A stretch of 64,000 nt of DNA from Actinoplanes sp. NBC_00393 (GTDB lineage Bacteria; Actinomycetota; Actinomycetes; Mycobacteriales; Micromonosporaceae). Location of the stretch: positions 7,396,501 through 7,460,500 of the forward strand of contig NZ_CP107942.1 in NCBI RefSeq assembly GCF_036053395.1, written 5' to 3'. A model generated the notes under the pieces. That model saw nothing but the letters and a program-made list of their open reading frames with translations, made no database searches and was not told the origin of the DNA. A program made the translations under genes and the position numbers. Below are positions 1-64,000 of the stretch, in pieces. Positions within the stretch are counted from its first letter, which is position 1; each line of letters begins with the position of its first letter.

Positions 1-1
1 C

Positions 2-586
2 GTGATCACCCTGCACCTGGGCAACGGCGCCAGCGCGACCGCCGTCCAGGGCGGCCAGAGCGTGGCCACCTCGATGGGCATGTCGCCGCTTCCCGGCCTG
101 GTGATGGGCACCCGATCGGGTGACGTCGACCCGAGCGTGGTCTTCCACCTGCACCGGGTCGCGGGACTGTCGCTCGACGAGATCGAGGACGCGCTGACCC
201 GCCGGTCCGGTCTGCTCGGCCTGGCCGGCGACAACGACATGCGGGCGGTTCAGGAACGCCGCGCCGCCGGGGATCCGGAGGCGGCGCTCACCCTGGACAT
301 CTATTACCGGCGGCTACGCGAGTACGTCGGCGCCTACCTGGCCGTGCTCGGCCGGGTGGACGCGATCACGTTCACCGCCGGGATCGGGGAGAACTCGCCG
401 AACGTACGCATCGGCGCCCTCGCCGGCCTCGAAGCGCTGGGCATCGCGATCGACCCGGAGCGCAACGCCGGCAACGAGCTGATCATCTCGCCGGACGGTT
501 CCCCGATCACGGTCTGCGTGGTGCCGACCGAGGAGGAACTGGAGATCGCCGACGAGGCGCGCCGGGCGATCGGATCAGAGAGCTAG
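2..586 (+). CDS. ackA: Acetate kinase, C-terminal part (5' end outside window)
   Basis: This is the C-terminal half of acetate kinase, which interconverts acetate plus ATP with acetyl phosphate plus ADP in the cytoplasm. The visible part starts in the conserved block HLGNGASATAV and continues through the segment GTRSGDVDP and the late motif FTAGIGENSP, all typical of the ASKHA-fold acetokinase family. About half of the usual ~400-residue protein is present, so the true start lies upstream of the window and the first GTG is only an internal valine. Phosphotransacetylase is the usual upstream partner but cannot be seen here. The identification is secure. Confidence 0.95.
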   Translation: MITLHLGNGASATAVQGGQSVATSMGMSPLPGLVMGTRSGDVDPSVVFHLHRVAGLSLDEIEDALTRRSGLLGLAGDNDMRAVQERRAAGDPEAALTLDIYYRRLREYVGAYLAVLGRVDAITFTAGIGENSPNVRIGALAGLEALGIAIDPERNAGNELIISPDGSPITVCVVPTEEELEIADEARRAIGSES

Positions 587-739
587 CCAGGCGATCAGCG
601 CGATCAGCACCACCGCGACGACGACGCCGCCGATCACGAGCGGCGCCCTGGACGGCGCTTCGGTGGGATCCGGGGTGGTCCGGGTGAACGCCCGGAACGC
701 CTCGGTGTTGCCACTCGGGTCCACGTGGTTGTCAGACAT
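575..739 (-). CDS. Small single-pass membrane protein
   Basis: This 54-residue protein has a hydrophilic N-terminus (MSDNHVDPSG) and one C-terminal membrane helix of about 22 residues rich in Val, Ile and Ala. Its 3' end overlaps the acetate kinase stop region on the opposite strand. I chose the ATG at 739 rather than upstream codons because the predicted extension is Arg-rich and looks non-coding. No family is recognised. It could be a small anchored regulator, but nothing in the sequence shows a function. Confidence 0.5.
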   Translation of the reverse strand: MSDNHVDPSGNTEAFRAFTRTTPDPTEAPSRAPLVIGGVVVAVVLIALIAWLAL

Positions 740-844
740 GCGCCGGACCATAGCCGAACCGGTCAAGGATGGCGAAGCACAGCACCTGTTCGGCGGAACC
801 GGGTGTGACCTCGGCGACGGGCAGCTTGATCACGGCACGGCACA

Positions 845-1723
845 ATGGGTCGGGTGTTACGTCGTGCCGTTGCCGCCCTGACCATCGTCGCTGTCGCAGC
901 GCTGAGCGCCTGCACCCCCGATTCGGAGGACCCCAACGCCACCACATCCGCCCCGGCTGCCGCTTCACCGTCCGCCGCCGGCGCGCCGGAGCAGAGCCTC
1001 GAGGTGCGGACCCAGGAGATCGAACTCAACCGGGACGGCAGCCGCCCGCTGCCCACGAAGGTCTGGCTGCCCACCGGCGGCGGACCCTACCCCCTGATCT
1101 ACTTCAGCCACGGCCTCACCTCGCAGCCTGACGACTACATCGACCTGCTGAACTCGTGGGCCCAGGCCGGCTTCGTGGTCGCCGCCCCGCGATACCCGCA
1201 CACGTGGAACCAGGCCACCGACTACCGGGCCGACGACGTGGTGAACCAGCCCGCTGACGCCCAGTTCGTCATCACCGAAGTGCTGAAGGCGCTGCCCGGC
1301 CAGATCGACCCCAACCGGATCGCCGCCGCCGGACACTCCGCGGGCGGCATCACCACGATCGGCCTCTTCAGCAGCAGCCGCGACGAACGACTCAAGGCCG
1401 GCCTGATCATTTCCGGCCGCCAGATGCCCCAGCCGGCGCCGTTCTCCGGCACGCCGGTCCCGCTGCTGTTCGTTCAGGGCAAGCTCGACACGACGGTCAC
1501 CTATGAGCAGGCGTACGGCGCCTACAACCAGGTGACCTGGCCGAAGGCCTTCCTGGAACTCCCGCAGGGCACCCACCTGCCGCACCGCGACCAGCCCGCC
1601 GTCGTCGCGACGACCACCACCGACTTCTGGCGCTGGTCCCTCTACGGCGACTCGGCCGCCAAGGCGCGCCTCCCCCAGGACGCCTCCTCCACCGGCGCGG
1701 CCGGGTTGGTGGGCACGCTTTAA
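845..1723 (+). CDS. Secreted lipoprotein, alpha/beta hydrolase (dienelactone hydrolase/PAF-acetylhydrolase-like)
   Basis: The protein starts with a lipoprotein signal peptide ending in the lipobox LSAC with Cys23, followed by a Thr/Pro/Ala-rich linker. The body is an alpha/beta hydrolase with nucleophile elbow GHSAGG (Ser about 165), an Asp after the strand VPLLFVQGKLDTTV and a late His in GTHLPHRD. It therefore looks like a cell-envelope esterase or lipase anchored on the outer face of the membrane. Length (292 aa) is normal for this group. The substrate cannot be deduced. The downstream spacer carries a repeat array described separately. Confidence 0.8.
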   Translation: MGRVLRRAVAALTIVAVAALSACTPDSEDPNATTSAPAAASPSAAGAPEQSLEVRTQEIELNRDGSRPLPTKVWLPTGGGPYPLIYFSHGLTSQPDDYIDLLNSWAQAGFVVAAPRYPHTWNQATDYRADDVVNQPADAQFVITEVLKALPGQIDPNRIAAAGHSAGGITTIGLFSSSRDERLKAGLIISGRQMPQPAPFSGTPVPLLFVQGKLDTTVTYEQAYGAYNQVTWPKAFLELPQGTHLPHRDQPAVVATTTTDFWRWSLYGDSAAKARLPQDASSTGAAGLVGTL

Positions 1724-2251
1724 CCCATTCGACGTACGGACGTCGCCATCTCGCTCTACGAGGCGGCCACCTGCCCGCTCCCGGCCCCAGCGCCCCCGCC
1801 GGGAAACGGCAGGTGGCCGCCGCCACTCCCGCACAGCTCCCGCCGCCCCCAGCTGACTCCCAGGGCTGTTTCCCGGCCCGGGAAGCAGCACTCACCGTCA
1901 GCCCACCAACCCAGCTGACACTCACGGTCGCTTCCCGGCCCGGGAAGCAGCACTCACCGTCAGCCCACCAACCCCCCCAGCTGACACTCACGGTCGCTTC
2001 CCGGCCCGGGAAGCAGCACTCAACGTCAGCTGGACAAGCCGGCTGGCTCTCACGGTTGTTTCGTGGGGTGGGGCAGCAGTCAGCCGGGGGTGGGCGCGGC
2101 CACGTGGTGTTTCCCGGCGGGCGCGCTGGGGCCGGGCCACGCGCCTACATCGCGTGGCTCGGCGGGACGGTGTCGATTTGGCGGGACGGTGCTGACCCGT
2201 ACCGAAAAATGGGCGTGAGCGGGAAGCCTGCCGCTACCAGAAACCGATGGG
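1724..2251. repeat. Convergent intergenic region with four 62-bp dyad repeats flanked by inverted elements
   Basis: No credible gene lies between the convergent hydrolase and oxidoreductase genes. Four repeat units begin at 1852, 1914, 1980 and 2042, with spacings of 62, 66 and 62 bp. Each unit runs from GCTGAC (GCTGGC in the last) to GTCAGC about 50 bp later, so each is an imperfect palindrome centred on TTCCCGGCCCGGGAA in the first three. The array is flanked by a 28-bp element at 1780-1807 whose inverted copy at 2109-2136 matches at 27 of 28 positions. The left element sits inside a larger hairpin with 14-bp arms at 1762-1775 and 1808-1821. Confidence 0.85.
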
Positions 2252-3193
2252 CTAGTGGGTGATGGCCACCTTGCCGAAGACTTCGCCGGAGGCGAGGCGG
2301 GCGAAGGCCTCGTCGATCGCGCTGAACGCGTGCGTGGAGTCGATGACCGGCTTGACCTTGCCGGAGGCGCAGAGTTCGAGGAGCTCGGCGAGTTCCGCCG
2401 CGGTGCCCATGCTGCTGCCGAGGATCTCCAGCTGCATGGCGAACACCCGCCGCAGGTCGATCTCGGCCTTGTGACCTGCGGTGGCACCGCACACGACGAT
2501 GCGGGCGCCGGGTGCGGAGCACTTCATCGAGTGGTCGAAAGTGGGTGAGCCGACCGATTCGACGACCACGTCGACGCGCTCGGGGAGGCGGGCGCCGGGT
2601 TCGACGGCGGTGGCGCCGAGGGCGGTGATCTTGTCGCGCTTCCACTGTTCGCGGCTGGTGGCGTAGACGCGCTTGCCGAGCGCGACCCCGAGGGCGACGG
2701 CCGCGGTGGCGACGCCGCCGCCGGCGCCCTGGACGAGGATCGCGGAGGCGTCGGCGACGCGGCCCCGGCTGACCAGCATGTGGTAGGCGGTGAGCCACGC
2801 GGTGGGCAGGCAGGCCGCCTCCACGAAGGACACGCCGGCGGGTTTGGGGATCAGGTTCTCCCTGGGTACGGCCACCTGCTCGGCGAGGGTGCCGGGGTGC
2901 CGCTCGGAGAGCAGTGAGTAGCCGCGCGGGTCGGCCTTGTCCTCGACGACCGGATGGAGCACGACCTCGTTGCCGTCCGGGTCGACGCCCGCGGCGTCGC
3001 AACCGAGGATCATCGGCAGCCGGTCGGCGGGCAGGCCGACGCCACGCAGTGACCAGATGTCGTGGTGGTTGAGGGAGCTGGCCCGGACCTGGACCGGCAC
3101 CCAGCCCTCGGGGGCGGAGAAGGGCAGGTCACCGACGGTGAGGCCGCTCAGCGGCGCGTCGGGCTGGAGTGAGGAGGCGTAGGCGGCGCGCAT
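2252..3193 (-). CDS. Zinc-type alcohol dehydrogenase/quinone oxidoreductase (MDR superfamily)
   Basis: This medium-chain dehydrogenase/reductase of 313 aa has an N-terminal GroES-like domain (SSLNHHDIWSLRG) and a Rossmann domain with the dinucleotide motif VQGAGGGVATAAV, followed by a segment ending in VVCGATAG. It probably reduces or oxidises a small carbonyl or quinone with NAD(P)H in the cytoplasm. I saw no cysteine cluster for structural zinc. Two start codons are adjacent (GTG-ATG) and the ATG is preferred. The substrate is unknown. Confidence 0.85.
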   Translation of the reverse strand: MRAAYASSLQPDAPLSGLTVGDLPFSAPEGWVPVQVRASSLNHHDIWSLRGVGLPADRLPMILGCDAAGVDPDGNEVVLHPVVEDKADPRGYSLLSERHPGTLAEQVAVPRENLIPKPAGVSFVEAACLPTAWLTAYHMLVSRGRVADASAILVQGAGGGVATAAVALGVALGKRVYATSREQWKRDKITALGATAVEPGARLPERVDVVVESVGSPTFDHSMKCSAPGARIVVCGATAGHKAEIDLRRVFAMQLEILGSSMGTAAELAELLELCASGKVKPVIDSTHAFSAIDEAFARLASGEVFGKVAITH

Positions 3194-3219
3194 CACCCGA
3201 CCTTAGTCGTCGTTAACGC

Positions 3220-3259
3220 AGTGCGCCGCCCCACCGAGCGAGGTGGGACGGCGCACTGG
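3220..3259 (-). terminator. Intrinsic terminator-like hairpin after the malic enzyme gene
   Basis: A 17-bp inverted repeat (3220-3236 pairing with 3243-3259, one mismatch) with a 6-nt loop begins seven bases past the malic enzyme stop codon. There is no strong T-run, which is common for actinobacterial terminators. Confidence 0.7.
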
Positions 3260-3266
3260 GGGTTGA

Positions 3267-4553
3267 TCAGGCGAGCTGCGAGGTCGGAGCCGGGGCCGCG
3301 GCAGCCGGGGCCGAAGCCGGGGCCGCGGCCGCCGGGGCCGGGGCCGGGGCCGGAGCCACCGTGCGGCGGGCGACGCCGTCCTCGATCGCGGCGGCGGCGA
3401 CGGCTGCCGCGACTGCCGGGGCGACCCGCGGGTCCAGCGGCGACGGCACGATCGCCTCGGGGCGCAGGTCGTCGGCGACGATCGCGGCGATCGCGTCGGC
3501 CGCGGCCACCTTCATCCGGTCGGTGATGGTGGACGCCTGGACGTCGAGCGCGCCGCGGAAGATGCCGGGGAACGCCAGCACGTTGTTGATCTGGTTCGGG
3601 AAGTCGCTGCGGCCGGTCGCGACGATCGCCGCGTACTTGTGTGCGGTCGCCGGCGGAACCTCCGGCGTGGGGTTGGCCAGCGCGAAGATGATCGCGCCGG
3701 GGGCCATGCCGGCCAGCGCCTCCTCCGGAATGTTGCCGCCGGAGACACCGACGAGCACGTCGGCGCCGATCAGCGCCTCGGCGATCCCCCCGGTACGCCC
3801 GGAGAAGTTCGTCGTCGCCGCCAGCTCCGCCTTCTTCCCGGTCAGACCGGCCCGCTCGCCGTGGATGATGCCGCGCGAGTCGACGACGATCATGTTGGCG
3901 CCCTGGACACCCGCCGCGATCAGGGTCTGCGTGATCGCGACCCCGGCCGCTCCGGCGCCGCTGACCACGACCCGCAGGTCGGCGAACTGCCGGCCGAGCA
4001 GCTTGGCGGCGTTGCGCAGCGCGGCGAGGGTGACGACCGCGGTGCCGTGCTGGTCGTCGTGGAAGACCGGGATGTCGAGCTCGGCGTCGAGGCGCTGCTC
4101 GATCTCGAAGCAGCGGGGCGCGCTGATGTCCTCGAGGTTGATCCCGCCGAACGACGGCGCCATCGCCTTGACCGTGGCGATGATGCCCTCGACGTCCTGG
4201 GTGTCCAGCACGATCGGGATCGAGTCGACCCCGCCGAACTGCTTGAACAGGACCGACTTGCCCTCCATGACGGGCATCGCGGCCTTCGGGCCGATGTTGC
4301 CGAGGCCCAGAACGGCGGAGCCGTCGGTGATCACGGCGACGGTGTTGGAGGTCCAGGTGTAGTCGGAGTAGAGCGACTCGTCCTCGGCGATGGCCTCGCA
4401 GACCCGGGCGACGCCGGGCGTGTAGGCGAGGGACAGGTCGTCGCGGCTGGCCAGCGGAACGGTCGCGCTCATCGTCATCTTGCCCCGGCGGTGCAGGTCG
4501 AAGACGGGATCGGCGGCCAGGGCGGGATCGAGTTCGAAGCTGAAGAAAGACAC
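3267..4553 (-). CDS. NAD(P)-dependent malic enzyme
   Basis: This enzyme oxidatively decarboxylates malate to pyruvate, linking the TCA cycle to pyruvate metabolism. It shows the family blocks SLAYTPGVARVC, the catalytic lysine region IGPKAAMPVMEGK, metal-binding FHDDQHGTAVV and the NAD-binding loop VVSGAGAAGVA. I chose the GTG at 4553 because GGAG lies six bases upstream; a further ATG at 4592 has no obvious ribosome site. The last ~45 residues form an Ala/Pro repeat tail absent from core malic enzymes and are probably a disordered extension. Without kinetic data the NAD versus NADP preference is open. Confidence 0.9.
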   Translation of the reverse strand: MSFFSFELDPALAADPVFDLHRRGKMTMSATVPLASRDDLSLAYTPGVARVCEAIAEDESLYSDYTWTSNTVAVITDGSAVLGLGNIGPKAAMPVMEGKSVLFKQFGGVDSIPIVLDTQDVEGIIATVKAMAPSFGGINLEDISAPRCFEIEQRLDAELDIPVFHDDQHGTAVVTLAALRNAAKLLGRQFADLRVVVSGAGAAGVAITQTLIAAGVQGANMIVVDSRGIIHGERAGLTGKKAELAATTNFSGRTGGIAEALIGADVLVGVSGGNIPEEALAGMAPGAIIFALANPTPEVPPATAHKYAAIVATGRSDFPNQINNVLAFPGIFRGALDVQASTITDRMKVAAADAIAAIVADDLRPEAIVPSPLDPRVAPAVAAAVAAAAIEDGVARRTVAPAPAPAPAAAAPASAPAAAAPAPTSQLA

Positions 4554-4696
4554 GGTGAAACTCCACAATGCATCGACATTGATACGTGGCACCTGCGCGG
4601 CTCCCGGTCGCGAGTATGCGCCGGAAGGGCGGTGCTATGCGGGGATCACCCGGTAAATCCACCACAGCGCGGGTGTGCGCTGGGGATCAGAGGACA

Positions 4697-5005
4697 CTAA
4701 CTTAACCGGAACGGTCTCGGGTAGTAGCGAAATATCACACGCCCGATGACGTCCGCGACGCCGTGAGCACGGGAATCGTCCGTCACGAACTCGTTGTCAC
4801 CGATCAGCCACCACCCGCCGTCACGGGTTTCGGCGGCCCGCTTGACGACCAGCAGACCGGGCCTCGACCGGAACTGTGCGACGACGATGTCACCGGCCTT
4901 CACCCGCCCGCCGCGACGGACCACGAGAGCGTCCCCGGCCCGCAGTGTCGGCGCCATCGAGGGGCCCCGGACGAGCACGGCGAACAGTGGTAATTGCCAC
5001 CTCAA
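4697..5005 (-). CDS. sodX: Nickel-type superoxide dismutase maturation protease (S26 signal-peptidase fold)
   Basis: This 102-residue protein has the signal peptidase I core: the nucleophile region RGPSMAPTL (Ser16) and the general-base lysine in GLLVVKRAAE (Lys55), followed by LIGDNEFVTDDSR. Such small S26 proteases process the N-terminal propeptide of Ni-superoxide dismutase so that the Ni-binding His becomes the new N-terminus. The gene lies head to head with sodN, only 85 bp apart, which supports the assignment. The start is a TTG with GGAGG upstream; a GTG nine codons later is an alternative. Confidence 0.85.
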   Translation of the reverse strand: MRWQLPLFAVLVRGPSMAPTLRAGDALVVRRGGRVKAGDIVVAQFRSRPGLLVVKRAAETRDGGWWLIGDNEFVTDDSRAHGVADVIGRVIFRYYPRPFRLS

Positions 5006-5090
5006 GGCATCAAGCCTCCGTCGCGTTACGGCATGGATGTAAGGGGTAGTGTCAACCCTGGATCATCGCAAACTCTATGGAGGAGTCCTG

Positions 5091-5495
5091 ATGCGACTTC
5101 CGCGTTTCCTCACGCCGCGCACCGAGGTCAGCGCGCACTGTGACCTGCCCTGCGGGGTCTACGACCCGGCTCAGGCCCGGATCGAGGCCGAGTCGATCAA
5201 GGCCATCGCCGAGAAGTACCAGGGGAACACCGACCCCGAGTTCCGCACCCGCGCCATCCTGATCAAGGAGCAGCGCTCCGAGCTGGTCAAGCACCACCTC
5301 TGGGTGCTGTGGACGGACTACTTCAAGGCCCCGCACTTCGAGAAGTACCCGAACCTGCACCAGCTCTTCAACGAGGCCACCAAGCTCGCCGGCGCCGCCG
5401 GCGCCAAGGGCTCCGTGGACCCGGCGGTCGCCGACCAGCTGCTCGGCAAGATCGAGGAGATCTCCAAGATCTTCTGGGAGACCAAGCAGGCCTGA
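5091..5495 (+). CDS. sodN: Nickel superoxide dismutase
   Basis: This enzyme dismutates superoxide to oxygen and hydrogen peroxide in the cytoplasm. After a 15-residue propeptide comes the nickel hook HCDLPCG, with His16, Cys17 and Cys21 supplying the ligands once the propeptide is removed. The rest is the four-helix-bundle domain usual for the ~130-residue family. The ATG at 5091 has GGAGGAG five bases upstream. The divergent sodX encodes the likely processing protease. In related organisms the gene is nickel-responsive, but I could not identify an operator in the 85-bp spacer. Confidence 0.95.
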   Translation: MRLPRFLTPRTEVSAHCDLPCGVYDPAQARIEAESIKAIAEKYQGNTDPEFRTRAILIKEQRSELVKHHLWVLWTDYFKAPHFEKYPNLHQLFNEATKLAGAAGAKGSVDPAVADQLLGKIEEISKIFWETKQA

Positions 5496-5502
5496 CGCTG
5501 TC

Positions 5503-5534
5503 GTGGCGCCGCCGGACACTCCGGCCGGCGCCAC
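5503..5534 (+). terminator. Intrinsic terminator-like hairpin after sodN
   Basis: A perfect 9-bp stem (5503-5511 with 5526-5534) lies eight bases past the sodN stop codon. Confidence 0.65.
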
Positions 5535-5591
5535 ACTCGTCTTCACGCACGGTGAGCGGCTAGAGTCTCCTCCATCGGGAGGAGGGCTCGC

Positions 5592-5999
5592 GTGACTCAG
5601 CTGATCCAGACGGAGCCTGACGTCGGAGACGACGTCGTACTGCTGACGGTCCCCGCCGACGGGGGTTACCTCGGCGTCCTCCGTACGGCTACCGCCGGCC
5701 TCGCCGCGCGACTGCACTTCGCGCTTGACGAGATCGAGGACCTGCGGATCGCTGTGGACGAGGCGTGCGCCATGTTGCTCGCGATCGCCACCCGCGGCGC
5801 CGAGCTGGAGTGCCGCTTCGCCGTCACCGACGACGCGCTGACCGTCGAGGTCACCGTCTCCACAGTGCGCGGCGCACGACTGCCCTCCGAGTCGTCCTTC
5901 GCGTGGAAGGTGCTGACCGCCCTCACCACGTCCGCCGCCGCCGAGGCGAACGGGCGGTATGCGACGATTCGCCTGCTCACCCGGCGTACCGAGTTCTGA
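5592..5999 (+). CDS. UsfX/RsbW-like anti-sigma factor, HATPase fold
   Basis: This 135-residue protein resembles the serine-kinase anti-sigma factors that control SigB/SigF-type general stress sigma factors. It contains EDLRIAVDEACAMLL at the position of the ATP-binding N-box and SSFAWKVLTALTTSA near the C-terminus, both close to mycobacterial UsfX as I recall it. As in UsfX, the canonical Asn of the N-box is not evident. The start is GTG with GGAGG upstream. Normally a sigF/sigB gene follows directly; here the next gene is a convergent GntR regulator, so the partner is encoded elsewhere or lost. Confidence 0.75.
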   Translation: MTQLIQTEPDVGDDVVLLTVPADGGYLGVLRTATAGLAARLHFALDEIEDLRIAVDEACAMLLAIATRGAELECRFAVTDDALTVEVTVSTVRGARLPSESSFAWKVLTALTTSAAAEANGRYATIRLLTRRTEF

Positions 6000-6006
6000 T
6001 CCTCGC

Positions 6007-6699
6007 TCAGCGCACGGTCTCGGCGATGAAGTCGAGGTGCTGCGCGGCCACCCGGGTGGCGCCCTCGGCGTCCTGCGCGGCCAGGCATTCCAGCAGCGTA
6101 CGGTGATCGGCGTCGATCCGGTTCCAGTAGCCCTCGGGCAACCCGCCGATCACCTCCTCACCGTACGAAGCCTGATAGAGCGGGCTTCCGACCAGCTCGA
6201 AGAGCGGATTGCCGGTGGACTTGGCGACCGCCCGGTGGAACGCCGCGTGCGCCGCCAGCATCGTGTCGATGTCGTCGATCGCCGGATCGAAGAGTGTCCC
6301 GCGCAGCTCGGTGAGGTGCGCGTCGGTGCGCCGCACCGCGGCCAGGCCGGCGGCCGGCACCTCCAGCGCCCGCCGCAGCTCCAGCAGGTCGGCAAGCCCG
6401 ACATGGGCGGAATGGGCCAGCAGCGCGAACCCGGTGGAGAGGCCGTCAGCCAGTTTCGCCGCATCCGGATGCGCCACGAAACTTCCGCCGGTCACCCCGC
6501 GGGTCGTCACGATCAGATGCTGGCTGGCCAATAATCGCAGCGCCTCCCGTACTGTGCTGCGGCTGACGCCGATCTTCACGCACAGTTCGGGCTCCGGTGG
6601 CAGCCGCTCACCTGGCTGGAGCCGCCCCGAAGTGATATCCGCCCGCAAATCGTCCGCTAGCTGCTGATAGGCAGGCGGGCGCACCGTAGAGCCGGTCAC
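6007..6699 (-). CDS. GntR-family transcriptional regulator (FadR/FCD type)
   Basis: The 230-residue protein has an N-terminal winged helix-turn-helix (GERLPPEPELCVKIGVSRST followed by VREALRLL) and a C-terminal helical FCD ligand-binding domain with the metal/effector-type segment HAAFHRAVAKSTGNPLF. Such regulators usually repress a neighbouring catabolic operon in response to an organic acid or sugar acid. Neither neighbour is an obvious target, so the effector is unknown. It ends seven bases from the convergent anti-sigma gene. Confidence 0.9.
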   Translation of the reverse strand: MTGSTVRPPAYQQLADDLRADITSGRLQPGERLPPEPELCVKIGVSRSTVREALRLLASQHLIVTTRGVTGGSFVAHPDAAKLADGLSTGFALLAHSAHVGLADLLELRRALEVPAAGLAAVRRTDAHLTELRGTLFDPAIDDIDTMLAAHAAFHRAVAKSTGNPLFELVGSPLYQASYGEEVIGGLPEGYWNRIDADHRTLLECLAAQDAEGATRVAAQHLDFIAETVR

Positions 6700-6737
6700 C
6701 CGTCCAGGTTAGGCCCTGATCGGCTAGAAAGGGGCCG

Positions 6738-7133
6738 TTAATCGACGCCCAACGCTCGGCTACTGGGTGGAACCAGGATCAGAACCGCCGTCAGCACGGC
6801 CAGGACCAGCATCGCGACGCCCAGCGCCATCGGTCCGACCTGCAGCAGGAAGCCGCCGGTGGCCAGCAGGAACAGCTGCACCACGACCGCCGGCCCGCGG
6901 GCACGCACGGCCCGGCGCCCGAGGGCGCGGGCCACGAAGAAAACGGCGGCCGCGGCCAGGGCGGCCATCACGGTGAGCGACGCGGCGATCGCAACGTTCA
7001 CCTCATCGCTGGTCAGATCAAGGACGATGAGGTACGCCGTGAGCGCGGCAAGACCAGCACTCTGCAGGTAGAGCAGGCGAACCCCCCAATCGAGGGTCGC
7101 CACGGGGGTGGTCGCAGGCTTCTCACCGGTCAC
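6738..7133 (-). CDS. Four-helix integral membrane protein
   Basis: From the GTG at 7133 this is a 131-residue protein with four predicted membrane helices and short loops, ending VPPSSRALGVD. The long upstream extension of this frame is antisense to the divergent lipid kinase gene and is not coding. The N-terminus (TGEKPATTPVATLDWGVRLL) is cytoplasmic in appearance. No catalytic motif is visible; the function is unknown. Confidence 0.7.
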   Translation of the reverse strand: MTGEKPATTPVATLDWGVRLLYLQSAGLAALTAYLIVLDLTSDEVNVAIAASLTVMAALAAAAVFFVARALGRRAVRARGPAVVVQLFLLATGGFLLQVGPMALGVAMLVLAVLTAVLILVPPSSRALGVD

Positions 7134-7185
7134 TGCAGCACCATACCGACAGTCCGGAGGGCTTCCGTTGGGTACAGTGCCGCCC

Positions 7186-8136
7186 ATGCGAGCGTTGCTG
7201 GTGGTCAACCCCCGGGCGACGACGACCAGTGAGCGCAGCCGCGACGTTCTGGTCCGGGCGTTGCGCAGCGCGGTGGACCTGACGGTGAAGTACACGGAAC
7301 GGCGCGGACACGCCACGAAGCTGGCTCGCGACGCTGCCGAGAGTGGTGTCGACGTGGTCGTCACGCTGGGCGGCGACGGCACTGTCAACGAGGCCGTCAA
7401 CGGACTGCTCACCGCGTCGACCGCGCTCGCCGAGCTTGCCGGGCCTTCGGCGTACCGGCTGCCGGCCCTCGCCGTGGTGCCCGGAGGCTCCACCAACGTC
7501 TTCGCCCGCGCGCTCGGCATGCCGCGCGACTGGGTCGACGGGACCAGCGTCATCCTGGACGGCATCCGTGACGGACGGCACCGAGTGATCAATCTCGGCC
7601 GGGCGGACGATCGCTACTTCACCTTCACGGCCGGGCTGGGCTGGGACGCCGCGACGATCCGGCGGGTGGAACAGGCGCGGCTGCGGGGGCGTACCTCGAC
7701 TCCCGGCCTCTATGTGCGCTCGATGGCCGGCCAGTTCCTCACCGGGCTCGACCGGAAGAACCCGCCGCTGACCCTGGAACGCCCGGGCGAGCAGGACGAA
7801 TCCGGTCTGGGCACAGTGATGGTGCAGAACACCGCGCCGTGGACGTATGTCCGCGAGCGGGCGATCCACCTCAATCCTGACGCCTCGTTCGATCTCGGGC
7901 TCGATGTGACGGCCCTGCGCCGTCTGAACATCCCGGGTACAGCACGGACCGTGACACAACTCGCGTGGCGCGCCGGTGATCCACACGGTAAACAAGTATT
8001 ACGGCTGCATGACATCGCCGAGTTCACCGTGGTGGCGTCCCGACCCCAGGCATTCCAGCTGGACGGCGACTACCTAGGGGAGCGCCAGAAGGTGCACTTC
8101 GTGTCCGTCCCGTCGGCGCTGCGTGTGATCTGCTGA
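7186..8136 (+). CDS. Diacylglycerol/sphingosine kinase-family lipid kinase
   Basis: This 316-residue protein belongs to the DAGK catalytic superfamily, which phosphorylates lipid alcohols at the membrane. It carries the N-terminal NPRATT, the nucleotide loop GGDGTVNEAVNG and the motif PGGSTNVFARALGMP; the C-terminal beta-sandwich ends with the segment LDGDYLGER. I chose the ATG at 7186 because homologues begin with a hydrophobic strand followed by NP. The substrate (diacylglycerol or another lipid) is not determined. Confidence 0.9.
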   Translation: MRALLVVNPRATTTSERSRDVLVRALRSAVDLTVKYTERRGHATKLARDAAESGVDVVVTLGGDGTVNEAVNGLLTASTALAELAGPSAYRLPALAVVPGGSTNVFARALGMPRDWVDGTSVILDGIRDGRHRVINLGRADDRYFTFTAGLGWDAATIRRVEQARLRGRTSTPGLYVRSMAGQFLTGLDRKNPPLTLERPGEQDESGLGTVMVQNTAPWTYVRERAIHLNPDASFDLGLDVTALRRLNIPGTARTVTQLAWRAGDPHGKQVLRLHDIAEFTVVASRPQAFQLDGDYLGERQKVHFVSVPSALRVIC

Positions 8137-8284
8137 GAACGGGGTACGTGTTCCGGACGCGTGCTCACGATCCGTTACAGAAACACGGGCAAAAGGTCGG
8201 CGAAACGGCCGGGACCGTACTACATTGATGGGAGCGTTCGTCAACCGGCTCTGGCAGTAACGGCGGAACCGGACATAAGGGTGC

Positions 8285-8298
8285 GTGAGGCAGCTCAC
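8285..8298. promoter_or_regulatory. CRP-type operator, site 1
   Basis: The sequence GTGAGGCAGCTCAC is GTGA-N6-TCAC, the palindromic core recognised by CRP-family regulators. Its centre lies about 260 bp before the whiB1 start codon and exactly 60 bp from site 2. Confidence 0.65.
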
Positions 8299-8344
8299 CC
8301 AGCGGGAGAAACTTCCAGCGCTACCCTTGACATCGCGAGAGTTC

Positions 8345-8358
8345 GTGAAAGCATTCAC
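8345..8358. promoter_or_regulatory. CRP-type operator, site 2
   Basis: The sequence GTGAAAGCATTCAC is a second GTGA-N6-TCAC dyad, with five matching outer bases per arm. It lies 12 bases after the TTGACA hexamer, where the -10 element would be expected, so binding here could repress while site 1 activates. Confidence 0.65.
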
Positions 8359-8548
8359 AAGCGATAAGAAGTAACCGGTTGCTGCTTGTACGCGTTCCTA
8401 ATCCAGAAGCGCGGAACAGCCACCAAACACCAAAAGCTTGCTGACGCACTGGTGATCGTGCGGGTACAACCCGTCAAGCACCAGGCGCATGCATATAGGT
8501 AAACAGCACTGTTTTCATTACCCCATCCGAAACAAGGAGTTTGCCGCC

Positions 8549-8803
8549 ATGGACTGGCGTCACGATGCGATCTGCCGCGACGAGGACCCCGAGCTGTTCT
8601 TCCCGATTGGGACGTCCGGCCCGGCGCTCCTGCAGGTCGAGCAGGCCAAGGCCGTGTGCCGGCGGTGCCCGGTGACCGAGGAATGCCTCTCGTGGGCACT
8701 CGAGTCCGGTCAGGACGCCGGCGTATGGGGCGGGATGAGCGAAGACGAGCGGCGCGCAGTCAAGCGTCGTGGCGGTCTCCGGATCGGCGCCCCCACCGCT
8801 TGA
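8549..8803 (+). CDS. whiB1: WhiB1/WblE-type iron-sulfur transcription factor
   Basis: This 84-residue protein is a WhiB-family factor with Cys9, Cys37, Cys40 and Cys46 for a 4Fe-4S cluster and the turn GVWGG at residues 58-62, followed by a basic tail. The N-terminus MDWRHDAICRDEDPELFFP is nearly the WhiB1/WblE signature; WhiB1 is an essential NO-responsive partner of the housekeeping sigma factor in mycobacteria. The ATG at 8549 has AAGGAG upstream. The paired CRP-type sites upstream recall the known cAMP-CRP control of mycobacterial whiB1. Confidence 0.93.
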   Translation: MDWRHDAICRDEDPELFFPIGTSGPALLQVEQAKAVCRRCPVTEECLSWALESGQDAGVWGGMSEDERRAVKRRGGLRIGAPTA

Positions 8804-8826
8804 ACTAATCCCCCACACAGCATTTG

Positions 8827-8853
8827 CGCCCCGGGCCGTACGGCACCGGGGCG
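8827..8853 (+). terminator. Terminator-like hairpin after whiB1
   Basis: Arms 8827-8834 and 8846-8853 form a perfect 8-bp GC stem about 24 bp past the stop codon, followed by a T-rich stretch (TCTTGCTGTTT). Confidence 0.7.
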
Positions 8854-9148
8854 TCTTGCTGTTTCGGGGCACTCACCGAGGGTTTACATTCCACTGTGCG
8901 CTAATCCGATCACAGTACGTTTACCCACTCGCCGAAATGATCTCGAAATTGCCGATCAAGCGCATTGAGTTGTCATCCCGGCACCCTCCGCATTGGACGA
9001 TCTTGAAGAGTCATCGCGGTGAATCGTCGCCTAGCGCAGAGTGACGGTAGCCCAGAGTGAACTAATCCGGTCCCGCTCCCCACGGCCGGCGCCCTCTCGA
9101 GCTACCCACCGCGCCCAGGCCGGCCCTGGAGCGAGCCACTCGTGCCCA

Positions 9149-9570
9149 GCTGACCGCCACCGCTGCTTCCTGGCCCCTGATGGAGCCCTCAGCGTCAGCC
9201 GACCAGCTCAGCTGACCGCCAGTGTCGTTTCGCGACCGCTGAGGGAGCACTCGGTGTCAGCCGGACAGCTCAGCTGACCGCCAGTGTCGTTTCGCGACCG
9301 CTGAGGGAGCACTCGGTGTCAGCCGGACAGCTCAGCTGACCGCCAGTGTCGTTTCGCGACTGCTGAGGGAGCACTCGGTGTCAGCCGGACAGCTCAGCTG
9401 ACCGCCAGTGTCGTTTCGCGACCGCTGAGGGAGCACTCGGTGTCAGCCCAGCCGTCCGGCTGTCGCCTGATGTCGTATCCCGGCCGCCGAAGGAGCGCTC
9501 GGCGTCAGCCGGACGGTTCGGCTGACACCGACTGTCGTTGCCTCAGGCCGCGTACTCGGAAGGAGGCCGC
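9149..9570. repeat. Seven-copy 62-bp dyad repeat array
   Basis: Units start at 9149, 9211, 9273, 9335, 9397, 9459 and 9521, each exactly 62 bp apart; the last is partial. The central copies are almost identical, while the outer copies have diverged. Each runs from GCTGAC to GTCAGC and is an imperfect palindrome. The consensus aligns without gaps to the array at 1.85-2.09 kb at about 40 of 62 positions, including the shared blocks AGCACTC and GTCAGCC. The rest of the gene-free interval 8854-9775 shows nothing else I can identify. Confidence 0.9.
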
Positions 9571-9775
9571 CTGCGTTCGCCGGGTCGCTCGTCGTCCCAA
9601 CCCGCCGCGATCTTGCCGCGAGCCCGAGAGGATCACCCGGAAAGCCGCCGTGATCGCGCCCAGAGCCGCCGCTGAGATCCGTCAGTCGCACCGCGAAGAG
9701 GCGATCACAGGCGTCGTGGGCGCGGCCACAGCGGATGGCGGAGGAACGGACCGGGGAAGGGCGGCAGAGAAGCGC

Positions 9776-10690
9776 TCAGGCCGCGGCAGCGAGCGGGGTG
9801 TCGAGGTTCGACTCAGCGCGCGCGATGACGAGCTGGACCAACTCCGGGGCCGCGCCCAGCGGCTCGGCGATCGCCACCGCGCCGGCTTGGGTGGCGGAGC
9901 GGACCGCTACGTCGTAGAGCAGGCCGGGCGCCAGGAAGTAGGCCGCCATCCCGACCCGGCGGGCGCCGGCGCCTTGTAGGGCGGCTACGGCCTCTCCGGC
10001 GGTGCCGCCCGGGCCGGAGGCGTAACCGACCGCGGCCGGCAGCCCCAGGCGCGCACCGAGCGCCGCCGCGGCCGCCGCGACTGTCTCGCGGGCAGCGGCA
10101 TTCCGGGTCCCGGCCGCAGCCAGCACCACGGCGTCCAAGCCGGCACTCGACGAACACCCACGGTCGCCGCCTGCCATACGCAGAGGCTCGTCCAGCGGGA
10201 CGTGTCCCGAAGGCGGACGGCTCGCCTCCAGCGAGACGCCCTTCAAACGCGAAAGGCCGCGGTCGGCATTCAGCGGAGTCTCCGGCAAACGCCGGCAGGC
10301 AGCGTCCAGACGGCGGCTGACCGCGGCGAGCAGCAGCGGCGACGCCGGGCCCAGCACATCGGTAGCGGTGACCGAGACCGGCAGGGATTCGGCGGCACGG
10401 ACGACCGCGGGCAGGTCGACACGGCCGTGGTACGCCGCAGTCAGCAGCAGCGGCACCAGGACAGCGCGGCGGGTGCCGAGTGAGGCCAGGATGTCGAGCG
10501 GGCGAGGGCCGTCGTGGTCCAGGTAGGACGCCTGGACGTCCCACTCCGGCCGGGCCACCTGGACCGCCCGGGCCAGTGACTCGGTGGCCACAGCGGCCCG
10601 GGGGTCCCGGCTGCCGTGTGCCACCAGGACCACCGCGGGCCGGCCGGACAAGCCGTCACGGCCGCGGGGGGTCAGACGTGCAGGCCGCAT
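9776..10690 (-). CDS. Sirohydrochlorin chelatase (CbiX/SirB-like)
   Basis: The protein has the chelatase N-terminal signature VVLVAHGSRDPRA and the metal-binding region LLLTAAYHGRVDLP, followed by a second related half. Two-domain CbiX/SirB enzymes insert iron or cobalt into sirohydrochlorin. As the last gene of the sulfite reductase operon it most probably supplies siroheme, the cofactor of the reductase, so ferrochelation is favoured (inference from context). The ATG at 10690 overlaps the end of cysH by 19 bp; a TTG at 10651 is an alternative start. A Gly/Ser-rich insertion lies between the halves. Confidence 0.85.
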   Translation of the reverse strand: MRPARLTPRGRDGLSGRPAVVLVAHGSRDPRAAVATESLARAVQVARPEWDVQASYLDHDGPRPLDILASLGTRRAVLVPLLLTAAYHGRVDLPAVVRAAESLPVSVTATDVLGPASPLLLAAVSRRLDAACRRLPETPLNADRGLSRLKGVSLEASRPPSGHVPLDEPLRMAGGDRGCSSSAGLDAVVLAAAGTRNAAARETVAAAAAALGARLGLPAAVGYASGPGGTAGEAVAALQGAGARRVGMAAYFLAPGLLYDVAVRSATQAGAVAIAEPLGAAPELVQLVIARAESNLDTPLAAAA

Positions 10691-11427
10691 TCGGTCTTCT
10701 CGAACATCGCCCAGCGGCCGGCCCGCGGGTCCTCGCCGGCCTTGGTGCGGCGGGTGCACGGCCAGCAGCCGATCGAGCCGTAGCCCTTCTTGAACAGCTC
10801 GTTGACCGGCACGTTCCAGCGGCTGATGTAGCGGTTCACGTCGGCCTCGGTCCAGGCCGCGATCGGGTTGACCTTGACCTTGCCCTTCTTGGCGTCGAAG
10901 GCCACCACCGGGGTGTTGGCCCGGGTCGGCGACTCGTCGCGGCGCAGGCCGGTGGCCCAGGCGTCGTAGTCGCTGAGGGCGCGCTCCAGCGGCTCGACCT
11001 TGCGCATGAAGCAGCACTCGTCGGGGCTGCGGGCGAACAGGCGCGGGCCGTACTCGCCGTCCTGCTGGCCGACGGTCATCCGCGGGCGGATCGAGCGGAC
11101 GTTCACGTTCATCGTGCGGGCGACGGTGTCGCGGACCTTCAGGGTCTCCGGGAAGTGCAGGCCGGTGTCGAGGAAGACCACGTCCACGCCGGGCGACACC
11201 CGGGAGAAGATGTGCGCGACCACCGCGTCGGCCATCGAGCTGGTGACGCAGAAGCGCGCGCCGAAGGTGTCGGTCGCCCACTTGGCGATCTCCTCGGCGG
11301 AGCCGCCCTCGAGGTCACGACCGGCCTGTGCGGCGAGCTCGCGGAGCTCGTCGGCGGAACGGAGAGAGTGGTCAGCGGGGGCGCCGAGATTGATCAGGCC
11401 CAGGCCGGAGGCGTTCAGGAGACTCAT
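10672..11427 (-). CDS. cysH: Phosphoadenylyl/adenylyl-sulfate reductase
   Basis: This enzyme reduces (phospho)adenylyl sulfate to sulfite in assimilatory sulfate reduction. The 251-residue protein carries the PP-loop region VTSSMADAVVAH, the cluster cysteines in DECCFMRKVEPL, the late IGCWPCTRRT with a second Cys pair, and the C-terminal catalytic region ECGLHV. The paired cysteines are diagnostic of iron-sulfur APS reductases, so APS is the likely substrate. The ATG overlaps the stop of the small upstream gene (ATGA) and has AGGGAG before it. Confidence 0.92.
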   Translation of the reverse strand: MSLLNASGLGLINLGAPADHSLRSADELRELAAQAGRDLEGGSAEEIAKWATDTFGARFCVTSSMADAVVAHIFSRVSPGVDVVFLDTGLHFPETLKVRDTVARTMNVNVRSIRPRMTVGQQDGEYGPRLFARSPDECCFMRKVEPLERALSDYDAWATGLRRDESPTRANTPVVAFDAKKGKVKVNPIAAWTEADVNRYISRWNVPVNELFKKGYGSIGCWPCTRRTKAGEDPRAGRWAMFEKTECGLHV

Positions 11428-11582
11428 TGGTTTACTCCCTTGGACAACAACCCGATGAACTTGACCGAGAAGACCCGGGCGCAGGAGTGGCACTCCCAGG
11501 CCCCGTGTGATGCCTCGTTGGGACGGAGGTCCTCTTCACCGCAGTAGGGGCAGTAGAGAGGGGCCGATCTGGCGTCGCTCAT
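11424..11582 (-). CDS. 52-aa zinc-ribbon protein of the sulfite reductase operon
   Basis: The translation starts MSDARSAPLYCPYCGEEDLR, continues with WECHSCARVFSVKF and ends GLLSKGVNQ. The pattern CPYC-x16-CHSC gives one four-cysteine zinc-ribbon-like site. The start overlaps the sulfite reductase stop (ATGA) and the stop overlaps the cysH start (ATGA), so translation is coupled on both sides. That makes a random ORF very unlikely. It may be a small redox, cluster-delivery or electron-carrier accessory of the reductases, but this is inference. Confidence 0.85.
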   Translation of the reverse strand: MSDARSAPLYCPYCGEEDLRPNEASHGAWECHSCARVFSVKFIGLLSKGVNQ

Positions 11583-13273
11583 TTCAGGAGCTCCTCTTCC
11601 GCGCGGAGCACCCAGTTCGCGAACGTCTCGCCGTCGGTGCGGCCGTCCAGGTAGTGCTTGGCCACGCGTTCGACGTACTCCGGAAGCTCTTCGGCAGTGG
11701 CCTTGAGGCCGCGGACCTTGCGGCCGAAACCGGCGGTCTCACCCTTGGCCATGCCGAGCGCGCCGCCCAGGTGAATCTGGAAGCCCTCGACCTGCTCGCC
11801 GTGCGAGTTCATCACCAGCTGGCCCTTGAGGCCGATGTCGGCGACCTGGGTGCGGGCGCAGGCGTTCGGGCAGCCGTTGATGTGCACCGAGATGTCCGCG
11901 TCGAAGTCCTTGAGCCGGTCCTCGAGCCGGGCCACCAGCTCTTCGCCACGCGCCTTGGTCTCGACGATGGCGAGCTTGCAGTACTCGATGCCGGTGCAGG
12001 CCATCGTGCCGCGCCGCCAGGCCGAAGGCCGGGCTTCCAGCCCGATGCCGCGCAGGCCGGCGATCAGCGATTCCACCTGCTCGTCAACAACATCGAGAAC
12101 CAGGAGCTTCTGGTACGCCGTGAGCCGCACCCGATCCGACCCGTGCGCCTCGGCCAGATCGGCGAGCTTGCTGAGCTGGGTGCCGGAGGACCGGCCGACG
12201 ACCGGCGCCGCGCCGACGTAGTTGCGCCCGTCGATCTGCTTGTGCACACCGATGTGGTCGATCGGCTTCTCCGGCAGGTCCGGCGACGGCCCGTCGATCA
12301 GGGCGCGCCCGAGGTACTCCTTCTCCAGGACCTCGCGGAACTTCTCCACACCCCAGTCGGCGAGCAGGAACTTCAGGCGGGCCCGGTGCCGCAGCCGCCG
12401 GTAGCCGTAGTCGCGGAAGATCCCGACGACGCCCTCCCAGACGTCCGGGATCTCGCCGAGCGGCACCCAGACGCCGAGCCGCTCGGCCAGGCGCGGGTTG
12501 GTGGAGAGGCCGCCGCCGACCCAGAGGTCGAAGCCGGGGCCGTGGTCCGGGTGCACCACGCCGACGAACGAGATGTCGTTCGCCTGGTACGGCCCGTCGG
12601 CCAGCCAGGAGACCTGGGACTTGAACTTGCGGGGCAGGTTGGAGTAGCGGGTGTCGCCCACGTACCGCTTGACGATCTCGTCGATCGCCGGGGTGCCGTC
12701 GAGCACCTCGTCGGCGGAGACGCCGGCGACCGGGCTGCCGAGCACGACGCGGGGGCAGTCACCACAGGCCTCGGTGGTCTGCAGGCCGACCGCCTCGAGC
12801 CGGCGCCAGATCTCCGGCACGTCCTCGACCCGGACCCAGTGCAGCTGAATGTTCTGCCGGTCGGTGATGTCCGCGCTGTCGCGGCCGAACTCGGTGGAGA
12901 TCTGCGCGATGGTGCGCAGCTGGGCGAGGTTGAGGGCGCCGCCGTCGATCCGGACGCGCAACATGAAGTACTCGTCCTCGAGCTCCTCGGGCTCGAGCAC
13001 CGCGGTCCGCCCGCCGTCGATCCCGGCCTTGCGCTGGGTGTAGAGCCCCCACCAGCGGAACCGGCCCCGCAGGTCGGCGGGGTCGATCGAGGAGAAGCCG
13101 CCGTGGGCGTAGATGTTCTCGATCCGGGCCCGCACGTTGAGCGGGTTGTCGTCCTTCTTGCTGCGCTCGTTGGGGTTGAGCGGCTCGCGGTGTCCGAGCG
13201 CCCACTGTCCCTCGCCGCGCGCCTTACGGGGGCGGGCGGTCGGCCGTGCAGCGGGGGTGTTGCTGGGCGCCAT
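11579..13273 (-). CDS. sir: Ferredoxin-dependent sulfite reductase (siroheme/4Fe-4S)
   Basis: This 564-residue protein is an assimilatory sulfite/nitrite reductase of the actinobacterial SirA/NirA type, reducing sulfite to sulfide with ferredoxin. It has two pseudo-repeated ferrodoxin-like halves, the siroheme and cluster cysteines in MACTGIEYC and NGCPNACAR, and the arginine/lysine-rich substrate pocket region DRQNIQLHW. The segment EACGDCPR supplies a further Cys near the active site. The ATG at 13273 has GGAGG nine bases upstream. Context with cysH and a siroheme chelatase favours sulfite over nitrite. Confidence 0.92.
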   Translation of the reverse strand: MAPSNTPAARPTARPRKARGEGQWALGHREPLNPNERSKKDDNPLNVRARIENIYAHGGFSSIDPADLRGRFRWWGLYTQRKAGIDGGRTAVLEPEELEDEYFMLRVRIDGGALNLAQLRTIAQISTEFGRDSADITDRQNIQLHWVRVEDVPEIWRRLEAVGLQTTEACGDCPRVVLGSPVAGVSADEVLDGTPAIDEIVKRYVGDTRYSNLPRKFKSQVSWLADGPYQANDISFVGVVHPDHGPGFDLWVGGGLSTNPRLAERLGVWVPLGEIPDVWEGVVGIFRDYGYRRLRHRARLKFLLADWGVEKFREVLEKEYLGRALIDGPSPDLPEKPIDHIGVHKQIDGRNYVGAAPVVGRSSGTQLSKLADLAEAHGSDRVRLTAYQKLLVLDVVDEQVESLIAGLRGIGLEARPSAWRRGTMACTGIEYCKLAIVETKARGEELVARLEDRLKDFDADISVHINGCPNACARTQVADIGLKGQLVMNSHGEQVEGFQIHLGGALGMAKGETAGFGRKVRGLKATAEELPEYVERVAKHYLDGRTDGETFANWVLRAEEELLK

Positions 13274-13371
13274 GTCGGCGTTCCCTCCGGGTTTAGTGGG
13301 CGCGCGAGGACGCTCACGGCCACCTGGAGGCTCGTGACATCTGTGTCAGGAGAGGGCCGGCGCGTCTTGCG

Positions 13372-13392
13372 CACCCGAACTGAATTCGGGTG
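13372..13392 (-). terminator. Attenuator-type hairpin after the leader peptide
   Basis: A perfect 8-bp stem (13372-13379 with 13385-13392, loop of five) starts three bases after the leader-peptide stop and about 100 bases before the sulfite reductase start. Its position suggests that ribosome behaviour on the peptide influences folding. There is no T-run, so control could be translational or Rho-linked instead of intrinsic termination. Confidence 0.65.
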
Positions 13393-13395
13393 GCG

Positions 13396-13482
13396 TCAGG
13401 AAGCCGGACACATCGCGCTGCGGACACGCCCATAGTCCACGTGGCGGCGGGCCACGAGGTGGGGGTCAACTGCAGCGGTCAT
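13396..13482 (-). CDS. Cysteine-operon leader peptide
   Basis: A 28-codon ORF starts at the ATG at 13482 with GAGAGG upstream and encodes MTAAVDPHLVARRHVDYGRV then RSAMCPAS. It matches the RRHVD-x-x-R-x-x-SA-x-C pattern of short actinobacterial leader peptides found before cysteine and sulfur-assimilation genes. A single near-terminal Cys codon would sense charged Cys-tRNA. It ends 122 bases before the sulfite reductase ATG with a hairpin between. Confidence 0.85.
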   Translation of the reverse strand: MTAAVDPHLVARRHVDYGRVRSAMCPAS

Positions 13483-13648
13483 GTCGGCTAGCCTCTCACG
13501 CCCGAGGCAATCTCGGCCAGTGCGGTCCAGATTTCGGGAGTGTGTCAGGTCGCACAAGATCGGACGTCGGCGAACCACTTGTAGTAGTGACAACGTCACC
13601 ACACGTTGCGAGACTCGAGCGAACGCCGGTCGGTATCGGGAGCCGCGC

Positions 13649-14881
13649 ATGCTCGCACAGTCCGCCCACGACGACTCCCCCAGCCGACCACTCTCCGGTC
13701 CGCGTCGTTCGAGCCCGCGGCGCGCGGCCACCGTGTTCTGGATCTGGGCTCCGTCGCTCGTACCGGCTGCTCTGACCGCCGCGGTGGGCCTGCTCGGCCT
13801 GGCGGGGCCCGCGCTCGGGCCGGACGAGACGCTGCGCCTCACGCTCAGCGTCCCGGATCCCGCGGCGATCGTCGAGTCGGCCCGGCTGGCGGACGCCGTG
13901 AACGCGCCCTACCACCTGTTCCTGCACTACTGGACCGGGTTGTTCGGCGACGCGGCCAGCACTGTGCGCCTCCCCTCGCTGGTGGCGATGGTGCTCGGCG
14001 TCGGGTTCGCGGGCGAGTTGGGCCGGCGGATCCTCAGCCCCGGCGCCGGGCTCTACGGCGGGCTGCTGCTCGTCGCGCTCGTCCCGGTCAGCCGGTACGC
14101 CCAGGAGGCCGGCCCGTACGCCCTGGCCTTCCTCTTCGCGACCGCCGCCACCCTGGTGCTCTACCGGACGCTGGACCGCCCGCGCTGGTGGCGGTGGACC
14201 GGCTACGGGCTACTCGTCATCGGCACCGGGCTGGCCCAGGTGACCGCGCTGCTGATGCTGGCCGGACACGCGTACATCGTGGTGTCCCGGTGGCGTTTGA
14301 GCAGGCAGTCCGCGCTCTTCTGGTGGTTTCCGGTGACCGTGCTGTCACTCGTACCCCCGGCGCCGTTGATCTCTCTGGGTCTGCGGCAGCATGCCGCCCT
14401 GCTTGCTTTCCGCCCGCAGGCCCGGTGGGAGATGGCCTGGTCCGCGCCGGAGGCGCTGGCGGGAGCGGCCGGGCTGGTGGTGGCCGGCCTGGCGCTCGCC
14501 GCCCGCTGGCCGGACCGGGCGCTGATCCGCGAGCTCGCCGTGCTCGCCGCCGTGCCACCGCTGGTGCTGCTCGCCGGGTCGTTCCTGACCGGGCCGCTCT
14601 GGGCGCCGCAGCACGTGCTCTTCGTGCTGCCGCCGATCGCGCTCTGCGCCGCGGTCGCGCTACGTGGCCTGCGCCTGCGTGCCGTGCTGGTGCTGGCGCT
14701 GGTGGTCCTGCTCGCCGTGCCGCAGCACCGGGCGGTCCGGGCGCCGTCCGGTCACCAACCGTTAGCGCTTGCCGAGCGGCACCACCAGGACCGCCTCGGT
14801 GCCACCGCCGGCCCGGTTGCGCAACTCGATGCTGCCGCGCAGCTCACCGGTGGCGAGCGCCCGGACGATCTGCAGACCTAG
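13649..14881 (+). CDS. GT-C type membrane glycosyltransferase (PMT/ArnT-like)
   Basis: The protein has about ten membrane helices after a cytoplasmic Ser/Arg-rich N-terminus. The first external loop holds GPDETLRLTL, the position of the catalytic acidic residues in GT-C enzymes that use polyprenyl-phosphate sugars, and further helices include SRYAQEAGPYALAFLFA. It probably transfers a sugar on the outer membrane face. The ATG at 13649 follows GGGAG. The last 40 codons run antisense through the 3' end of pdtaS, a 120-bp tail-to-tail overlap, and that C-terminal tail is unlike a membrane protein. Confidence 0.75.
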   Translation: MLAQSAHDDSPSRPLSGPRRSSPRRAATVFWIWAPSLVPAALTAAVGLLGLAGPALGPDETLRLTLSVPDPAAIVESARLADAVNAPYHLFLHYWTGLFGDAASTVRLPSLVAMVLGVGFAGELGRRILSPGAGLYGGLLLVALVPVSRYAQEAGPYALAFLFATAATLVLYRTLDRPRWWRWTGYGLLVIGTGLAQVTALLMLAGHAYIVVSRWRLSRQSALFWWFPVTVLSLVPPAPLISLGLRQHAALLAFRPQARWEMAWSAPEALAGAAGLVVAGLALAARWPDRALIRELAVLAAVPPLVLLAGSFLTGPLWAPQHVLFVLPPIALCAAVALRGLRLRAVLVLALVVLLAVPQHRAVRAPSGHQPLALAERHHQDRLGATAGPVAQLDAAAQLTGGERPDDLQT

Positions 14882-16300
14882 CCGGTTGCTCCCCTCGAAC
14901 TTGAAGTCGTCCGGCAGTCCCTGCCCGTTGTCGGCCACCGTGACGTGCAGCTGCTTGCGGAACTTGTGCGCAGAGACGACCACCTCGCCGGTCGTGCCCT
15001 CGGCCGGCTCCTCGTCCTCCGCGGAGGGGAAGCCGTGCTCGACCGCGTTGATCAGCAGCTCGTTGAGGACCATCACGAGCGAGGTGGCGATCTCCGCGGG
15101 CAGGACGCCGAAGGTGCCCTCCCGGCGCATGTGCACCGGGAACGCGGTGGTGGCCACCTCGGTGGCGGCGGTCGCGACCCGGTCGACGATGCCGTCGAAC
15201 TCGACCGCCTCGTCGCTCGACATCGACAGCGTCTCGTGGACCAGGGCAATCGAGGCGACGCGGCGTACCGACTCCTCCAGGGCCATCTTGGCCTCCGGGG
15301 CGTCCACCCGGCGGGCCTGCAGGCGCAGCAGCGCGGCCACGGTCTGCAGATTGTTCTTCACCCGGTGGTGGATCTCCCGGATCGTGGCGTCCTTGGTCAT
15401 CAGGGCGCGCTCCCGGCGGCGCACCTCGGTGACGTCCCGGACCAGGACCAGCGCGCCGATCGGCACCCCGGCCGGCAGCAGCGGCAGCGCCCGGGTGAGC
15501 ACGGTGGCGCCGCGGGCCTCCACCTCCATCCGCGGCGGGAACTCGCCGCGGAGCGACGCCAGAATGCGCTCCGACGCGTCGTTGCCCTCGAGCGGGTCGG
15601 CGGAGAGCCGGCTGGCCAGTTTCGCCAGCTCCTCGCCGACCAGGTGGGCGTTGAAGCCGAGACGCCGGTACGCCGACTGCGCGTTCGGACTGGCGTAGGT
15701 GACCTTGCCGGAGGCGTCCAGGCGGATCAGGCCGTCGCCGACCCGCGGCGCCGAGGTGATCTCGCCGGGATGCCGCCGGGGCGGGAACGTCCCGTCGGCG
15801 ACCATCTGGGCCAGGTCGTCGGCGGTGGTCAGATAGTTGAGTTCGAGCTGGCTGGGCGTGCGGGCGGTGCTCAGGTTGGTGTCCCGGCCGATCACCGCGA
15901 TCACCTCGCTGGCCGCCTCCTCCAGGTCGGTCTCGTCGCGCCGGCGGACCGGGATCGCCTCGTGGCGGGCGGGGGTGTCGCCGTACCAGACCGGGTCGCC
16001 CTCCCGCCAGATCCGCTCCTGAGTCAGCGCCACCTCGAGGTGCGCCACCTCCGGCCCGCCGACGATCTTGCCGACCTGGTCGTCCTGGTACGCCGTCGGC
16101 GCGGTGACCGGCCGCACCTGCGCGACGCAGAGGAACTCCCGCGGCTGCCGCGGATCCCCCTTGATCGGCACCCAGAGCAGCAGGTCGGCGAAGGAGAGGT
16201 CGGACAGCAGCAGCCAGTCGCCGGCGAGCCGGTGCAGGTGGTCGATGTCGGCGGGGCCGAGGGTGGTGTGTTCCTCGACGAGGTCACGCAGGGTGGACAC
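14762..16300 (-). CDS. pdtaS: PdtaS-like sensor histidine kinase
   Basis: This 512-residue soluble kinase has an N-terminal GAF-like sensory domain, a central PAS domain (about residues 190-285), then a HisKA_2 dimerisation helix with phospho-acceptor in REIHHRVKNNLQTVAALLRL (His near residue 310). It ends with a HATPase_c domain with N-box LNELLINAVEHGF and G-box VADNGQGLP. The family partner is the ANTAR RNA-binding regulator PdtaR, which is not in this window. In mycobacteria the gene lies beside whiB1; here the cys operon and a GT-C gene are inserted. It is probably co-transcribed with the upstream SIS gene, 24 bp away. Confidence 0.93.
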   Translation of the reverse strand: MSTLRDLVEEHTTLGPADIDHLHRLAGDWLLLSDLSFADLLLWVPIKGDPRQPREFLCVAQVRPVTAPTAYQDDQVGKIVGGPEVAHLEVALTQERIWREGDPVWYGDTPARHEAIPVRRRDETDLEEAASEVIAVIGRDTNLSTARTPSQLELNYLTTADDLAQMVADGTFPPRRHPGEITSAPRVGDGLIRLDASGKVTYASPNAQSAYRRLGFNAHLVGEELAKLASRLSADPLEGNDASERILASLRGEFPPRMEVEARGATVLTRALPLLPAGVPIGALVLVRDVTEVRRRERALMTKDATIREIHHRVKNNLQTVAALLRLQARRVDAPEAKMALEESVRRVASIALVHETLSMSSDEAVEFDGIVDRVATAATEVATTAFPVHMRREGTFGVLPAEIATSLVMVLNELLINAVEHGFPSAEDEEPAEGTTGEVVVSAHKFRKQLHVTVADNGQGLPDDFKFEGSNRLGLQIVRALATGELRGSIELRNRAGGGTEAVLVVPLGKR

Positions 16301-16324
16301 GAGCCCAGCTTATTCGGGCGTTTT

Positions 16325-17362
16325 CTACAGGGTGGTGGTGACCTTCTTCAGGCCACGGGGCGCGTCGGGATCTTCGCCACGTGCCAGCGCGAGGGCGAGC
16401 GCCAGCTTCTGCAGCGGCAGGATGTCGAGCAACGGGCTGTACCGCTCGTCGACCGCCGGCACTCTGATCTTCCCGGCCGGACCGATGGTCACCACGTCGG
16501 CCCGCCGCTCACCCAGCCGGGCCACCACGTCCTGCATCGACTTCCCACCCGGGCCGTCACCGACCACGGCGAGCACCGGCACGTCCGGGTCGGCCATGGC
16601 CAGCGGGCCGTGCAGCAGGTCGGCGCCGGAGAAGGCGAGCGCCGGCAGGTAGGACGTCTCCATCAGTTTCAGCGCGGTCTCCCGGGCAGTCGGGTACGCA
16701 TATCCCCGCCCGGTGGTGACCAGGCTGGACGCGAACCGGTAGCGCTGGGCCAGCTCGTCAGCCGTCGAGTCGGCGAGCGCCTCCTCGGCCAGCTGCGGAA
16801 GCTTCGCCAGCGCGGCCTGCTCGTCGGCGGGCAACCGGCCGTCACCGGCCCGCACGCCCTCGACCAGCAGCAGCAGGGCGAGCAGCTCCGCCGTATACGT
16901 CTTCGTGGCTGCCACCGCCCGCTCGTGCCCGGCCGCCACGTCGATCGAGAGCTCAGCCGCCTTGGCGAGGGTGGACTCCGGGTTGTTGGTGATCGCGAGG
17001 GTGAGCGCGCCGTTCTCCCGGGCGACGCTGAGCACGCCGCTCAGGTCTGCCGAGCCACCGCTCTGGCTGACCCCGATGACCAGTGAGCCGGTGAAGTCGG
17101 GCCGGGCGCCGTAGAGCGTGATCGCGCTCGGCGAGGCGCTGGCCACCGGCAGGCCCAGCCGGATCTCAGTGAGGTACGCCCCGTAGAGCGCGGCGTGGTC
17201 GGAGGTGCCGCGGCCGACGAAGACGACGTTGCGCGGGCGGCGGCGGGCCACCTCGGCGGCGACGCCGGCGATCGCGTCCGCGTGCTCGGCCTCCAGCAGC
17301 CGGGCGAATCCTGCCGGTTGTTCGGCGATGTCCGCCGACATGCCGTGGCCTCGCTGTGTCAC
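16325..17362 (-). CDS. SIS-domain sugar-phosphate isomerase/deaminase (glucosamine-6-phosphate deaminase-like)
   Basis: The 345-residue protein consists of two SIS domains, as in the isomerase half of GlmS and in the NagB-II/AgaS group. The first has VVFVGRGTSDHAALYGAYL and VIGVSQSGGSADL (the phosphosugar-binding Ser loop) and the second has METSYLPALAFSGADLLHGP. It likely deaminates or isomerises an amino-sugar phosphate. The GTG at 17362 has GGGGAGG six bases upstream, better than the ATG at 17386. No glutaminase domain is present, so it is not full GlmS. Confidence 0.82.
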   Translation of the reverse strand: MTQRGHGMSADIAEQPAGFARLLEAEHADAIAGVAAEVARRRPRNVVFVGRGTSDHAALYGAYLTEIRLGLPVASASPSAITLYGARPDFTGSLVIGVSQSGGSADLSGVLSVARENGALTLAITNNPESTLAKAAELSIDVAAGHERAVAATKTYTAELLALLLLVEGVRAGDGRLPADEQAALAKLPQLAEEALADSTADELAQRYRFASSLVTTGRGYAYPTARETALKLMETSYLPALAFSGADLLHGPLAMADPDVPVLAVVGDGPGGKSMQDVVARLGERRADVVTIGPAGKIRVPAVDERYSPLLDILPLQKLALALALARGEDPDAPRGLKKVTTTL

Positions 17363-17521
17363 GTGATCCTCCCCTTGATCGTGCACGCCCTGTAATTTGC
17401 ACGCCTCGCTCGAAGCATGCGCAGTCTTGCAAGAAAAAGCTTACTTGGTCAAGGTTTCGAGCACGAGTGCGCAAACGTGAGGACTGACAGATGGCGGGCA
17501 CTTCCCCTAGGGTCTTCACTC

Positions 17522-19063
17522 GTGGATTCCCGCCCCTCGGCCCGCCAGGACCTCGCGCGCGCCCGCGCCGCCCTCGACGCCGGCGAGATGACGAACGCCG
17601 CCGGGCTGCTGGCCGGCGCGCTGCCCCACGCACCCACCCTGCCGGAGACGCACGAGCTGCTCAGCCGGTTGGCCGCACGGGCGGACGGGGCTCTCGACCT
17701 CTTCCCGCTCGAGCCGCACGCGCCGGTCGGCCGGGTGGTCGCCCACGCGCACCTGCTCGCCGCCGCGGGCCGGCCGGAGGACGGTCTCGCCCTGCTCGCC
17801 GCGGCCAGCGGTCAGACCCCGGAGACCGATTGGGCCGGGGTGCCGTGGGTGCAGGACCCGGCCCTCGGCGCGCGGATCGAGCCGGGGCAGCTCGCCCGCA
17901 CGGTCATGCGCCTGTGCACCACGGTCGGCGATCCGGCGCCGGTGGAGACGGTGGGCGCGCTTCGGCCGTACCTCACGGTGGTCCGCAATGCGGTCGCCGC
18001 GCACGGCGAGCACGCGATGCTGCTCGGCGCCGGCTCAGCGCTGGCGCGCCGGCTCGGCGAGACCCGCCTCGCCGTCGACTGGGCCGGGCGGGGCGCGCGG
18101 GCGCAGCCTTCCAAGCTGGGGGAAATCTGGTTGGGGTACGCGTACCGAAGCGCCGGACGGATCCCCGAAGCCCTAGCCGCGCTGCGCCGGGCCGTCGCCT
18201 ACGACCCCGACGACCTCTCGGTGTACGCGGACGTCGCCGCCACCCTGGCCGACCTGGGCCGCCTCGACGAAGCCCTGCGCTGGACCGAGCTGGCCCTGGA
18301 ACGCGACCCCACCTTCGACTGCGTGGTGCACACCGCCCACCGCCTGCGGTACCGCGCCGACGGCGACGTCGCCCACCTGGTGTCCCTGGCCGACTTCGTC
18401 CGCGACCACCCGGACGACGCGCACGAGCACACCGACCTCGCCGAATGCTGCCGGAACTCGGCCTGGCTGGGCGGTCTGCCGGCCGGGATGCCGCTGCCCG
18501 CGGGCCGGGCGCCGGTCAACGCGGAACCCTCCGCGGACGCGCTCCGGCGGCTCCGGCAGGTTGCCACCATCAGCTGGGAGCATCCGCCGGGGGCGTACGA
18601 CCGCGCGCTCGGCCTGGTCCTCGTCGAGCCGTGGGAGCTGCTGGCCCTGCTCGCCCACCCGTCCGTCGCCGGTGCCGAACAACCCACCGGCCTGGAAGTC
18701 TGGGCCTGCCTGGGACTGCTGCACCACGGCACCGAGGAGCCCTGGCTGGAGTCCAGCCGCCGGCGGCTGCTGCTCGGCCTGCTGGACGGGGACGTGGACC
18801 GGGTGACTCAGGCGGCGCTTTTCGCGCTCATCGCGTACTCCTGGGTGGACCCGGAGGCCCGCTACGACGTGGCGGCAGTGGTTGCCGGGCGGGTGGCGGA
18901 AACCGCCTCCGGCCCGTCGGCGCGAGCCGTCGCCGAGCTCGCCCTGCTCGCGCCCGAACTGGACCGGCCCACCCGGGAACTGGCCGCCGCCACCGTCCGT
19001 GTTCCGGCGGTCCCGCGCCAGCGCGGGCGGGGAAGATCGCTCTTGCGCTGGCGCCGGGACTGA
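17522..19063 (+). CDS. Tetratricopeptide-repeat protein
   Basis: This 513-residue protein begins at a GTG (DSRPSARQDLARARAALDAG) and contains several TPR-like helix pairs, the clearest at IPEALAALRRAVAYDPDDLS followed by RLDEALRWTELALERDPTF. No signal peptide or membrane segment is present. It is an adaptor-type cytoplasmic protein of unknown partner. It converges with the biotinyl-domain gene, five bases away. Confidence 0.7.
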   Translation: MDSRPSARQDLARARAALDAGEMTNAAGLLAGALPHAPTLPETHELLSRLAARADGALDLFPLEPHAPVGRVVAHAHLLAAAGRPEDGLALLAAASGQTPETDWAGVPWVQDPALGARIEPGQLARTVMRLCTTVGDPAPVETVGALRPYLTVVRNAVAAHGEHAMLLGAGSALARRLGETRLAVDWAGRGARAQPSKLGEIWLGYAYRSAGRIPEALAALRRAVAYDPDDLSVYADVAATLADLGRLDEALRWTELALERDPTFDCVVHTAHRLRYRADGDVAHLVSLADFVRDHPDDAHEHTDLAECCRNSAWLGGLPAGMPLPAGRAPVNAEPSADALRRLRQVATISWEHPPGAYDRALGLVLVEPWELLALLAHPSVAGAEQPTGLEVWACLGLLHHGTEEPWLESSRRRLLLGLLDGDVDRVTQAALFALIAYSWVDPEARYDVAAVVAGRVAETASGPSARAVAELALLAPELDRPTRELAAATVRVPAVPRQRGRGRSLLRWRRD

Positions 19064-19068
19064 AAGGG

Positions 19069-19287
19069 TCAGCCGTCGATGACGGCGATCAGGTCGCCTT
19101 CCTGGACCACGTCGCCCTCGTTCACCGCGAGCTGACCGACCGTCCCGTCGGACTCGGCGAGCACCGGGATCTCCATCTTCATGGACTCGAGGATCACCAG
19201 CGTGTCGCCTTCCGCGACAGTGTCGCCGACCGAGGCCACGACCTTCCACACGTTGGCCACCATCTCGGCCCGGATCTCGTCCGCCAT
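19069..19287 (-). CDS. TB7.3-like biotinyl-domain protein
   Basis: This free-standing 72-residue biotinyl/lipoyl domain has the biotinylation motif ESMKMEIPV with the target Lys between two Met residues, and a flattened beta-barrel pattern with glycines at the turns (SVGDTVAEGDTL, NEGDVVQEGDLI). It resembles the mycobacterial TB7.3 protein next to sigH and pdtaS. It probably serves as a biotin carrier for an acyl-CoA carboxylase encoded elsewhere. Confidence 0.9.
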   Translation of the reverse strand: MADEIRAEMVANVWKVVASVGDTVAEGDTLVILESMKMEIPVLAESDGTVGQLAVNEGDVVQEGDLIAVIDG

Positions 19288-19420
19288 CGCCGGTCGTCCT
19301 CCTCGTCAACGCTGTCGATTGACGCCATCAAATCATGGATCCGGAGCAGGTGAGTCTCAGGCCACGGGACGCGCCCACTACGATCGGCTGCGAGTCACAC
19401 GCCAGGAACAGGAGTCGGCC

Positions 19421-19495
19421 ATGGCCAAGAAAGCCCGTAAGAAGAAGGCTCGCAAGAAGAGCAGCGCGAACCACGGCAAGCGCCCCAACAGCTGA
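19421..19495 (+). CDS. Ribosomal protein bL37
   Basis: A 24-codon gene encodes MAKKARKKKARKK then SSANHGKRPNS. The extreme Lys/Arg content and the C-terminal NHGKRPN block match my recollection of bL37, the tiny actinobacterial large-subunit protein seen in mycobacterial ribosome structures. GGAG lies six bases before the ATG. The gene sits between the biotinyl protein and rsrA, which fits the mycobacterial locus as I remember it, and ends in a strong terminator. Confidence 0.75.
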   Translation: MAKKARKKKARKKSSANHGKRPNS

Positions 19496-19510
19496 GCCGT
19501 CTGCATACGT

Positions 19511-19550
19511 GACGAAGGGCCCGGCAGCTCCCGCCGCCGGGCCCTTCGTC
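19511..19550. terminator. Bidirectional terminator between bL37 and rsrA
   Basis: A perfect 15-bp stem (19511-19525 with 19536-19550) with a 10-nt loop lies between two convergent genes and can serve both. Confidence 0.85.
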
Positions 19551-19554
19551 ACGT

Positions 19555-19833
19555 TCAGATCAGGAACTCACGCGTCTCGGTCTGCACCTCGAGCTGATCG
19601 AGCTTGTGCCGCAGCCGGTCACGCAGCTCGGACGGGGCACGCTCGTCGCCGCAGCAGCGGCCGACCAGCGCCTTCACGTCGTGCTCGATGCCGAACTCCT
19701 GCAGGCACCCGGAGCAGTCGTCGAGATGCTTCTTGATCAGCTGGCGGCGTTCCTCGGAACACTCCAGATCGAGGTAGAGGTAGACCTCGCTGAGAACGAC
19801 CGTGCAATCGGTCTCGTGCTCGTCGCTGGTCAT
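19555..19833 (-). CDS. rsrA: RsrA/RshA-type redox anti-sigma factor
   Basis: This 92-residue zinc-binding anti-sigma factor holds SigR inactive and releases it on disulfide stress. It shows the ZAS motif HLDDCSGC with His36, Cys40 and Cys43, plus Cys10 upstream, offset by one from the ligands of Streptomyces RsrA. Cys25, Cys60 and Cys61 are extra. The gene follows sigR by four bases, so the two are co-transcribed and will be induced together. Confidence 0.93.
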   Translation of the reverse strand: MTSDEHETDCTVVLSEVYLYLDLECSEERRQLIKKHLDDCSGCLQEFGIEHDVKALVGRCCGDERAPSELRDRLRHKLDQLEVQTETREFLI

Positions 19834-19837
19834 CCCG

Positions 19838-20440
19838 TCAGGCCTCCTGCGGCTCGGACGTCGAGGTACGGCTGATACCGCGGTCAGCCGCGTACTGCTC
19901 GAGCAGCTTGCGCAGGTTGCGCCGGCCGCGGTGCAGCCGGGACATGACGGTGCCGATCGGCGTACCCATGATGTCGGCGATCTCCTTGTACGAGAAACCC
20001 TCGACATCGGCGAGGTAGACGGCGAGCCGGAAATCCTCCGGAAGAGACTGCAGCGCTTCCTTGATGTCGCTGTCCGGAAGCCGGTCCAGCGCCTCGGTCT
20101 CGGCCGACCGCAGACCCTGCGACGTGTGCGACTCGCTCGACGCGAGCTGCCAGTCGGTGATCTCCTCGGTCGGCGCCTGCACCGGCTGCCGCTGCTTACG
20201 CCGGTACGAGTTGATGTAGGTGTTCGTCAGGATCCGGTACAGCCAGGCCTTGAGGTTCGTACCCTCCTCGAACTGGTGAAACGCGGAGAACGCCTTCAGG
20301 AACGTCTCCTGCACCAGGTCTTCGGCATCGGCCGGGTTACGGGTCATCCGCAGTCCGGCGGCATACAACTGATCCACGAACGGCAACGCGTCGCGCTCGA
20401 ACCGCCGGCGACGCTCGTCGGTCCGCTCCTTCTGGGCCAC
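19838..20440 (-). CDS. sigR: ECF sigma factor SigR/SigH
   Basis: This 200-residue group 4 sigma factor directs the thiol-oxidative stress response. Region 2 includes [20 protein letters not shown] and [20 protein letters not shown]; region 4 includes [20 protein letters not shown] then [13 protein letters not shown]. The conserved start is the GTG at 20440. The frame stays open upstream, and a GTG at 20632 downstream of a SigR-type promoter could give a 64-residue longer form, as for the unstable SigR-prime of Streptomyces. rsrA follows directly. Confidence 0.95.
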
Positions 20441-20671
20441 CCTGGACTCCCCCCTCGACCGCCCCGCCGAGGATACGGGTAGTGCCCGTGTAACGCCTTC
20501 GAAAACCGCGGGTGTGCCGACGCTCACCGAAGGGGGCGTTTGGGCCGCAGGCCATTCGGGTGAACTCAACAACGTCCGCACCCGGGCCGCCTCCCGGCCG
20601 TCACGCTGGACGTACTCGGTACCGGCTCGCACTACGAATACCCCTTCCCGCCGACATCTTCCGAGCGGTAC

Positions 20672-20697
20672 AACCACAAACTCGCAAGTTGCATTCC
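20672..20697 (-). promoter_or_regulatory. SigR-type promoter upstream of sigR
   Basis: On the minus strand GGAAT (20697-20693) is followed after exactly 18 bases by GTT (20674-20672), the known SigR/SigH consensus. It would start a transcript near 20665, reading the sigR-rsrA operon and the upstream in-frame GTG at 20632. Confidence 0.8.
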
Positions 20698-20733
20698 GGA
20701 AGAGGGCGCCGGGTGACCCCCGTCGCAAGTGGA

Positions 20734-21342
20734 TCAAGCGGCCCAGGCGTGCCTGCGCAACCAGCTCACGGCCAGCTCCGCGGTGGTGGACAGATCCTTG
20801 CGGAGATCGTGGACGGCACCCGGGCGGACCAGCACCTCGACCGAGCCGGTCGCGGTCGGCACCCCGAACGGATCACGATCACCATTGAGCACCAGCGTCG
20901 GGATCGAGGTGGGCAGCTCGCCGGCTCGGCTCTTCTCCGGCCGGCCCGGCGGATGCAGCGGGAAGGCCAGCGCCAGCACCCCCGTGGCCCCGAGCGTGGG
21001 CGCGGTCCGGCAGGCGACGCGCGCTCCGCTGGAGCGCCCGCCCAGGATCAACGGCATCTCCGGTACGCGTAAAGCGCCCACCACCGTCGTCCAAGCCTCG
21101 TCGAGGTGCCCGGCCGGCGCCGGGGCGCGACGGCCCGCGACCCGGTACGGCTGGGTCACCAGAGCGACCCGCACGCCGGCCGCCACCGCCGCGTCGTGCA
21201 CCGCCACCAGGTCGGGCGCGTCGACGCCGCCCCCGGCACCGTGGCCGAGGACGAGCAGACTCCGCACCGGACCGGACGGCTCGGTGACGAGCACGGCAGC
21301 GGGGCCGCGTGGGGTTTCGATCGTTCGGGTGGAACTGGACAC
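20734..21342 (-). CDS. Alpha/beta hydrolase (KANL3/Tex30-like, dienelactone hydrolase clan)
   Basis: The 202-residue protein opens with a beta strand and oxyanion segment [15 protein letters not shown], then the nucleophile elbow GGRSSGAR, an acidic residue in [11 protein letters not shown] and a late His in GAVHDL. No signal peptide is visible, so it acts in the cytoplasm. It lies directly upstream of sigR and its stop sits just before the SigR-type promoter. The substrate is unknown. Confidence 0.82.
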
Positions 21343-21355
21343 AAGGCCCGTTCTA

Positions 21356-21751
21356 TCAGCGACTGACCGGTGTGAGCGTCAGGAACCGGCGATCGTCGTC
21401 GGAGTCGTCGTCCTCGACCATCTCGCCGTTCGCCTGGACCCGCTCCCGCCAGGCCACCAGCATGGCCCGCCGTTCCCGTGGCGTGGTGCCGCCCCAGACG
21501 CCGTGGCAGTCGCCGACCTGCAGCGCCCAGGCCAGACATGGGCCCTGCACGTCGCACGTGCCGCAGAGCGCGACGGCTCCGCCGGACGGCTCGTTCGGCG
21601 CGGGAAAGAACGTCTCCGGATCAACGCTGCGGCATGCGCCCCTCGTGCGCCACGCCTCATCGGTCTGCCGTTGCGCGATCGCCTCGAGCAGCCGCGGGTC
21701 GCGTCGCGCGATAGCCACCTCGTGCGGACGCGGCATGCGTGCTCGTGTCAT
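21356..21751 (-). CDS. WhiB-family transcription factor
   Basis: This 131-residue protein has the cluster ligands Cys40, Cys63, Cys66 and Cys72, then the turn GVWGG at about 84-88 and the basic PRERRAML. It differs from whiB1 and whiB7 by a 35-residue N-terminal extension, an extra Cys82 and an acidic C-terminus (EDDDSDDDRR). I cannot assign it to a numbered WhiB class with confidence. It lies 13 bp upstream of the hydrolase gene. Confidence 0.88.
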   Translation of the reverse strand: MTRARMPRPHEVAIARRDPRLLEAIAQRQTDEAWRTRGACRSVDPETFFPAPNEPSGGAVALCGTCDVQGPCLAWALQVGDCHGVWGGTTPRERRAMLVAWRERVQANGEMVEDDDSDDDRRFLTLTPVSR

Positions 21752-21942
21752 CAGCCCACCTCCCCCGTGGGACCGGAACTGCTGTGGCGGCCGGGCCGCA
21801 CCTTACGGTCCGGCACCACTCCGGCGCTGGTTTGTACCGCACCGTACAAGATCAGAACAAGGGGGTGATCTATCTTGAAACAAAGTTGTCGATCCAGAAT
21901 GGGCGCATAAAGCGACAAAGACCATCGTTGATCTAGAGCTGT

Positions 21943-22623
21943 TCAGAAAAGCGTTACCTCGGCAACAGGTTCCACTAAGGCTGGACCGTTGTTTCGGACA
22001 TTTCCGACATCGGAGCCTACTGGGCGTACCTCGATCGCCTCCAGATCCCGCTCGGAGAGCGGGCGAAGCAGCTCCTCGGGCTCCCCGCCGCCGGCCAGCC
22101 AATCCGCCCATCGGTCGGCCGGCAGGATCAGCGGCATCCGGTCGTGCACGCGGGTCAGGCCCCCGATCGCAGCGGTCGTCACCACGCTGCAGGTCAGCAC
22201 GGACTCCGGACCCCACGCCGACCAGAGTCCGGCGAACGCCAGCGGCGTACCGTCCCCCGGGGTCATGTAGTAGGCCTGCTTCTGCTTGCCCGAGGTACGC
22301 ACCCACTCGAACCAGCCGTCAGCCGGAATCAGGCACCGCCGCCGGGCGAACGACGGCGCGAACGACCGCAGCGTCGCCACCGTCTCCGCCCTGGCGTTGA
22401 TCATGCGGGCGCCGCCGCGCAGGTCGGGCGCCCACGGCGGAACCAGCCCCCAGCGCGCGCTGTCGACGACGCGGGCCGCATCCCGCTGCGACATCCGCAC
22501 CAGCGGCACCGGATCGGTGGGCGCGACGTTCCAGCTGGGCCGCAACGGCTCGGCCACGTCGACCGCCTCGAAGAACTGGCTCAGGTCGGCGTTGCTCCTG
22601 GTGGTCGCGTATCGCCCGCACAT
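21943..22623 (-). CDS. SRAP domain protein (YedK/HMCES family)
   Basis: This 226-residue SOS-response-associated peptidase homologue protects abasic sites in single-stranded DNA by forming a thiazolidine crosslink through Cys2. Starting at the ATG at 22623 gives MCGRYATT, placing the catalytic Cys second once Met is removed. The other signature blocks are SWNVAPTDPVPLV, NARAETVATLRSF, the glutamate in GWFEW and the histidine in HDRMPLIL. It is divergent from aroA, as I recall for the mycobacterial homologue. Confidence 0.92.
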   Translation of the reverse strand: MCGRYATTRSNADLSQFFEAVDVAEPLRPSWNVAPTDPVPLVRMSQRDAARVVDSARWGLVPPWAPDLRGGARMINARAETVATLRSFAPSFARRRCLIPADGWFEWVRTSGKQKQAYYMTPGDGTPLAFAGLWSAWGPESVLTCSVVTTAAIGGLTRVHDRMPLILPADRWADWLAGGGEPEELLRPLSERDLEAIEVRPVGSDVGNVRNNGPALVEPVAEVTLF

Positions 22624-22774
22624 GCGCAGCACGGTACGCCCCGGCGGCCCCGACCGTCCGCCCGCAATGCCGCCCCTTCACCGCACCCCACGGCCGCGGC
22701 TCGGGTCAGCCGGACGGGTGGGGTGTCCCGTGGGCCGGGAACTCGCCGCGGAAATGTCGGTGGGCGGCGGCAGA

Positions 22775-24067
22775 ATGGCGACCGTGACTGCTGAACCTCG
22801 CCCCTGGCTCGCCCCGCCCGCTTCCGGTCCGGTCACGGCGACCGTGCGCCTGCCCGGCTCCAAGTCGATGACCGCCCGGGCCCTGGTGCTCGCCGCGCTG
22901 GCCGACAGCCCGTCGGTGATCGAGGCGCCGCTGCGCGCCCGCGACACCGTGCTGATGTCCGCCGGCCTGCGCGCGCTCGGCGTCGGCGTCGACACCGGTG
23001 CGGACGACCGCTGGGTGGTGGAGCCAAGCCCGCTGCGCGGCCCGGCCCGGATCGACGTGGGGCTGGCCGGCACGATCATGCGGTTCCTGCCACCGGCGGC
23101 CGCGCTGGCCGAGGGCACCGTCGAGTTCGACGGCGACCCACACTCGCGCAACCGGCCACTGCGCCCGATCGTCGAGGCACTGCGCTCGCTCGGCGTGTCG
23201 ATCGAGGCCTCGCCCACCGGCGGGCTGCCGCTCACCGTGCGCGGCGCCGGCCTGGTGGAGGGTGGCGAGGCGGTCATCGACGCCTCCGGCTCCAGCCAGT
23301 TCGTCTCCGGGCTGTTACTCTCCGCGGCCCGGTTCAGCAAGGGCCTGGTCCTGCGGCACGAGGGCCCACCGGTGCCGTCCGCCCCGCACCTGCGGATGAC
23401 CACACACATGCTGCGCGCCGCCGGCGCGGTGGTGGACGAGAGCGTGCCCGACGTGTGGACCGTCCAGCCGGGCCCGCTGCAGGGGCGGACCTGGACGATC
23501 GAGCCGGACCTCTCCGGGGCAGCGCCGTTCTTCGCCGCCGCCGCGGTCACCGGCGGTTCGGTGACGCTGGCCGGCTGGCCGGCCGACAGCTGGCAGCCGG
23601 TCGACCGGGTCAAGGAGCTCTTCACCGAGCTGGGCGCCGAGGTGAGCCAGTCCGCCGAAGGCCTGACCGTGCGGGGCACCGGCACGCTGCGCGGGATCAC
23701 CGCCGACCTTTCCGAGGTCAGCGAGCTCACCCCGGTGATCGCCGCCCTGGCCGCGCTCGCCGAGGGCCCGTCCGAGCTGCGCGGCGTCGCGCACATCCGC
23801 GGTCACGAGACCGACCGGATCAGCGCGCTGGCCACCGAGCTCGGCAAGGCCGGCGCCGAGATCACCGAGTTCCCGGACGGTCTGCGGATCGTGCCGCGGC
23901 CGCTGCACGGCACCACGTTCGAGACCTACGCCGACCACCGGATGGCACACGCCGCGGCGGTAATCGGCCTCGCCGTGCCGGAGATCAACCTCACCGACGT
24001 AGGTTGTACGTCGAAGACGTTGCCCGAGTTCCCCGAACTCTGGGCGGGACTCGTGGCGAGGAGCTAG
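22775..24067 (+). CDS. aroA: 3-phosphoshikimate 1-carboxyvinyltransferase (EPSP synthase)
   Basis: This enzyme joins shikimate 3-phosphate and phosphoenolpyruvate in aromatic amino acid synthesis. Motifs are LPGSKSMTARALVLAALA (Lys30, Ser31, Arg35), LAGTIMRFLPP, the central GSSQFVSGLLLSA, the catalytic-region RGHETDRI and the late YADHRMAHAAA. The usual Asn before Arg35 is Ala here. I chose the ATG at 22775; an in-frame ATG at 22754 and a GTG at 22784 are alternatives. rsgA follows immediately. Confidence 0.93.
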   Translation: MATVTAEPRPWLAPPASGPVTATVRLPGSKSMTARALVLAALADSPSVIEAPLRARDTVLMSAGLRALGVGVDTGADDRWVVEPSPLRGPARIDVGLAGTIMRFLPPAAALAEGTVEFDGDPHSRNRPLRPIVEALRSLGVSIEASPTGGLPLTVRGAGLVEGGEAVIDASGSSQFVSGLLLSAARFSKGLVLRHEGPPVPSAPHLRMTTHMLRAAGAVVDESVPDVWTVQPGPLQGRTWTIEPDLSGAAPFFAAAAVTGGSVTLAGWPADSWQPVDRVKELFTELGAEVSQSAEGLTVRGTGTLRGITADLSEVSELTPVIAALAALAEGPSELRGVAHIRGHETDRISALATELGKAGAEITEFPDGLRIVPRPLHGTTFETYADHRMAHAAAVIGLAVPEINLTDVGCTSKTLPEFPELWAGLVARS

Positions 24068-24069
24068 AT

Positions 24070-25140
24070 CTGCCAGGCCGTAAGCGGGAGTACGACGAGG
24101 ACGACGTCCGGATCCGACCGGGCCGCTCGTCGCGTCCGCGTACCCGGTTGCGGCCGAAGCACGACGATGCGATCGACGCGCTGGTCATCACGGTCGACCG
24201 GGGGCGGTACGGGTGCGTGCGCGAGGACACCGGCGACACCGAGGTGATCACCGCGATGCGCGCCCGCGAGTTGGGCCGCAAGTCGGTGGTGGTCGGCGAC
24301 CGGGTGGCGCTGGTCGGGGACGTCTCCGGTTCGCCGGGCGCGCTCGCCCGGATCGTCCGGATCGGTGAGCGCACCTCGGTGCTGCGGCGCACCGCGGATG
24401 ACGACGACACCACGCCCGAGGGCCGCCTGGAACGGGTCGTGGTGGCGAACGCCGACCAGTTGGTGATCGTCAGCGCGCTGTCCGACCCGCCGCCGCGGAC
24501 CGGGTTCATCGACCGGTGCCTGGTCGCGGCGTACGACGCGGATGTCGAGCCGCTGCTCTGCCTGACCAAGGCCGACCTGGCCGGGCCGGAGCAGGTGCTG
24601 GGCTACTACGCCGAGCTGGACCTGCCGTACGTCCTGGTGCGCCCGGGCAGCGACCTGGCCGAGCTCCGGGAGCGACTGTCCGGCCGGATCTCGGTGCTCG
24701 TGGGCCATTCCGGGGTGGGCAAGTCGACCCTGGTGAACCGTCTGGTGCCGGATGCGCTGCGGGCGGTCGGCGCGGTGAGCGCGATCGGCAAGGGCCGGCA
24801 CACGTCGACCAGCGCGGTGGCGTTGCGGCTCCCGGCGATCGGCAGATCCCGGAAGGATCCGGGCTGGATCATCGACACACCCGGGATCCGCAGCTTCGGT
24901 CTAGCCCACGTCAGCGCGGAAAGCCTGCTCCACGGCTTCCCCGACCTGGTCGAGGGCACTCTGGAGGATCAGCCGAACTGCGGGCACACCACCGCGGACG
25001 CCGACTGCCGCCTCGACGCCTGGGTGGCCGACGGACACGCCGATCCCCGCCGGCTCGCCTCATACCGCCGCCTGCTCAGCTCCCGCGCCGGCGACCTGGA
25101 CCAACGCGACCAGCCCGCCGACGAAACCCCCGCCGGCTGA
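24070..25140 (+). CDS. rsgA: Ribosome small-subunit-dependent GTPase A
   Basis: This circularly permuted GTPase helps maturation of the 30S subunit. It has an N-terminal OB fold, then G4 (TKAD), the P-loop GHSGVGKSTLVN, the G3 element DTPGIRSFG and a C-terminal zinc site around NCGHTTADADC. No ATG, GTG or TTG sits where the protein should begin. The CTG at 24070, six bases after AGGAG and just past the aroA stop, gives LPGRKREYDEDDVRIRPGRS, and homologues start only a few residues before YDE. The nearest other codon is TTG at 24003. Confidence 0.9.
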   Translation: MPGRKREYDEDDVRIRPGRSSRPRTRLRPKHDDAIDALVITVDRGRYGCVREDTGDTEVITAMRARELGRKSVVVGDRVALVGDVSGSPGALARIVRIGERTSVLRRTADDDDTTPEGRLERVVVANADQLVIVSALSDPPPRTGFIDRCLVAAYDADVEPLLCLTKADLAGPEQVLGYYAELDLPYVLVRPGSDLAELRERLSGRISVLVGHSGVGKSTLVNRLVPDALRAVGAVSAIGKGRHTSTSAVALRLPAIGRSRKDPGWIIDTPGIRSFGLAHVSAESLLHGFPDLVEGTLEDQPNCGHTTADADCRLDAWVADGHADPRRLASYRRLLSSRAGDLDQRDQPADETPAG

Positions 25141-26053
25141 CCCCCGCCCTCCTCCAGCCGACCGCACCCTCCCATTCCTGCCTGACCGACGGCCGAGCAG
25201 ACCCCAGCCGCCGCCCACGCACCCAACAAACCTCTCGAAACCCGCCTGCCGGGCGGCTCACATCCGCCAGCCGCCACTCAAGCACCCAACAGCCCCCTCA
25301 TTCCATGCCTGACCGACGGCCGAGCAGACCCAGCCGCCACCCACGCACCCAACAAACCACTCGAAACCCGCCTGCCGGGCGGCTCACATCCGCCAGCCGC
25401 CACCCACGCACCCAACAGCCCCCTCATTCCATGCCTGACCGACGGCCGAGCACACCCAGCCGCCACCCACGCACCCAACAAACCACTCGAAACCCGCCTG
25501 ACGGGCGGCTCCCATCCGCCAGCCGCCACTCAGGCACCCAACAGCCCCCTCATTCCATGCCTCGCCGACGGCCGAGCAGACCCAGCCGCCGCCCACGCAT
25601 GTAACGACGGCTGCATTCCGTGTTCCTGCGCCAGCCGAGCCCGCTGAGCTGGCACCTGCGCACGTAACAGCGCTCCTATTCGGTGCGCCTGCCAATCGGC
25701 TTCGGGGGTGCTGGCAGGCAGGTCTGGTGTCAGCCCGGCCGGAGGGTTGGCGCCTGGGTGGCTGGGCCCGGCATCTGGTCGCTGGGCCCGGGCGGCGCCT
25801 GGTCACTAGGCCCGGGCCCTGGTCGCTGGGCCGCGGCGCCTGGTCACTGGGCCCGGGCACCTGGTCACTGGGCCCGGGCACCTGGTCGCTGGGCCCGGGC
25901 ACCTGGTCGCTGGGCCCGGGCGCCCGGGTGGGCTGAGCCGGGTGCCTGGGTGGCTGAGCCGGGTGGCTGGGTGGGTGGCTGGGTGGAGTGGGTCTGGGCG
26001 GGAGGGCCTGGACCTGTGCGGCTGTGGCGTGGTGGATGGACTAGCTTGCTGGC
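25141..26053. repeat. Gene-free repeat region between rsgA and hisN
   Basis: About 900 bp without a credible gene. From 25205 to about 25640 the sequence is built on a strict 63-bp period with starts at 25205, 25268, 25331, 25394, 25457, 25520 and 25583. Two variants alternate (one with ACCCAACAAACC, one with ACCCAACAGCCCCC), making a 126-bp higher-order unit. From 25775 to about 25925 seven units of about 21 bp follow, each CTGGTC-(A/G)CTGGGCCCGGGC or close to it. A G-rich tract with GGGTGGCTGGGT leads to hisN. Confidence 0.85.
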
Positions 26054-26854
26054 ATGGCTGGATACGCGGACGATCTTGCGCTTGCTCACCTGCTCGCCGA
26101 CACGGCCGACTCGATCAGCACGGCTCGGTTTCGGGCGCTGGATCTGCGGGTTGAGGCGAAGCCGGATCTGACGCCGGTCTCGGACGCGGACACCGCGGTG
26201 GAGAAGGCGGTGCGGGCGACGCTGGCCCGGGCGCGGCCGCGGGACGGTGTGCTCGGGGAGGAGTTCGGGCGGTCGGTCGCGGCGGCGGGGCCGGGCAGCC
26301 GGTATTGGGTGATCGACCCGATCGACGGGACGAAGAACTTCGTCCGCGGCGTACCGATCTGGGCCACGCTGATTGCGTTGATGGAGGGTGACACTCCGGT
26401 GGTGGGCCTGGTGTCCGCGCCGGCTCTCGGCCGGCGCTGGTGGGCCGGGCGCGGGCTGGGCGCGTTCGCGGGCAAGCATCAGCACGCCGCGACCCGGATC
26501 AGCGTGTCGTCGGTGCGGAAGCTGACCGATGCGAGTTTCTGCTACGCCAGCCTGAACGGGTGGGCGGAAATGGGCCGCCTCGACCAGATGATGGACATTC
26601 TGCTCGGGGTGTGGCGGAGCCGGGCCTACGGCGACTTCTACGGGTACATGCTGCTCGCCGAAGGCGCGCTGGACGCGATGGCGGAACCGGAGCTGTCGCT
26701 GTGGGACATGGCGGCGCTGATCCCGATCGTCACCGAGGCGGGCGGCAAGATCACCGACTTGGACGGGCGGCCGACGGGCGACAAGAGTTCGGTGGTCGGG
26801 ACCAACGGGCTGCTGCACGAGAGTGTCCTCGCGGCGCTGGCTCGCCGACCCTGA
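26054..26854 (+). CDS. hisN: Histidinol-phosphatase, inositol monophosphatase family
   Basis: This 266-residue metal-dependent phosphatase has the family motifs for the two-metal site: the glutamate in VLGEEFG, then DPIDGTKNFVRG and WDMAALIPIVTEAGG. It is closest in feel to actinobacterial HisN, which dephosphorylates histidinol phosphate, because of YWVIDPIDGTKNF and CYASLNGW. A general inositol or nucleotide phosphatase remains possible. No other his gene is nearby. Confidence 0.85.
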   Translation: MAGYADDLALAHLLADTADSISTARFRALDLRVEAKPDLTPVSDADTAVEKAVRATLARARPRDGVLGEEFGRSVAAAGPGSRYWVIDPIDGTKNFVRGVPIWATLIALMEGDTPVVGLVSAPALGRRWWAGRGLGAFAGKHQHAATRISVSSVRKLTDASFCYASLNGWAEMGRLDQMMDILLGVWRSRAYGDFYGYMLLAEGALDAMAEPELSLWDMAALIPIVTEAGGKITDLDGRPTGDKSSVVGTNGLLHESVLAALARRP

Positions 26855-27012
26855 TCAGCTGAGTGCCCGGTTCGGGAGTGAGACCACCCGAGCGGGGTAC
26901 TTCCTCTGCATGCCCGCCGGGGGCGTATAACCCGATTTCAGGATTTATGCCTACTTGGTGGTGACCGCGGCAACGGATCCTCACGCGCCGAAATGCGAGG
27001 AGGGGACACGTT

Positions 27013-27762
27013 ATGCACAATGGAGCGATCATGCCGAGCGAGGTTCGTCACCTGGTGGACCGCGGCCAGCCCTATCCCCTGGTCCGGCTGAGCGGGGTGC
27101 TCGACGACGAGACTGTCACACCGATCCGTTCAGCGTTGCTCGACGTCCTGGCCTCGCAGCCGGAGGCCATCGTCGTCGACGTCACCGGTCTGCAGGTGGC
27201 CCGGGCCGACGCGGTCTCCATGCTGCGTGAGCTCCTCGACGACACCCGGGACTGGCCAGGCAGCCATCTCACCCTCTGCGGTCCGTCCGACGCGGGGACC
27301 TGGAAGGCGAGCGGCTGGCCGGTGTGGCCGGACCCGGCCGGCGCGTTCGCGGCGCTCGGCAAGCCCGATACCGATCACCGGGTCAGCATCGAGCTGGAGC
27401 CCGTGGTGGGTGCGGCCCGCCGCTCGCGGGAGGTCATCACCGAGGCGTGCGGCCGGTGGGAGCAGCCCGAACTGGCTGGTAACGCCTGCATCGTGGCGAC
27501 CGAGATGGTCAACAACGTGGTGGCCCACGCCCGTACGCCGATGCAGTTCCTCCTCGCCCTGCACGGCGGGACGATGAGCGTGGCGGTCCGGGACGGCTCA
27601 CCCTCGATGCCCCGGTTCAACGGCCCGGTCGCACCGACCTCGTACGGCGGGCGCGGCCTGCTTCTGATCGACTCGGTGGCCGACCGCTGGGGTCACCTGC
27701 TGCTGGCCGACGGCAAGGTGGTGTGGGCACGGCTCGAAGCCGAGCCCGCGATGCCTGTATGA
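27013..27762 (+). CDS. STAS-HATPase fusion protein (anti-anti-sigma plus RsbW-like kinase domains)
   Basis: The 249-residue protein joins an N-terminal STAS-like domain (about 15-110, with VVDVTGLQVARADAVSMLRE) to a C-terminal RsbW-type HATPase domain (about 125-240). The kinase domain has an intact N-box ATEMVNNVVAHA and G-boxes in VRDGSPSMP and GGRGLLLIDSVADRWG. In the STAS part the loop that normally carries the phosphorylatable Ser reads ARADA, so it looks non-phosphorylatable. It may act as a self-contained partner-switch module. GAGGAGG lies upstream of the ATG. Confidence 0.8.
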   Translation: MHNGAIMPSEVRHLVDRGQPYPLVRLSGVLDDETVTPIRSALLDVLASQPEAIVVDVTGLQVARADAVSMLRELLDDTRDWPGSHLTLCGPSDAGTWKASGWPVWPDPAGAFAALGKPDTDHRVSIELEPVVGAARRSREVITEACGRWEQPELAGNACIVATEMVNNVVAHARTPMQFLLALHGGTMSVAVRDGSPSMPRFNGPVAPTSYGGRGLLLIDSVADRWGHLLLADGKVVWARLEAEPAMPV

Positions 27763-27791
27763 CCGGCCCCACCCGTGGGTAGATTGCGGAC

Positions 27792-28349
27792 ATGCGAGAC
27801 AACGACTACCCGGCAGAGGTCAGCGATCCGGAGGCGTCCGGGCTGCCGGACACCGCCGACGACGATTCCACGGCGTATGACGAGGTGAACAGCCCGCGGT
27901 GGAGCGACGGCCCGGACCCGGCCGCGCTCGCGGGCGTGGGTCCCGGCGGGTCGAACCGTTTCGGTGACACCGCCGAGGAGCAGCGGCAGGGCGAGGGACT
28001 GGACCGCCGGCTGCGGCAGGAGCAGCCGGACTTCGGCGCCGAGGAGGCGCTGCCGGAGCGCCGTGACCCGATCGACGAGACGGTGGACGACTCGGAGCAG
28101 CGCCAGTTCGACCGGGACGTCTGGGAGCCGGGCCCGACCTCGGACCCGCACTCGCAGGTCTCGCTCTACGACGACGGCCAGCTGGACGAGGAGGATCCGC
28201 AGGCGGTCGGCCGGCTGGTCGCGCCGGACGAGGGTTCGGGCTGGGACGAGGAGCCGGACAGCGTGGCGTACGACGCGGGCGCGGCCGGCGGCGGGGCGAG
28301 CGCCGAGGAGCTGGCCATGCACGAGACCCGAGCACCGGACTACGACTGA
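27792..28349 (+). CDS. DUF5709-type acidic protein
   Basis: This very acidic 185-residue protein (SDPEASGLPDTADDDSTAYD at the start, ETRAPDYD at the end) is rich in Asp, Glu, Gly and Pro and probably disordered. The internal segment GEGLDRRLRQEQPDFG and the ending resemble the actinobacterial DUF5709 family. No enzyme motif is present; the function is unknown. It starts 29 bp after the STAS-HATPase gene. Confidence 0.7.
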   Translation: MRDNDYPAEVSDPEASGLPDTADDDSTAYDEVNSPRWSDGPDPAALAGVGPGGSNRFGDTAEEQRQGEGLDRRLRQEQPDFGAEEALPERRDPIDETVDDSEQRQFDRDVWEPGPTSDPHSQVSLYDDGQLDEEDPQAVGRLVAPDEGSGWDEEPDSVAYDAGAAGGGASAEELAMHETRAPDYD

Positions 28350-28435
28350 ACACCCAAAAAAACCGACTGCGGCTGAACATTAAATCTCGGCTGCGCCTCT
28401 TGCCTGGTAGCCGGGCAGCTGAGCAGAGTGCAGCG

Positions 28436-29155
28436 GTGAAATACGCGCACCTGCTCGCGGCCGCAGTGCTGGTCCTGGGGATCGGCCCGGGCGCTCCCGC
28501 CCGGGCCGCCGACACGGTGAGCCGCTCCGCGCTCAGTGACGACTTCACCGGCGCCCGGGGCGGCGCGCCCGACGGCGCGAAGTGGGCGGTGGCCGGCGAT
28601 GCGCGCCGCGCCCAGCTGACCGGCGACGGCGAGCTCTTCCTCGCCACGCAGCTGCGGACGCAGAAGACCCTCGGGCAGAAGTCCGGGCGGGCCGAGGCCC
28701 GGATCCGGATGAGCCGCGACGGCGGCGCCTGGCGTGCCCTGGGTGTGCTGACCCCGGACGGCGGGCTCCCGGCCGGCCGGGTGGAGGTCCTGGCCGACGA
28801 CAGCGTGGGCAGCGAGGACTTCCACACGTACGTGATCGACTGGTCGCCCACCACACTGGTCTGGTCGGTCGACGGCCGCAAGGTCCTGCGCTTCACCCCG
28901 TCGACCGCGGGTCAGCCGTTCCGGCTGTCGCTCAACACGGCCGCCGGCGGGCGGGACCCGGACTCCATGCTGGTCGACTACGTGCGCGTCTCGGTCCGGG
29001 TCACCGTCCAGGCGACGAACTGGAAGATCCAGACGACGTATCGGCCCGGGAAGTACGTCCGCTACCGGGGCGAGCTGTACCGCGTACAGGAATTCCACAC
29101 CTCGCTGCCGGGCTGGCAGCCCGATCTCGTGCCGGCGATTTTCAAAAAAGTGTGA
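28436..29155 (+). CDS. Secreted GH16-like protein with degenerate active site and chitin-binding-type module
   Basis: A signal peptide (KYAHLLAAAVLVLG, cleaved near ARA-AD) precedes a GH16-like jelly-roll domain and a C-terminal CBM5/12-like module (NWKIQTTYRPGKYVRYRGEL, then SLPGWQPDL). Where its neighbour has SGEIDIMEN, this protein reads AGRVEVLAD: nucleophile Glu becomes Arg115, the middle Asp becomes Glu117 and acid/base Glu becomes Ala120. It is therefore probably a carbohydrate-binding protein without hydrolase activity. I chose the GTG at 28436 because it begins the signal peptide directly. Confidence 0.8.
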   Translation: MKYAHLLAAAVLVLGIGPGAPARAADTVSRSALSDDFTGARGGAPDGAKWAVAGDARRAQLTGDGELFLATQLRTQKTLGQKSGRAEARIRMSRDGGAWRALGVLTPDGGLPAGRVEVLADDSVGSEDFHTYVIDWSPTTLVWSVDGRKVLRFTPSTAGQPFRLSLNTAAGGRDPDSMLVDYVRVSVRVTVQATNWKIQTTYRPGKYVRYRGELYRVQEFHTSLPGWQPDLVPAIFKKV

Positions 29156-29249
29156 TCCGGAGGTTCCGGAACCCGTCTCCATTGACCGATGACAGTCGAA
29201 CTTTAAAGACTGTTTGGAGTACGGTTCCCTCTCCCCCGGAGGATCCCCC

Positions 29250-30497
29250 ATGCGCAAGTTACGCATCCTGCTCGGCGCGGCGATAGTCGCGACAACCCTG
29301 GCCAGCACCCTGACGCTGGCCTCCCGCAGCGACACCGCAGAGGCCGCGATCGGCCCGGTCACCTGGTCCGACGAGTTCAACGGCGCGGCCGGCGCACCGG
29401 TGGACGGCTCGAAGTGGAACTTCGACGTCGGCGGTGGCGGCTTCGGCAACAGCGAGCTGCAGTACTACACGAACTCGACGAACAACGTCCGGCAGAACGG
29501 CCAGGGCCAGCTCGCGATCACCGCGCGCAAGGAGAACCCGGCCAACTACCAGTGCTGGTACGGCACGTGCCAGTACACCTCGGGCCGGATCCTGACCTCC
29601 GGCAAGTTCACCCAGCGGTACGGCCGGTTCGAGGCCAGCATCAAGGTCCCGAAGGGCCAGGGCATCTGGCCGGCGTTCTGGATGCTCGGCGACAACCTGG
29701 GCAGCGTCGGCTGGCCGCAGTCCGGCGAGATCGACATCATGGAGAACGTCGGCAAGGAGCCGAACAAGCTCTACGGCACCGTGCACGGCCCCGGTTACTC
29801 CGGCGGCAGCGCGATCGGTGGCAGCCGCACCCTCGGCGCACCGCTCGGCGACGCCTTCCACCAGTACGCCGTGGAGTGGTCGCCGAACCTGATCGTCTGG
29901 TATCTGGACGGCTCCGAGTACTTCCGGGTCACCCCGGCCTCGCTCGGCGGCCGCCAGTGGGTCTTCGACCACCCGTTCTTCATGATCCTGAACGTGGCGG
30001 TCGGCGGTAACTGGCCGGGCAGCCCGGACGCCTCCACCTCGTTCCCGCAGACCATGCTGGTCGACTACGTCCGGGTCTCGGCCTGGAACGAAGGCACCAC
30101 CCCGCCGCCGGCCACCGGCAACGCGCTGAAGAGCAACTTCAACGGCAAGTGCATCGACATCCCGGGCGCCAACGCGGTCGACGGCGCGCGGCTGCAGATG
30201 TGGGACTGCAACGGCAGCGGCGCCCAGAAGTGGACGTTCAACAGCGACGGCACCCTGCGAGCCCTGGGCAAGTGCATGGACCCGGCCGGTGGCGCGCTGG
30301 CCAACGGCACCCCGATCCAGCTGGTCACCTGCAACGGCAACCCGGTGCAGCGGTTCACCCTGTCGGCCGCCGGTGACCTGGTGAACGTCTCGGCGAACCG
30401 GTGTGTCGACATCGCCGAGTGGAACAACACCAACGGCGCCCGCCTGCACCTCTGGGACTGCGGCGGCACCGCAAACCAGAAGTGGACGCGGGCCTGA
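29250..30497 (+). CDS. Secreted GH16 beta-glucanase with ricin-type CBM13
   Basis: The 415-residue protein has a signal peptide ending near TAEAA, a GH16 catalytic domain (about 35-280) with the motif SGEIDIMEN (nucleophile Glu160, Asp162, acid/base Glu165), a short Thr/Pro linker and a C-terminal ricin B-lectin module with QxW repeats (GAQKWTF, NQKWTRA). This layout is typical of beta-1,3-glucanases that attack fungal or algal glucan. GGAGG lies eight bases before the ATG. It follows the inactive GH16-like paralogue by 94 bp. Confidence 0.92.
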   Translation: MRKLRILLGAAIVATTLASTLTLASRSDTAEAAIGPVTWSDEFNGAAGAPVDGSKWNFDVGGGGFGNSELQYYTNSTNNVRQNGQGQLAITARKENPANYQCWYGTCQYTSGRILTSGKFTQRYGRFEASIKVPKGQGIWPAFWMLGDNLGSVGWPQSGEIDIMENVGKEPNKLYGTVHGPGYSGGSAIGGSRTLGAPLGDAFHQYAVEWSPNLIVWYLDGSEYFRVTPASLGGRQWVFDHPFFMILNVAVGGNWPGSPDASTSFPQTMLVDYVRVSAWNEGTTPPPATGNALKSNFNGKCIDIPGANAVDGARLQMWDCNGSGAQKWTFNSDGTLRALGKCMDPAGGALANGTPIQLVTCNGNPVQRFTLSAAGDLVNVSANRCVDIAEWNNTNGARLHLWDCGGTANQKWTRA

Positions 30498-30505
30498 GGT
30501 AACAG

Positions 30506-30544
30506 CGGGGACCGGTCTACCGCGTCACGGTGTACCGGTCCCCG
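30506..30544. terminator. Bidirectional terminator between the GH16 and GH46 genes
   Basis: An 11-bp stem (30506-30516 with 30534-30544) lies after the glucanase stop. Its right arm contains the last codons of the convergent chitosanase gene. Confidence 0.7.
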
Positions 30545-31752
30545 TAGACCCGCCAGCTCAGCGGGGTGACCAGGTCCAGGTTGCCGGCCCGCAGGAAGGC
30601 CCGCTGGGCGGTGTCCACCCGGGTGGTGTCGCGGTGCGCCGCCTCGGTACGCATCTCAGCCCGCCGAGCGTCCAGGAACGCGGAGAGATAGCTGATCTCG
30701 TCGCCGCCCTGGACCGGCGTCCGCTGCCCGGCCACCGCCCGCGCCCGGATCTCGCGCAGTCCGGCGACCCCGTGCATGACCGCGGCGTCGTAGTAGGCGA
30801 ACTGGCCCAGCGCCCGCAGCCCGTCGGCCTCGGCGAGCCGCACCGCCGGCCGGAAGTACATCCGGTCCCGCGCCTCCTCCTGCACCTTCTGGAAGACCGG
30901 GTCGGCTGCGGACGCCCGCCACGCCGCCGGGAAGCCCGGGTCGAGCCCCTTGTGCGAGTCGGTGCCGTCCACCGCACGCAACGCCGGCAGGTAGCCGGCC
31001 AGACTGTTGTCCGGCTTTCGCCTGGTGTACTCGGTCACCACGGCGAGCATGTCGGAGGTGCCGGAGCAGAACCCGACGAGACCGCCGGTGTACCCGCGGC
31101 CGTCGCCCAGGTCCTCGATGTAGCCGTACAACGAGCGCCAGTCGAGCGTCGAGTTCTCCGCGCTGGCGACCAGCTTGAGCGCGGTCTCCTTCTTGACGTT
31201 CGCGGTCAGGTCCGCAGCGATCGCGGGCACCACAGCGGCAGCGGACTGGCCCGCCTCGGTCACCGGCGCGGCCGGCCCGGGACCGTACGCCCGCACGTCC
31301 CAGAGCGAGTAGCCGCCGGTGGTGCCCCGCTGGGTGGCCAGGATCCGCAGGTAGCGCCCGCTGCCGGCGAGGTTGTGGACGTCGTCGGTGCCGCCGTTGC
31401 CGGTCGCGGTGCGGTAGAGATCGGTCCACACCGAGCCGTTGCCGGAGATCTGGATCCGGTACGCCTTGGCGTATGCCTTCGCCCAGGCCAGCCGCACGCG
31501 GTGCACCTGCTGAGCGGCGCCGAGATCGATCTGGACCCACTGGGTGCCGGCGCCACCCGCACTGGACCAGCGGGTGCCGCGGTGCGCGTCGGTGACCTTG
31601 GCAGCGGCCCACGCGACGCTCTCGGTGGATGAGGCGAGCACCGGCCGCCGCAACGAGAGCAGCACGTCCGGGGACGCGCTGGCGGCCACGGAGACGGCCA
31701 GCGGAACACACAGAACAGCCGTTATCCCGGCACCCAGCGCGAAGGAACGCAT
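30517..31752 (-). CDS. Secreted GH46 chitosanase with F5/8 type C (CBM32) module
   Basis: After a signal peptide (SFALGAGITAVLCVPLAVSV) comes a discoidin-like CBM32 domain (about 35-155, with WSSAGGAGTQWVQIDLG and SLWDVRAYG). A GH46 domain follows, with the catalytic Glu in SAENSTLDWRSLYGYIED and the second acid in DGRGYTGGLVGFCSG. The enzyme hydrolyses chitosan outside the cell. Together with the two GH16-type genes it suggests a locus aimed at fungal cell-wall polysaccharide. Confidence 0.93.
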   Translation of the reverse strand: MRSFALGAGITAVLCVPLAVSVAASASPDVLLSLRRPVLASSTESVAWAAAKVTDAHRGTRWSSAGGAGTQWVQIDLGAAQQVHRVRLAWAKAYAKAYRIQISGNGSVWTDLYRTATGNGGTDDVHNLAGSGRYLRILATQRGTTGGYSLWDVRAYGPGPAAPVTEAGQSAAAVVPAIAADLTANVKKETALKLVASAENSTLDWRSLYGYIEDLGDGRGYTGGLVGFCSGTSDMLAVVTEYTRRKPDNSLAGYLPALRAVDGTDSHKGLDPGFPAAWRASAADPVFQKVQEEARDRMYFRPAVRLAEADGLRALGQFAYYDAAVMHGVAGLREIRARAVAGQRTPVQGGDEISYLSAFLDARRAEMRTEAAHRDTTRVDTAQRAFLRAGNLDLVTPLSWRVYGDRYTVTR

Positions 31753-31777
31753 ACCTTCAACGCTAGGGCGGGACGCG

Positions 31778-32020
31778 TCAGCGACGCTTACGGTTCCGCG
31801 AAATCAACACTATCGCCAATATGACCAAACCCACGACGACCAGGCAGCAGAGCAGGCCGAACACCCCGAACCCGCCTCGGGAGCGGCGCCGGGCCGCCTC
31901 GACCGCGATCTCCGTCACGCCGTTGCTCGCGGCCCAGGCGTGCGCCGGGATCACCAGGGCCAGCACCGCGCCGGTCAGCACGGCGGTCAGTCGGGTCCAC
32001 CACTTCGCCACGTCAGACAT
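31778..32020 (-). CDS. Small secreted or membrane protein
   Basis: This 80-residue protein has a signal-peptide-like N-terminus (LTAVLTGAVLALVIPAHAWA), a short Arg-rich loop and a C-terminal membrane helix followed by SRNRKRR. The second helix contains a CC pair (FGLLCCLVVVG). Start could also be the ATG at 32029. Function unknown; it is divergent from malQ. Confidence 0.6.
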   Translation of the reverse strand: MSDVAKWWTRLTAVLTGAVLALVIPAHAWAASNGVTEIAVEAARRRSRGGFGVFGLLCCLVVVGLVILAIVLISRNRKRR

Positions 32021-32087
32021 GTGTTCCATGCTGACCCATGCGCGCAACGGGTAAGAGAGCCGTTACCGAGTGAGAGGAAACAGCCCC

Positions 32088-34184
32088 ATGAACCCGGATC
32101 TGGAGGCGCTGGCCGAGGCGCACGGCGTGGCCACGTGGTACGAGAACTGGCGCCGAAAGCGCACCGCCGTCGCCGCGGAGTCGGTGATCGGCGTGCTGGG
32201 CATGCTCGGCGTGGACGCGACGACCCCCGCGGCGGTACGCGCGTCGCTCGCCGCCGCCCGCCGGCGTGACCAGGGCGAACGCCTGCCCGGCACAGTCGTG
32301 CTGCGGGCCGGGAGCACCCGGCCGTTGCCGTCCCCCGGCGAGATCACGCTCGAGGACGGCGGCACGCGTACGGTGGACCGGCTCCCCGCCGACCTGCCGC
32401 TCGGCTGGCACCGCCTGCGGGTCGCCGACCAGGACGTCACCCTGGTCGTGGTCCCCACCGAACTGCCCGAGCCGCCGGAGGCGTGGGGCTGGATGCTGCA
32501 GCTCTACACGCTGCACTCGGCCGGCTCCTGGGGCATGGGCGACCTCGGCGACCTGCGCGACTTCGCCGGTGACTGCGGCGGCGCGGACGTGGTGCTGCTG
32601 AACCCGCTGCACGCGGTCACCCCGACCCTGCCGGTGCCGGCCTCGCCGTACTCGCCGTCGAGCCGGCGCTTCGCGAACCCGCTCTACCTGCGGGTGGCGG
32701 ACACCGCGGAGTACCGGCGGGCCGATCCGGAGTTGCAGCAGCGGGTCGACGCGCTGCGCCCGGCGAAACCTGCGGACGGGCTGATCGACTACAGCGCGGT
32801 GCTGGCGGCCAAGCTCGCCGCGCTGGAACTGCTGCGGCCGCTGGCCGGACCGGTCGACCTGGAGAGCGACCCGGGACTGGCGGACTTCGCCCGGTTCTGC
32901 GCGCTCGCCGAGGAGCACGGTCCGAACTGGCGGGAGTGGCCGGAGGAACTGCGCCGGCCGGACTCGCCCGCTGTCCTCGCGTACGAAAGTGATCGGATCT
33001 TCTTCCATGCCTGGATCCAGCAGTTGCTGGAGGAGCAGTTCGACGCCGCCGCCGAGGCTGCCCGGGACATGTCCGTCGGCATCGTGCACGACCTCGCGGT
33101 GGCGGTCGACCCGTCCGGTGCGGACGGCTGGCTGTTGCAGGACGTGCTGGCGATGGAGGCCCGGACCGGGGCGCCGCCGGACGCGTTCAACCAGCTCGGC
33201 CAGGAGTGGGGTGGCGTCGCGTGGCGGCCGGACCGGCTGGTCGAGAGCGGGTACGCGGCGTACCGGGACATGCTGCGCCGGATCTTCCGGCACGCCCGCG
33301 GTCTGCGGGTGGACCATGTGGCCGGGCTCTGGCGGCTGTGGTGGGTGCCGTCCGGGATGGGCCCGGCCGAGGGCACCTACGTGCACTACGACCCGGAGGC
33401 GATGCTCGGCATCCTGGCCCTGGAGGCGCACCGCGCCGGCGCCGTGGTGATCGGCGAGGACCTGGGCACGGTCCTGCCGGTGGTGACCGAGGGCCTGGAC
33501 CGGATGAACATGCTCGGCTCGGCCGTGCTCTGGTTCACCCGCGACGACGACGGTGGCTACCGGCCCGCCGCCGGATACCCGCGCAACGCGCTGGCCAGCA
33601 TCTCCACCCACGACCTGCCGACCGCCGCCGGCTTCCTGGCCGGTGAGCAGGTCGAGGTACGCGCCGAGCTCGGCCAGCTGGCCGGACCGGTGGAACAGGA
33701 GCGGGCGAACTGGGCCAAGGACCGGGATCAGCTGCTCGACCGCCTCCGCGCCGAGGGTCTCCTGCAACCGGACGCGACGACCGAGGAGACCGTGGTCGCG
33801 ATGCACCGGTTCCTGGCCCGGACGCCGTGCCGGCTGGTCACCGCCGCACTGCACGACGTCCTGCTGGAACGCCGGCAGCCGAACCTGCCGGGCACCTTCG
33901 ACGAGTACCCGAACTGGCGGATCCCGCTCGGCACCGATCTGGCCGACATCAGTTCGGACGCAATGTTCCGCAAGGTTGCCGAGATTCTGGGTAACCGTAA
34001 GAGCATGGGTTTCCTGGACAAGGCGAAGGCGCTGGCCGACAAGCACGATGACAAGGTCGACATGGCGCTGGAGAAGATCGGTGACGCGGTGGACCGGCGT
34101 ACCGGCCACAAGTACACGGCTCACATCGACCGGGGAGTCGACGAGGCGCAGAAGCGCACGGGGTCGGGCGACACGCAGCGGTGA
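32088..34184 (+). CDS. malQ: 4-alpha-glucanotransferase fused to an MT0933-like antitoxin-type tail
   Basis: The first ~640 residues are amylomaltase, which transfers maltooligosaccharide units. Motifs are the nucleophile Asp in GLRVDHVAGLWRLWW, the acid/base Glu in VIGEDLGTVLPVV and the Asp in STHDLPTAAG. The core ends near NWRIPLGTDLADIS. The frame then continues into a 59-residue segment from MGFLDKAKALADKHDDKVDM, which looks like the MT0933-type antitoxin family. The join may be a true fusion, or the tail may also start internally at the ATG at 34005. Start at 32088 follows GAGAGGA. Confidence 0.9.
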   Translation: MNPDLEALAEAHGVATWYENWRRKRTAVAAESVIGVLGMLGVDATTPAAVRASLAAARRRDQGERLPGTVVLRAGSTRPLPSPGEITLEDGGTRTVDRLPADLPLGWHRLRVADQDVTLVVVPTELPEPPEAWGWMLQLYTLHSAGSWGMGDLGDLRDFAGDCGGADVVLLNPLHAVTPTLPVPASPYSPSSRRFANPLYLRVADTAEYRRADPELQQRVDALRPAKPADGLIDYSAVLAAKLAALELLRPLAGPVDLESDPGLADFARFCALAEEHGPNWREWPEELRRPDSPAVLAYESDRIFFHAWIQQLLEEQFDAAAEAARDMSVGIVHDLAVAVDPSGADGWLLQDVLAMEARTGAPPDAFNQLGQEWGGVAWRPDRLVESGYAAYRDMLRRIFRHARGLRVDHVAGLWRLWWVPSGMGPAEGTYVHYDPEAMLGILALEAHRAGAVVIGEDLGTVLPVVTEGLDRMNMLGSAVLWFTRDDDGGYRPAAGYPRNALASISTHDLPTAAGFLAGEQVEVRAELGQLAGPVEQERANWAKDRDQLLDRLRAEGLLQPDATTEETVVAMHRFLARTPCRLVTAALHDVLLERRQPNLPGTFDEYPNWRIPLGTDLADISSDAMFRKVAEILGNRKSMGFLDKAKALADKHDDKVDMALEKIGDAVDRRTGHKYTAHIDRGVDEAQKRTGSGDTQR

Positions 34185-34208
34185 CCGCGGCGCCGCCGCC
34201 CGGACCGC

Positions 34209-34583
34209 TCAGATCGCGAGCGGCTCGGGCGGCGGGTCGTCGTCCACCGCGTACAGCATGGGGTGCAGTGGCAGGAAGGTGTCCGGCTGCCGGCAGCGGG
34301 CCGGCGGCAGCAGGGACGAGCGGTGCTGAGGGTGTTCGCGGCAGTGCCGCAGCGCGCGGGCGACGGCGTCCTCGTGGTGCCGGCCGCCGCCGTACTCTCC
34401 GCAGCCGGCGCAGTCCCACCGCCAGAACGGCGCCCCCTCCTCGGAGGTGTGCCGCCGGATCTGCAGCGGCGCGCCCGCGCTCTGGCGGGCGGCCTCGAGG
34501 ATCGCAGGCATCTCCACGATCGGCGGCGGCCCCAGTGGCCGCCGCTGTCCACCGATGATCTCGGCCAGCACGTTGCTCGACAT
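34209..34583 (-). CDS. Hypothetical protein with a Cys/His cluster
   Basis: This 124-residue protein begins SSNVLAEIIGGQRRPLGPPP and contains WRWDCAGCGEYGGGRHHEDA followed by ALRHCREHPQH, a possible zinc-finger arrangement of C-x2-C and H/C ligands. The start at 34583 was chosen because the upstream extension of the frame overlaps the next gene. No family is recognised. It converges with malQ, 24 bp away. Confidence 0.55.
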   Translation of the reverse strand: MSSNVLAEIIGGQRRPLGPPPIVEMPAILEAARQSAGAPLQIRRHTSEEGAPFWRWDCAGCGEYGGGRHHEDAVARALRHCREHPQHRSSLLPPARCRQPDTFLPLHPMLYAVDDDPPPEPLAI

Positions 34584-34644
34584 GGTTTTCAGTGTGGAAC
34601 GTGCTTCATGAACCGTATGACGGTTTTGCGGAAAATAGCCACGT

Positions 34645-35898
34645 TTAGTGACCGGTGACGATCCCCAGCAAGGACGAGGGGACGCCGGGGAAGACGCCGG
34701 CCAGATCACCGACGCCGCAGCGGGCCCGGAGGATCTCGCCGATCACCGCCCGATAGTCGGTGGTCACCGCGAGGTCGCCGTCCCGCAGCGCGGCGGTGGT
34801 CAGGCCGGGCCATCGGCCGTACACCTTGCCGCCCTTGACGTTGCCGCCCAGCACGAACATCGCGTTGCCGTAGCCGTGGTCCAATCCGCCGGAGCCGTTC
34901 TGCGCGACCCGGCGACCGAACTCGCTGATGGTGATCAGCGTGACCCGGCGCATGCCCTCGGCGCCCAGATCGGCGGCGAACGCCGCCAGCGCCGAGGCGA
35001 GCAGCTTGAGCTGGTCGAACATCCGGCGGCCGGCCACCGCCGGGCCGAGGTTCTCGTGCATGTCCCAGTCGCCGGAGTCGACCGTCGCGCTCATCAGCCC
35101 GGCGTCGGACTTGATCAGCCGGGCCACGTCGCGCAGTGCCGCACCGAGTTCGGTGTCCGGATAGACCGCGCCGTTCGCCGGTGTGTAGCCCGCCGCCCGC
35201 AGCTTCGCGCCGCGGGTGAGCGCCCCGGTCAGCTGGGTCGCGGGGTCCGCCAGCGCGGCCGGGGCGCCGGCGTAGAGCGCCGCCATGGTGGCGCCGATCG
35301 GCCGGTCGGCCTGCTCACCGGTGAGCTGCAGGTCGTCGACCGCGGTCAGGCTCAGGTAGGGCGCGGCGCCGCTGAGCACGCGGGCCGGCCGGGCGGTGCC
35401 CATCGCGATCGCCTGGAACGGGTCGGTCGATCCGAGCGAGCCGAGCATCCGGTTCAGCCAGCCGGTCCGCAACGACGTGCCGGGGGCGGCCCGCTCCAGC
35501 TCCTCCATCGCGGAGAAGTGCGACCGGTTCGGCGCGGGCTGGCCGACCGCGTGCACCGCGGCGAGCTGCCCGCCGGTCCAATACGGCAGCAGCGGGGCCA
35601 GCGCGGGGTTCAGGCCGAAGAACGAGTCACCGCCGATGAGCTGGGATTTCGGTACGCCGATCCCGGGCCGCGCAGCGTAATAGGCGGCGTCGCCGGCCGG
35701 AACCACCGCGGACAGCCCGTCGAACCCGCCGCGCAACGAGACCAGTACGAGCACGTCACCGGCGTACGCGGGGTCGGCGGCGTACGCCACGCTGGTGTCG
35801 AGCCCCATCGCGGCGACACCGGCGCCGGCGAGCCCCGCCGCGAGCAGGCCGCGCCGCGACGTGGTGGCCTGGCGCAGGTCGTCACATCCGCAAGTCAT
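34645..35898 (-). CDS. DUF1501 family protein, TAT-exported
   Basis: The 417-residue protein begins with a twin-arginine signal (SRRGLLAAGLAGAGVAAMG) and belongs to DUF1501, a sulfatase-fold-like family; the blocks VLVLVSLRGGFDGLSAVVP, SGDWDMHENLG and TISEFGRRVAQNGSGGLDHG are characteristic. Such proteins are encoded next to DUF1800 partners in many bacteria, as here (stop of the partner five bases upstream). The activity is not established. Confidence 0.88.
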   Translation of the reverse strand: MTCGCDDLRQATTSRRGLLAAGLAGAGVAAMGLDTSVAYAADPAYAGDVLVLVSLRGGFDGLSAVVPAGDAAYYAARPGIGVPKSQLIGGDSFFGLNPALAPLLPYWTGGQLAAVHAVGQPAPNRSHFSAMEELERAAPGTSLRTGWLNRMLGSLGSTDPFQAIAMGTARPARVLSGAAPYLSLTAVDDLQLTGEQADRPIGATMAALYAGAPAALADPATQLTGALTRGAKLRAAGYTPANGAVYPDTELGAALRDVARLIKSDAGLMSATVDSGDWDMHENLGPAVAGRRMFDQLKLLASALAAFAADLGAEGMRRVTLITISEFGRRVAQNGSGGLDHGYGNAMFVLGGNVKGGKVYGRWPGLTTAALRDGDLAVTTDYRAVIGEILRARCGVGDLAGVFPGVPSSLLGIVTGH

Positions 35899-35903
35899 CG
35901 TGG

Positions 35904-37454
35904 TCACCTCAACGCGAAGGACGGGGAGTTGAGCAGCATCCCCATCAGGTACGGGAACATCCAGCCGACGGCCGGGTCGTTCGACTTGAGCGGCGAGGCC
36001 GGCGTCTTGCCGTAGAACGCGGCCAGCGCGGTGGTCTGCGCCGGAGTCGGCGCGATCCCGGTCAGCCGGATGCCGACGGCCGCGATCAGGGCGCCGTACG
36101 TGGCCGGCACCACCCCCACCATCCCGGTCGCCAGCGAAGCCGGTTTGACCAGCGTGTCCGGCCACCACCCGGCCGCGATGGAGAGGTGGAAGTTCCACCG
36201 CACCAGCAGACCGGACGGAGACGCCCAGGCGGCTGCCACGTCCGGGTAGCCGTTCGGCGGGCCCCAGAACAGCGGCGCCTGCCCGGCTTCACGGCACATC
36301 CAGTACAGGCTCTCCAGGAACTTGGTGCCGCTGGTCGCCGGGCCGTAGCCGAGCGTTCGTACGGTCGCGGCCAGGTCCTCGAAGGGGGTCCGGGTCTTGG
36401 CCCCGATCGAGGCCGCGAACTCGGCCGACGTGAACAGGGCCCGCAGCACCGGCGCGATCGCCGAGCCGTTGTCCAGGTAGATCTTGACCAGCGCGGTGAT
36501 CAGAGCGGCCGGCGGCTCGTCGGCGACGAACCGGACGCACAGCTTGGTGACGATCCGGCGGGCCGTCACCGGGTGCAGGGCCAGGTAGTCGATCATCGCC
36601 AGCGCGGCGCTGGCACCGCCGCCGGGAGTGGTGTTGGCGTGCTGGAAGGCCAGCACCCGGACCGCGCCGGTGGCGTGGATCGCGGAGTCGAATTTGAAGA
36701 GGCCGGTGGCGTGGTCGACGGTCAGGCCGGTGAGCAGCCGGGCCGCGTTCTGCACGTCCGCCTCGGTGTACGCCAGCCCGACCGTGTGCAGTTCGAGCAG
36801 CTCACGGCCGTAGTTCTCGTTCGGCGCCGCCTTCGTCGAGTACCGGTTGTCCAGGTAGGTCAGCATCGCCGGGTGCCGCGACGAGGCCTTCAACATGTCG
36901 GAGAACCTGCCGAGGGCGTACTTGCGGATCACGTTGCGGTCGTAATCGGCGCGACTGTCCCAGACGTCGCCGTACGGCGCGGTCACGTTGAGGTGGTTGC
37001 TCCAGAAGTCGACCATCACCTCGAACAGCTGCCGCTCGCTCCAGATCGCCCGGCCGACGGCGGCGAACCCGAGCTGCCACATCGGGTCCCAGCTGTACAG
37101 CTTGAGCTTGCCGGTGGACACCTGGCTGCGGATCTGGGCGATGGTCAGCCCGCTCAGCGGCAGCCGAGCGACGACACCGTCGGCCACCTTGTCGGGGATC
37201 GTGGCCGGGCTCAGCTGACGGTCCAGCCAGGCCGCGGCGCCCAGCTTGCGGATCTCGGCGATCGATGCCGGGCTCGGCCCGAAGGTGGCCCGGCGCAGCA
37301 GGTGCAGCAGCGGGTCGGCGGGCAGCAGAGAGGCCGGGCTCGACGAGGGGGCGGCGGTCGCCGGCATACCGGGGGCCAGCGTGACCGCCGCGCCGGCGGC
37401 CGCCATCCCGCCCACCACCGCGCGGCGGGTCACCGTCTGCTCGAATGCGTTCAC
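35904..37454 (-). CDS. DUF1800 family protein, TAT-exported
   Basis: This 516-residue protein has a twin-arginine signal (VTRRAVVGGMAAAGAAVTL) and the DUF1800 hallmarks: LLHLLRRATFGPSPA near the N-terminus, MVDFWSNHLNVTAPYGDVWD, and NENYGRELLELHTVGL. It forms a two-gene operon with the DUF1501 protein and the two are probably exported together. The start is a GTG; no strong ribosome site is visible. Function unknown. Confidence 0.88.
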   Translation of the reverse strand: MNAFEQTVTRRAVVGGMAAAGAAVTLAPGMPATAAPSSSPASLLPADPLLHLLRRATFGPSPASIAEIRKLGAAAWLDRQLSPATIPDKVADGVVARLPLSGLTIAQIRSQVSTGKLKLYSWDPMWQLGFAAVGRAIWSERQLFEVMVDFWSNHLNVTAPYGDVWDSRADYDRNVIRKYALGRFSDMLKASSRHPAMLTYLDNRYSTKAAPNENYGRELLELHTVGLAYTEADVQNAARLLTGLTVDHATGLFKFDSAIHATGAVRVLAFQHANTTPGGGASAALAMIDYLALHPVTARRIVTKLCVRFVADEPPAALITALVKIYLDNGSAIAPVLRALFTSAEFAASIGAKTRTPFEDLAATVRTLGYGPATSGTKFLESLYWMCREAGQAPLFWGPPNGYPDVAAAWASPSGLLVRWNFHLSIAAGWWPDTLVKPASLATGMVGVVPATYGALIAAVGIRLTGIAPTPAQTTALAAFYGKTPASPLKSNDPAVGWMFPYLMGMLLNSPSFALR

Positions 37455-37536
37455 GGGGGAATCTGTCGGAAGTTTCCGGTGTGATCGTTGGGTTCCCTGC
37501 GCCGTGCTACCGATCTGCTCCCTGGATACTGGCCGG

Positions 37537-38388
37537 ATGGCACAGCGCAGGACAGCCCGGCGGCGGGTGGAGACGGTCGCCTCGGGCGTCGCCGAGTTGG
37601 TTCCCGACCCGGACCGGGACACCGCGTGGACGCTGCTGCTCGATGGCGCGCCGCAGTCGCACGTCGACCTCGCCGACCCGACATACCTGCAGTTCGAGTA
37701 CGTGCGCCGGATGGCCGCGGCGATCGATCTGGCGGCGCCCGCGGGGCGGCCGCTGCGCGCCCTGCATCTGGGCGGCGGCGCGCTGACGCTGCCGCGCTAC
37801 CTCGCGGCCACCCGGCCGGGCTCGCCGCAGCGGGTGGTGGAGATCGACGGGCCGCTGGTGGAGCTGGTCCGGCAGGCACTGCCGCTCCCGGTCAATGCCA
37901 ATGTCCGGGTACGCGTAGCCGACGCTCGCGCCGCTGTCGAAGGAATGCGGGACGCCGGGTACGACCTGGTGGTCCTGGACGTGTTCGCCGGTGCCCGCAC
38001 CCCCGCCCACCTCGCGTCGGCCGAGTTCCTCCGGGAGGTGGCCCGCGTCCTCGACCCGGCCGGGTGGCTGATCGCGAACGTCGCCGACGGGCCCCCGCTC
38101 AAGCACGCCCGCAGCCAGGTCGCCACGATCCGGGCCGCGCTGCCCGACGCCTGCCTGATCGCCGACGCCGGGGTGCTGCGCGGGCGGCGCTTCGGCAACC
38201 TCGTGGTGCTCGCCGGGCGTACCCCGCCCCCGATCGCCGAGCTGACCCGCCGCGCCGCCGGGGACTGGTTCCCCGGACGGGTGGAGACCGACCTGGAGCG
38301 CTTCACCGGCGGGGCCGCGCCGGTGCCGGATGCCACCGCGGTTGCCTCCCCAGCACCGCCCGAAGGACTTTTCAGTAACCGAAAGTGA
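37537..38388 (+). CDS. Spermidine-synthase-like methyltransferase-fold protein
   Basis: The 283-residue protein has the spermidine synthase/SAM-dependent fold: LHLGGGALTLPRYLAATRPG for the nucleotide pocket, VVEIDGPLVEL for the acidic end of strand 2 and YDLVVLDVFAGARTP for strand 4. Actinobacteria carry many such aminopropyltransferase-like proteins without a speD gene, so a true polyamine role is uncertain. Start at the ATG at 37537. Confidence 0.82.
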   Translation: MAQRRTARRRVETVASGVAELVPDPDRDTAWTLLLDGAPQSHVDLADPTYLQFEYVRRMAAAIDLAAPAGRPLRALHLGGGALTLPRYLAATRPGSPQRVVEIDGPLVELVRQALPLPVNANVRVRVADARAAVEGMRDAGYDLVVLDVFAGARTPAHLASAEFLREVARVLDPAGWLIANVADGPPLKHARSQVATIRAALPDACLIADAGVLRGRRFGNLVVLAGRTPPPIAELTRRAAGDWFPGRVETDLERFTGGAAPVPDATAVASPAPPEGLFSNRK

Positions 38389-38546
38389 TGGTTGGATCGG
38401 CCGAAGGTGCACCTACGGTCACCGCGGCATGTCGATTTCCGGAAGTACAGTGTGATTCGCGTCGGGTGACTGGCGACACCGCCCGCGCCCGGCTGTAATC
38501 GTTGCGGCCGCGTTTACCGATCGCGGCGACCACGGGGAAGGCAACC

Positions 38547-39425
38547 ATGTTCCACCAGCACTTCCTGTCGGCGACGGGAACCGATCTCGGACCGCTGGAC
38601 AGCGGTGAGCGAGTGCTCTGGCAGGGCCACTGCGCCGTCGCGGAGTACGGATTCGACGAGGCGTCCTCACTGCCCCGCTGGACGCTGCCGGAGGAGACCG
38701 CGGTCCTCGTGACGGACCGCCGGGTGCGCTTTTCCCACGCGGGCGAAACGACGCAGAGTAGTGGCGAGCTGTTCTGGCTCTGGCCGCAGCACCTGCGCGT
38801 CCAGCCCGGCAACCGGGAGACCGGGCGCAACGCCACGGTCACCCAGATCCAGCTGGTCTGCACCGGCCCGGGCACGAGCTTCCCGGCGCTGGTCTTCGCC
38901 GGCGGCGACGTGACAAAGGTCAGCGACGCGGACCGGCTCGCCAATCTGCTACGGCAGGCGATCGCCCGGTTCCGGGTGGAGAACGCGGACGAGATCGGCG
39001 TGCCGGCGCCGCAGGCCCGGATGCTCTCCCGCCTGGTGATCGGCCCGGAGTTCAGCAACTACCAGGGCGGCGAGGGGCAGACCGTGACGCTGCTCGGCGC
39101 TGTGCCGGTGCCCGCTCCCGAGCCCGAGTACTTCTCCCCGCCCGTCTCGTCGGTTCCGGTCTCGGCCACACCGATCTCCGCGACCCCGGTCTCGGACAGC
39201 CGTGGTTACGTGGAACGCCCCGGGCTGGCCGCCGACGCGCTCCGCGCCGAGCAGGCGATCCGCGCCGAGCAGGACAGCCGGCACGCGGAACCCGATCTCG
39301 CCTCCCGCGCCGCGAGCCTGGCCGCCCGGGTGGCCAACCTCGTCTCCGCCGCCCCCGAGGAAAACGGTCAGAGCACCAACCTGTCGGCGTACCTGTCCGC
39401 GCCGCCGTCCGACGAGTACCGCTGA
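38547..39425 (+). CDS. Hypothetical actinobacterial protein, PH-like N-terminal region
   Basis: This 292-residue cytoplasmic protein begins FHQHFLSATGTDLGPLDSGE and has a beta-rich N-terminal half resembling bacterial PH-like domains (VLVTDRRVRFSH). A linker with repeated PVS/PIS motifs follows, then an Ala/Arg/Glu-rich helix (ALRAEQAIRAEQDSRH). GGGGAAGG lies before the ATG. No function can be assigned. Confidence 0.65.
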   Translation: MFHQHFLSATGTDLGPLDSGERVLWQGHCAVAEYGFDEASSLPRWTLPEETAVLVTDRRVRFSHAGETTQSSGELFWLWPQHLRVQPGNRETGRNATVTQIQLVCTGPGTSFPALVFAGGDVTKVSDADRLANLLRQAIARFRVENADEIGVPAPQARMLSRLVIGPEFSNYQGGEGQTVTLLGAVPVPAPEPEYFSPPVSSVPVSATPISATPVSDSRGYVERPGLAADALRAEQAIRAEQDSRHAEPDLASRAASLAARVANLVSAAPEENGQSTNLSAYLSAPPSDEYR

Positions 39426-39430
39426 GCTGA

Positions 39431-40648
39431 TCAGTTCGCCGTCGACGGCGCGAAACAGCGGCCCTCGGCGACCCGCTCGGTGTGCACCTGGTGTGCCCGG
39501 CGCAGCAGGTCCATCAGCTCGGACTCCTGGCGGATGCGGGCCCGGTACCGCTCCGGCAGCTGCCGCAGGTTCTCCTCCTCGACCAGCAGCCGGTGGTAGA
39601 TCTCGTCGCAGTAGTTCGGGTCGGTCTCGATGTCGAGGAACTCGTTGGCGTGCCGCCGGGCGTTCGAGACGTACGTCCGGGCGCGGCCCTTCGGGCTGAG
39701 CAGCGAAGCGATCACCGTGATCACCAGCACCGCGACGATGATCGCGAGAGAGACCGCGGTCGGGATCTCGGTCACGTGCACCGGCTCGCCGTCGTTGATG
39801 AACGGCACGTTGTTCTCGTGCAGGGCGTGCAGCACGAGCTTCACGCCGATCAGCGCGAGGATGGCGGCCAGCCCATAGGAGAGGTAGACGAGCCGGTCCA
39901 GCAGGCCGTCGATCAGGAAGTAGAGCTGCCGGAGCCCGAGCAGGGAGAAGGCGGTGGCGGTGAAGACCAGATAGACGTTCTGGGTGAGACCGAAGATCGC
40001 CGGGATCGAGTCCAGGGCGAAGAGGATGTCGGTGCCGCCGATCGCCACCATCACGAGCAGCATCGGGGTCAGCACCCGCTTACCGTCCTGATAGGTGAAG
40101 AGCTTGTCCCCGTCGTACTTGTCCGAGGTGTGCAGGAACCGCCGGGCCAGCCGGATGACGAAGTTGTTCGGCGGCTCGTCCTCGTCGTCGTGCTTCTCCC
40201 TCAGCAGGTTGCCCGCCGTGATCAGCAGGATCAGCCCGAAGATGTAGAAGATCCAGGCAAAGGAATTGATCAATGCCGCGCCGACGAGGATGAACCCGGT
40301 CCGGGCGAGCAGCGAGACCACGATGCCGAAGAGCAGCACCTTCTGCTGATCGGCTCGGGGCACCTTGAAACTGCTCATCAGCAGCAGGAAGACGAAGAGG
40401 TTGTCGACCGACAGCGCCTCCTCGGTCACATAGCCCGCGAAGTACTCCGCGCCCATGGTGGAGCCGCCGAACACCCACACCCCGACGCCGAACAGGATCG
40501 CAATCGAGACGTAGATCGACGTCCACAGTGCGGCCTCGCGCAACGTGGGGATGTGCGCTCGGCGTACATGGAAGAAGAAGTCGAAAAGCAGGAGACCGAC
40601 GATGCCCAGAACCGTCAGGACCCACACCGCACCGGATACCTGCTGCAT
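39431..40648 (-). CDS. TerC family membrane protein
   Basis: This 405-residue integral membrane protein has about nine helices and the TerC family signatures VTEEALSVDNLFVFLLLMSS and IGGTDILFALDSIPAIFGL with conserved acidic residues inside helices. TerC-family proteins export or shuttle metal ions, notably manganese. The C-terminal ~90 residues form a charged cytoplasmic extension (YCDEIYHRLLVEEENLRQLP). There are only nine bases between this gene and the upstream pentapeptide gene, so they are probably co-transcribed and no riboswitch can be present. Confidence 0.9.
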   Translation of the reverse strand: MQQVSGAVWVLTVLGIVGLLLFDFFFHVRRAHIPTLREAALWTSIYVSIAILFGVGVWVFGGSTMGAEYFAGYVTEEALSVDNLFVFLLLMSSFKVPRADQQKVLLFGIVVSLLARTGFILVGAALINSFAWIFYIFGLILLITAGNLLREKHDDEDEPPNNFVIRLARRFLHTSDKYDGDKLFTYQDGKRVLTPMLLVMVAIGGTDILFALDSIPAIFGLTQNVYLVFTATAFSLLGLRQLYFLIDGLLDRLVYLSYGLAAILALIGVKLVLHALHENNVPFINDGEPVHVTEIPTAVSLAIIVAVLVITVIASLLSPKGRARTYVSNARRHANEFLDIETDPNYCDEIYHRLLVEEENLRQLPERYRARIRQESELMDLLRRAHQVHTERVAEGRCFAPSTAN

Positions 40649-40657
40649 GCGCTCATC

Positions 40658-41419
40658 CTAGGGCTGATCGGCGTCGATCACCGCGGAGCGCAACTGGGAG
40701 GCGGTGAGAAATAGCGCACCATCGAGATTCGCGCCGCGCAGATCGGCGCCGCGCAGGTCCGCACCGGTGAAATCGGCCCGGCGCAGATCCGCGCCGCTCA
40801 GGACGGCGCCGATCAGCAGAGCGCCGCGGAAACTCGCCCCGCGCAGATCAGCGCCGCGCATGCGGCGGCCGATCAGCTGCGCTCCGGTGTGGTCCGGGCG
40901 GCGGCCACCGGCCCGGGACCGGGCCATCTCGCTCGCGCGCCGCAGCAGCGGATTGACCTTTCCCCGGTACGCGTCGACGTCGAGCGCCCGTAGCTCGGCG
41001 GGAGTGCCGGCGGCCAGCGCGTCGGTCTCGGCCAGGGCGGCACGCAGTTTCGGATGCAGGCGCTGCGCCTCGTCCAGGCGCAGCGCCTCGGTGAGGTACC
41101 ACATCAACTCGTGCAGTTGCCGCATCACCGGCAGCACAGCGAACATGTCACCGGCGATCTCCGGTGCGGACCGCCAGTCCCGGCCGCCGAACATTTCCTG
41201 GGTGATGCGCTGCCCGGCGCCGAAGCAATCGAACACGACGCAGCCCTTGAACCCGCGCCGGGGCAGTTCCTCGTGAATGCCACAGCGGAAGTCGTCTGTC
41301 AAATTTCGGCAAGGGCGCCCGGCCGGCTTGTCGATGGCGAAATCGGAAGATTTGGCGAAAGCCGGAGCCACGCAACAGAGCGCAGCGCAACGAACACAAT
41401 CGGCAGCCAGGCGGGTCAT
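40658..41419 (-). CDS. Pentapeptide-repeat protein with Cys-rich N-terminus
   Basis: The 253-residue protein ends with about ten A(D/N)Lxx-type pentapeptide repeats (GADLRGASFRGALLIGAVLS then GADLRRADFTGADL), which form a right-handed quadrilateral helix. The N-terminal half is cysteine-rich (DCVRCAALCC, FRCGIHEELPRRGFKGC), suggesting metal binding. Start at the ATG at 41419; further in-frame starts upstream give implausible sequence. Function unknown; it may act with the co-directional TerC gene. Confidence 0.8.
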   Translation of the reverse strand: MTRLAADCVRCAALCCVAPAFAKSSDFAIDKPAGRPCRNLTDDFRCGIHEELPRRGFKGCVVFDCFGAGQRITQEMFGGRDWRSAPEIAGDMFAVLPVMRQLHELMWYLTEALRLDEAQRLHPKLRAALAETDALAAGTPAELRALDVDAYRGKVNPLLRRASEMARSRAGGRRPDHTGAQLIGRRMRGADLRGASFRGALLIGAVLSGADLRRADFTGADLRGADLRGANLDGALFLTASQLRSAVIDADQP

Positions 41420-41705
41420 CTCATCCGTTTCCGTAGAACGTGGCGTCCGGGTCGCAGCAGTTCGAGCCATATCGGCGGGCTGACCGATTTTGCCGATATC
41501 ACCGGACACGCGCCCGTCAGACACCTTACCGACATCGTCCGGAAAGCCATTTCCGACTGCAAGTTCGATCACTTGCCCGCCTTGGGGACCACATTTCAAG
41601 GGACCAGCGGGTATGGTGCCGATCTGTGTGAACGATGACCATGACGGTGAATTCTCGCTAGTGTCACCGTTCGATCCTGGCGCGGGCGCCAACTGTGCTG
41701 CCCCC
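41420..41705. other. Spacer between divergent pentapeptide and lamin-tail genes
   Basis: Nearly 300 bp with no convincing gene. It must hold the two divergent promoters, but I see no clear consensus hexamers or operators. Confidence 0.4.
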
Positions 41706-41723
41706 ATGACGGAGGACCACTAC

Positions 41724-43007
41724 ATGCAGACACGACCGAAAACGATTTTCGGCGTAGGAACCGCTCTGGGTGTGCTCGTTACCGGCACCAGCCTGATGGG
41801 TGCGACGCCCGCGTTCGCAGCCGGCGAGCTGACCTTCGACAAGCCCACCGTCCCGACCGGCTTCGCCGAGGTGCAGCTCACCGGCACCGCGACCGCGGGC
41901 GCCGACGTCACCTTGCGCGAGCGTGCCTACGTCTGGCGCGGCGGTGCGACCACGGGCGCCGACCTCCCCGCGGCGACCGAGTACCAAGCGAGCATGCCGG
42001 TCACGGTCAAGGCGAACGCCCAGGGCCGTTGGACGATCTCCCGGTACATGGACTCGGGTTTCGTCTGGGCGGTCTCGTCCGGCACCGGCAACGACATCAC
42101 CTACTCGCCGATCGTCACGGCGCCGATGAAGGTCGGTGGGGCCTTCGAGGTGACCGCGGGCGCCAACAACGCCATCAGCTTCCGGTTCCACGCGAGCCCG
42201 GACCAGCCGTGGTTCCCGGTGACGATCCAGCGGCAGAACGGCAGCAGCTGGGTGGACGTCGCGTCGGGCTACACCGACGGCCCGCCCGGTGAGGGCAACG
42301 ACGAGCTGCCCGAGGGCGACGACGGCGACGGCGACGCCGAGTTCCAGGGCACGGCCGCCAACCAGCCGGCCGGCTCGCAGACCTACCGTGCGGTCGTGGC
42401 CGAGGCCGGCAACGCGGACTACGCCTCCGTGGCCAACCTGATCGAGAGCAACACCTTCACCGACACCGTCACGGTGAGCGGTACGGGTGGCGGCAACCCG
42501 AGCCCGAGCCCGAGCACGAGCTCCTCGCCGGCTCCGAGCTCGCCGGCGCCGAGCCCGAGCAAGCCGCCGACCAGCCCCACCCCGACCAAGCCGACCCCGA
42601 CTCCGACGAAGCCGCCCGTTCCGGCGGCGCCGGCGGCCGGTTCGGTGCAGTTCACCCGGATCTACTACAACTCCCCGGGCACGGACAAGAGGACGAACAA
42701 GAGCATCAACGGTGAGTACTTCCGCCTCACCAACAAGACCAAGAAGACGATCAACCTGATCGGCTGGACGGTCCGGGACCGCGCCGGGAACCTCTACCGG
42801 TTCACCAGCAACTACTACCTGGCCGCCGGCAACAGCACGATCGTGCACACCGGCAAGGGCTCGAACACGCGCACCGTCCGGTTCTGGGGCAAGACCAAGT
42901 TCGTCTGGAACAACGGCGGCGACGGCGCGACCCTGCGGACCTCCGGCGGCAAGACGATCGACACCTGCACCTGGAGCAAGCCCGGCAAGGGCTACACCAA
43001 CTGCTGA
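41724..43007 (+). CDS. Secreted lamin-tail-domain protein, copy 1
   Basis: The 427-residue protein has a signal peptide (TIFGVGTALGVLVTGTSLMG, cleaved near AFA-AG), a large beta-rich N-terminal region (ELTFDKPTVPTGFAEVQLTG), a Pro/Ser/Thr linker and a C-terminal lamin-tail (LTD) domain from about residue 310. The LTD includes GEYFRLTNKTKKTINLIGW, TVRDRAGNLYRF and KTIDTCTWSKPGKGYTNC with two cysteines. LTDs are beta-sandwich adhesion modules of secreted bacterial proteins. GGAGGA lies seven bases before the ATG. It is the first of three tandem paralogues. Confidence 0.88.
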   Translation: MQTRPKTIFGVGTALGVLVTGTSLMGATPAFAAGELTFDKPTVPTGFAEVQLTGTATAGADVTLRERAYVWRGGATTGADLPAATEYQASMPVTVKANAQGRWTISRYMDSGFVWAVSSGTGNDITYSPIVTAPMKVGGAFEVTAGANNAISFRFHASPDQPWFPVTIQRQNGSSWVDVASGYTDGPPGEGNDELPEGDDGDGDAEFQGTAANQPAGSQTYRAVVAEAGNADYASVANLIESNTFTDTVTVSGTGGGNPSPSPSTSSSPAPSSPAPSPSKPPTSPTPTKPTPTPTKPPVPAAPAAGSVQFTRIYYNSPGTDKRTNKSINGEYFRLTNKTKKTINLIGWTVRDRAGNLYRFTSNYYLAAGNSTIVHTGKGSNTRTVRFWGKTKFVWNNGGDGATLRTSGGKTIDTCTWSKPGKGYTNC

Positions 43008-43025
43008 TAGTCCGCCATATCGGCG

Positions 43026-43059
43026 ACTGCCCTCCGGGATCTCGGTCCCGGGGGGCAGT
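43026..43059 (+). terminator. Terminator after lamin-tail copy 1
   Basis: A 14-bp stem with one G-T pair (43026-43039 with 43046-43059) lies 18 bp past the stop; closely similar hairpins follow copies 2 and 3. Confidence 0.75.
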
Positions 43060-43107
43060 TCCTGATTCGTGACCGGCGGCGAACCACCCCTCGAAAAAGG
43101 AACCTCA

Positions 43108-44445
43108 ATGCAGATCCGCCCGAAAGCAATTTTCGGCGCCAGTGCCGCCTTCGGTGTGATCACCGCAGCGGTGCTGACGGCTCCCAGCCCGGCGTTCGCC
43201 GCCGATGCCCCCACGTTCGACAAGATTCCGGTCGCGAACGGCTACAACACGAACGACAAGGTGGTCCTCACCGGCACCGCGGAGCCCGGCGACACCGTCA
43301 CGCTCTACGAGGACGCCTACTACTGGGCCAAGGACTTCACGGTCGACCAGTTGAAGGCCAAGCCGGCGAACGACTACGACAAGTGGATCGGGCAGAACGA
43401 GAACGGCGAGAACGAGTACGAGCCCGTCACGACGGTCGCGAACAGCGCCGGTCGATGGACCATCACCCGCGCGATGGACTCCGGCCACATCATGATGGTC
43501 GGCACCGATGACGGGTTCTCGAACCGCCGTTACTCCGCGGTCCGCGTGCAGCCCGTCTTCACGGCCAACGTCGCCGAGGCCGGCACCGTCAGCTTCAACG
43601 TCGGCGTGAACCCCGGTCAGGCCGGGTTCCCCATCACCATCGAGCGCTACACCAGCAACGGGTGGACTGCGGTCGACAACGGCCTGTCCAACGCCGCGGG
43701 GTGGGGCAACCAGGTCACCGGCCTCCCCGCCGGCAGCCACACCTTCCGCGCGTTCGTCGGCAGCCTGGAGAACGGCGAGTCGGTGAAGGCCGGCTACGCC
43801 GATCCGTTGAACCTGATCATCGCGAACTACTCGATCAACCTCCGGGTCGACGTCCCCGGCTCCCCCGCCACCAACGGTCCGGCGCCCTCCGAGGGCAACC
43901 CGGTGCCCAACCCGGCCATCGCGGACCCGGACGGCGGGCCGGTCGACAACCCGAACCCGACGAACCCCAGCCCGAGCCCGAGCCGGTCGAGCGCCAACCC
44001 GAGCCCGAGCCCGAGCAAGCCGACGACGACTCCGCCGAAGCCGACGACCCCGCCGGCGCCGCCCGCCCCCGCTGTGGGTTCGGTGCAGTTCACCCGGATC
44101 CAGTTCAACGCTCCGGGCAAGGACACGAAGAAGAACAAGAGCCTCAACGGCGAGTACTTCCGGATCACCAACAAGACCAAGAAGACGATCAACCTGAAGG
44201 GCTGGACGGTCCGGGACGCCGCCGGGAACCTCTACCGGTTCACCACGACGCTGAACCTGCGTGCCGCCAACAGCGTCATCGTCCGTACCGGTAAGGGCAC
44301 CAGCTCGAGCAGCCTCCGTTACTGGGGTCGGACCAGCCACGTCTGGAACAACGGTGGCGACACCGCCTACCTGCGCACCGGCGCCGGCAAGACGATCGAC
44401 ACCTGCCGGTGGACCAAGCCGGGCAAGGGCTACACCGTCTGCTGA
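43108..44445 (+). CDS. Secreted lamin-tail-domain protein, copy 2
   Basis: This 445-residue paralogue has a signal peptide (AIFGASAAFGVITAAVLTAP), the same beta-rich N-terminal region (TFDKIPVANGYNTNDKVVL), a longer Pro/Asn/Ser linker and the same C-terminal LTD with GEYFRITNKTKKTINLKGW and KTIDTCRWTKPGKGYTVC. The linker is the least conserved part, while the LTD is nearly identical to the other copies. AAAAGG precedes the ATG. Confidence 0.88.
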   Translation: MQIRPKAIFGASAAFGVITAAVLTAPSPAFAADAPTFDKIPVANGYNTNDKVVLTGTAEPGDTVTLYEDAYYWAKDFTVDQLKAKPANDYDKWIGQNENGENEYEPVTTVANSAGRWTITRAMDSGHIMMVGTDDGFSNRRYSAVRVQPVFTANVAEAGTVSFNVGVNPGQAGFPITIERYTSNGWTAVDNGLSNAAGWGNQVTGLPAGSHTFRAFVGSLENGESVKAGYADPLNLIIANYSINLRVDVPGSPATNGPAPSEGNPVPNPAIADPDGGPVDNPNPTNPSPSPSRSSANPSPSPSKPTTTPPKPTTPPAPPAPAVGSVQFTRIQFNAPGKDTKKNKSLNGEYFRITNKTKKTINLKGWTVRDAAGNLYRFTTTLNLRAANSVIVRTGKGTSSSSLRYWGRTSHVWNNGGDTAYLRTGAGKTIDTCRWTKPGKGYTVC

Positions 44446-44464
44446 TCACCTGCAATCCCTCAGA

Positions 44465-44504
44465 ACTGCCCTCCGGGACCGGTCCCGGAGGGCAGTCTGT
44501 TTTT
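44465..44504 (+). terminator. Intrinsic terminator after lamin-tail copy 2
   Basis: A perfect 16-bp inverted repeat (44465-44480 with 44481-44496) is followed by a T-run, the best intrinsic terminator in this cluster. Confidence 0.88.
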
Positions 44505-44552
44505 GCAGCCGGCAGCGACCCGTTCTGCCGGGCCATGACGGAGGACCACCAG

Positions 44553-45764
44553 ATGATGCGACCGAAAACCGTCCTCGGTGTGAGCACCGCGGCGGGCGTG
44601 CTCGTCGCTGCCTCGGGACTGCTGTTCGCGAATCCGGTTACCGCAGCCACCACACCGACGTTCAACGTGCCGCCGATCGGCGTCGGCTACGGCGACATTC
44701 TGCTGACCGGCACTGCCGCACCGAACGTCGACGTCACGCTGCACGAGCGGGCCTACATCTTCGGCAGGGACGTGGTGGATCCGGCCGGGCTGGAGGCCGC
44801 CGAGCAGTGGTTCCCGGACAAGCCCACCACCGTACGGTCGGGTAGCAACGGCAACTGGACGATCACCCGGACCATGGACTCCGGTTTCGTCTTCTCGGTC
44901 GAGGCGGAAGGGTTGTACTCCCGCATCGTCAAGGCCCCGCTGCGGGTGTCCACCTCCGAGTTCACCGCGACTCCGGGCGGCACCGGCACCGTGAACTTCG
45001 TCGTGGAGGCATCCCCGGCCCAACCGGGCATCCCGGTGAGCATCCAGCGGTATACCGGCAGCGGCTGGACTGAGGTCGCGAACGGTTTCACCGAGTCGAG
45101 CGCTGACAACTCGGCCGAGGTAGTCACCTCGGCCAGCGGGCAGCCTGCGGGCACCCACTACTACCGGGCATTCCTGTCGGAGGGGAGCACGGGCTACGCC
45201 TCGGCGGACAACCTGCTGTTAGCCAACTACTCGGCGAATGTGGCGGCCGCGGTGGCCGGCTCGTCGCCGGCCGGCGGCCCGGTCCCGCCGGCCAACATCG
45301 CACCAGCCGTGCCGGCAGGCGCGACCAGCGGCCCGGTGACGACCACGCCACCGACCACGCCACCGACCACCAAGCCGCCCACTCCGGCCACTCCCGGTGC
45401 GGGGTCGGTGCTGTTCACCCGGGTCCTCTACAACGCACCGGGCACTGACACGACAAAGAACCTCAACCGCGAGTACTTCAAGCTGACCAGCAAGTTCAAG
45501 CAGACGATCAACCTGAAGGGCTGGACCGTTCGGGACGCCGCCGGGAACCTCTACCGGTTCACCAGCACCTACCAACTGGGCGCCGGCAAGTACGTCATCG
45601 TGCGCAGCGGCAAGGGCAGCAACACCAGCACCACCCGGTACTGGGGCCGGACCAAACACGTCTGGAACAACGGTGGCGACACCGCTTACCTGCGCACCGG
45701 CGCCGGCAAGACGATCGACACGTGCAAGTGGACCAAGCCCGGCAAGGGCTACACCGACTGCTGA
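44553..45764 (+). CDS. Secreted lamin-tail-domain protein, copy 3
   Basis: The third paralogue (403 residues) has a signal peptide (TVLGVSTAAGVLVAASGLLF), the shared beta-rich region (TFNVPPIGVGYGDILLTG), a shorter Thr/Pro linker and the LTD with REYFKLTSKFKQTINLKGW and KTIDTCKWTKPGKGYTDC. The leader GACGGAGGACCAC before its ATG is identical to that of copy 1, showing that the duplicated unit includes the ribosome site as well as the terminator. Confidence 0.88.
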   Translation: MMRPKTVLGVSTAAGVLVAASGLLFANPVTAATTPTFNVPPIGVGYGDILLTGTAAPNVDVTLHERAYIFGRDVVDPAGLEAAEQWFPDKPTTVRSGSNGNWTITRTMDSGFVFSVEAEGLYSRIVKAPLRVSTSEFTATPGGTGTVNFVVEASPAQPGIPVSIQRYTGSGWTEVANGFTESSADNSAEVVTSASGQPAGTHYYRAFLSEGSTGYASADNLLLANYSANVAAAVAGSSPAGGPVPPANIAPAVPAGATSGPVTTTPPTTPPTTKPPTPATPGAGSVLFTRVLYNAPGTDTTKNLNREYFKLTSKFKQTINLKGWTVRDAAGNLYRFTSTYQLGAGKYVIVRSGKGSNTSTTRYWGRTKHVWNNGGDTAYLRTGAGKTIDTCKWTKPGKGYTDC

Positions 45765-45767
45765 ACC

Positions 45768-45804
45768 AGTCAGCCCTCCGGGACCCGCTCCCGGAGGGCT
45801 GACT
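45768..45804. terminator. Shared terminator of lamin-tail copy 3 and the radical SAM gene
   Basis: A perfect 15-bp stem (45768-45782 with 45790-45804). It encodes the last residues and stop codon of the convergent radical SAM gene while terminating copy 3. Confidence 0.8.
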
Positions 45805-47008
45805 GCCGTTCGCGCAGGTCAGCGGCGACCCGCCGGTGGACGTGCCGGACGAAGACGCGCAGGTCTGCGCAGTACACCGAGGGCGCCAGGAAGCCGGTGC
45901 CGCGCCGGTAGCGGTGGGCGTAGTGGCCGCCCCCGCAATACGCGACCGCGGGACAGCTCAGGCACTCCTGCGACAGCGCCGCCCGGCCGATCTGCCGGGC
46001 CACGATCCCGGGATCCCGCAGCGCCGCGTCCAGGTCGTCGTGGAACACGTCGAGGCCGGTAGCGCAGGCCCCCGCGTACGCGCTCTTCAAAGCGTCCACC
46101 TGCTCGATCGCACCGTCGGACTCGACCACCACCACGCCCGAAGGGCTCAGCCCCAGCTGTTCGCCACGTGCACTTCCACCGAGAACGAGCGCGACGGCGT
46201 CATCGAAGAGCCGGATCCGCGGCGGTTCCGGCTCCCGGTACCACCGATCAAAGATCGCAAAGAGCCAGTCCGCGTACGGCGTACGCCGCCCCGCGGGTCG
46301 CCATGGCGGGTTGTCCCAGTTCGCGTGCGGCAACAGCAGGTCGATCGCCGGCGGCCGGAACGCGATCAGCTGCTCGTAACAGCCGATCGGATCGGTGTCC
46401 ACCGCAACGGTGCAGAGCACCCCCGCGTACGCCGCCCGGTTCTCTGCCCGCCCCAGCAACTCCAGACCGCGGGCAACCGCCGCGAAGCTTCCCCGCCCGT
46501 CCGCAGTCCGCCGATGCCGATCGTGGTCCGCCGCCCGCCCGTCGACGCTGACCCCGACCCGAATCCCGTGCTCGACCAGCAAGGCAACCATCGGCGCGTC
46601 GACCAGCACCCCGTTCGTCTGCATCCCGAGCTCGACGTCACACCCGTCCGGAAAGGCCGCCCGTGCCGCTTCCGCGAGCCGCGCGATCCGCTCCCGGCCG
46701 TACAGCAGCGGCTCTCCCCCATGCAGCAAGATCCGCACCTTCTCCAGCCCGTGCCGCCGTGCATGCTCCGCAAACCGCCCCAGCGCCGCGTCCCGAACCG
46801 TGTCCGACATCACCCGGGGCCGTTCCCGCCAGCTCTGATCCGCGTGCTCGTACACGTAGCAGTAGTCACAGGCGAGGTTGCACCGCTGATGAACCTTCAA
46901 CACCAGCTCGCGAAACGGCACCCCCACCCCACCCGCAAGATCAAGTCCCGCGTACGGCCAGGGCGCCGCCCGAACGTGCCGCTCCCGAACCGCTTCCCGC
47001 CCCGCCAC
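45770..47008 (-). CDS. Radical SAM/SPASM peptide-modifying enzyme (FxsB-like)
   Basis: The 412-residue protein has the radical SAM cluster motif RCNLACDYC (Cys43, Cys47, Cys50) followed by YVYEHADQSWRERP, the GGEPLL loop, and a C-terminal SPASM-type region with ECLSCPAVAYCGGGHYAHRY and SVYCADL. These features match FxsB-type maturases that install crosslinks in small peptides. No precursor gene is visible next to it. I chose the GTG at 47008 because GGGAGGGG precedes it; a TTG at 47050 is possible. Its 3' end lies inside the terminator shared with the lamin-tail cluster. Confidence 0.85.
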   Translation of the reverse strand: MAGREAVRERHVRAAPWPYAGLDLAGGVGVPFRELVLKVHQRCNLACDYCYVYEHADQSWRERPRVMSDTVRDAALGRFAEHARRHGLEKVRILLHGGEPLLYGRERIARLAEAARAAFPDGCDVELGMQTNGVLVDAPMVALLVEHGIRVGVSVDGRAADHDRHRRTADGRGSFAAVARGLELLGRAENRAAYAGVLCTVAVDTDPIGCYEQLIAFRPPAIDLLLPHANWDNPPWRPAGRRTPYADWLFAIFDRWYREPEPPRIRLFDDAVALVLGGSARGEQLGLSPSGVVVVESDGAIEQVDALKSAYAGACATGLDVFHDDLDAALRDPGIVARQIGRAALSQECLSCPAVAYCGGGHYAHRYRRGTGFLAPSVYCADLRVFVRHVHRRVAADLRERQSALRERVPEG

Positions 47009-47229
47009 CGCCCCTCCCAGCCTACCCGACCGACCACAGCAGACACTCAAAGCCTAAGCAGCAAGCTTCCCCGCCCGCGCCCCGTGCCCTTTCCCACCAC
47101 CCACCCCGAGCAACCAGAGGCCGCCCGCTGGACGCCGCAACAGGGCAGAGCGTCGGCAGCAATGTGGGAAGGGTCACCGGCGCACGGACGCCGCAGGCGG
47201 GCGCAATCAGCCTTGCGCGCTGAACGCGA

Positions 47230-47269
47230 AGAGGCCCCCTGCTCGCGTTTCCGCAAACAGAAGGCCTCT
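47230..47269 (-). terminator. Terminator of the first initiator tRNA gene
   Basis: On the minus strand a 7-bp stem (47269-47263 with 47236-47230) follows the tRNA end by eight bases, with internal secondary structure in the loop. Confidence 0.65.
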
Positions 47270-47276
47270 CATCTCG

Positions 47277-47350
47277 TAGCGGGGACAGGATTTGAACCTG
47301 CGACCTCTGGGTTATGAGCCCAGCGAGCTACCGAGCTGCTCCACCCCGCG
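47277..47350 (-). tRNA. Initiator tRNA-fMet (CAT), copy A
   Basis: The 74-nt cloverleaf has anticodon loop CTCATAA, three G-C pairs at the bottom of the anticodon stem (CTGGG/CCCAG) and an unpaired first acceptor position (C1 against U72), all hallmarks of initiator tRNA. The T arm reads GCAGGTTCAAATCCTGT. CCA is not encoded. Confidence 0.95.
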
Positions 47351-48410
47351 TCGGTAGGTAAAGCTTAGCTCGTCCCCCACGCACCCCCCACACCGGGTCG
47401 GCTTTCCGCCTCCCCACCCCCACATTCCCATCCTGACCTGGCCTCCCGACTCCCTCATCAAAGGCCGCGGCAATGGAGGCCCCGCCCAGGCGCCTTCCAA
47501 CCCTCAGGCCCGCCCAAGCCGGGTAGGTCGGCCGGGTCCAGTCGGAGCGCGGATGGGCGCATAGGGCAAGGCGGACCGGTGGAGCCGGGGTGGGTAGAAG
47601 CCGGCCGGACCGGCGGAGCACCCGACCAACAACGCCAGGCCCAGCCGACCCGGCGGGCCAAGAGCCAGGAAAGCCAGGAAAGCCGACCCGGTGGGGCAAG
47701 GCAAGGGCTAGGGCCAGCCGGCCCGGTGGGGCCACGGACCCGTAGAGCGCGCAGCCCGGTGGGCCAGCCAGCCCAGCGCGCGGCCAGCTCAGCTTCAGGG
47801 GAGGCCAGTTGGCCAGCGGGGCTGGCTGTCCGGTGAAGTCGGCGGTCCGCTGGGGGCGGGCGGGCCAGTGGGGATTGGCGGACGTGAGGCCTGACGGACC
47901 AGTGGGACGGGACGGGTGCGAGCCGGCCAATCAGAGGGGTCGGAAGGACCGTTGAAGGGTCAGGCCGATGGAGGACCAGGCCGATGGAGGACCAGGCCGA
48001 TGGAGGAGCGGGCCGATGGAGGACCGGGCCGATGGAGGACCGGGCCGATGGGCCGGGCCGATGGGCCGGGCCGATGGGCCGGGCCGATGGGCCGGGCCGA
48101 CGGAGGAGTCATAATGCCGGGCAGCCGGTGGAGCGAGCCGGCTCGCTGGACCCGCCAGGTCGGCGGGGCGAGCCAACCCGGCCAGAGCGAGCTAGTCCAG
48201 CCGGGCGAGCCAGGTCGGCGCGATGGGCCAGGCTGGCAGGCACGCGGCAGCGACCGTGACGACAGCGACAGCGACGGTCGGGCGGTCCGGCGCAGGTCGA
48301 ACGCGCGTGACCGTACAACAAGGGGTTTTCGGCAAGCGCAAGCGATGCCACCCACAGCAACCACCGCAACGTGGGTTTCCGGGGCTCGGCCCCGGAGCAG
48401 AAACGCGAAG
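47351..48410. repeat. Minisatellite-rich spacer between the two initiator tRNA genes
   Basis: No credible gene. From 47963 the core GGCCGATGG recurs every 16 bp (47963, 47979, 47995, 48011, 48027, 48043) and then every 13 bp (48056, 48069, 48082, 48095). Degenerate G-rich stretches around 47560-47850 read as Pro/Gly-rich low-complexity peptide in all frames. Confidence 0.8.
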
Positions 48411-48447
48411 AGGCCTCCCACTCCGCGCTTTCCGCGGACAGGAGGCC
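48411..48447 (-). terminator. Terminator of the second initiator tRNA gene
   Basis: The minus-strand stem (48447-48441 with 48418-48412) and its flanks resemble the terminator of copy A, so the tRNA was duplicated with its terminator. Confidence 0.65.
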
Positions 48448-48458
48448 CCTAGGACTCG

Positions 48459-48532
48459 TAGCGGGGACAGGATTTGAACCTGCGACCTCTGGGTTATGAG
48501 CCCAGCGAGCTACCGAGCTGCTCCACCCCGCG
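48459..48532 (-). tRNA. Initiator tRNA-fMet (CAT), copy B
   Basis: Identical in sequence over 74 nt to copy A, including the three G-C pairs of the anticodon stem and the C1-U72 mismatch. It follows the UPF0182 gene on the same strand by 66 bp. Confidence 0.95.
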
Positions 48533-48598
48533 TCGGCTCACCAACACTAGCGCACTCGCTCCGGGGGCCGCAAAACGGCCCCCGGAGCGGTGCCGGGA

Positions 48599-51571
48599 TC
48601 AACCGCCCGTGGTGGGGGCGGGGCTGGCGGCTCCGGACGGTGCCGGGGTGGCGCCGCCGCCTGCGGTGTTCTGGGCGGTCTGGAAGCGGGTCATCGCTTC
48701 GTCCAAGGCTTTCAGGGCCTCGCCCTGCTTGGCGAAGTCTCCGGCGATCTGTGCGTTGCGGAGGTCTTCGATGGCCTTGTCCACGTCGGCGGCGGCCTGC
48801 GCCAGTTCGGCGCTGATCGTGCCGGGTGGGGTGTTGTTGGCCGGCGGTGGCGTGTTGTTGTTGTTGCCCGGCGGTGGCGTGTTGTTGTTGCCGGCCGTCT
48901 TGCCGAGTTCGACGAGGGCTTTGAGGCCTTCGGTGAGGTTGTCCTCGAGCACCACGTAGGTGCCGCCGTCGCCGTAGGACATCAGGACCTTCTGCAGCAG
49001 CGGTGCCGCGCCTGCCTGGCTGCTCTTCACGTAGACGGGTTCCACGTAGAGGATGTCGTCGCCGAGGGGCAGCGAGATCAGGTTGCCGTACAGGACGGAG
49101 GCTTGCCCACCGCGGGTGAGCAGGGCCAGCTGCTGCGAGATGTTGTAGTTGTTGACCATCCGCTGATGCACCTGGACCGGGCCGGGGACCACGGTGTCGT
49201 CGGGTAGCTCCAGCACTTCGAGCTTGGGCTGGCCGTCGACGTACGACGCGGAGATCAGGGCGGCCATGTTCTCCCGGTTGGCCGGTGTGACGCCCGAGGT
49301 GAGCTGGAAGCGGGTCTCCTCCTGCTCGGGGAGTTTGACGTTCAGGTAGAACGGCGGCTGCTTGACACCGTTCTGCGGAGCGTCGGGGGCGTTCGGCACC
49401 TGCCAGAAGTCGTCACCGGAGAAGAAGGTGCCCGGGTCGGTGACGTGGAACTTGGTCAGCAGGTTGCGCTGCACCTTGAACAGGTCGGCCGGGTAGCGGA
49501 AGTGCGCGGCCAGGTCGGTCGGGATCTCCGCCTTGGGTACGACGAGGTCGCCACCGAACGCCTTGTTCCAGGCCTTCAGCACCGGGTCCTTCTCGTCGAA
49601 CTCGTAGAGGGTGACCGTCCCGTCGTACGCGTCCACGGTCGCCTTCACCGAGTTGCGCATGTAGCTGACGTCGTCGCGGGCGAGCGCGAACGAGCCCTGC
49701 CCGGTCAATTCGTCCCGCGTCTCGGTGGCCAGGTTGATCTTCTGGGCGTACGGATAGGTCTGCGCCGTGGTGTAGCCGTCCAGGATCCAGGTGATCCGTC
49801 CGTTGACGACGGCCGGGTACGGGTCGCCGTCGATCGTCAGGAAGGGTGCCACCTTCTCGACCCGGTCACGCGGCGTACGGGTGTACATGAGCCGCGAGTC
49901 CTCGTTGACCGCATCGGAGAGCAGGAAGTTGCTCTCGGTGTTCTTGATGGCGAAGACCAGCCGGCGGAAGAACGAGCCGATCTCCACACCGCCCTTGCCC
50001 TCGTAGGTGTAGAGCACCGACGCGTCCGCGTTCTGCTCCTGCGGCCGGTCGAACTCGACGTTCTTGTTCGGGTCGGACTGACCGACGATCACGTACTCGG
50101 TGGACTGCTCGCCGTAGTAGATCCGCGGCTGCTCGGTCTTGATCAGGTCGGTGGCCGCGGTGCAGCTGTTGCCGGTGCGGGTCTCGGCGCCGAGGAAGCC
50201 GGAGACGAAGTACGGCAGGCCGGTGCCGCACACCTGGTTGGCCGGCGCCGCCACCAGGCCGTAGCCGTGGGTGTAGACGGTGTGCCGGTTGAGCCAGTTG
50301 CGCTGCTGGGCGGTGAGCTTGGCGTCGTTGATCTCACGGGCGCCGACCACGTAGTCCTGCGTCTTGCCGTCGATCGTGTAGCGGTCGACGTCGAGCTTCT
50401 CGCCGAAGTCGTAGAAGCCGCGGGACTGCTGGGACTGGGTGAACGCCTGGGAGACCAACTGCGGGTCGATCAGCCGTACGTTCTGCGCGCTGGTGTCGCC
50501 GCTCAGGCTCGCCGGCGGGGCGCCGCTGTTCGCGCTGTACTGCGTGACATCGGTCTGGGCGAGGCCGAACGCGTCCCGGGTGGCGTTGATGGACCGTTCG
50601 ATGTACGGCCGCTCCTTGTCCGAGAGGCTGGGCTTGACCTGGAAGTTCTGCACGGCGAGCGGGTAGATGCCGCCGATCGCCACGGCCGAGATGGCCAGCA
50701 GCGCCAGCGAGACACCGGGCCAGACCAGGTTCCGCATCACCGCGTTGGAGAACACGATGATCGCGATTGCGACCACCACCGAGATGTACGCCAGGATCTC
50801 CTTCGCCGGGAGCAGCGCGTTCACGTCGGTGTAGCCGGCGCCGTACAGCCCCGGCGAGACGTGCTGCTCCAGCAGGAGGGCACGACGGTCCAGAACGTAC
50901 GCCACGGCCTTGAGCAGCACGAAGATGGCGACCAGCGAGGTGAGGTGGGCGCGGGCCGCGGTGGTCATCCGGTCGCCGACGCCCTGCAGGCGGACGCCGC
51001 CGAAGATGTAGTGCACCGCGAGCGAGCCGAGCACCGAGAGCACCACCGCGGTGAACGCGACGCCGAGCAGGTAGCGCATCAGCGGGTACTCGAAGATGTA
51101 GAAGGAGATATCCACCTTGAACTCGGGGTCCTGGACCCCGAAGTCGCCACCGTTGCGGAACAGCATCCAGTCGCTCCACCGGGCCTGCGCGGAGAGACCC
51201 GCGAAGAACCCGATGATCAGGCTGATCACGGCGATCCAGGTGCCCAGGCGGGGCGCCAGGATCATCCGGTACCGCTCCAGGGTGGCCTGTTCCGCCGAGT
51301 GTGGGCGCAGCAGGGGGCGCAACCGGTACGCCAGGTAGAGGTTGCCCGCCACGACCAGTGTCATCAACGCGCCGATCACCAGGAACAGCGTGAGCCTGGT
51401 GAGCAGCATCCCGGAGAAGACGGCGGTGAAGTCGACCTCGGAGAACCACAAGTAGTCGGTGTAGGCGTCGATGCCCCAACCGAGCAGTGTGAAAAGAATG
51501 AAGACCCCGACCAGGACGCCGACGGTCACGCGACCGCGACGGCTCATCCTCGGTAGAGGACTGTTACGCAT
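48599..51571 (-). CDS. UPF0182 family large membrane protein
   Basis: This 990-residue protein of the COG1615/UPF0182 family has seven N-terminal membrane helices (about residues 15-330) followed by a large extracellular domain with conserved blocks such as SLPLGDDILYVEPVYVKSSQ and VNRHTVYTHGYGLVAAPAN-like segments. The tail has Asn/Pro repeats (GNNNNTPPPANNTPPG), a helix and a Thr/Ala/Pro end. It is ubiquitous in actinomycetes and its function is unknown. The ATG at 51571 is preferred; a GTG at 51589 is possible. Confidence 0.92.
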   Translation of the reverse strand: MRNSPLPRMSRRGRVTVGVLVGVFILFTLLGWGIDAYTDYLWFSEVDFTAVFSGMLLTRLTLFLVIGALMTLVVAGNLYLAYRLRPLLRPHSAEQATLERYRMILAPRLGTWIAVISLIIGFFAGLSAQARWSDWMLFRNGGDFGVQDPEFKVDISFYIFEYPLMRYLLGVAFTAVVLSVLGSLAVHYIFGGVRLQGVGDRMTTAARAHLTSLVAIFVLLKAVAYVLDRRALLLEQHVSPGLYGAGYTDVNALLPAKEILAYISVVVAIAIIVFSNAVMRNLVWPGVSLALLAISAVAIGGIYPLAVQNFQVKPSLSDKERPYIERSINATRDAFGLAQTDVTQYSANSGAPPASLSGDTSAQNVRLIDPQLVSQAFTQSQQSRGFYDFGEKLDVDRYTIDGKTQDYVVGAREINDAKLTAQQRNWLNRHTVYTHGYGLVAAPANQVCGTGLPYFVSGFLGAETRTGNSCTAATDLIKTEQPRIYYGEQSTEYVIVGQSDPNKNVEFDRPQEQNADASVLYTYEGKGGVEIGSFFRRLVFAIKNTESNFLLSDAVNEDSRLMYTRTPRDRVEKVAPFLTIDGDPYPAVVNGRITWILDGYTTAQTYPYAQKINLATETRDELTGQGSFALARDDVSYMRNSVKATVDAYDGTVTLYEFDEKDPVLKAWNKAFGGDLVVPKAEIPTDLAAHFRYPADLFKVQRNLLTKFHVTDPGTFFSGDDFWQVPNAPDAPQNGVKQPPFYLNVKLPEQEETRFQLTSGVTPANRENMAALISASYVDGQPKLEVLELPDDTVVPGPVQVHQRMVNNYNISQQLALLTRGGQASVLYGNLISLPLGDDILYVEPVYVKSSQAGAAPLLQKVLMSYGDGGTYVVLEDNLTEGLKALVELGKTAGNNNTPPPGNNNNTPPPANNTPPGTISAELAQAAADVDKAIEDLRNAQIAGDFAKQGEALKALDEAMTRFQTAQNTAGGGATPAPSGAASPAPTTGG

Positions 51572-51675
51572 GACCAACGTTGGCTCCACACTTCGTCTGG
51601 CCGGTGTTTCACCTTACGATGTCGCATCCAGCTTCTATACGCGGCAGAACTGAGTCGTCACTACCGACGCGGGCA

Positions 51676-52704
51676 TCACGCCGCCGAGCAGGGCTTGGGG
51701 GTCCCGCCGGCGGTGAAGGTCTGGAGCGCGGTGAGGGCGTCGTCCACGGTGGCCACCTCGGCCATGACCAGGCCGTCGACCGGGTTGCGCAACGCCTCCG
51801 CGCAGTTGTCCTTGGGCACCAGGAAGAGCTCGGCGCCGGCATCCTTGGCGCCCACGAGCTTCTGCGGGATGCCGCCGATCGCGCCAACGTTACCGTCGTC
51901 GTCGATGGTTCCGGTGCCCGCGATGATCTTGCCGCCGGTCAGGTCCTCCGGCTTGAGCTTGTCGATGATCCCGAGGGTGAACATCAGCCCGGCGCTCGGG
52001 CCGCCGATCTTGTCGAGGTCGATCTCGATGTCGAACGGGTTGGGCTGCTTGGTGCGGATGTCGATACCGATCCGCGGGGTGTCGTCGTCCTCGCCGGCCC
52101 GCGAGGTGACCTGGGCCGAGCCGGCCTTGCCGTCCCGCTCGTAGGAGACGGTCAGCGTGGTGCCGGCGGGCTTGGCCCGGACCAGCTCGGTGACCTGGCC
52201 CGGCCCGGCGATCGCGGTGCCGTCGACCGCGGTGATCACGTCGTCCTTCTGCAGCGCGCCGTCGGCCGGGCTGCCCTTCGTGACCTCGAACACGTAGGTC
52301 AGGACCGGGTATCCCAGCTCGCGCAGCGCCACCGTCTCGGCGCTGGTCTGCGACTGCCGCCACTCCTGGGCGTTCTGCTCCTGGACCTGCTTCTCGCTCT
52401 GGTCCGGCGGGTAGATCAGCTCGCGCGGGACGACCGCGTCCTCCCCGCTCAGCCAGCCGCGGATGGCCCACACCAGCTCCACCTGCGACTGCACATTGAC
52501 GGTGGTGAGCCGGAGCTGGCCGGTGGACGTCGAGGTCTCGCCCTTCTTGACCTGGATGACCTCGGTGCCGTTGTCCGAGCCGAGGGTGTTGACCGTGGGT
52601 CCGGGTTTGAGCACCACGTAGGGCAGGGGTGCGACCATGACACCGGCTGCCAGGAGAGCGGTGATCAGGGCGCCGAGGATGACGGTGACTCCGCGACGTC
52701 TCAT
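51676..52704 (-). CDS. Membrane-anchored PDZ/Lon-like serine protease (YlbL type)
   Basis: The 342-residue protein has an N-terminal membrane anchor (VTVILGALITALLAAGVMVA), a PDZ domain (about 130-200, TKGSPADGALQKDDVITAVD) and a C-terminal S16 Lon-type proteolytic domain. The latter carries the catalytic Ser in GGPSAGLMFTLG (near residue 237) and Lys in GGIPQKLVGAKDAGAELF (near 280). It probably degrades or processes envelope proteins. It is in the position of Rv3194c next to the UPF0182 gene in mycobacteria, as I recall. Confidence 0.92.
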   Translation of the reverse strand: MRRRGVTVILGALITALLAAGVMVAPLPYVVLKPGPTVNTLGSDNGTEVIQVKKGETSTSTGQLRLTTVNVQSQVELVWAIRGWLSGEDAVVPRELIYPPDQSEKQVQEQNAQEWRQSQTSAETVALRELGYPVLTYVFEVTKGSPADGALQKDDVITAVDGTAIAGPGQVTELVRAKPAGTTLTVSYERDGKAGSAQVTSRAGEDDDTPRIGIDIRTKQPNPFDIEIDLDKIGGPSAGLMFTLGIIDKLKPEDLTGGKIIAGTGTIDDDGNVGAIGGIPQKLVGAKDAGAELFLVPKDNCAEALRNPVDGLVMAEVATVDDALTALQTFTAGGTPKPCSAA

Positions 52705-52794
52705 GCGCGTGAGCGTACCCACTCTGTCTGAGTTCTCTCTGAGCTGACTCCGCCCTCGGTCCGCTACGAGCATTTCGCGCGTACCGTTGTGGTC

Positions 52795-54030
52795 GTGCCT
52801 GATATCCCGTTCGGCTTCCAACTGCCGGGCGCTCAGCCGCCCGACCCCTCCGACCCGCAGCAGATGCAGCAGTTCATGGCGCAGCTGCAGCAGATGTTCG
52901 CCGCGCCCGGCAGTGGCCCGGTCAACTGGGACCTGGCCCGGCAGGTCGCCGCCAGCCAGCTCTCGGCGACCGGCGATCCGGCGGTGAACATGCTGGAGCG
53001 CCACCAGGTCGAGGAGGCGCTGCGACTCGCCGACCTCTGGCTCGACCCGGTCACCGCGCTTCCCAGCGGCATCCACAAGGCCGTCGCGTGGAACCGCAAC
53101 GAGTGGATCTACAACACCCTCGACGTGTGGAAGAAGCTGTGTGAGCCGATCGCCGGCCGCATGGTGGGCGCCATGGGCGACCTGGTGCCGGAGGAGGCCC
53201 GGGCGCAGCTCGGCCCGATGGCCTCGATGGTCGCCACCCTCGGTGGCGCGCTCTTCGGCGGCCAGCTCGGGCAGGCCTTCGGCCAGCTCGCCGCGGAGGT
53301 GCTCTCCGCGGGCGACATCGGGCTTCCGCTGGGCCCCGCGGGCACGGCCGCACTGATTCCGTCCAACATCAAGGCGTACGGGTCCGGGCTCGAACTTCCC
53401 GAGGACCAGGTGCGGCTGTACGTGGCTCTTCGCGAAGCGGCCCACCAGCGGCTCTTCGGGCACGTCCCGTGGCTGCGGGCGCACGTGCTGAGCGCCGTCG
53501 AGACATATGCGAACGGCATCACCGTGAACCGGGAGGCGATCGAGGAGGCGATGAGCCGCGTCGACCCGACCGATCCCGAGTCGATGCAGGCGATGGCTCT
53601 GGAGGGCATCTTCACTCCGGAGGACACGCCCCAGCAGAAGGCCAGTCTGGCCCGCCTGGAGACGGCGCTCGCGCTGGTCGAGGGCTGGGTCGGCCACGTC
53701 GTCGACAACGCCGCCGGCGACCGGCTGCCGTCGGTGGCCGCGCTCGGTGAGGCGTTCCGCCGGCGCCGGGCGGCCGGTGGGCCGGCCGAGCAGACCTTCG
53801 CCGCCCTGGTCGGCCTGGAGCTGCGGCCGCGCCGGCTGCGCGAGGCCGGCGCCCTGTGGGCCGCGGTCACCGAGAACCGCGGCATCGCCGGGCGCGACGC
53901 GCTCTGGGACCACCCGGACCTGCTGCCCACCGACGACGACTTCGCCGACCCGGAGTCGTTCGCCCGCAGCCGGTCGGACTGGGACATCAGCGAGCTGGAG
54001 GGGCTGGAGGACGGCCCGAAGGAGGACTAA
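52795..54030 (+). CDS. DUF2342 family zinc-metalloprotease-like protein
   Basis: This 411-residue protein belongs to the actinobacterial DUF2342 family, often named zinc-dependent metalloprotease. It has PVNWDLARQVAASQL near the start and a candidate metal helix LREAAHQRLFGHVPWL (near residue 215), where the classical HExxH is altered to EAAHQ. The start is the GTG at 52795 because the protein then begins PDIPFGFQLPG as homologues do. Divergent from the PDZ protease gene. Catalysis is unproven. Confidence 0.85.
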   Translation: MPDIPFGFQLPGAQPPDPSDPQQMQQFMAQLQQMFAAPGSGPVNWDLARQVAASQLSATGDPAVNMLERHQVEEALRLADLWLDPVTALPSGIHKAVAWNRNEWIYNTLDVWKKLCEPIAGRMVGAMGDLVPEEARAQLGPMASMVATLGGALFGGQLGQAFGQLAAEVLSAGDIGLPLGPAGTAALIPSNIKAYGSGLELPEDQVRLYVALREAAHQRLFGHVPWLRAHVLSAVETYANGITVNREAIEEAMSRVDPTDPESMQAMALEGIFTPEDTPQQKASLARLETALALVEGWVGHVVDNAAGDRLPSVAALGEAFRRRRAAGGPAEQTFAALVGLELRPRRLREAGALWAAVTENRGIAGRDALWDHPDLLPTDDDFADPESFARSRSDWDISELEGLEDGPKED

Positions 54031-54623
54031 CCGCCGAGCAGGGCGCGGGTGTTCTCCCAGCCCTCCAGGGCGACGTCCAGCGTCGCCAGCTCGGCCGGAC
54101 CGCGCAGACGGCGCCAGTGCGGGGTGGACGTGACGTCCCCCGGCACCGGCGCCGTCTTGCGCAGCAGCTGGGCCGAGGCGCTGTCCAGGTCGTGGTCGAC
54201 GAGCCAGCCGGGCGCCGGCAGGCCGGTGGCGACGCCGAAGAGGCCACCGCCGGGTCCGCCGGGTGCGACCGCGACAGCTTTGCTGTCCAGCGGCCGTAGC
54301 AGCTTGCCGAGGGTCATGCCGGGTACGTCCGGCGCGTCTGCGGCGATCACAGCGGCCTGGTCGAACCCGTCCTCGGCGGCCGCTGCCAGCACCGGCAGCA
54401 CCGTGGGCGCGGGAATCTCGTAGATCCGGGTGCCCGGCCAGGCGATCTCCTCGGCCAGCTCCCGATCGGCCGGCACGGCGGCGATCGCGGCCTCCGCCTG
54501 GGCCAGGCGGGCCAGCAGGTCCACCACGTCCTCGGCCATCGCGGAGCGCCAGGCTCGCAGGTCGACGCCGGGTGGGCTCCAGGACACCGGCACCAGCATC
54601 GCCACAACCACCCGCCGCGTCAC
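54027..54623 (-). CDS. Hypothetical protein, possible nucleotidyltransferase-like fold
   Basis: The 198-residue protein alternates strands and helices and contains AAVIAADAPDVPGMTLGKLL, reminiscent of the DxD segment in MobA/CofC-like nucleotidyltransferases, but without a clear N-terminal GG loop. It overlaps the end of the DUF2342 gene by four bases. It occupies the place of Rv3196 in the mycobacterial order. Function unknown. Confidence 0.65.
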   Translation of the reverse strand: MTRRVVVAMLVPVSWSPPGVDLRAWRSAMAEDVVDLLARLAQAEAAIAAVPADRELAEEIAWPGTRIYEIPAPTVLPVLAAAAEDGFDQAAVIAADAPDVPGMTLGKLLRPLDSKAVAVAPGGPGGGLFGVATGLPAPGWLVDHDLDSASAQLLRKTAPVPGDVTSTPHWRRLRGPAELATLDVALEGWENTRALLGG

Positions 54624-54658
54624 GGGTCGAGCTTAGAGCCTCATTGGCCCTCGGAGCC

Positions 54659-55198
54659 TTACTGGTCGACCATCACCAGACTGCCGGCAGCGGAGACACC
54701 CTCGAGGTAACCGCGGGCGCGCTCGGCCTTGGGGAACCGGTTGACCAGGTCCCAGAAGCGGGTGTTGTGGCTCGGCACGACGAGGTGGGCCAGCTCGTGC
54801 AGCAGCACGTAGTCGATGACCCAGTCGGGCATCTCCTGGATCCGGTGCGAGATCCGGATCGTGGCGTCGTCCGGCGTGCAGGAGCCCCAGCGGCCGTTCT
54901 GGTTGGTCACCCAGCGGACGCTGGCCGGAGCCACCCGGTCCGCGTGATCGGCCAGGTACCGGTTGGTCAGGCGGCGGGCGCGGGCCAGCAGCTCAGCATC
55001 GGTACACCGCAAGCGTTCCTCACGGGCGGCGAGCCGGGCGAGCATCCGCTCGACCCACTCGGTCTCCTCGGCCCGGGAGAAACGGTCCGGGATGAGTACC
55101 ACGACTCGCTCACCGTCGCGATACGCGGACACCGTCCGGCGCCGACGCTGACTGCGCCGCACTTCCACGACAGGCTTGCGCACGCGGGCAGCCATCAT
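54659..55198 (-). CDS. YgjP-like metallopeptidase domain protein (SprT/M48 type)
   Basis: This 179-residue protein has the zinc motif HELAH in DYVLLHELAHLVVPSHNTRF and upstream VTNQNGRWGSCTPDDATIRI, typical of the YgjP/DUF45 family. The late segment HNTRFWDLVNRFP supplies the third ligand region. It is cytoplasmic with a basic N-terminus (RVRKPVVEVRRSQRRRR). The target is unknown. Start at either of two tandem ATG codons. Confidence 0.85.
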   Translation of the reverse strand: MMAARVRKPVVEVRRSQRRRRTVSAYRDGERVVVLIPDRFSRAEETEWVERMLARLAAREERLRCTDAELLARARRLTNRYLADHADRVAPASVRWVTNQNGRWGSCTPDDATIRISHRIQEMPDWVIDYVLLHELAHLVVPSHNTRFWDLVNRFPKAERARGYLEGVSAAGSLVMVDQ

Positions 55199-55669
55199 CG
55201 GCTCGCGCGGCCCAGATTCGGGTTCACGTTGTGACGCTAATCCGGATGCCCCTGGTCACCGCAAGAGTACGGGCAATGACTGTCACGGAAAATGCGCACT
55301 TCGCCCTGATATACCCGAAAAAATTTTCCTCACGGGCAACAGCGGAGACTTCCGTCAACCTAGACCATCGTCGACTCACTGCTATCCCGCACTCGAATAT
55401 CCGTTTTGGGACCTTCTGAAGGGATTCGTCGGCGTGTCCCGGCAAACCTGGCGGAAAAGGATAGTTCGTACCGGCACACTCGCTTCGTCGGCGAGACCGC
55501 CGACGCTGCGTTGACATGGAACCGGCCTGACCTGGGTAAGTGACCGCCCCGGACGGGTGGCCACATCCGCGTGGCCGCGCAAGCGGTCCAGCGCCGCAGA
55601 CAGGTTCGCGCCCGTCGCCGCGAACGAGGCACAGGGCCGAGCGGCCGACGAGAACGATGAGGAGGAACC
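55199..55669. other. Spacer upstream of the DUF5679 gene
   Basis: About 470 bp with no convincing gene. A TTGACA at 55511-55516 could be a -35 element for the downstream gene, but a good -10 at the right spacing is not clear. Confidence 0.4.
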
Positions 55670-55834
55670 GTGGCCGACAACACCACGTACAACGGCTACT
55701 GCGTCAAGTGCAAGGAGAAGCGTGACTTCCAGGGCAACGTGGAGGTCTCGAAGACCGGCATGAACATGGCCAAGGGCAAGTGCCCGGTCTGCGGGACGAC
55801 CATGAACCGAATCCTGGGCAAGGCCAAGGCGTGA
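55670..55834 (+). CDS. DUF5679 small zinc-ribbon protein
   Basis: A 54-residue protein from the GTG at 55670, preceded by GGAGGA. It has YCVKCKEKRDF near the N-terminus and GKCPVCGTTMNRILG near the C-terminus, a four-cysteine zinc ribbon. The size and sequence fit the DUF5679 family (Rv3196A-like) found at this locus in mycobacteria. Function unknown, though it is strongly conserved. Confidence 0.88.
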   Translation: MADNTTYNGYCVKCKEKRDFQGNVEVSKTGMNMAKGKCPVCGTTMNRILGKAKA

Positions 55835-55843
55835 TCATGTGCT

Positions 55844-55873
55844 CGGGGAGGCCGGCTGCGGTCGTCCTCCCCG
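55844..55873 (+). terminator. Terminator after the DUF5679 gene
   Basis: An 8-bp GC stem (55844-55851 with 55866-55873), extendable past a bulge, lies ten bases after the stop codon. Confidence 0.65.
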
Positions 55874-55943
55874 GCACACATGCCGTACTGCCGTAACCGT
55901 GTTCGCTCCAACACGTTGAGTTATCGGGACAACCACAACAGCC

Positions 55944-56005
55944 TGTGGATAACTCGCTCGAAGCTGTGGAAAAACCGCTTCAGGGCGATGTCTGCCTGTG
56001 GATAA
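55944..56005. promoter_or_regulatory. Cluster of three DnaA-box-like sequences
   Basis: TGTGGATAA occurs at 55944-55952 and 55997-56005, with the variant TGTGGAAAA at 55965-55973, all in the same orientation. TGTGGATAA is the reverse complement of the classical DnaA box TTATCCACA. They lie just upstream of the ThiF-like gene. Confidence 0.6.
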
Positions 56006-56045
56006 CCACACCGCTCCGCAGCGCTGCGGTGACACCCTGTCATTC

Positions 56046-57176
56046 ATGACTCGGACACCGCTGCCCCGGCCCACCCTGATCCCGGGGTTGCCGCGCATCT
56101 GGCGGAGCCCCGGTGAGCTGCAGATCGGGCTCGATCCGGCACACGCCGTGCTGCTTCAGCTGGCCGATCCGCGCACCGCCCAGGTGCTGGATCTGCTGGA
56201 CGGCCGCCGGTCCGAGCGGGTCGTCCTGCTCCGTGCGGCCGAGCTCGGGGTGCCACCGGACGACGCACGCGCTCTTCTCGACCTTCTGCACACCGCCGGG
56301 CTCGTCATGCCCTCCGCGGCTCTGCTGCCGGCGACCATGCCGGTCACCACCCGCCACCGGCTCTCCGGTGAGGCTGCCGCGCTGGCTCTGGACGCTGCCG
56401 CGCGTACCGGTGAGGGCGCCCGGACCGACCCCTCACCCGCCCGTGTCTTCCGGCGCCGCCGCGCTGCCCGGGTCGTGGTCAGCGGCCGAGGCCGGCTCGG
56501 CGCCACCATCGCCGTCGCCCTGGCCGAGTCCGGGGTCGGCCACGTGTACCCGGATCTCGCCGGTGTCGTCGGCCCGGACGAACTGGCCGGGGCGCCGCTC
56601 GGGCCGGACGACGTCGGCAGTCCACGCCGCGCCGCCGTCAGCGCCGCGATCCAGCGCGTCGCACCCGGCACCGACGCGCACGGCGTACGCCGCATGGCAG
56701 CCTCCCTGGTCGTCCAGCTCGCCCACGACGAACCGACCACCCTGATCGCCGCGGGGCACGCCGGGCGGCGCCAGCCGCACCTGGCGGTCGCCATCCGCGA
56801 CGGCGCGGCCGTGATCGGCCCGCTGGTGCCGGCCGGCGGCACTCCCTGCCTCAACTGCCTCGACCTGCACAGACGCGAACGGGACGCCGGCTGGCCCGGC
56901 GCTCTGACCCCGCCGGCTCCGGACGCCGCCGAGCCGTGCGCCGTCGCCACGCTGCTGGCCGCCACGGCGTACGCGACGGCGGAAGCCCTCGCCTACCTGG
57001 ACGGCCGGACACCGGAGACGCTCGGTGCGGCGGTGGAGATCACTGCGCCCGGCCGGTTCCGGCGCCGGACCTGGCCACCGCATCCGGGCTGTGCCTGCCA
57101 GCGCCGTCGGCGGACGGCCACCTTCACCAGACCTTCACCGCATAAGCACCAAACCACCAGGCGACGGGCAGAGTAA
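56046..57176 (+). CDS. ThiF/E1-like protein (TOMM cyclodehydratase-type fold)
   Basis: The 376-residue protein has an N-terminal winged-helix-like part (DLLDGRRSERVVLLRAAELG) and a ThiF/E1-like Rossmann domain starting RVVVSGRGRLGATIAVALAE, with zinc-ligand pairs in PCLNCLDLHRRE and HPGCAC. It resembles the ocin-ThiF proteins linked to azoline-forming clusters, yet no YcaO, dehydrogenase or precursor gene is nearby. I chose the ATG at 56046; the upstream GTG at 55998 falls in the DnaA-box cluster. Confidence 0.75.
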   Translation: MTRTPLPRPTLIPGLPRIWRSPGELQIGLDPAHAVLLQLADPRTAQVLDLLDGRRSERVVLLRAAELGVPPDDARALLDLLHTAGLVMPSAALLPATMPVTTRHRLSGEAAALALDAAARTGEGARTDPSPARVFRRRRAARVVVSGRGRLGATIAVALAESGVGHVYPDLAGVVGPDELAGAPLGPDDVGSPRRAAVSAAIQRVAPGTDAHGVRRMAASLVVQLAHDEPTTLIAAGHAGRRQPHLAVAIRDGAAVIGPLVPAGGTPCLNCLDLHRRERDAGWPGALTPPAPDAAEPCAVATLLAATAYATAEALAYLDGRTPETLGAAVEITAPGRFRRRTWPPHPGCACQRRRRTATFTRPSPHKHQTTRRRAE

Positions 57177-57203
57177 GGGGCGAACGTCGGTAACAATGAT
57201 CTG

Positions 57204-58550
57204 GTGACGGACATACCGCGCCGCGCGGCTTCCCGGACGGCCAAGCTCGCAGCCCTCCCACTCGGCTTCGCCGGGCGTACTGCTCTGGGGCTGGGCAAGA
57301 GAGCCGTCGGGATCGCCACCGACGTCATCTCCGCCGACATCCAGCAACGCACCGCCGAGCAACTGTTCAGCGTTCTCGGGCAGCTCAAGGGTGGTGCGAT
57401 GAAATTCGGCCAGGCCCTGTCGGTGTTCGAGGCGGCACTGCCGGACGAGATGGCCGGCCCCTACCGGCAGGCGCTCACCAAGCTCCAGGAGGCGGCGCCG
57501 CCGATGCCGGTGGCGAACGTGCACAAGGCGCTCGCCCAGCAACTCGGGCCGGACTGGCGGGACAGGTTCGCCGAGTTCGACGACAGCCCGGCCGCCGCGG
57601 CCAGCATCGGCCAGGTGCACCGCGCGGTGTGGAAACTCCCGCCGGCCCGGCGCAACGCGAAACCGAAGCTGCTGCCGGTCGCAGTGAAGGTGCAGTATCC
57701 GGGCGCCGGCGACGCGCTGATCGCCGATCTCAAGCAACTCGGCCGTCTCGCCGGCATGTTCAAAATCATCCAGCCGGGGATCGACGTGAAGCCGCTCCTC
57801 GCCGAACTGCGGGACCGGGTCACCGAGGAGCTCGACTACGAGATGGAGGCGGAGACCCAGCGGGCCTTCGCCGAGGCGTACCGGGACGATCCGGAGATCT
57901 TCGTGCCCCGGGTGGTCGCCTCGGCGCCCCAGGTCCTGGTCACCGAGTGGGTCGACGGCACCCCGCTGGCCCGGGTGATCGCCGACGGCACCCCGGAGGA
58001 GCGCGATGAGGCCGGCCGGCTGATGGCGATCCTGCACTTCTCGGCGCCGGCCCGGGCCGGGCTGTTGCACGCCGACCCGCACCCCGGCAACTTCCGGATC
58101 CTCGCCGACGGCCGCCTCGGAGTGATCGATTTCGGTGCCGTCGCCCGTCTCCCCGAGGGCCACCCCGAGCCGATCGGCCGGCTGGTGCGGCTCGCGCTGG
58201 ACGGTGACGCCCAGGCGGTGGTGGACGGGTTGCGCGAGGAGAAGTTCATCAAGGCGGACGACGAGATCGACGCGGAGGCGGTGCTCACCTTCCTCCGGCC
58301 GATGATCGAACCGGTCGCGGTGGAGCGGTTCCGGTTCACCCGTACCTGGTTGCGGGCCGAAGCCACCCGGCTGGGCAGTCCGCGGTCGCCGGCTTACCAG
58401 TTGAGCCGCAAGCTCAACCTGCCGCCGTCCTACCTGCTGATCCACCGGGTCACGCTGGGCTCGATCGGGGTGCTCAGCCAGCTGGAGGCGGAGGCGCCGT
58501 ACCGGCAGATCCTGATCGACTGGTTGCCGGGTTTCGCCCCGACTCCCTGA
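57204..58550 (+). CDS. ABC1/AarF/UbiB-family kinase-like protein
   Basis: The 448-residue protein has the ABC1 signature motif KFGQALSVFEAALP in its N-terminal extension, the Ala-rich nucleotide loop (AAAASIGQVHRAV), the catalytic region LLHADPHPGNFRI and the metal motif VIDFGAVARLPEG. ABC1 proteins are atypical kinases or ATPases tied to quinone and lipid homeostasis. In mycobacteria the homologue (Rv3197) lies beside whiB7 and was linked to macrolide resistance, which matches the context here. Confidence 0.93.
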   Translation: MTDIPRRAASRTAKLAALPLGFAGRTALGLGKRAVGIATDVISADIQQRTAEQLFSVLGQLKGGAMKFGQALSVFEAALPDEMAGPYRQALTKLQEAAPPMPVANVHKALAQQLGPDWRDRFAEFDDSPAAAASIGQVHRAVWKLPPARRNAKPKLLPVAVKVQYPGAGDALIADLKQLGRLAGMFKIIQPGIDVKPLLAELRDRVTEELDYEMEAETQRAFAEAYRDDPEIFVPRVVASAPQVLVTEWVDGTPLARVIADGTPEERDEAGRLMAILHFSAPARAGLLHADPHPGNFRILADGRLGVIDFGAVARLPEGHPEPIGRLVRLALDGDAQAVVDGLREEKFIKADDEIDAEAVLTFLRPMIEPVAVERFRFTRTWLRAEATRLGSPRSPAYQLSRKLNLPPSYLLIHRVTLGSIGVLSQLEAEAPYRQILIDWLPGFAPTP

Positions 58551-58690
58551 TCGACCGGCCGCGGCTGCCCGGCTTCGTCCCGGCGCCCTGATCGGCCGGC
58601 CCTGGCTGCCCGGCTTGGCTCCGGCGCTTTGATCGGCCGGCCCTGGCTGCCCGGCTTGGCTCCGGCGCTTTGATCGGCCGGCCGCCCGGC
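58548..58690. repeat. 41-bp tandem repeat after the ABC1 gene
   Basis: The motif TGATCG recurs at 58548, 58589, 58630 and 58671, exactly 41 bp apart; the second and third full units are nearly identical. It begins at the ABC1 stop codon and ends 37 bp before the terminator hairpin. Confidence 0.85.
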
Positions 58691-58726
58691 ATCGCCCTGT
58701 TGCGCTGATCACTTGCCGACAACGGC

Positions 58727-58760
58727 CATGGGCCCGTCCGCTGAAGCGGACGGGCCCATG
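58727..58760. terminator. Bidirectional terminator between the ABC1 and whiB7 operons
   Basis: A perfect 15-bp stem (58727-58741 with 58746-58760) and TGAA tetraloop lies between two convergent transcription units. Confidence 0.88.
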
Positions 58761-58798
58761 TTCATTTCCCAGGTAGCGGGTCTTGGTGGGATTCGGGC

Positions 58799-59011
58799 TC
58801 AGACCCCGAGTTCGCGGGCTGCCCGGTGACGGGCCTGCATGGCGATCTGACGGGCGGAGCGGTAAGCCTCAGGTGCACGGTCACTCTGAGGCCGACGCAT
58901 TCGAGCTCTGGACAATGCCTCTTGGATGAGTCTCATCTTGGTGGCTCCATCATTCTTCATCTGGGTGCTCGGCTTCCGGATCTCGGTGGTTGCAATGGGG
59001 AGGGTCGTCAT
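58799..59011 (-). CDS. Small basic protein translationally coupled to whiB7
   Basis: The ATG at 59011 is one base past the whiB7 stop, so it is very probably translated with it. The 70-residue product begins TTLPIATTEIRKPSTQMKND and ends with a basic helix (SARQIAMQARHRAARELG). No family is recognised. It lies upstream of the strong terminator, which marks it as the last gene of the whiB7 operon. Confidence 0.7.
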   Translation of the reverse strand: MTTLPIATTEIRKPSTQMKNDGATKMRLIQEALSRARMRRPQSDRAPEAYRSARQIAMQARHRAARELGV

Positions 59012-59012
59012 G

Positions 59013-59375
59013 TCAGGCCGCCAGTCGGACGGAGTTGCGCGAGTCGAGACCGTTCGCGGCGAGCCGCTCCTCGACCTCGACAGCCAGCTCGGCGTCGCGA
59101 GCGACGTCGGCCTTACGCGGACGTCCACGGGGCCGCTTGCGCGGAACCACGGCGCCACGCTCGAAAATCTCGCCGCCCCAGACACCCCAGGGCTCGCTCC
59201 GCTCGACCGCGCCGGCCAGGCACTCGACGCGCAGCGGGCAGTCCCCGCAGAGCGACTTCGCCAGTTCCAGCTGGGCCGGGGAGTCCGAGAACCAAAGGTC
59301 CGGGTCGAACTTCCGACAGGGCAGGTTTGCCTCGAGCTCGACGTTGATGTCGATCGGGGCCAGCGCCAGACTCAT
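59013..59375 (-). CDS. whiB7: WhiB7, antibiotic-responsive transcription factor
   Basis: This 120-residue WhiB protein has Cys20, Cys43, Cys46 and Cys52 for the 4Fe-4S cluster, the WhiB7-type turn EPWGVWGGE and an AT-hook RGRPRK at residues 83-88, which together are diagnostic. WhiB7 joins the housekeeping sigma factor to activate intrinsic resistance genes after ribosome stress. Its 5' side contains a leader ORF and an intrinsic terminator, as in known attenuation control. Its position between uvrD2 and the ABC1 kinase matches mycobacteria. Confidence 0.95.
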   Translation of the reverse strand: MSLALAPIDINVELEANLPCRKFDPDLWFSDSPAQLELAKSLCGDCPLRVECLAGAVERSEPWGVWGGEIFERGAVVPRKRPRGRPRKADVARDAELAVEVEERLAANGLDSRNSVRLAA

Positions 59376-59449
59376 AAAGCCCGGTCACCTCTCTCTTTTC
59401 TCGATCTTCTGGATCGCCGTTCGGGTCGTGCACCGGCCGGTAAGCCGGC

Positions 59450-59491
59450 AAAAATTTAGGCCGCGGATCCCGGTTACGGGTTCCGCGGCCT
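59450..59491 (-). terminator. whiB7 leader terminator/attenuator
   Basis: On the minus strand a 9-bp GC stem (59491-59483 with 59466-59458), with an inner CCCG/CGGG stem, is followed by AAATTTTT. It lies between a 94-codon ORF and the whiB7 ATG, about 75 bp upstream of the start. Confidence 0.85.
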
Positions 59492-59516
59492 CGAGGTGAG
59501 CCGGAGGTCTGGTTTA

Positions 59517-59801
59517 TCAGACCGGCCTTCCTCGAGGCGGGACACCGCTGCCACCATCCGTGTAGCGCTTGCGGGAGATGGAGACGCCGCCCTTGAACCC
59601 AGTGGTCCCCTTGTTTCCGTCGATGAGCACCAGGACCGCTTTGCCCAGCTCGGTCTGAGCCTGGACCTGGTGCACCTGCGGAGCCGGGGTCCGCTCAGCA
59701 ACCAGCAGCGCCGACGGAGCGGCGGTTGCGGGCAGCGAGGCGGACAGAGGCCAGGCAGCAGTCGGCAGCATCGACGGACGCATCGTGGTGTTGAGCTTCA
59801 T
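59517..59801 (-). CDS. 94-codon ORF in the whiB7 leader
   Basis: The ATG at 59801 has a strong GGAGGAGG ribosome site. The product begins KLNTTMRPSMLPTAAWPLSA, contains QVQAQTELGKAVLVLIDGNK and ends GVPPRGRPV. It ends 26 bp before the intrinsic terminator of whiB7. It may be a leader ORF whose translation controls that terminator, longer than the short upstream ORFs of mycobacterial whiB7, or an independent small protein. The sequence alone cannot decide. Confidence 0.6.
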   Translation of the reverse strand: MKLNTTMRPSMLPTAAWPLSASLPATAAPSALLVAERTPAPQVHQVQAQTELGKAVLVLIDGNKGTTGFKGGVSISRKRYTDGGSGVPPRGRPV

Positions 59802-59920
59802 CGTTGCCACCTCCTCCATGACCTTGCACTCGTGTTGAGAACCCCAGCGAACTCAGTGCTCGCCAAGACGTGTCCTGAGGCTATGCCTGCCCTACAGGAG
59901 AGGGCAAACGAATTAACGGA

Positions 59921-62056
59921 CTAACTTTCGAAGTTTTTTTGCGCAAGATCATCGGGGCTCGCTCCGGCGACCAGAGCGAAGACCGCATCGCCGTACTGAC
60001 CGAGTTTGCGCGGGCCGATCCCGGCGATCGCCAGCAGCTGCGCCGGCTCGGCCGGGCGGCGTTCCGCCATGGCCACCAGAGTGGCATCGGTGAACACCAC
60101 ATATGCAGGGACTTTGAGGTGTGCGGCGGTGTTCGCGCGCCACTGGAGAAGACGCTGGTAGAGGTCTTCGTCGAGGTCCGACGGGCAGGTCGGGCAGCGG
60201 CCCAGCTTGCGGTCGGCGCCGGCCAGCAGGGTGGCACCGCAGATCCGGCAGGAGGACACCTGCGGTCGGCGGCGGTCGGGTTTCCGACTGCGGTCCGCGG
60301 TGCGCTCGGCCGATCCGGATCGTTCCAGCTGCGGCAGGAAGCGGCTCGGGCGGCGGGGGCGGCCGCCCGGCGAGCGGGACTGGCCGTAGGAGAGCCACAA
60401 CACCTGGCGGGCGCGGGTGACCCCGACGTAGAGCAGACGGCGCTCCTCCTCCAGTTGTTCGGCTGTCTTGGCGTACGTCGTCGGCAGCGTGCCGTCGGCG
60501 AGGCCGACCAGGAAGACCGCGTCCCACTCCAGGCCCTTGGCCGAATGCAACGAGGCGAGTGTGACACCCGCCACGGTCGGTGCGTGCTGCTGCTCCGCGC
60601 GACGGGCCAGCTCGTCGTTGAACGCCGAGAGCGACACGTCCCGCTGCACCCGCCCGGCCTCACCGATCGGGAGGATCTCGGGCGTCGCCGCGTACTCCTC
60701 GGCGAGAGTGACCAGAGCCGCGAGTGCCTCCCACTGCTCGCGTGCCGCACCGCCCGGCGGGGGCTGGGTCCGGTTCCACCCGGTCGCGGCGAGCGCCTCG
60801 ACGACCGCATCCACCAGCGGAGTCTCGCCCGGGATGGAACGCACGGCCGCCCGCAGAGCGATCATGGCCTGCCGCACCTCGGCGCGCTCGAAGAACCGTT
60901 CGGCGCCCCGGACCACGTACGGGACCTCGGCCTCGGCCAGCGCTTCCTCGTACGCCTCGGACTGCGCGTTGGTGCGGAACAGCACCGCGATCTCACTCGC
61001 CGGCGTGCCGGCGGCGATCAGGTCCCGGCAGCGCCGGGCCACCGCGACCGCCTCCCCCGGCTCGTCCGGGAAGATCTTGAGTTCCGGCTCCGGGCCGCCC
61101 GGCCGCTGGCCGACCAGCTCCAGGCGCAGCTTCGCCTCGGTGCCGCGGGCCTGCCGGATGACCGCATTGGCCAGCCCGACCACCTGCGGGGTCGAGCGGT
61201 AGTCGCGGACCAGGCGCACCACGACCGCGCCGCGCCGCTGCCGCGGAAAGTCGATCAGGTACGCCGAGGTCGCGCCGGTGAACGAGTAGATCGTCTGACT
61301 GGCGTCCCCGACCACGGTGATGTCGTCGCGCCCGCCCAGCCAGGCGTCGAGCAGGCGCTGCTGCAGCGGGTTGACGTCCTGGTACTCGTCGACGACGAAG
61401 TGCCGGTACTGGGCGCGGATCTGGTCGGCGACGTCCGGGTGCTCCTCGATGCCCCAGACCGCGGCGCGCAGCAGGTCCTCGAAGTCGATCACGCCCTGAC
61501 GGCGTTTGAGCTGCTCGTAGGCGGCGAAGACCTCGGCCACCCGGGCCGGCTCGTACGGTGGCTCGCGCAGAGCCTTGGCGGCCGCGACGGTGTACTCCCC
61601 CGGCTCGACCAGGGACGACTTGGCCCACTCGATCTCGCTCGCCAGGTCGCGTGCGGCGGCGCGGTCGGCGCGTACCCCGACTCGGGCTGCCGCAAGGCCG
61701 ACCGTGCGCGCCTTGCTCTCCATCAGCTCGGGCATGCCGCGGCCCTCGAGGAGCCGGGGGGCGAAGTAGCGCACCTGGCGCATGGCTGCGGCATGGAACG
61801 TGCGGGCCTGCACGCCGGCCGTGCCCAGCGAGGTGAGCCGGGCCCGCATCTCAGCGGCGGCCCGGGCGGTGAAGGTGACCGCGAGCACGTGGCGGGGGCT
61901 GATCTCGCCGCTCGATGTCCGGTACGCGATCCGGTGTGTGATGGCCCGGGTCTTCCCGGTGCCGGCCCCGGCGAGGATGCAGACCGGGCCGGCCGGAGCG
62001 GTCACCGCCGTCCGTTGCTCCGGGTCGAGCCCGGCCAGCACCCCATCAGTCCGCAC
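59921..62056 (-). CDS. uvrD2: ATP-dependent DNA helicase UvrD2
   Basis: This 711-residue superfamily 1A helicase has Walker A GAGTGKTR, the Walker B region VVDEYQDVNPLQQ, motif III GDASQTIYSFTGA, motif IV VRLVRDYRSTP, motif V TLASLHSAKGLEWDAVFLVG and motif VI LLYVGVTRAR. The C-terminus carries a four-cysteine zinc element (SCRICGATLL, GRCPTC) and an HRDC domain (LLAIAGIGPRKLGQYGDAV), the layout typical of actinobacterial UvrD2. It unwinds DNA in repair and is essential in mycobacteria. Confidence 0.95.
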   Translation of the reverse strand: MRTDGVLAGLDPEQRTAVTAPAGPVCILAGAGTGKTRAITHRIAYRTSSGEISPRHVLAVTFTARAAAEMRARLTSLGTAGVQARTFHAAAMRQVRYFAPRLLEGRGMPELMESKARTVGLAAARVGVRADRAAARDLASEIEWAKSSLVEPGEYTVAAAKALREPPYEPARVAEVFAAYEQLKRRQGVIDFEDLLRAAVWGIEEHPDVADQIRAQYRHFVVDEYQDVNPLQQRLLDAWLGGRDDITVVGDASQTIYSFTGATSAYLIDFPRQRRGAVVVRLVRDYRSTPQVVGLANAVIRQARGTEAKLRLELVGQRPGGPEPELKIFPDEPGEAVAVARRCRDLIAAGTPASEIAVLFRTNAQSEAYEEALAEAEVPYVVRGAERFFERAEVRQAMIALRAAVRSIPGETPLVDAVVEALAATGWNRTQPPPGGAAREQWEALAALVTLAEEYAATPEILPIGEAGRVQRDVSLSAFNDELARRAEQQHAPTVAGVTLASLHSAKGLEWDAVFLVGLADGTLPTTYAKTAEQLEEERRLLYVGVTRARQVLWLSYGQSRSPGGRPRRPSRFLPQLERSGSAERTADRSRKPDRRRPQVSSCRICGATLLAGADRKLGRCPTCPSDLDEDLYQRLLQWRANTAAHLKVPAYVVFTDATLVAMAERRPAEPAQLLAIAGIGPRKLGQYGDAVFALVAGASPDDLAQKNFES

Positions 62057-62061
62057 GGTAG

Positions 62062-62088
62062 GGAATCATGACACCCCCGGCGGGCGTT
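62062..62088 (+). promoter_or_regulatory. SigR-type promoter of the mycoredoxin gene
   Basis: GGAAT at 62062-62066 is followed after 19 bases by GTT at 62086-62088, fitting the SigR consensus GGAAT-N18/19-GTT. The start codon lies 52 bp downstream. Confidence 0.75.
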
Positions 62089-62139
62089 ATGCGGGAAGGT
62101 GTAGTGCCGTGTGACTCATCCCCAAAGGAGCTCTGACCG

Positions 62140-62382
62140 ATGCTGACCATGTACTCGACGTCCTGGTGTGGGTACTGCCACCGTCTGAAGTCCCAGCTCG
62201 ACCGGGAAGGCATCGCCTACGACGTCGTGGACATCGAGCAGGACGAGGCCTCGGCCGCGTTCGTGCGCAGCGTGAACGGGGGCAACCAGACCGTCCCCAC
62301 GCTGAAGTTTTCCGACGGCTCGGCGCTGACCAACCCGTCGATCGTGCAGGTCAAGCAGCACCTCGCCGCCATCGCGGCGTAA
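62140..62382 (+). CDS. mrx1: Mycoredoxin (glutaredoxin-like, CGYC active site)
   Basis: This 80-residue thioredoxin-fold protein has the active site WCGYC (Cys10, Cys13), the cis-proline motif TVPTLKF and a C-terminal helix. It resembles mycoredoxin-1, which reduces mycothiol-mixed disulfides, and its position next to uvrD2 matches mycobacterial Rv3198A. A SigR-type promoter upstream puts it in the thiol-stress regulon together with sigR-rsrA in this window. Confidence 0.92.
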   Translation: MLTMYSTSWCGYCHRLKSQLDREGIAYDVVDIEQDEASAAFVRSVNGGNQTVPTLKFSDGSALTNPSIVQVKQHLAAIAA

Positions 62383-62392
62383 GTCGTCAAGA

Positions 62393-62426
62393 AAAGTGGG
62401 GCCGCCCGGCCGGGCGGCCCCACTTT
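62393..62426. terminator. Bidirectional terminator between mycoredoxin and dioxygenase genes
   Basis: A 34-bp perfect palindrome (62393-62409 with 62410-62426) lies between convergent genes, with A-rich and T-containing flanks for both directions. Confidence 0.88.
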
Positions 62427-62430
62427 CGTG

Positions 62431-63312
62431 TTACGGGATCAGCGCCGGGATGCTGGAGTCGAGCAGACCCCGCTCCTTCAGCGCTCCGTAGAGCGGCGTG
62501 GTCTCCGGGTAGTGCCCCCACTGGTGGTCGCCGTCACCGTTGCCGAAGCCGCCGAGCAGCTGCTTCTGCACCTCGGTGAAGGTCTCCCACTCCGGCCGGT
62601 TCGGCAGGTCGGCGACCTCGTCGCGGATCGCCACCCAGCGCGGCGTGTAACCGAAGAAGGCGCCGACCCGGGTGATGTCGGAGTAGTTGTCCGACCGGGC
62701 GTGCCAGATGCGGCGGTCGAAGACCACCAGGTCACCGGGGTTCGCCGTGATCTGCGTCGCACCCTCCGGCTGGGGCCACGGGACACCACGGCTCGGCGGG
62801 CCGGGCAACCAGTTGGTCTTGTGGCTGCCGGGCAGCACGGTGAAGTTGCCGCGGCCGGTCTCGCTGACGTCGGAGAACCAGTACGCCAACTTCACCGACA
62901 TCATCGGGCGCGGGTCGGTCTCCAGCTCCCGGTTCTGCCGGCCACCGTCCTGGTGCCAGTGCCACCAGGTCTTCTGCTGCTCGTGGATCTGCGGGTGCAC
63001 GTCGATGTGCGAGTGGTACACGTGGATGTTCCACCCGAGCAGGGACCAGATGTACTTGAACGCCTTCGGGTGGTCGAGGAGGAAGGCCAGTTCAGGAACC
63101 CCGGTGATCGGGGAGAGTTGGTGCAGAGCCCCCGTAGGCCCGAGCTTCCCGTCTCGCTTGCCCTTCTCGTACGCCTCGAGGATCGCGGTCCGGCCGATCG
63201 CGATCTCGCTCTCACTCAGCACCGACGGAACGACGATGTATCCGTCGCGGTCGAACGCCGCCCGCTCGTCCGCGGACATCGGCGTCCACGCCGGCGCTTC
63301 CACCTGGGTCAT
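62431..63312 (-). CDS. Phytanoyl-CoA dioxygenase family protein
   Basis: The 293-residue protein is a non-heme iron, 2-oxoglutarate-dependent dioxygenase. The facial triad is seen in WHWHQDGGRQN (HxD) and the late His in FDRRIWHARSDN; other family segments are FDRDGYIVVPSVLSESEI and NFTVLPGSHKTNW. Start at the ATG at 63312 with GAGGGGA upstream. Members hydroxylate very different small molecules, and no clustered pathway gene indicates the substrate. Confidence 0.88.
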   Translation of the reverse strand: MTQVEAPAWTPMSADERAAFDRDGYIVVPSVLSESEIAIGRTAILEAYEKGKRDGKLGPTGALHQLSPITGVPELAFLLDHPKAFKYIWSLLGWNIHVYHSHIDVHPQIHEQQKTWWHWHQDGGRQNRELETDPRPMMSVKLAYWFSDVSETGRGNFTVLPGSHKTNWLPGPPSRGVPWPQPEGATQITANPGDLVVFDRRIWHARSDNYSDITRVGAFFGYTPRWVAIRDEVADLPNRPEWETFTEVQKQLLGGFGNGDGDHQWGHYPETTPLYGALKERGLLDSSIPALIP

Positions 63313-63385
63313 CGGTTCCCCTCTCGTCTTTGCAACCAAGACGCGACGAACCCTCGTAATGGTTGCCTCGGAAGGGGAAGAATTT

Positions 63386-64000
63386 TCAGCCGGCGTGGAG
63401 CCACTTCTCGATCAGATAGAAGGCGATCGAGGAACGCATCGGCAGGCTCATCGGCACACCTGAATCCGGGTCGACGTACCCGCCGGCGATCATCTTGGCG
63501 ATCGCCTCCCGGCTGAACCAGTGCGCCTCGTCGATCTCCTCGGGGTCCAGGACCAGCGGTTGTGCCGGGTCGGCCACGCCGTGGAAGCCCAGCATGAGCG
63601 ATCCCGGGTACGGCCAGGACTGGCTACCCGCGTACTGGAGGGCGGCGAGCCGGATGCCGACCTCCTCGCCCACCTCACGGAGCACGGCAGCCTCGGCGGA
63701 CTCTCCGGGCTCGACGTAACCGGCCAGGCAGGAGAAGCGCCGGACACCGTCCGAACCGGTCGGCCACGCCGCGTTGTGACCGAGCAGACACCGCCCGGCC
63801 GGGCCGGCGACCCCGTCGTGCACCAGAACGATCATCGCCGGGTCGGTCCGCGGCCACATCAGCTGCCCGTCGCTGTCGGCGCGCGCCCAGCCGGCCTCGA
63901 CGGCGACGGTGGCCTTGCCGGTCCGCGGCGAGAACTGGTGACTGGCATGCCAGTTGCCCAGCGCGGCGGCCGCGGTGAACAGGCCGGCGTCCCGGTCGTC
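63386..64000 (-). CDS. nudC: NAD(+) diphosphatase/NADH pyrophosphatase, C-terminal part (5' end outside window)
   Basis: The Nudix box GYVEPGESAEAAVLREVGEE and the NudC signature SQSWPYPGSLMLGF identify a NudC hydrolase, which cleaves NAD(H) and can remove NAD caps from RNA. About 204 residues are visible and the frame runs off the window end. In the region that normally holds a four-cysteine zinc ribbon this protein reads FSPRTGK and ADSDGQL, with no cysteines. Its place beside uvrD2 and mycoredoxin matches mycobacterial nudC. Confidence 0.92.
   Translation of the reverse strand, partial: DDRDAGLFTAAAALGNWHASHQFSPRTGKATVAVEAGWARADSDGQLMWPRTDPAMIVLVHDGVAGPAGRCLLGHNAAWPTGSDGVRRFSCLAGYVEPGESAEAAVLREVGEEVGIRLAALQYAGSQSWPYPGSLMLGFHGVADPAQPLVLDPEEIDEAHWFSREAIAKMIAGGYVDPDSGVPMSLPMRSSIAFYLIEKWLHAG

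Follow-up and report, generated by a model that had tools for sequence, protein, structure and literature searches.

Palindromic repeats of Actinoplanes that favour convergent gene ends and occur as solitary copies and tandem arrays

Dyad arrays of the window

The window, a stretch of 64,000 nucleotides from the genome of Actinoplanes sp. NBC_00393, contains two arrays of imperfect palindromes, A and B. Each lies between the 3' ends of two converging genes, as the first-pass annotation had stated and as our gene calls, made with a home-made codon-score caller, confirmed. The features are as follows.

845..1723, + strand, alpha/beta hydrolase gene, converging on array A
1852..2030, no strand, array A, three 51-bp dyads (starts 1852, 1914 and 1980; spacings 62 and 66)
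2042..2085, no strand, fourth unit of array A, degraded (29 of 62 positions as in unit 2 of array A)
2252..3193, - strand, zinc-binding dehydrogenase gene, converging on array A
8489..8803, + strand, WhiB-family gene, converging on array B (alternative start 8549 from the gene caller)
9149..9509, no strand, array B, six 51-bp dyads (starts 9149, 9211, 9273, 9335, 9397 and 9459; 11-bp linkers)
9521..9544, no strand, left half of the seventh unit of array B (end coordinate set by eye; 24 of 62 positions as in unit 2)
9776..10633, - strand, CbiX-family gene, converging on array B
25173..25599, no strand, third array, of a GCCGCC-ended class (51-bp dyad, 63-bp period, two unit types alternating)

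The unit starts of array B, from 9149 to 9521, are separated by exactly 62 bp, as had been claimed. Of the seven copies counted in the first-pass annotation, six are full dyads, whereas the seventh, starting at 9521, preserves a left half followed by an unrecognisable right half. The proposed bounds, GCTGAC and GTCAGC, are valid in general, every full dyad closing with GTCAGC, with the exception that the dyad at 9459 opens with GCTGTC. When units 1 to 7 are compared with unit 2 over 62 bp, they match at 47, 62, 62, 61, 55, 46 and 24 positions, the centre of the array (units 2 to 4) being near-identical, as previously noted, and its ends degenerate. In array A, the spacings including the degraded unit are 62, 66 and 62 bp. 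The two arrays had been described as aligning without gaps at about 40 of 62 positions; their second units do share 40 of 62 (about 17.5 for shuffled letters), but the uneven spacing of array A means that the arrays as a whole are not strictly gap-free. The pattern GCTGAC-N36-42-GTCAGC occurs at 8 sites in the window, against 0.10 in shuffled sequences.

In the third array, the alternation of the two unit types generates a higher period of 126 bp. Other tandem repeats of the window, at 25749-25985, 47961-48107 and 58520-58683, with periods of 21, 16 and 41 bp, are apparently unrelated to the dyads.

Several identities were discarded. The spacers are not unique, the 11-bp linkers recurring between the central units of array B, which does not fit a CRISPR. 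A search of the whole window with the curated covariance models of Rfam at gathering thresholds returned two tRNAs only, so no known Rfam family accounts for the arrays. Array B had no match in a plasmid search, nor one solitary congener copy in a phage search, and carriage by plasmids or phages was set aside.

Abundance, distribution and gene context

The genome of NBC_00393 is a single contig of 11,433,213 bp, in which the pattern GCTGAC-N36-42-GTCAGC has 552 matches, versus 4 for a reversed control pattern. The pattern reads identically on both strands, so that the 552 matches equal the number of sites, although a few of those listed look unrelated by eye. The further copies that the first-pass annotation had proposed to look for, both in this genome and in congeners, are thus present. 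A sample of 20-kb stretches, 80 of them at even spacing, together with the window (1.664 Mb, 14% of the genome), was then searched with a profile, giving 114 units at E <= 0.01. When congener-profile matches are added, the units fall into 36 clusters, at least two units being present in 26. Most units of this sample belong to arrays of 2-8 units, and the distance between neighbours is 62 bp in 38 cases, 63 bp in 38 and another value in 5 (76 of 81 being 62 or 63 bp). Two additional classes share the 51-bp dyad and the 62/63-bp period: a second one with GCTGGC ends and the inner motif GCATGGAATG, and a third one, which includes the array at 25173-25599, with GCCGCC ends and the inner motif CAGGCA. 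The GCCGCC-ended class is also present in further stretches of the genome. Profiles of these two classes had no match in the congener stretches examined. Around 3-4 Mb of the genome, seven sampled stretches contain zero units, the other whole intervals containing 3-21.

The GCTGAC pattern gave 4-37 matches in 39 relatives, which suggested a feature of a single species, an idea that was abandoned when the profile search revealed other end motifs. Thirty-three of 67 genus genomes contain a match to the class I profile and 20 contain at least 14, among up to 88 candidates scored per genome and with both strands of a palindrome counted separately. When a profile of congener copies was applied to 200 genomes of the family (up to 29 candidates scored per genome, strands again counted separately), 17 matched, 14 from Actinoplanes and three from two other genera, each of these three with two weak strand-matches. 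From these profile searches, the repeat family appears to be largely confined to Actinoplanes. Some congeners carry comparable copy numbers with an inner motif of their own: GCTGG-N41-CCAGC was found at 560 sites in genome G082 (control, 153), at 717 in G066 (control, 82) and at 132 in A. utahensis (control, 120). The total of the latter barely exceeds its control, yet the inner motif is present in 38 of the first 50 listed places. Genome G081 is A. utahensis, since its locus L249 shows no difference from the named locus L186 in the flanks that were compared.

The outer GCTG and CAGC are common to the species, the inner bases being species-specific on a skeleton that, in both arms, consists mostly of A11, G14, G17, T20 and C21. 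These conserved inner bases fall every three positions (A..G..G..TC), and the intervening dinucleotides vary by species. In the flanks of 120 solitary congener copies, the first three bases are mostly C (111), G (103) and G (95), and the core should therefore be considered as about 57 bp, that is, the 51-bp dyad with CCG/CGG ends. The spacing of 63 bp recurs in congeners, as do those of 73, 83 and 107 bp. In genome G010, locus L122:100-1006 contains nine copies of the palindrome with a period of 107 bp instead of 63 and homotypic arms at columns 15-16, and in G066 (C1:1844456-1845388) at least 15 units follow one another every 63 bp, ten of which have the same 51-bp sequence.

In NBC_00393, 35 clusters were placed with respect to called genes: 21 lie in convergent settings, 9 in tandem ones and 1 in a divergent one, and the remaining 4 are at the edges of stretches. 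Overlap with a called gene never exceeds 10% of the cluster length. The background comprises 712 gaps of at least 60 bp, of which 113 are convergent, 377 tandem and 222 divergent. The enrichment at convergent gene ends anticipated by the first-pass annotation is therefore clear: 21 of the 31 classified clusters are convergent, compared with 113 of the 712 gaps, which gives p ~1e-10 when gaps are counted and 2e-7 when their length is considered. Divergent gaps are avoided (1 of 31, p ~1e-4). Among 29 congener clusters, 13 are convergent, 9 tandem and 5 divergent, one lies inside a called gene and one at an edge; solitary congener copies have a median distance of 71 bp to the facing stop codon and 235 bp to the start codon. 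The family thus runs to hundreds of copies; where their context was examined, most lie between genes, and they favour convergent gene ends.

Comparison of gaps between conserved genes indicates that many sites differ between related species. The CysH-type protein adjoining array B has its nearest relatives in A. aureus (93%) and A. regularis (92%) among the 80 named of 148 loci, a result that situates NBC_00393 within or close to Actinoplanes. The genes flanking array B are conserved; the gap that measures 704 bp in NBC_00393 is reduced to 39 bp in A. aureus, and A. utahensis has one perfect palindrome at this site. Among the 80 named loci, profile matches were restricted to L186 (A. utahensis), with one additional weak match away from the array B site, and L154 (A. 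flavus), whose match lies elsewhere in the locus. A solitary copy located between converging genes in NBC_00393 corresponds to a gap of 12 bp in A. flavus. In 16 cross-species comparisons outside the array B site, the partner gap is shorter and below 100 bp in 9, and in 7 of these 9 it is too short to hold a dyad; one species pair, counted in both directions among the 16, has copies in both species. No target-site duplication was evident by eye in the single clean pair of filled and empty sites.

Arm symmetry in solitary and tandem copies

Among 80 distinct units of NBC_00393, mostly from arrays, 74.0% of the arm positions are paired, compared with 75.5% after shuffling (498 of 500 shuffles equal to or above the observed value), whereas 57 units consisting mostly of congener copies reach 87.3% against 80.0% (none of 500 shuffles as high). 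Thus, the compensatory arm changes that had been proposed as a check fail in the array units to which the first-pass annotation referred but exist in solitary copies of relatives, and our early view that covariation was absent from the whole family was overturned by those solitary congener copies. The contrast is due to the context of the copies, solitary or in arrays, as revealed by splitting them within single genomes. All shuffle counts given here should not be read as strict probabilities, since the shuffles ignore the relatedness of copies.

The cleaner test comes from G082, A. utahensis and G066, whose copies were listed by outer bases only and are the first places of each genome: the first 50 in G082, all used (48 distinct); 38 of the first 50 in A. 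utahensis, 12 without the inner motif having been removed by eye; and 97 of the first 100 in G066 (74 distinct), with 3 removed by eye for the same reason. The pairing of solitary copies is 0.945 in G082 (0.893 shuffled; n=10) and 0.893 in A. utahensis (0.781 shuffled; n=32), and none of 1000 shuffles was as high in either case. In contrast, G082 units with close neighbours pair at 0.795 (0.823 shuffled; n=38) and G066 units with a listed neighbour at 0.655 (0.691 shuffled; n=72 distinct), all 1000 shuffles being equal to or above the observed value in both genomes; with one G066 unit per array (n=20), the count is 989 of 1000. No covariation signal was obtained from ten G082 units taken one per cluster with their contexts unseparated.

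The solitary sets of five genomes, which include copies picked by high model score, gave, out of 500 shuffles, 2 as high as observed in NBC_00393 (n=10), 0 in G010 (n=11), 0 in G014 (n=12), 0 in A. utahensis (n=16) and 14 in G082 (n=6). For array units, 487 of 500 shuffles equalled or exceeded the observed pairing in NBC_00393 (n=114), 423 in G010 (n=29), 188 in A. utahensis (n=6) and 439 in G082 (n=31), the exception being G014, whose array units co-vary (n=14; 0 of 500 as high). With one unit per array, the deficit in NBC_00393 is weak (n=26; 92% of 300 shuffles equal to or above the observed value). Most solitary copies come close to perfect palindromes, with arms that co-vary in all five genomes; the solitary copies of NBC_00393 are less perfect (15.6 of 22 pairs). 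Array units mostly lack covariation (four of the five genomes, and also G066). In NBC_00393, G082 and G066, the arms of array units match even less than their shuffles. Predicted hairpins are weaker in array units than in solitary copies in all five genomes, the solitary sets being score-selected; the energy changes from -47.0 to -34.3 kcal/mol in G082 and from -26.9 to -24.4 in NBC_00393.

In many arrays of NBC_00393, the inner motif of most units is altered in a single arm, which is on the same side throughout the array. At columns 15-16, 69 of 101 array units combine a CT arm with one that reads TC or TT, 27 have CT on both arms and five have other combinations. Counted by arrays, 22 of 31 are heterotypic; CT is retained in both arms in 8, and neither arm retains it in 1 (pooled-arm permutation, p 0.0093). 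Taking into account that the changed arm, as counted by eye, is always on the same side in the 20 arrays with at least two heterotypic units, the arrays are arranged head-to-tail. Heterotypic units account for 11 of 32 in G082 and for none of 32 in G010, which is homotypic at the marker positions. A rule by which an unchanged terminal unit would occupy a fixed side of the array failed on inspection by eye. Identity in NBC_00393 is 0.85 within arrays and 0.65 between them, and central units are more alike than those at the edges (identity to the array consensus, 0.947 for inner units and 0.817 for edge units).

Possible origin and comparison with known systems

The reading that we favour, with about even chances of being right, is that these sequences are REP/BIME-like dispersed palindromes located at transcript ends, whose solitary copies would be kept symmetric, most simply by template switching, and whose tandem duplication would lead to satellite-like arrays. 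Replication template switching has been proposed for RNA stems (PMC8794818). Here, covariation without a consistent strand signal fits this process, in which one arm would serve as the template of the other, and we infer from the sequences that template switching operates in the palindrome family. Thus, switching between arms during replication would keep or make solitary copies symmetric, perhaps helped by a hairpin role at transcript ends. A copy with diverged arms could then give rise to tandem duplicates through unequal exchange or slippage. Its unlike arms would allow it to escape correction, or loss as a perfect palindrome, so that arrays may grow, their units being homogenised with each other as in satellite DNA. 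The position at gene ends may be where such DNA harms least, and copies located there could have a two-sided effect on transcription end or supercoil buffering. Against this favoured reading stand the covarying array units of G014, the homotypic arrays of G010 and the imperfect solitary copies of NBC_00393, together with the weak deficit in this genome when one unit per array is considered and the 439 of 500 shuffles of the G082 array set.

It is possible, but unlikely, that the palindromes are selected RNA structures, either two-sided terminators or hairpins stabilising 3' ends, with arrays as stacked terminators. Their placement at convergent ends, close to the facing stop codon in congener solitary copies, the strong hairpins predicted for these copies and the covariation of solitary arms agree with such a role, which is difficult to reconcile with array units showing weaker hairpins and arms that do not co-vary. 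Intrinsic terminators consist of a GC-rich hairpin followed by a T run. The Actinoplanes family has the same GC-rich hairpin potential soon after stop codons, but it lacks the U-tract and is repetitive and sequence-specific: no T run was found after array A or array B, no terminator-like site exists inside either, and TTT appears in only 6 of the 120 flanks of solitary congener copies. The classical U-tract terminator was therefore rejected as a form of the transcript-end structures suggested earlier. A hairpin acting in RNA predicts more G-T than A-C on the transcribed strand. This excess was seen in solitary congener copies at convergent sites, when each was oriented by whichever stop was nearer (21 vs 7, p 0.013), and a smaller first set of 23 classified congener clusters agrees. 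However, copies in same-strand contexts gave 14 vs 14 and the two contexts pooled 35 vs 21 (p 0.08), the solitary copies of NBC_00393 gave 8 vs 16 and its arrays 184 vs 172, and congener arrays at convergent sites gave the reverse (54 vs 81, p 0.025). Since the larger set is mixed, the strand bias was not relied upon.

A role of the arrays as iteron-like platforms for a putative sequence-specific DNA-binding protein seems distinctly unlikely. With units separated by about six helical turns (62/63 bp), such a protein would find its sites in phase. This would account for the dominance of these spacings in NBC_00393 and the recurrence of 63 bp in congeners, for half-site positions that are conserved in both arms while the remainder varies, and for array arms that vary independently, as binding sites may. 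Spacings of 73, 83 and 107 bp are recurrent as well, and binding alone does not explain covariation at the variable positions of solitary copies. An extension of this proposal, which we regard as similarly doubtful, presents the arrays as polar loading platforms made of asymmetric dyads, in which selection would keep the half-sites unlike at a spacing of about six turns for a putative protein whose specificity would co-evolve with each species' inner motif, solitary near-perfect palindromes being the seed state that is amplified once symmetry breaks.

Every copy being a separate insertion of a palindrome mobilised by a transposase (REPIN/RAYT, MITE or another mobile type) is very unlikely: the short gaps of A. 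aureus and A. flavus at occupied sites and the perfect palindrome of A. utahensis would suit it, as would the higher frequency of Y1_Tnp, the RAYT-type domain, in repeat-rich genomes (10/20 vs 11/47 in the others, Fisher p 0.045), but 10 of the 20 repeat-rich genomes have no match to it, the single clean empty site gives no sign by eye of target-site duplication, the many distinct near-perfect palindromes within one genome do not resemble copies of one master, and the arrays are head-to-tail with fixed polarity. Y1_Tnp was found in 21 of 67 genus genomes, with two partial matches in NBC_00393. RAYT as a requirement for the mobile palindromes suggested by the first-pass annotation was thus discarded on gene content, though the weak association stands.

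According to PMC3116915, REP/REPIN sequences are short extragenic palindromes present in hundreds of copies per genome, as singles and clusters and in several sequence groups, features that are shared by the Actinoplanes family. The latter is repetitive, extragenic (with one exception inside a called gene, among 29 congener clusters) and palindromic. Regarding the REPIN unit of two inverted REPs, the dyad has two inverted arms, and both solitary and tandem units are common; the Actinoplanes element looks more like a single dyad of 51-57 bp than a REP pair, and its arrays have a 62/63-bp tandem period and unlike arms. The family has not been filed as REP/REPIN because the RAYT-type gene, when searched for, was missing from half of the repeat-rich genomes and only partially matched in NBC_00393. 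An abundance like that of REPs, with over 500 to 700 pattern sites in a genome, is also reached by genomes that gave no RAYT-type match. Searches of open-access papers for this palindrome family listed no report of it, as judged from titles and abstract openings, which is weak evidence, as most subscription journals fall outside them.

The BIMEs of enterobacteria, located at transcript ends, are characterised by the binding of gyrase or IHF, or by transcription attenuation. They too are intergenic palindromes that cluster close to where genes end, but their sequence and unit structure differ, and the Actinoplanes family is likened to them in placement and abundance.

The coexistence in one genome of solitary, co-varying copies and tandem, unlike-armed ones separates two forces that tend to be confounded, selection on hairpins and mechanical copying of arms, and is a warning that the arms of a bacterial repeat may co-vary without an RNA function. 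The family constitutes a natural and testable case of how palindromes spread and become stable tandem DNA. With satellite-type repeats, its arrays share the head-to-tail order, the homogeneous centre and the degenerate edges, differing in that they are small (2-8 units in the NBC_00393 sample), intergenic and bacterial.
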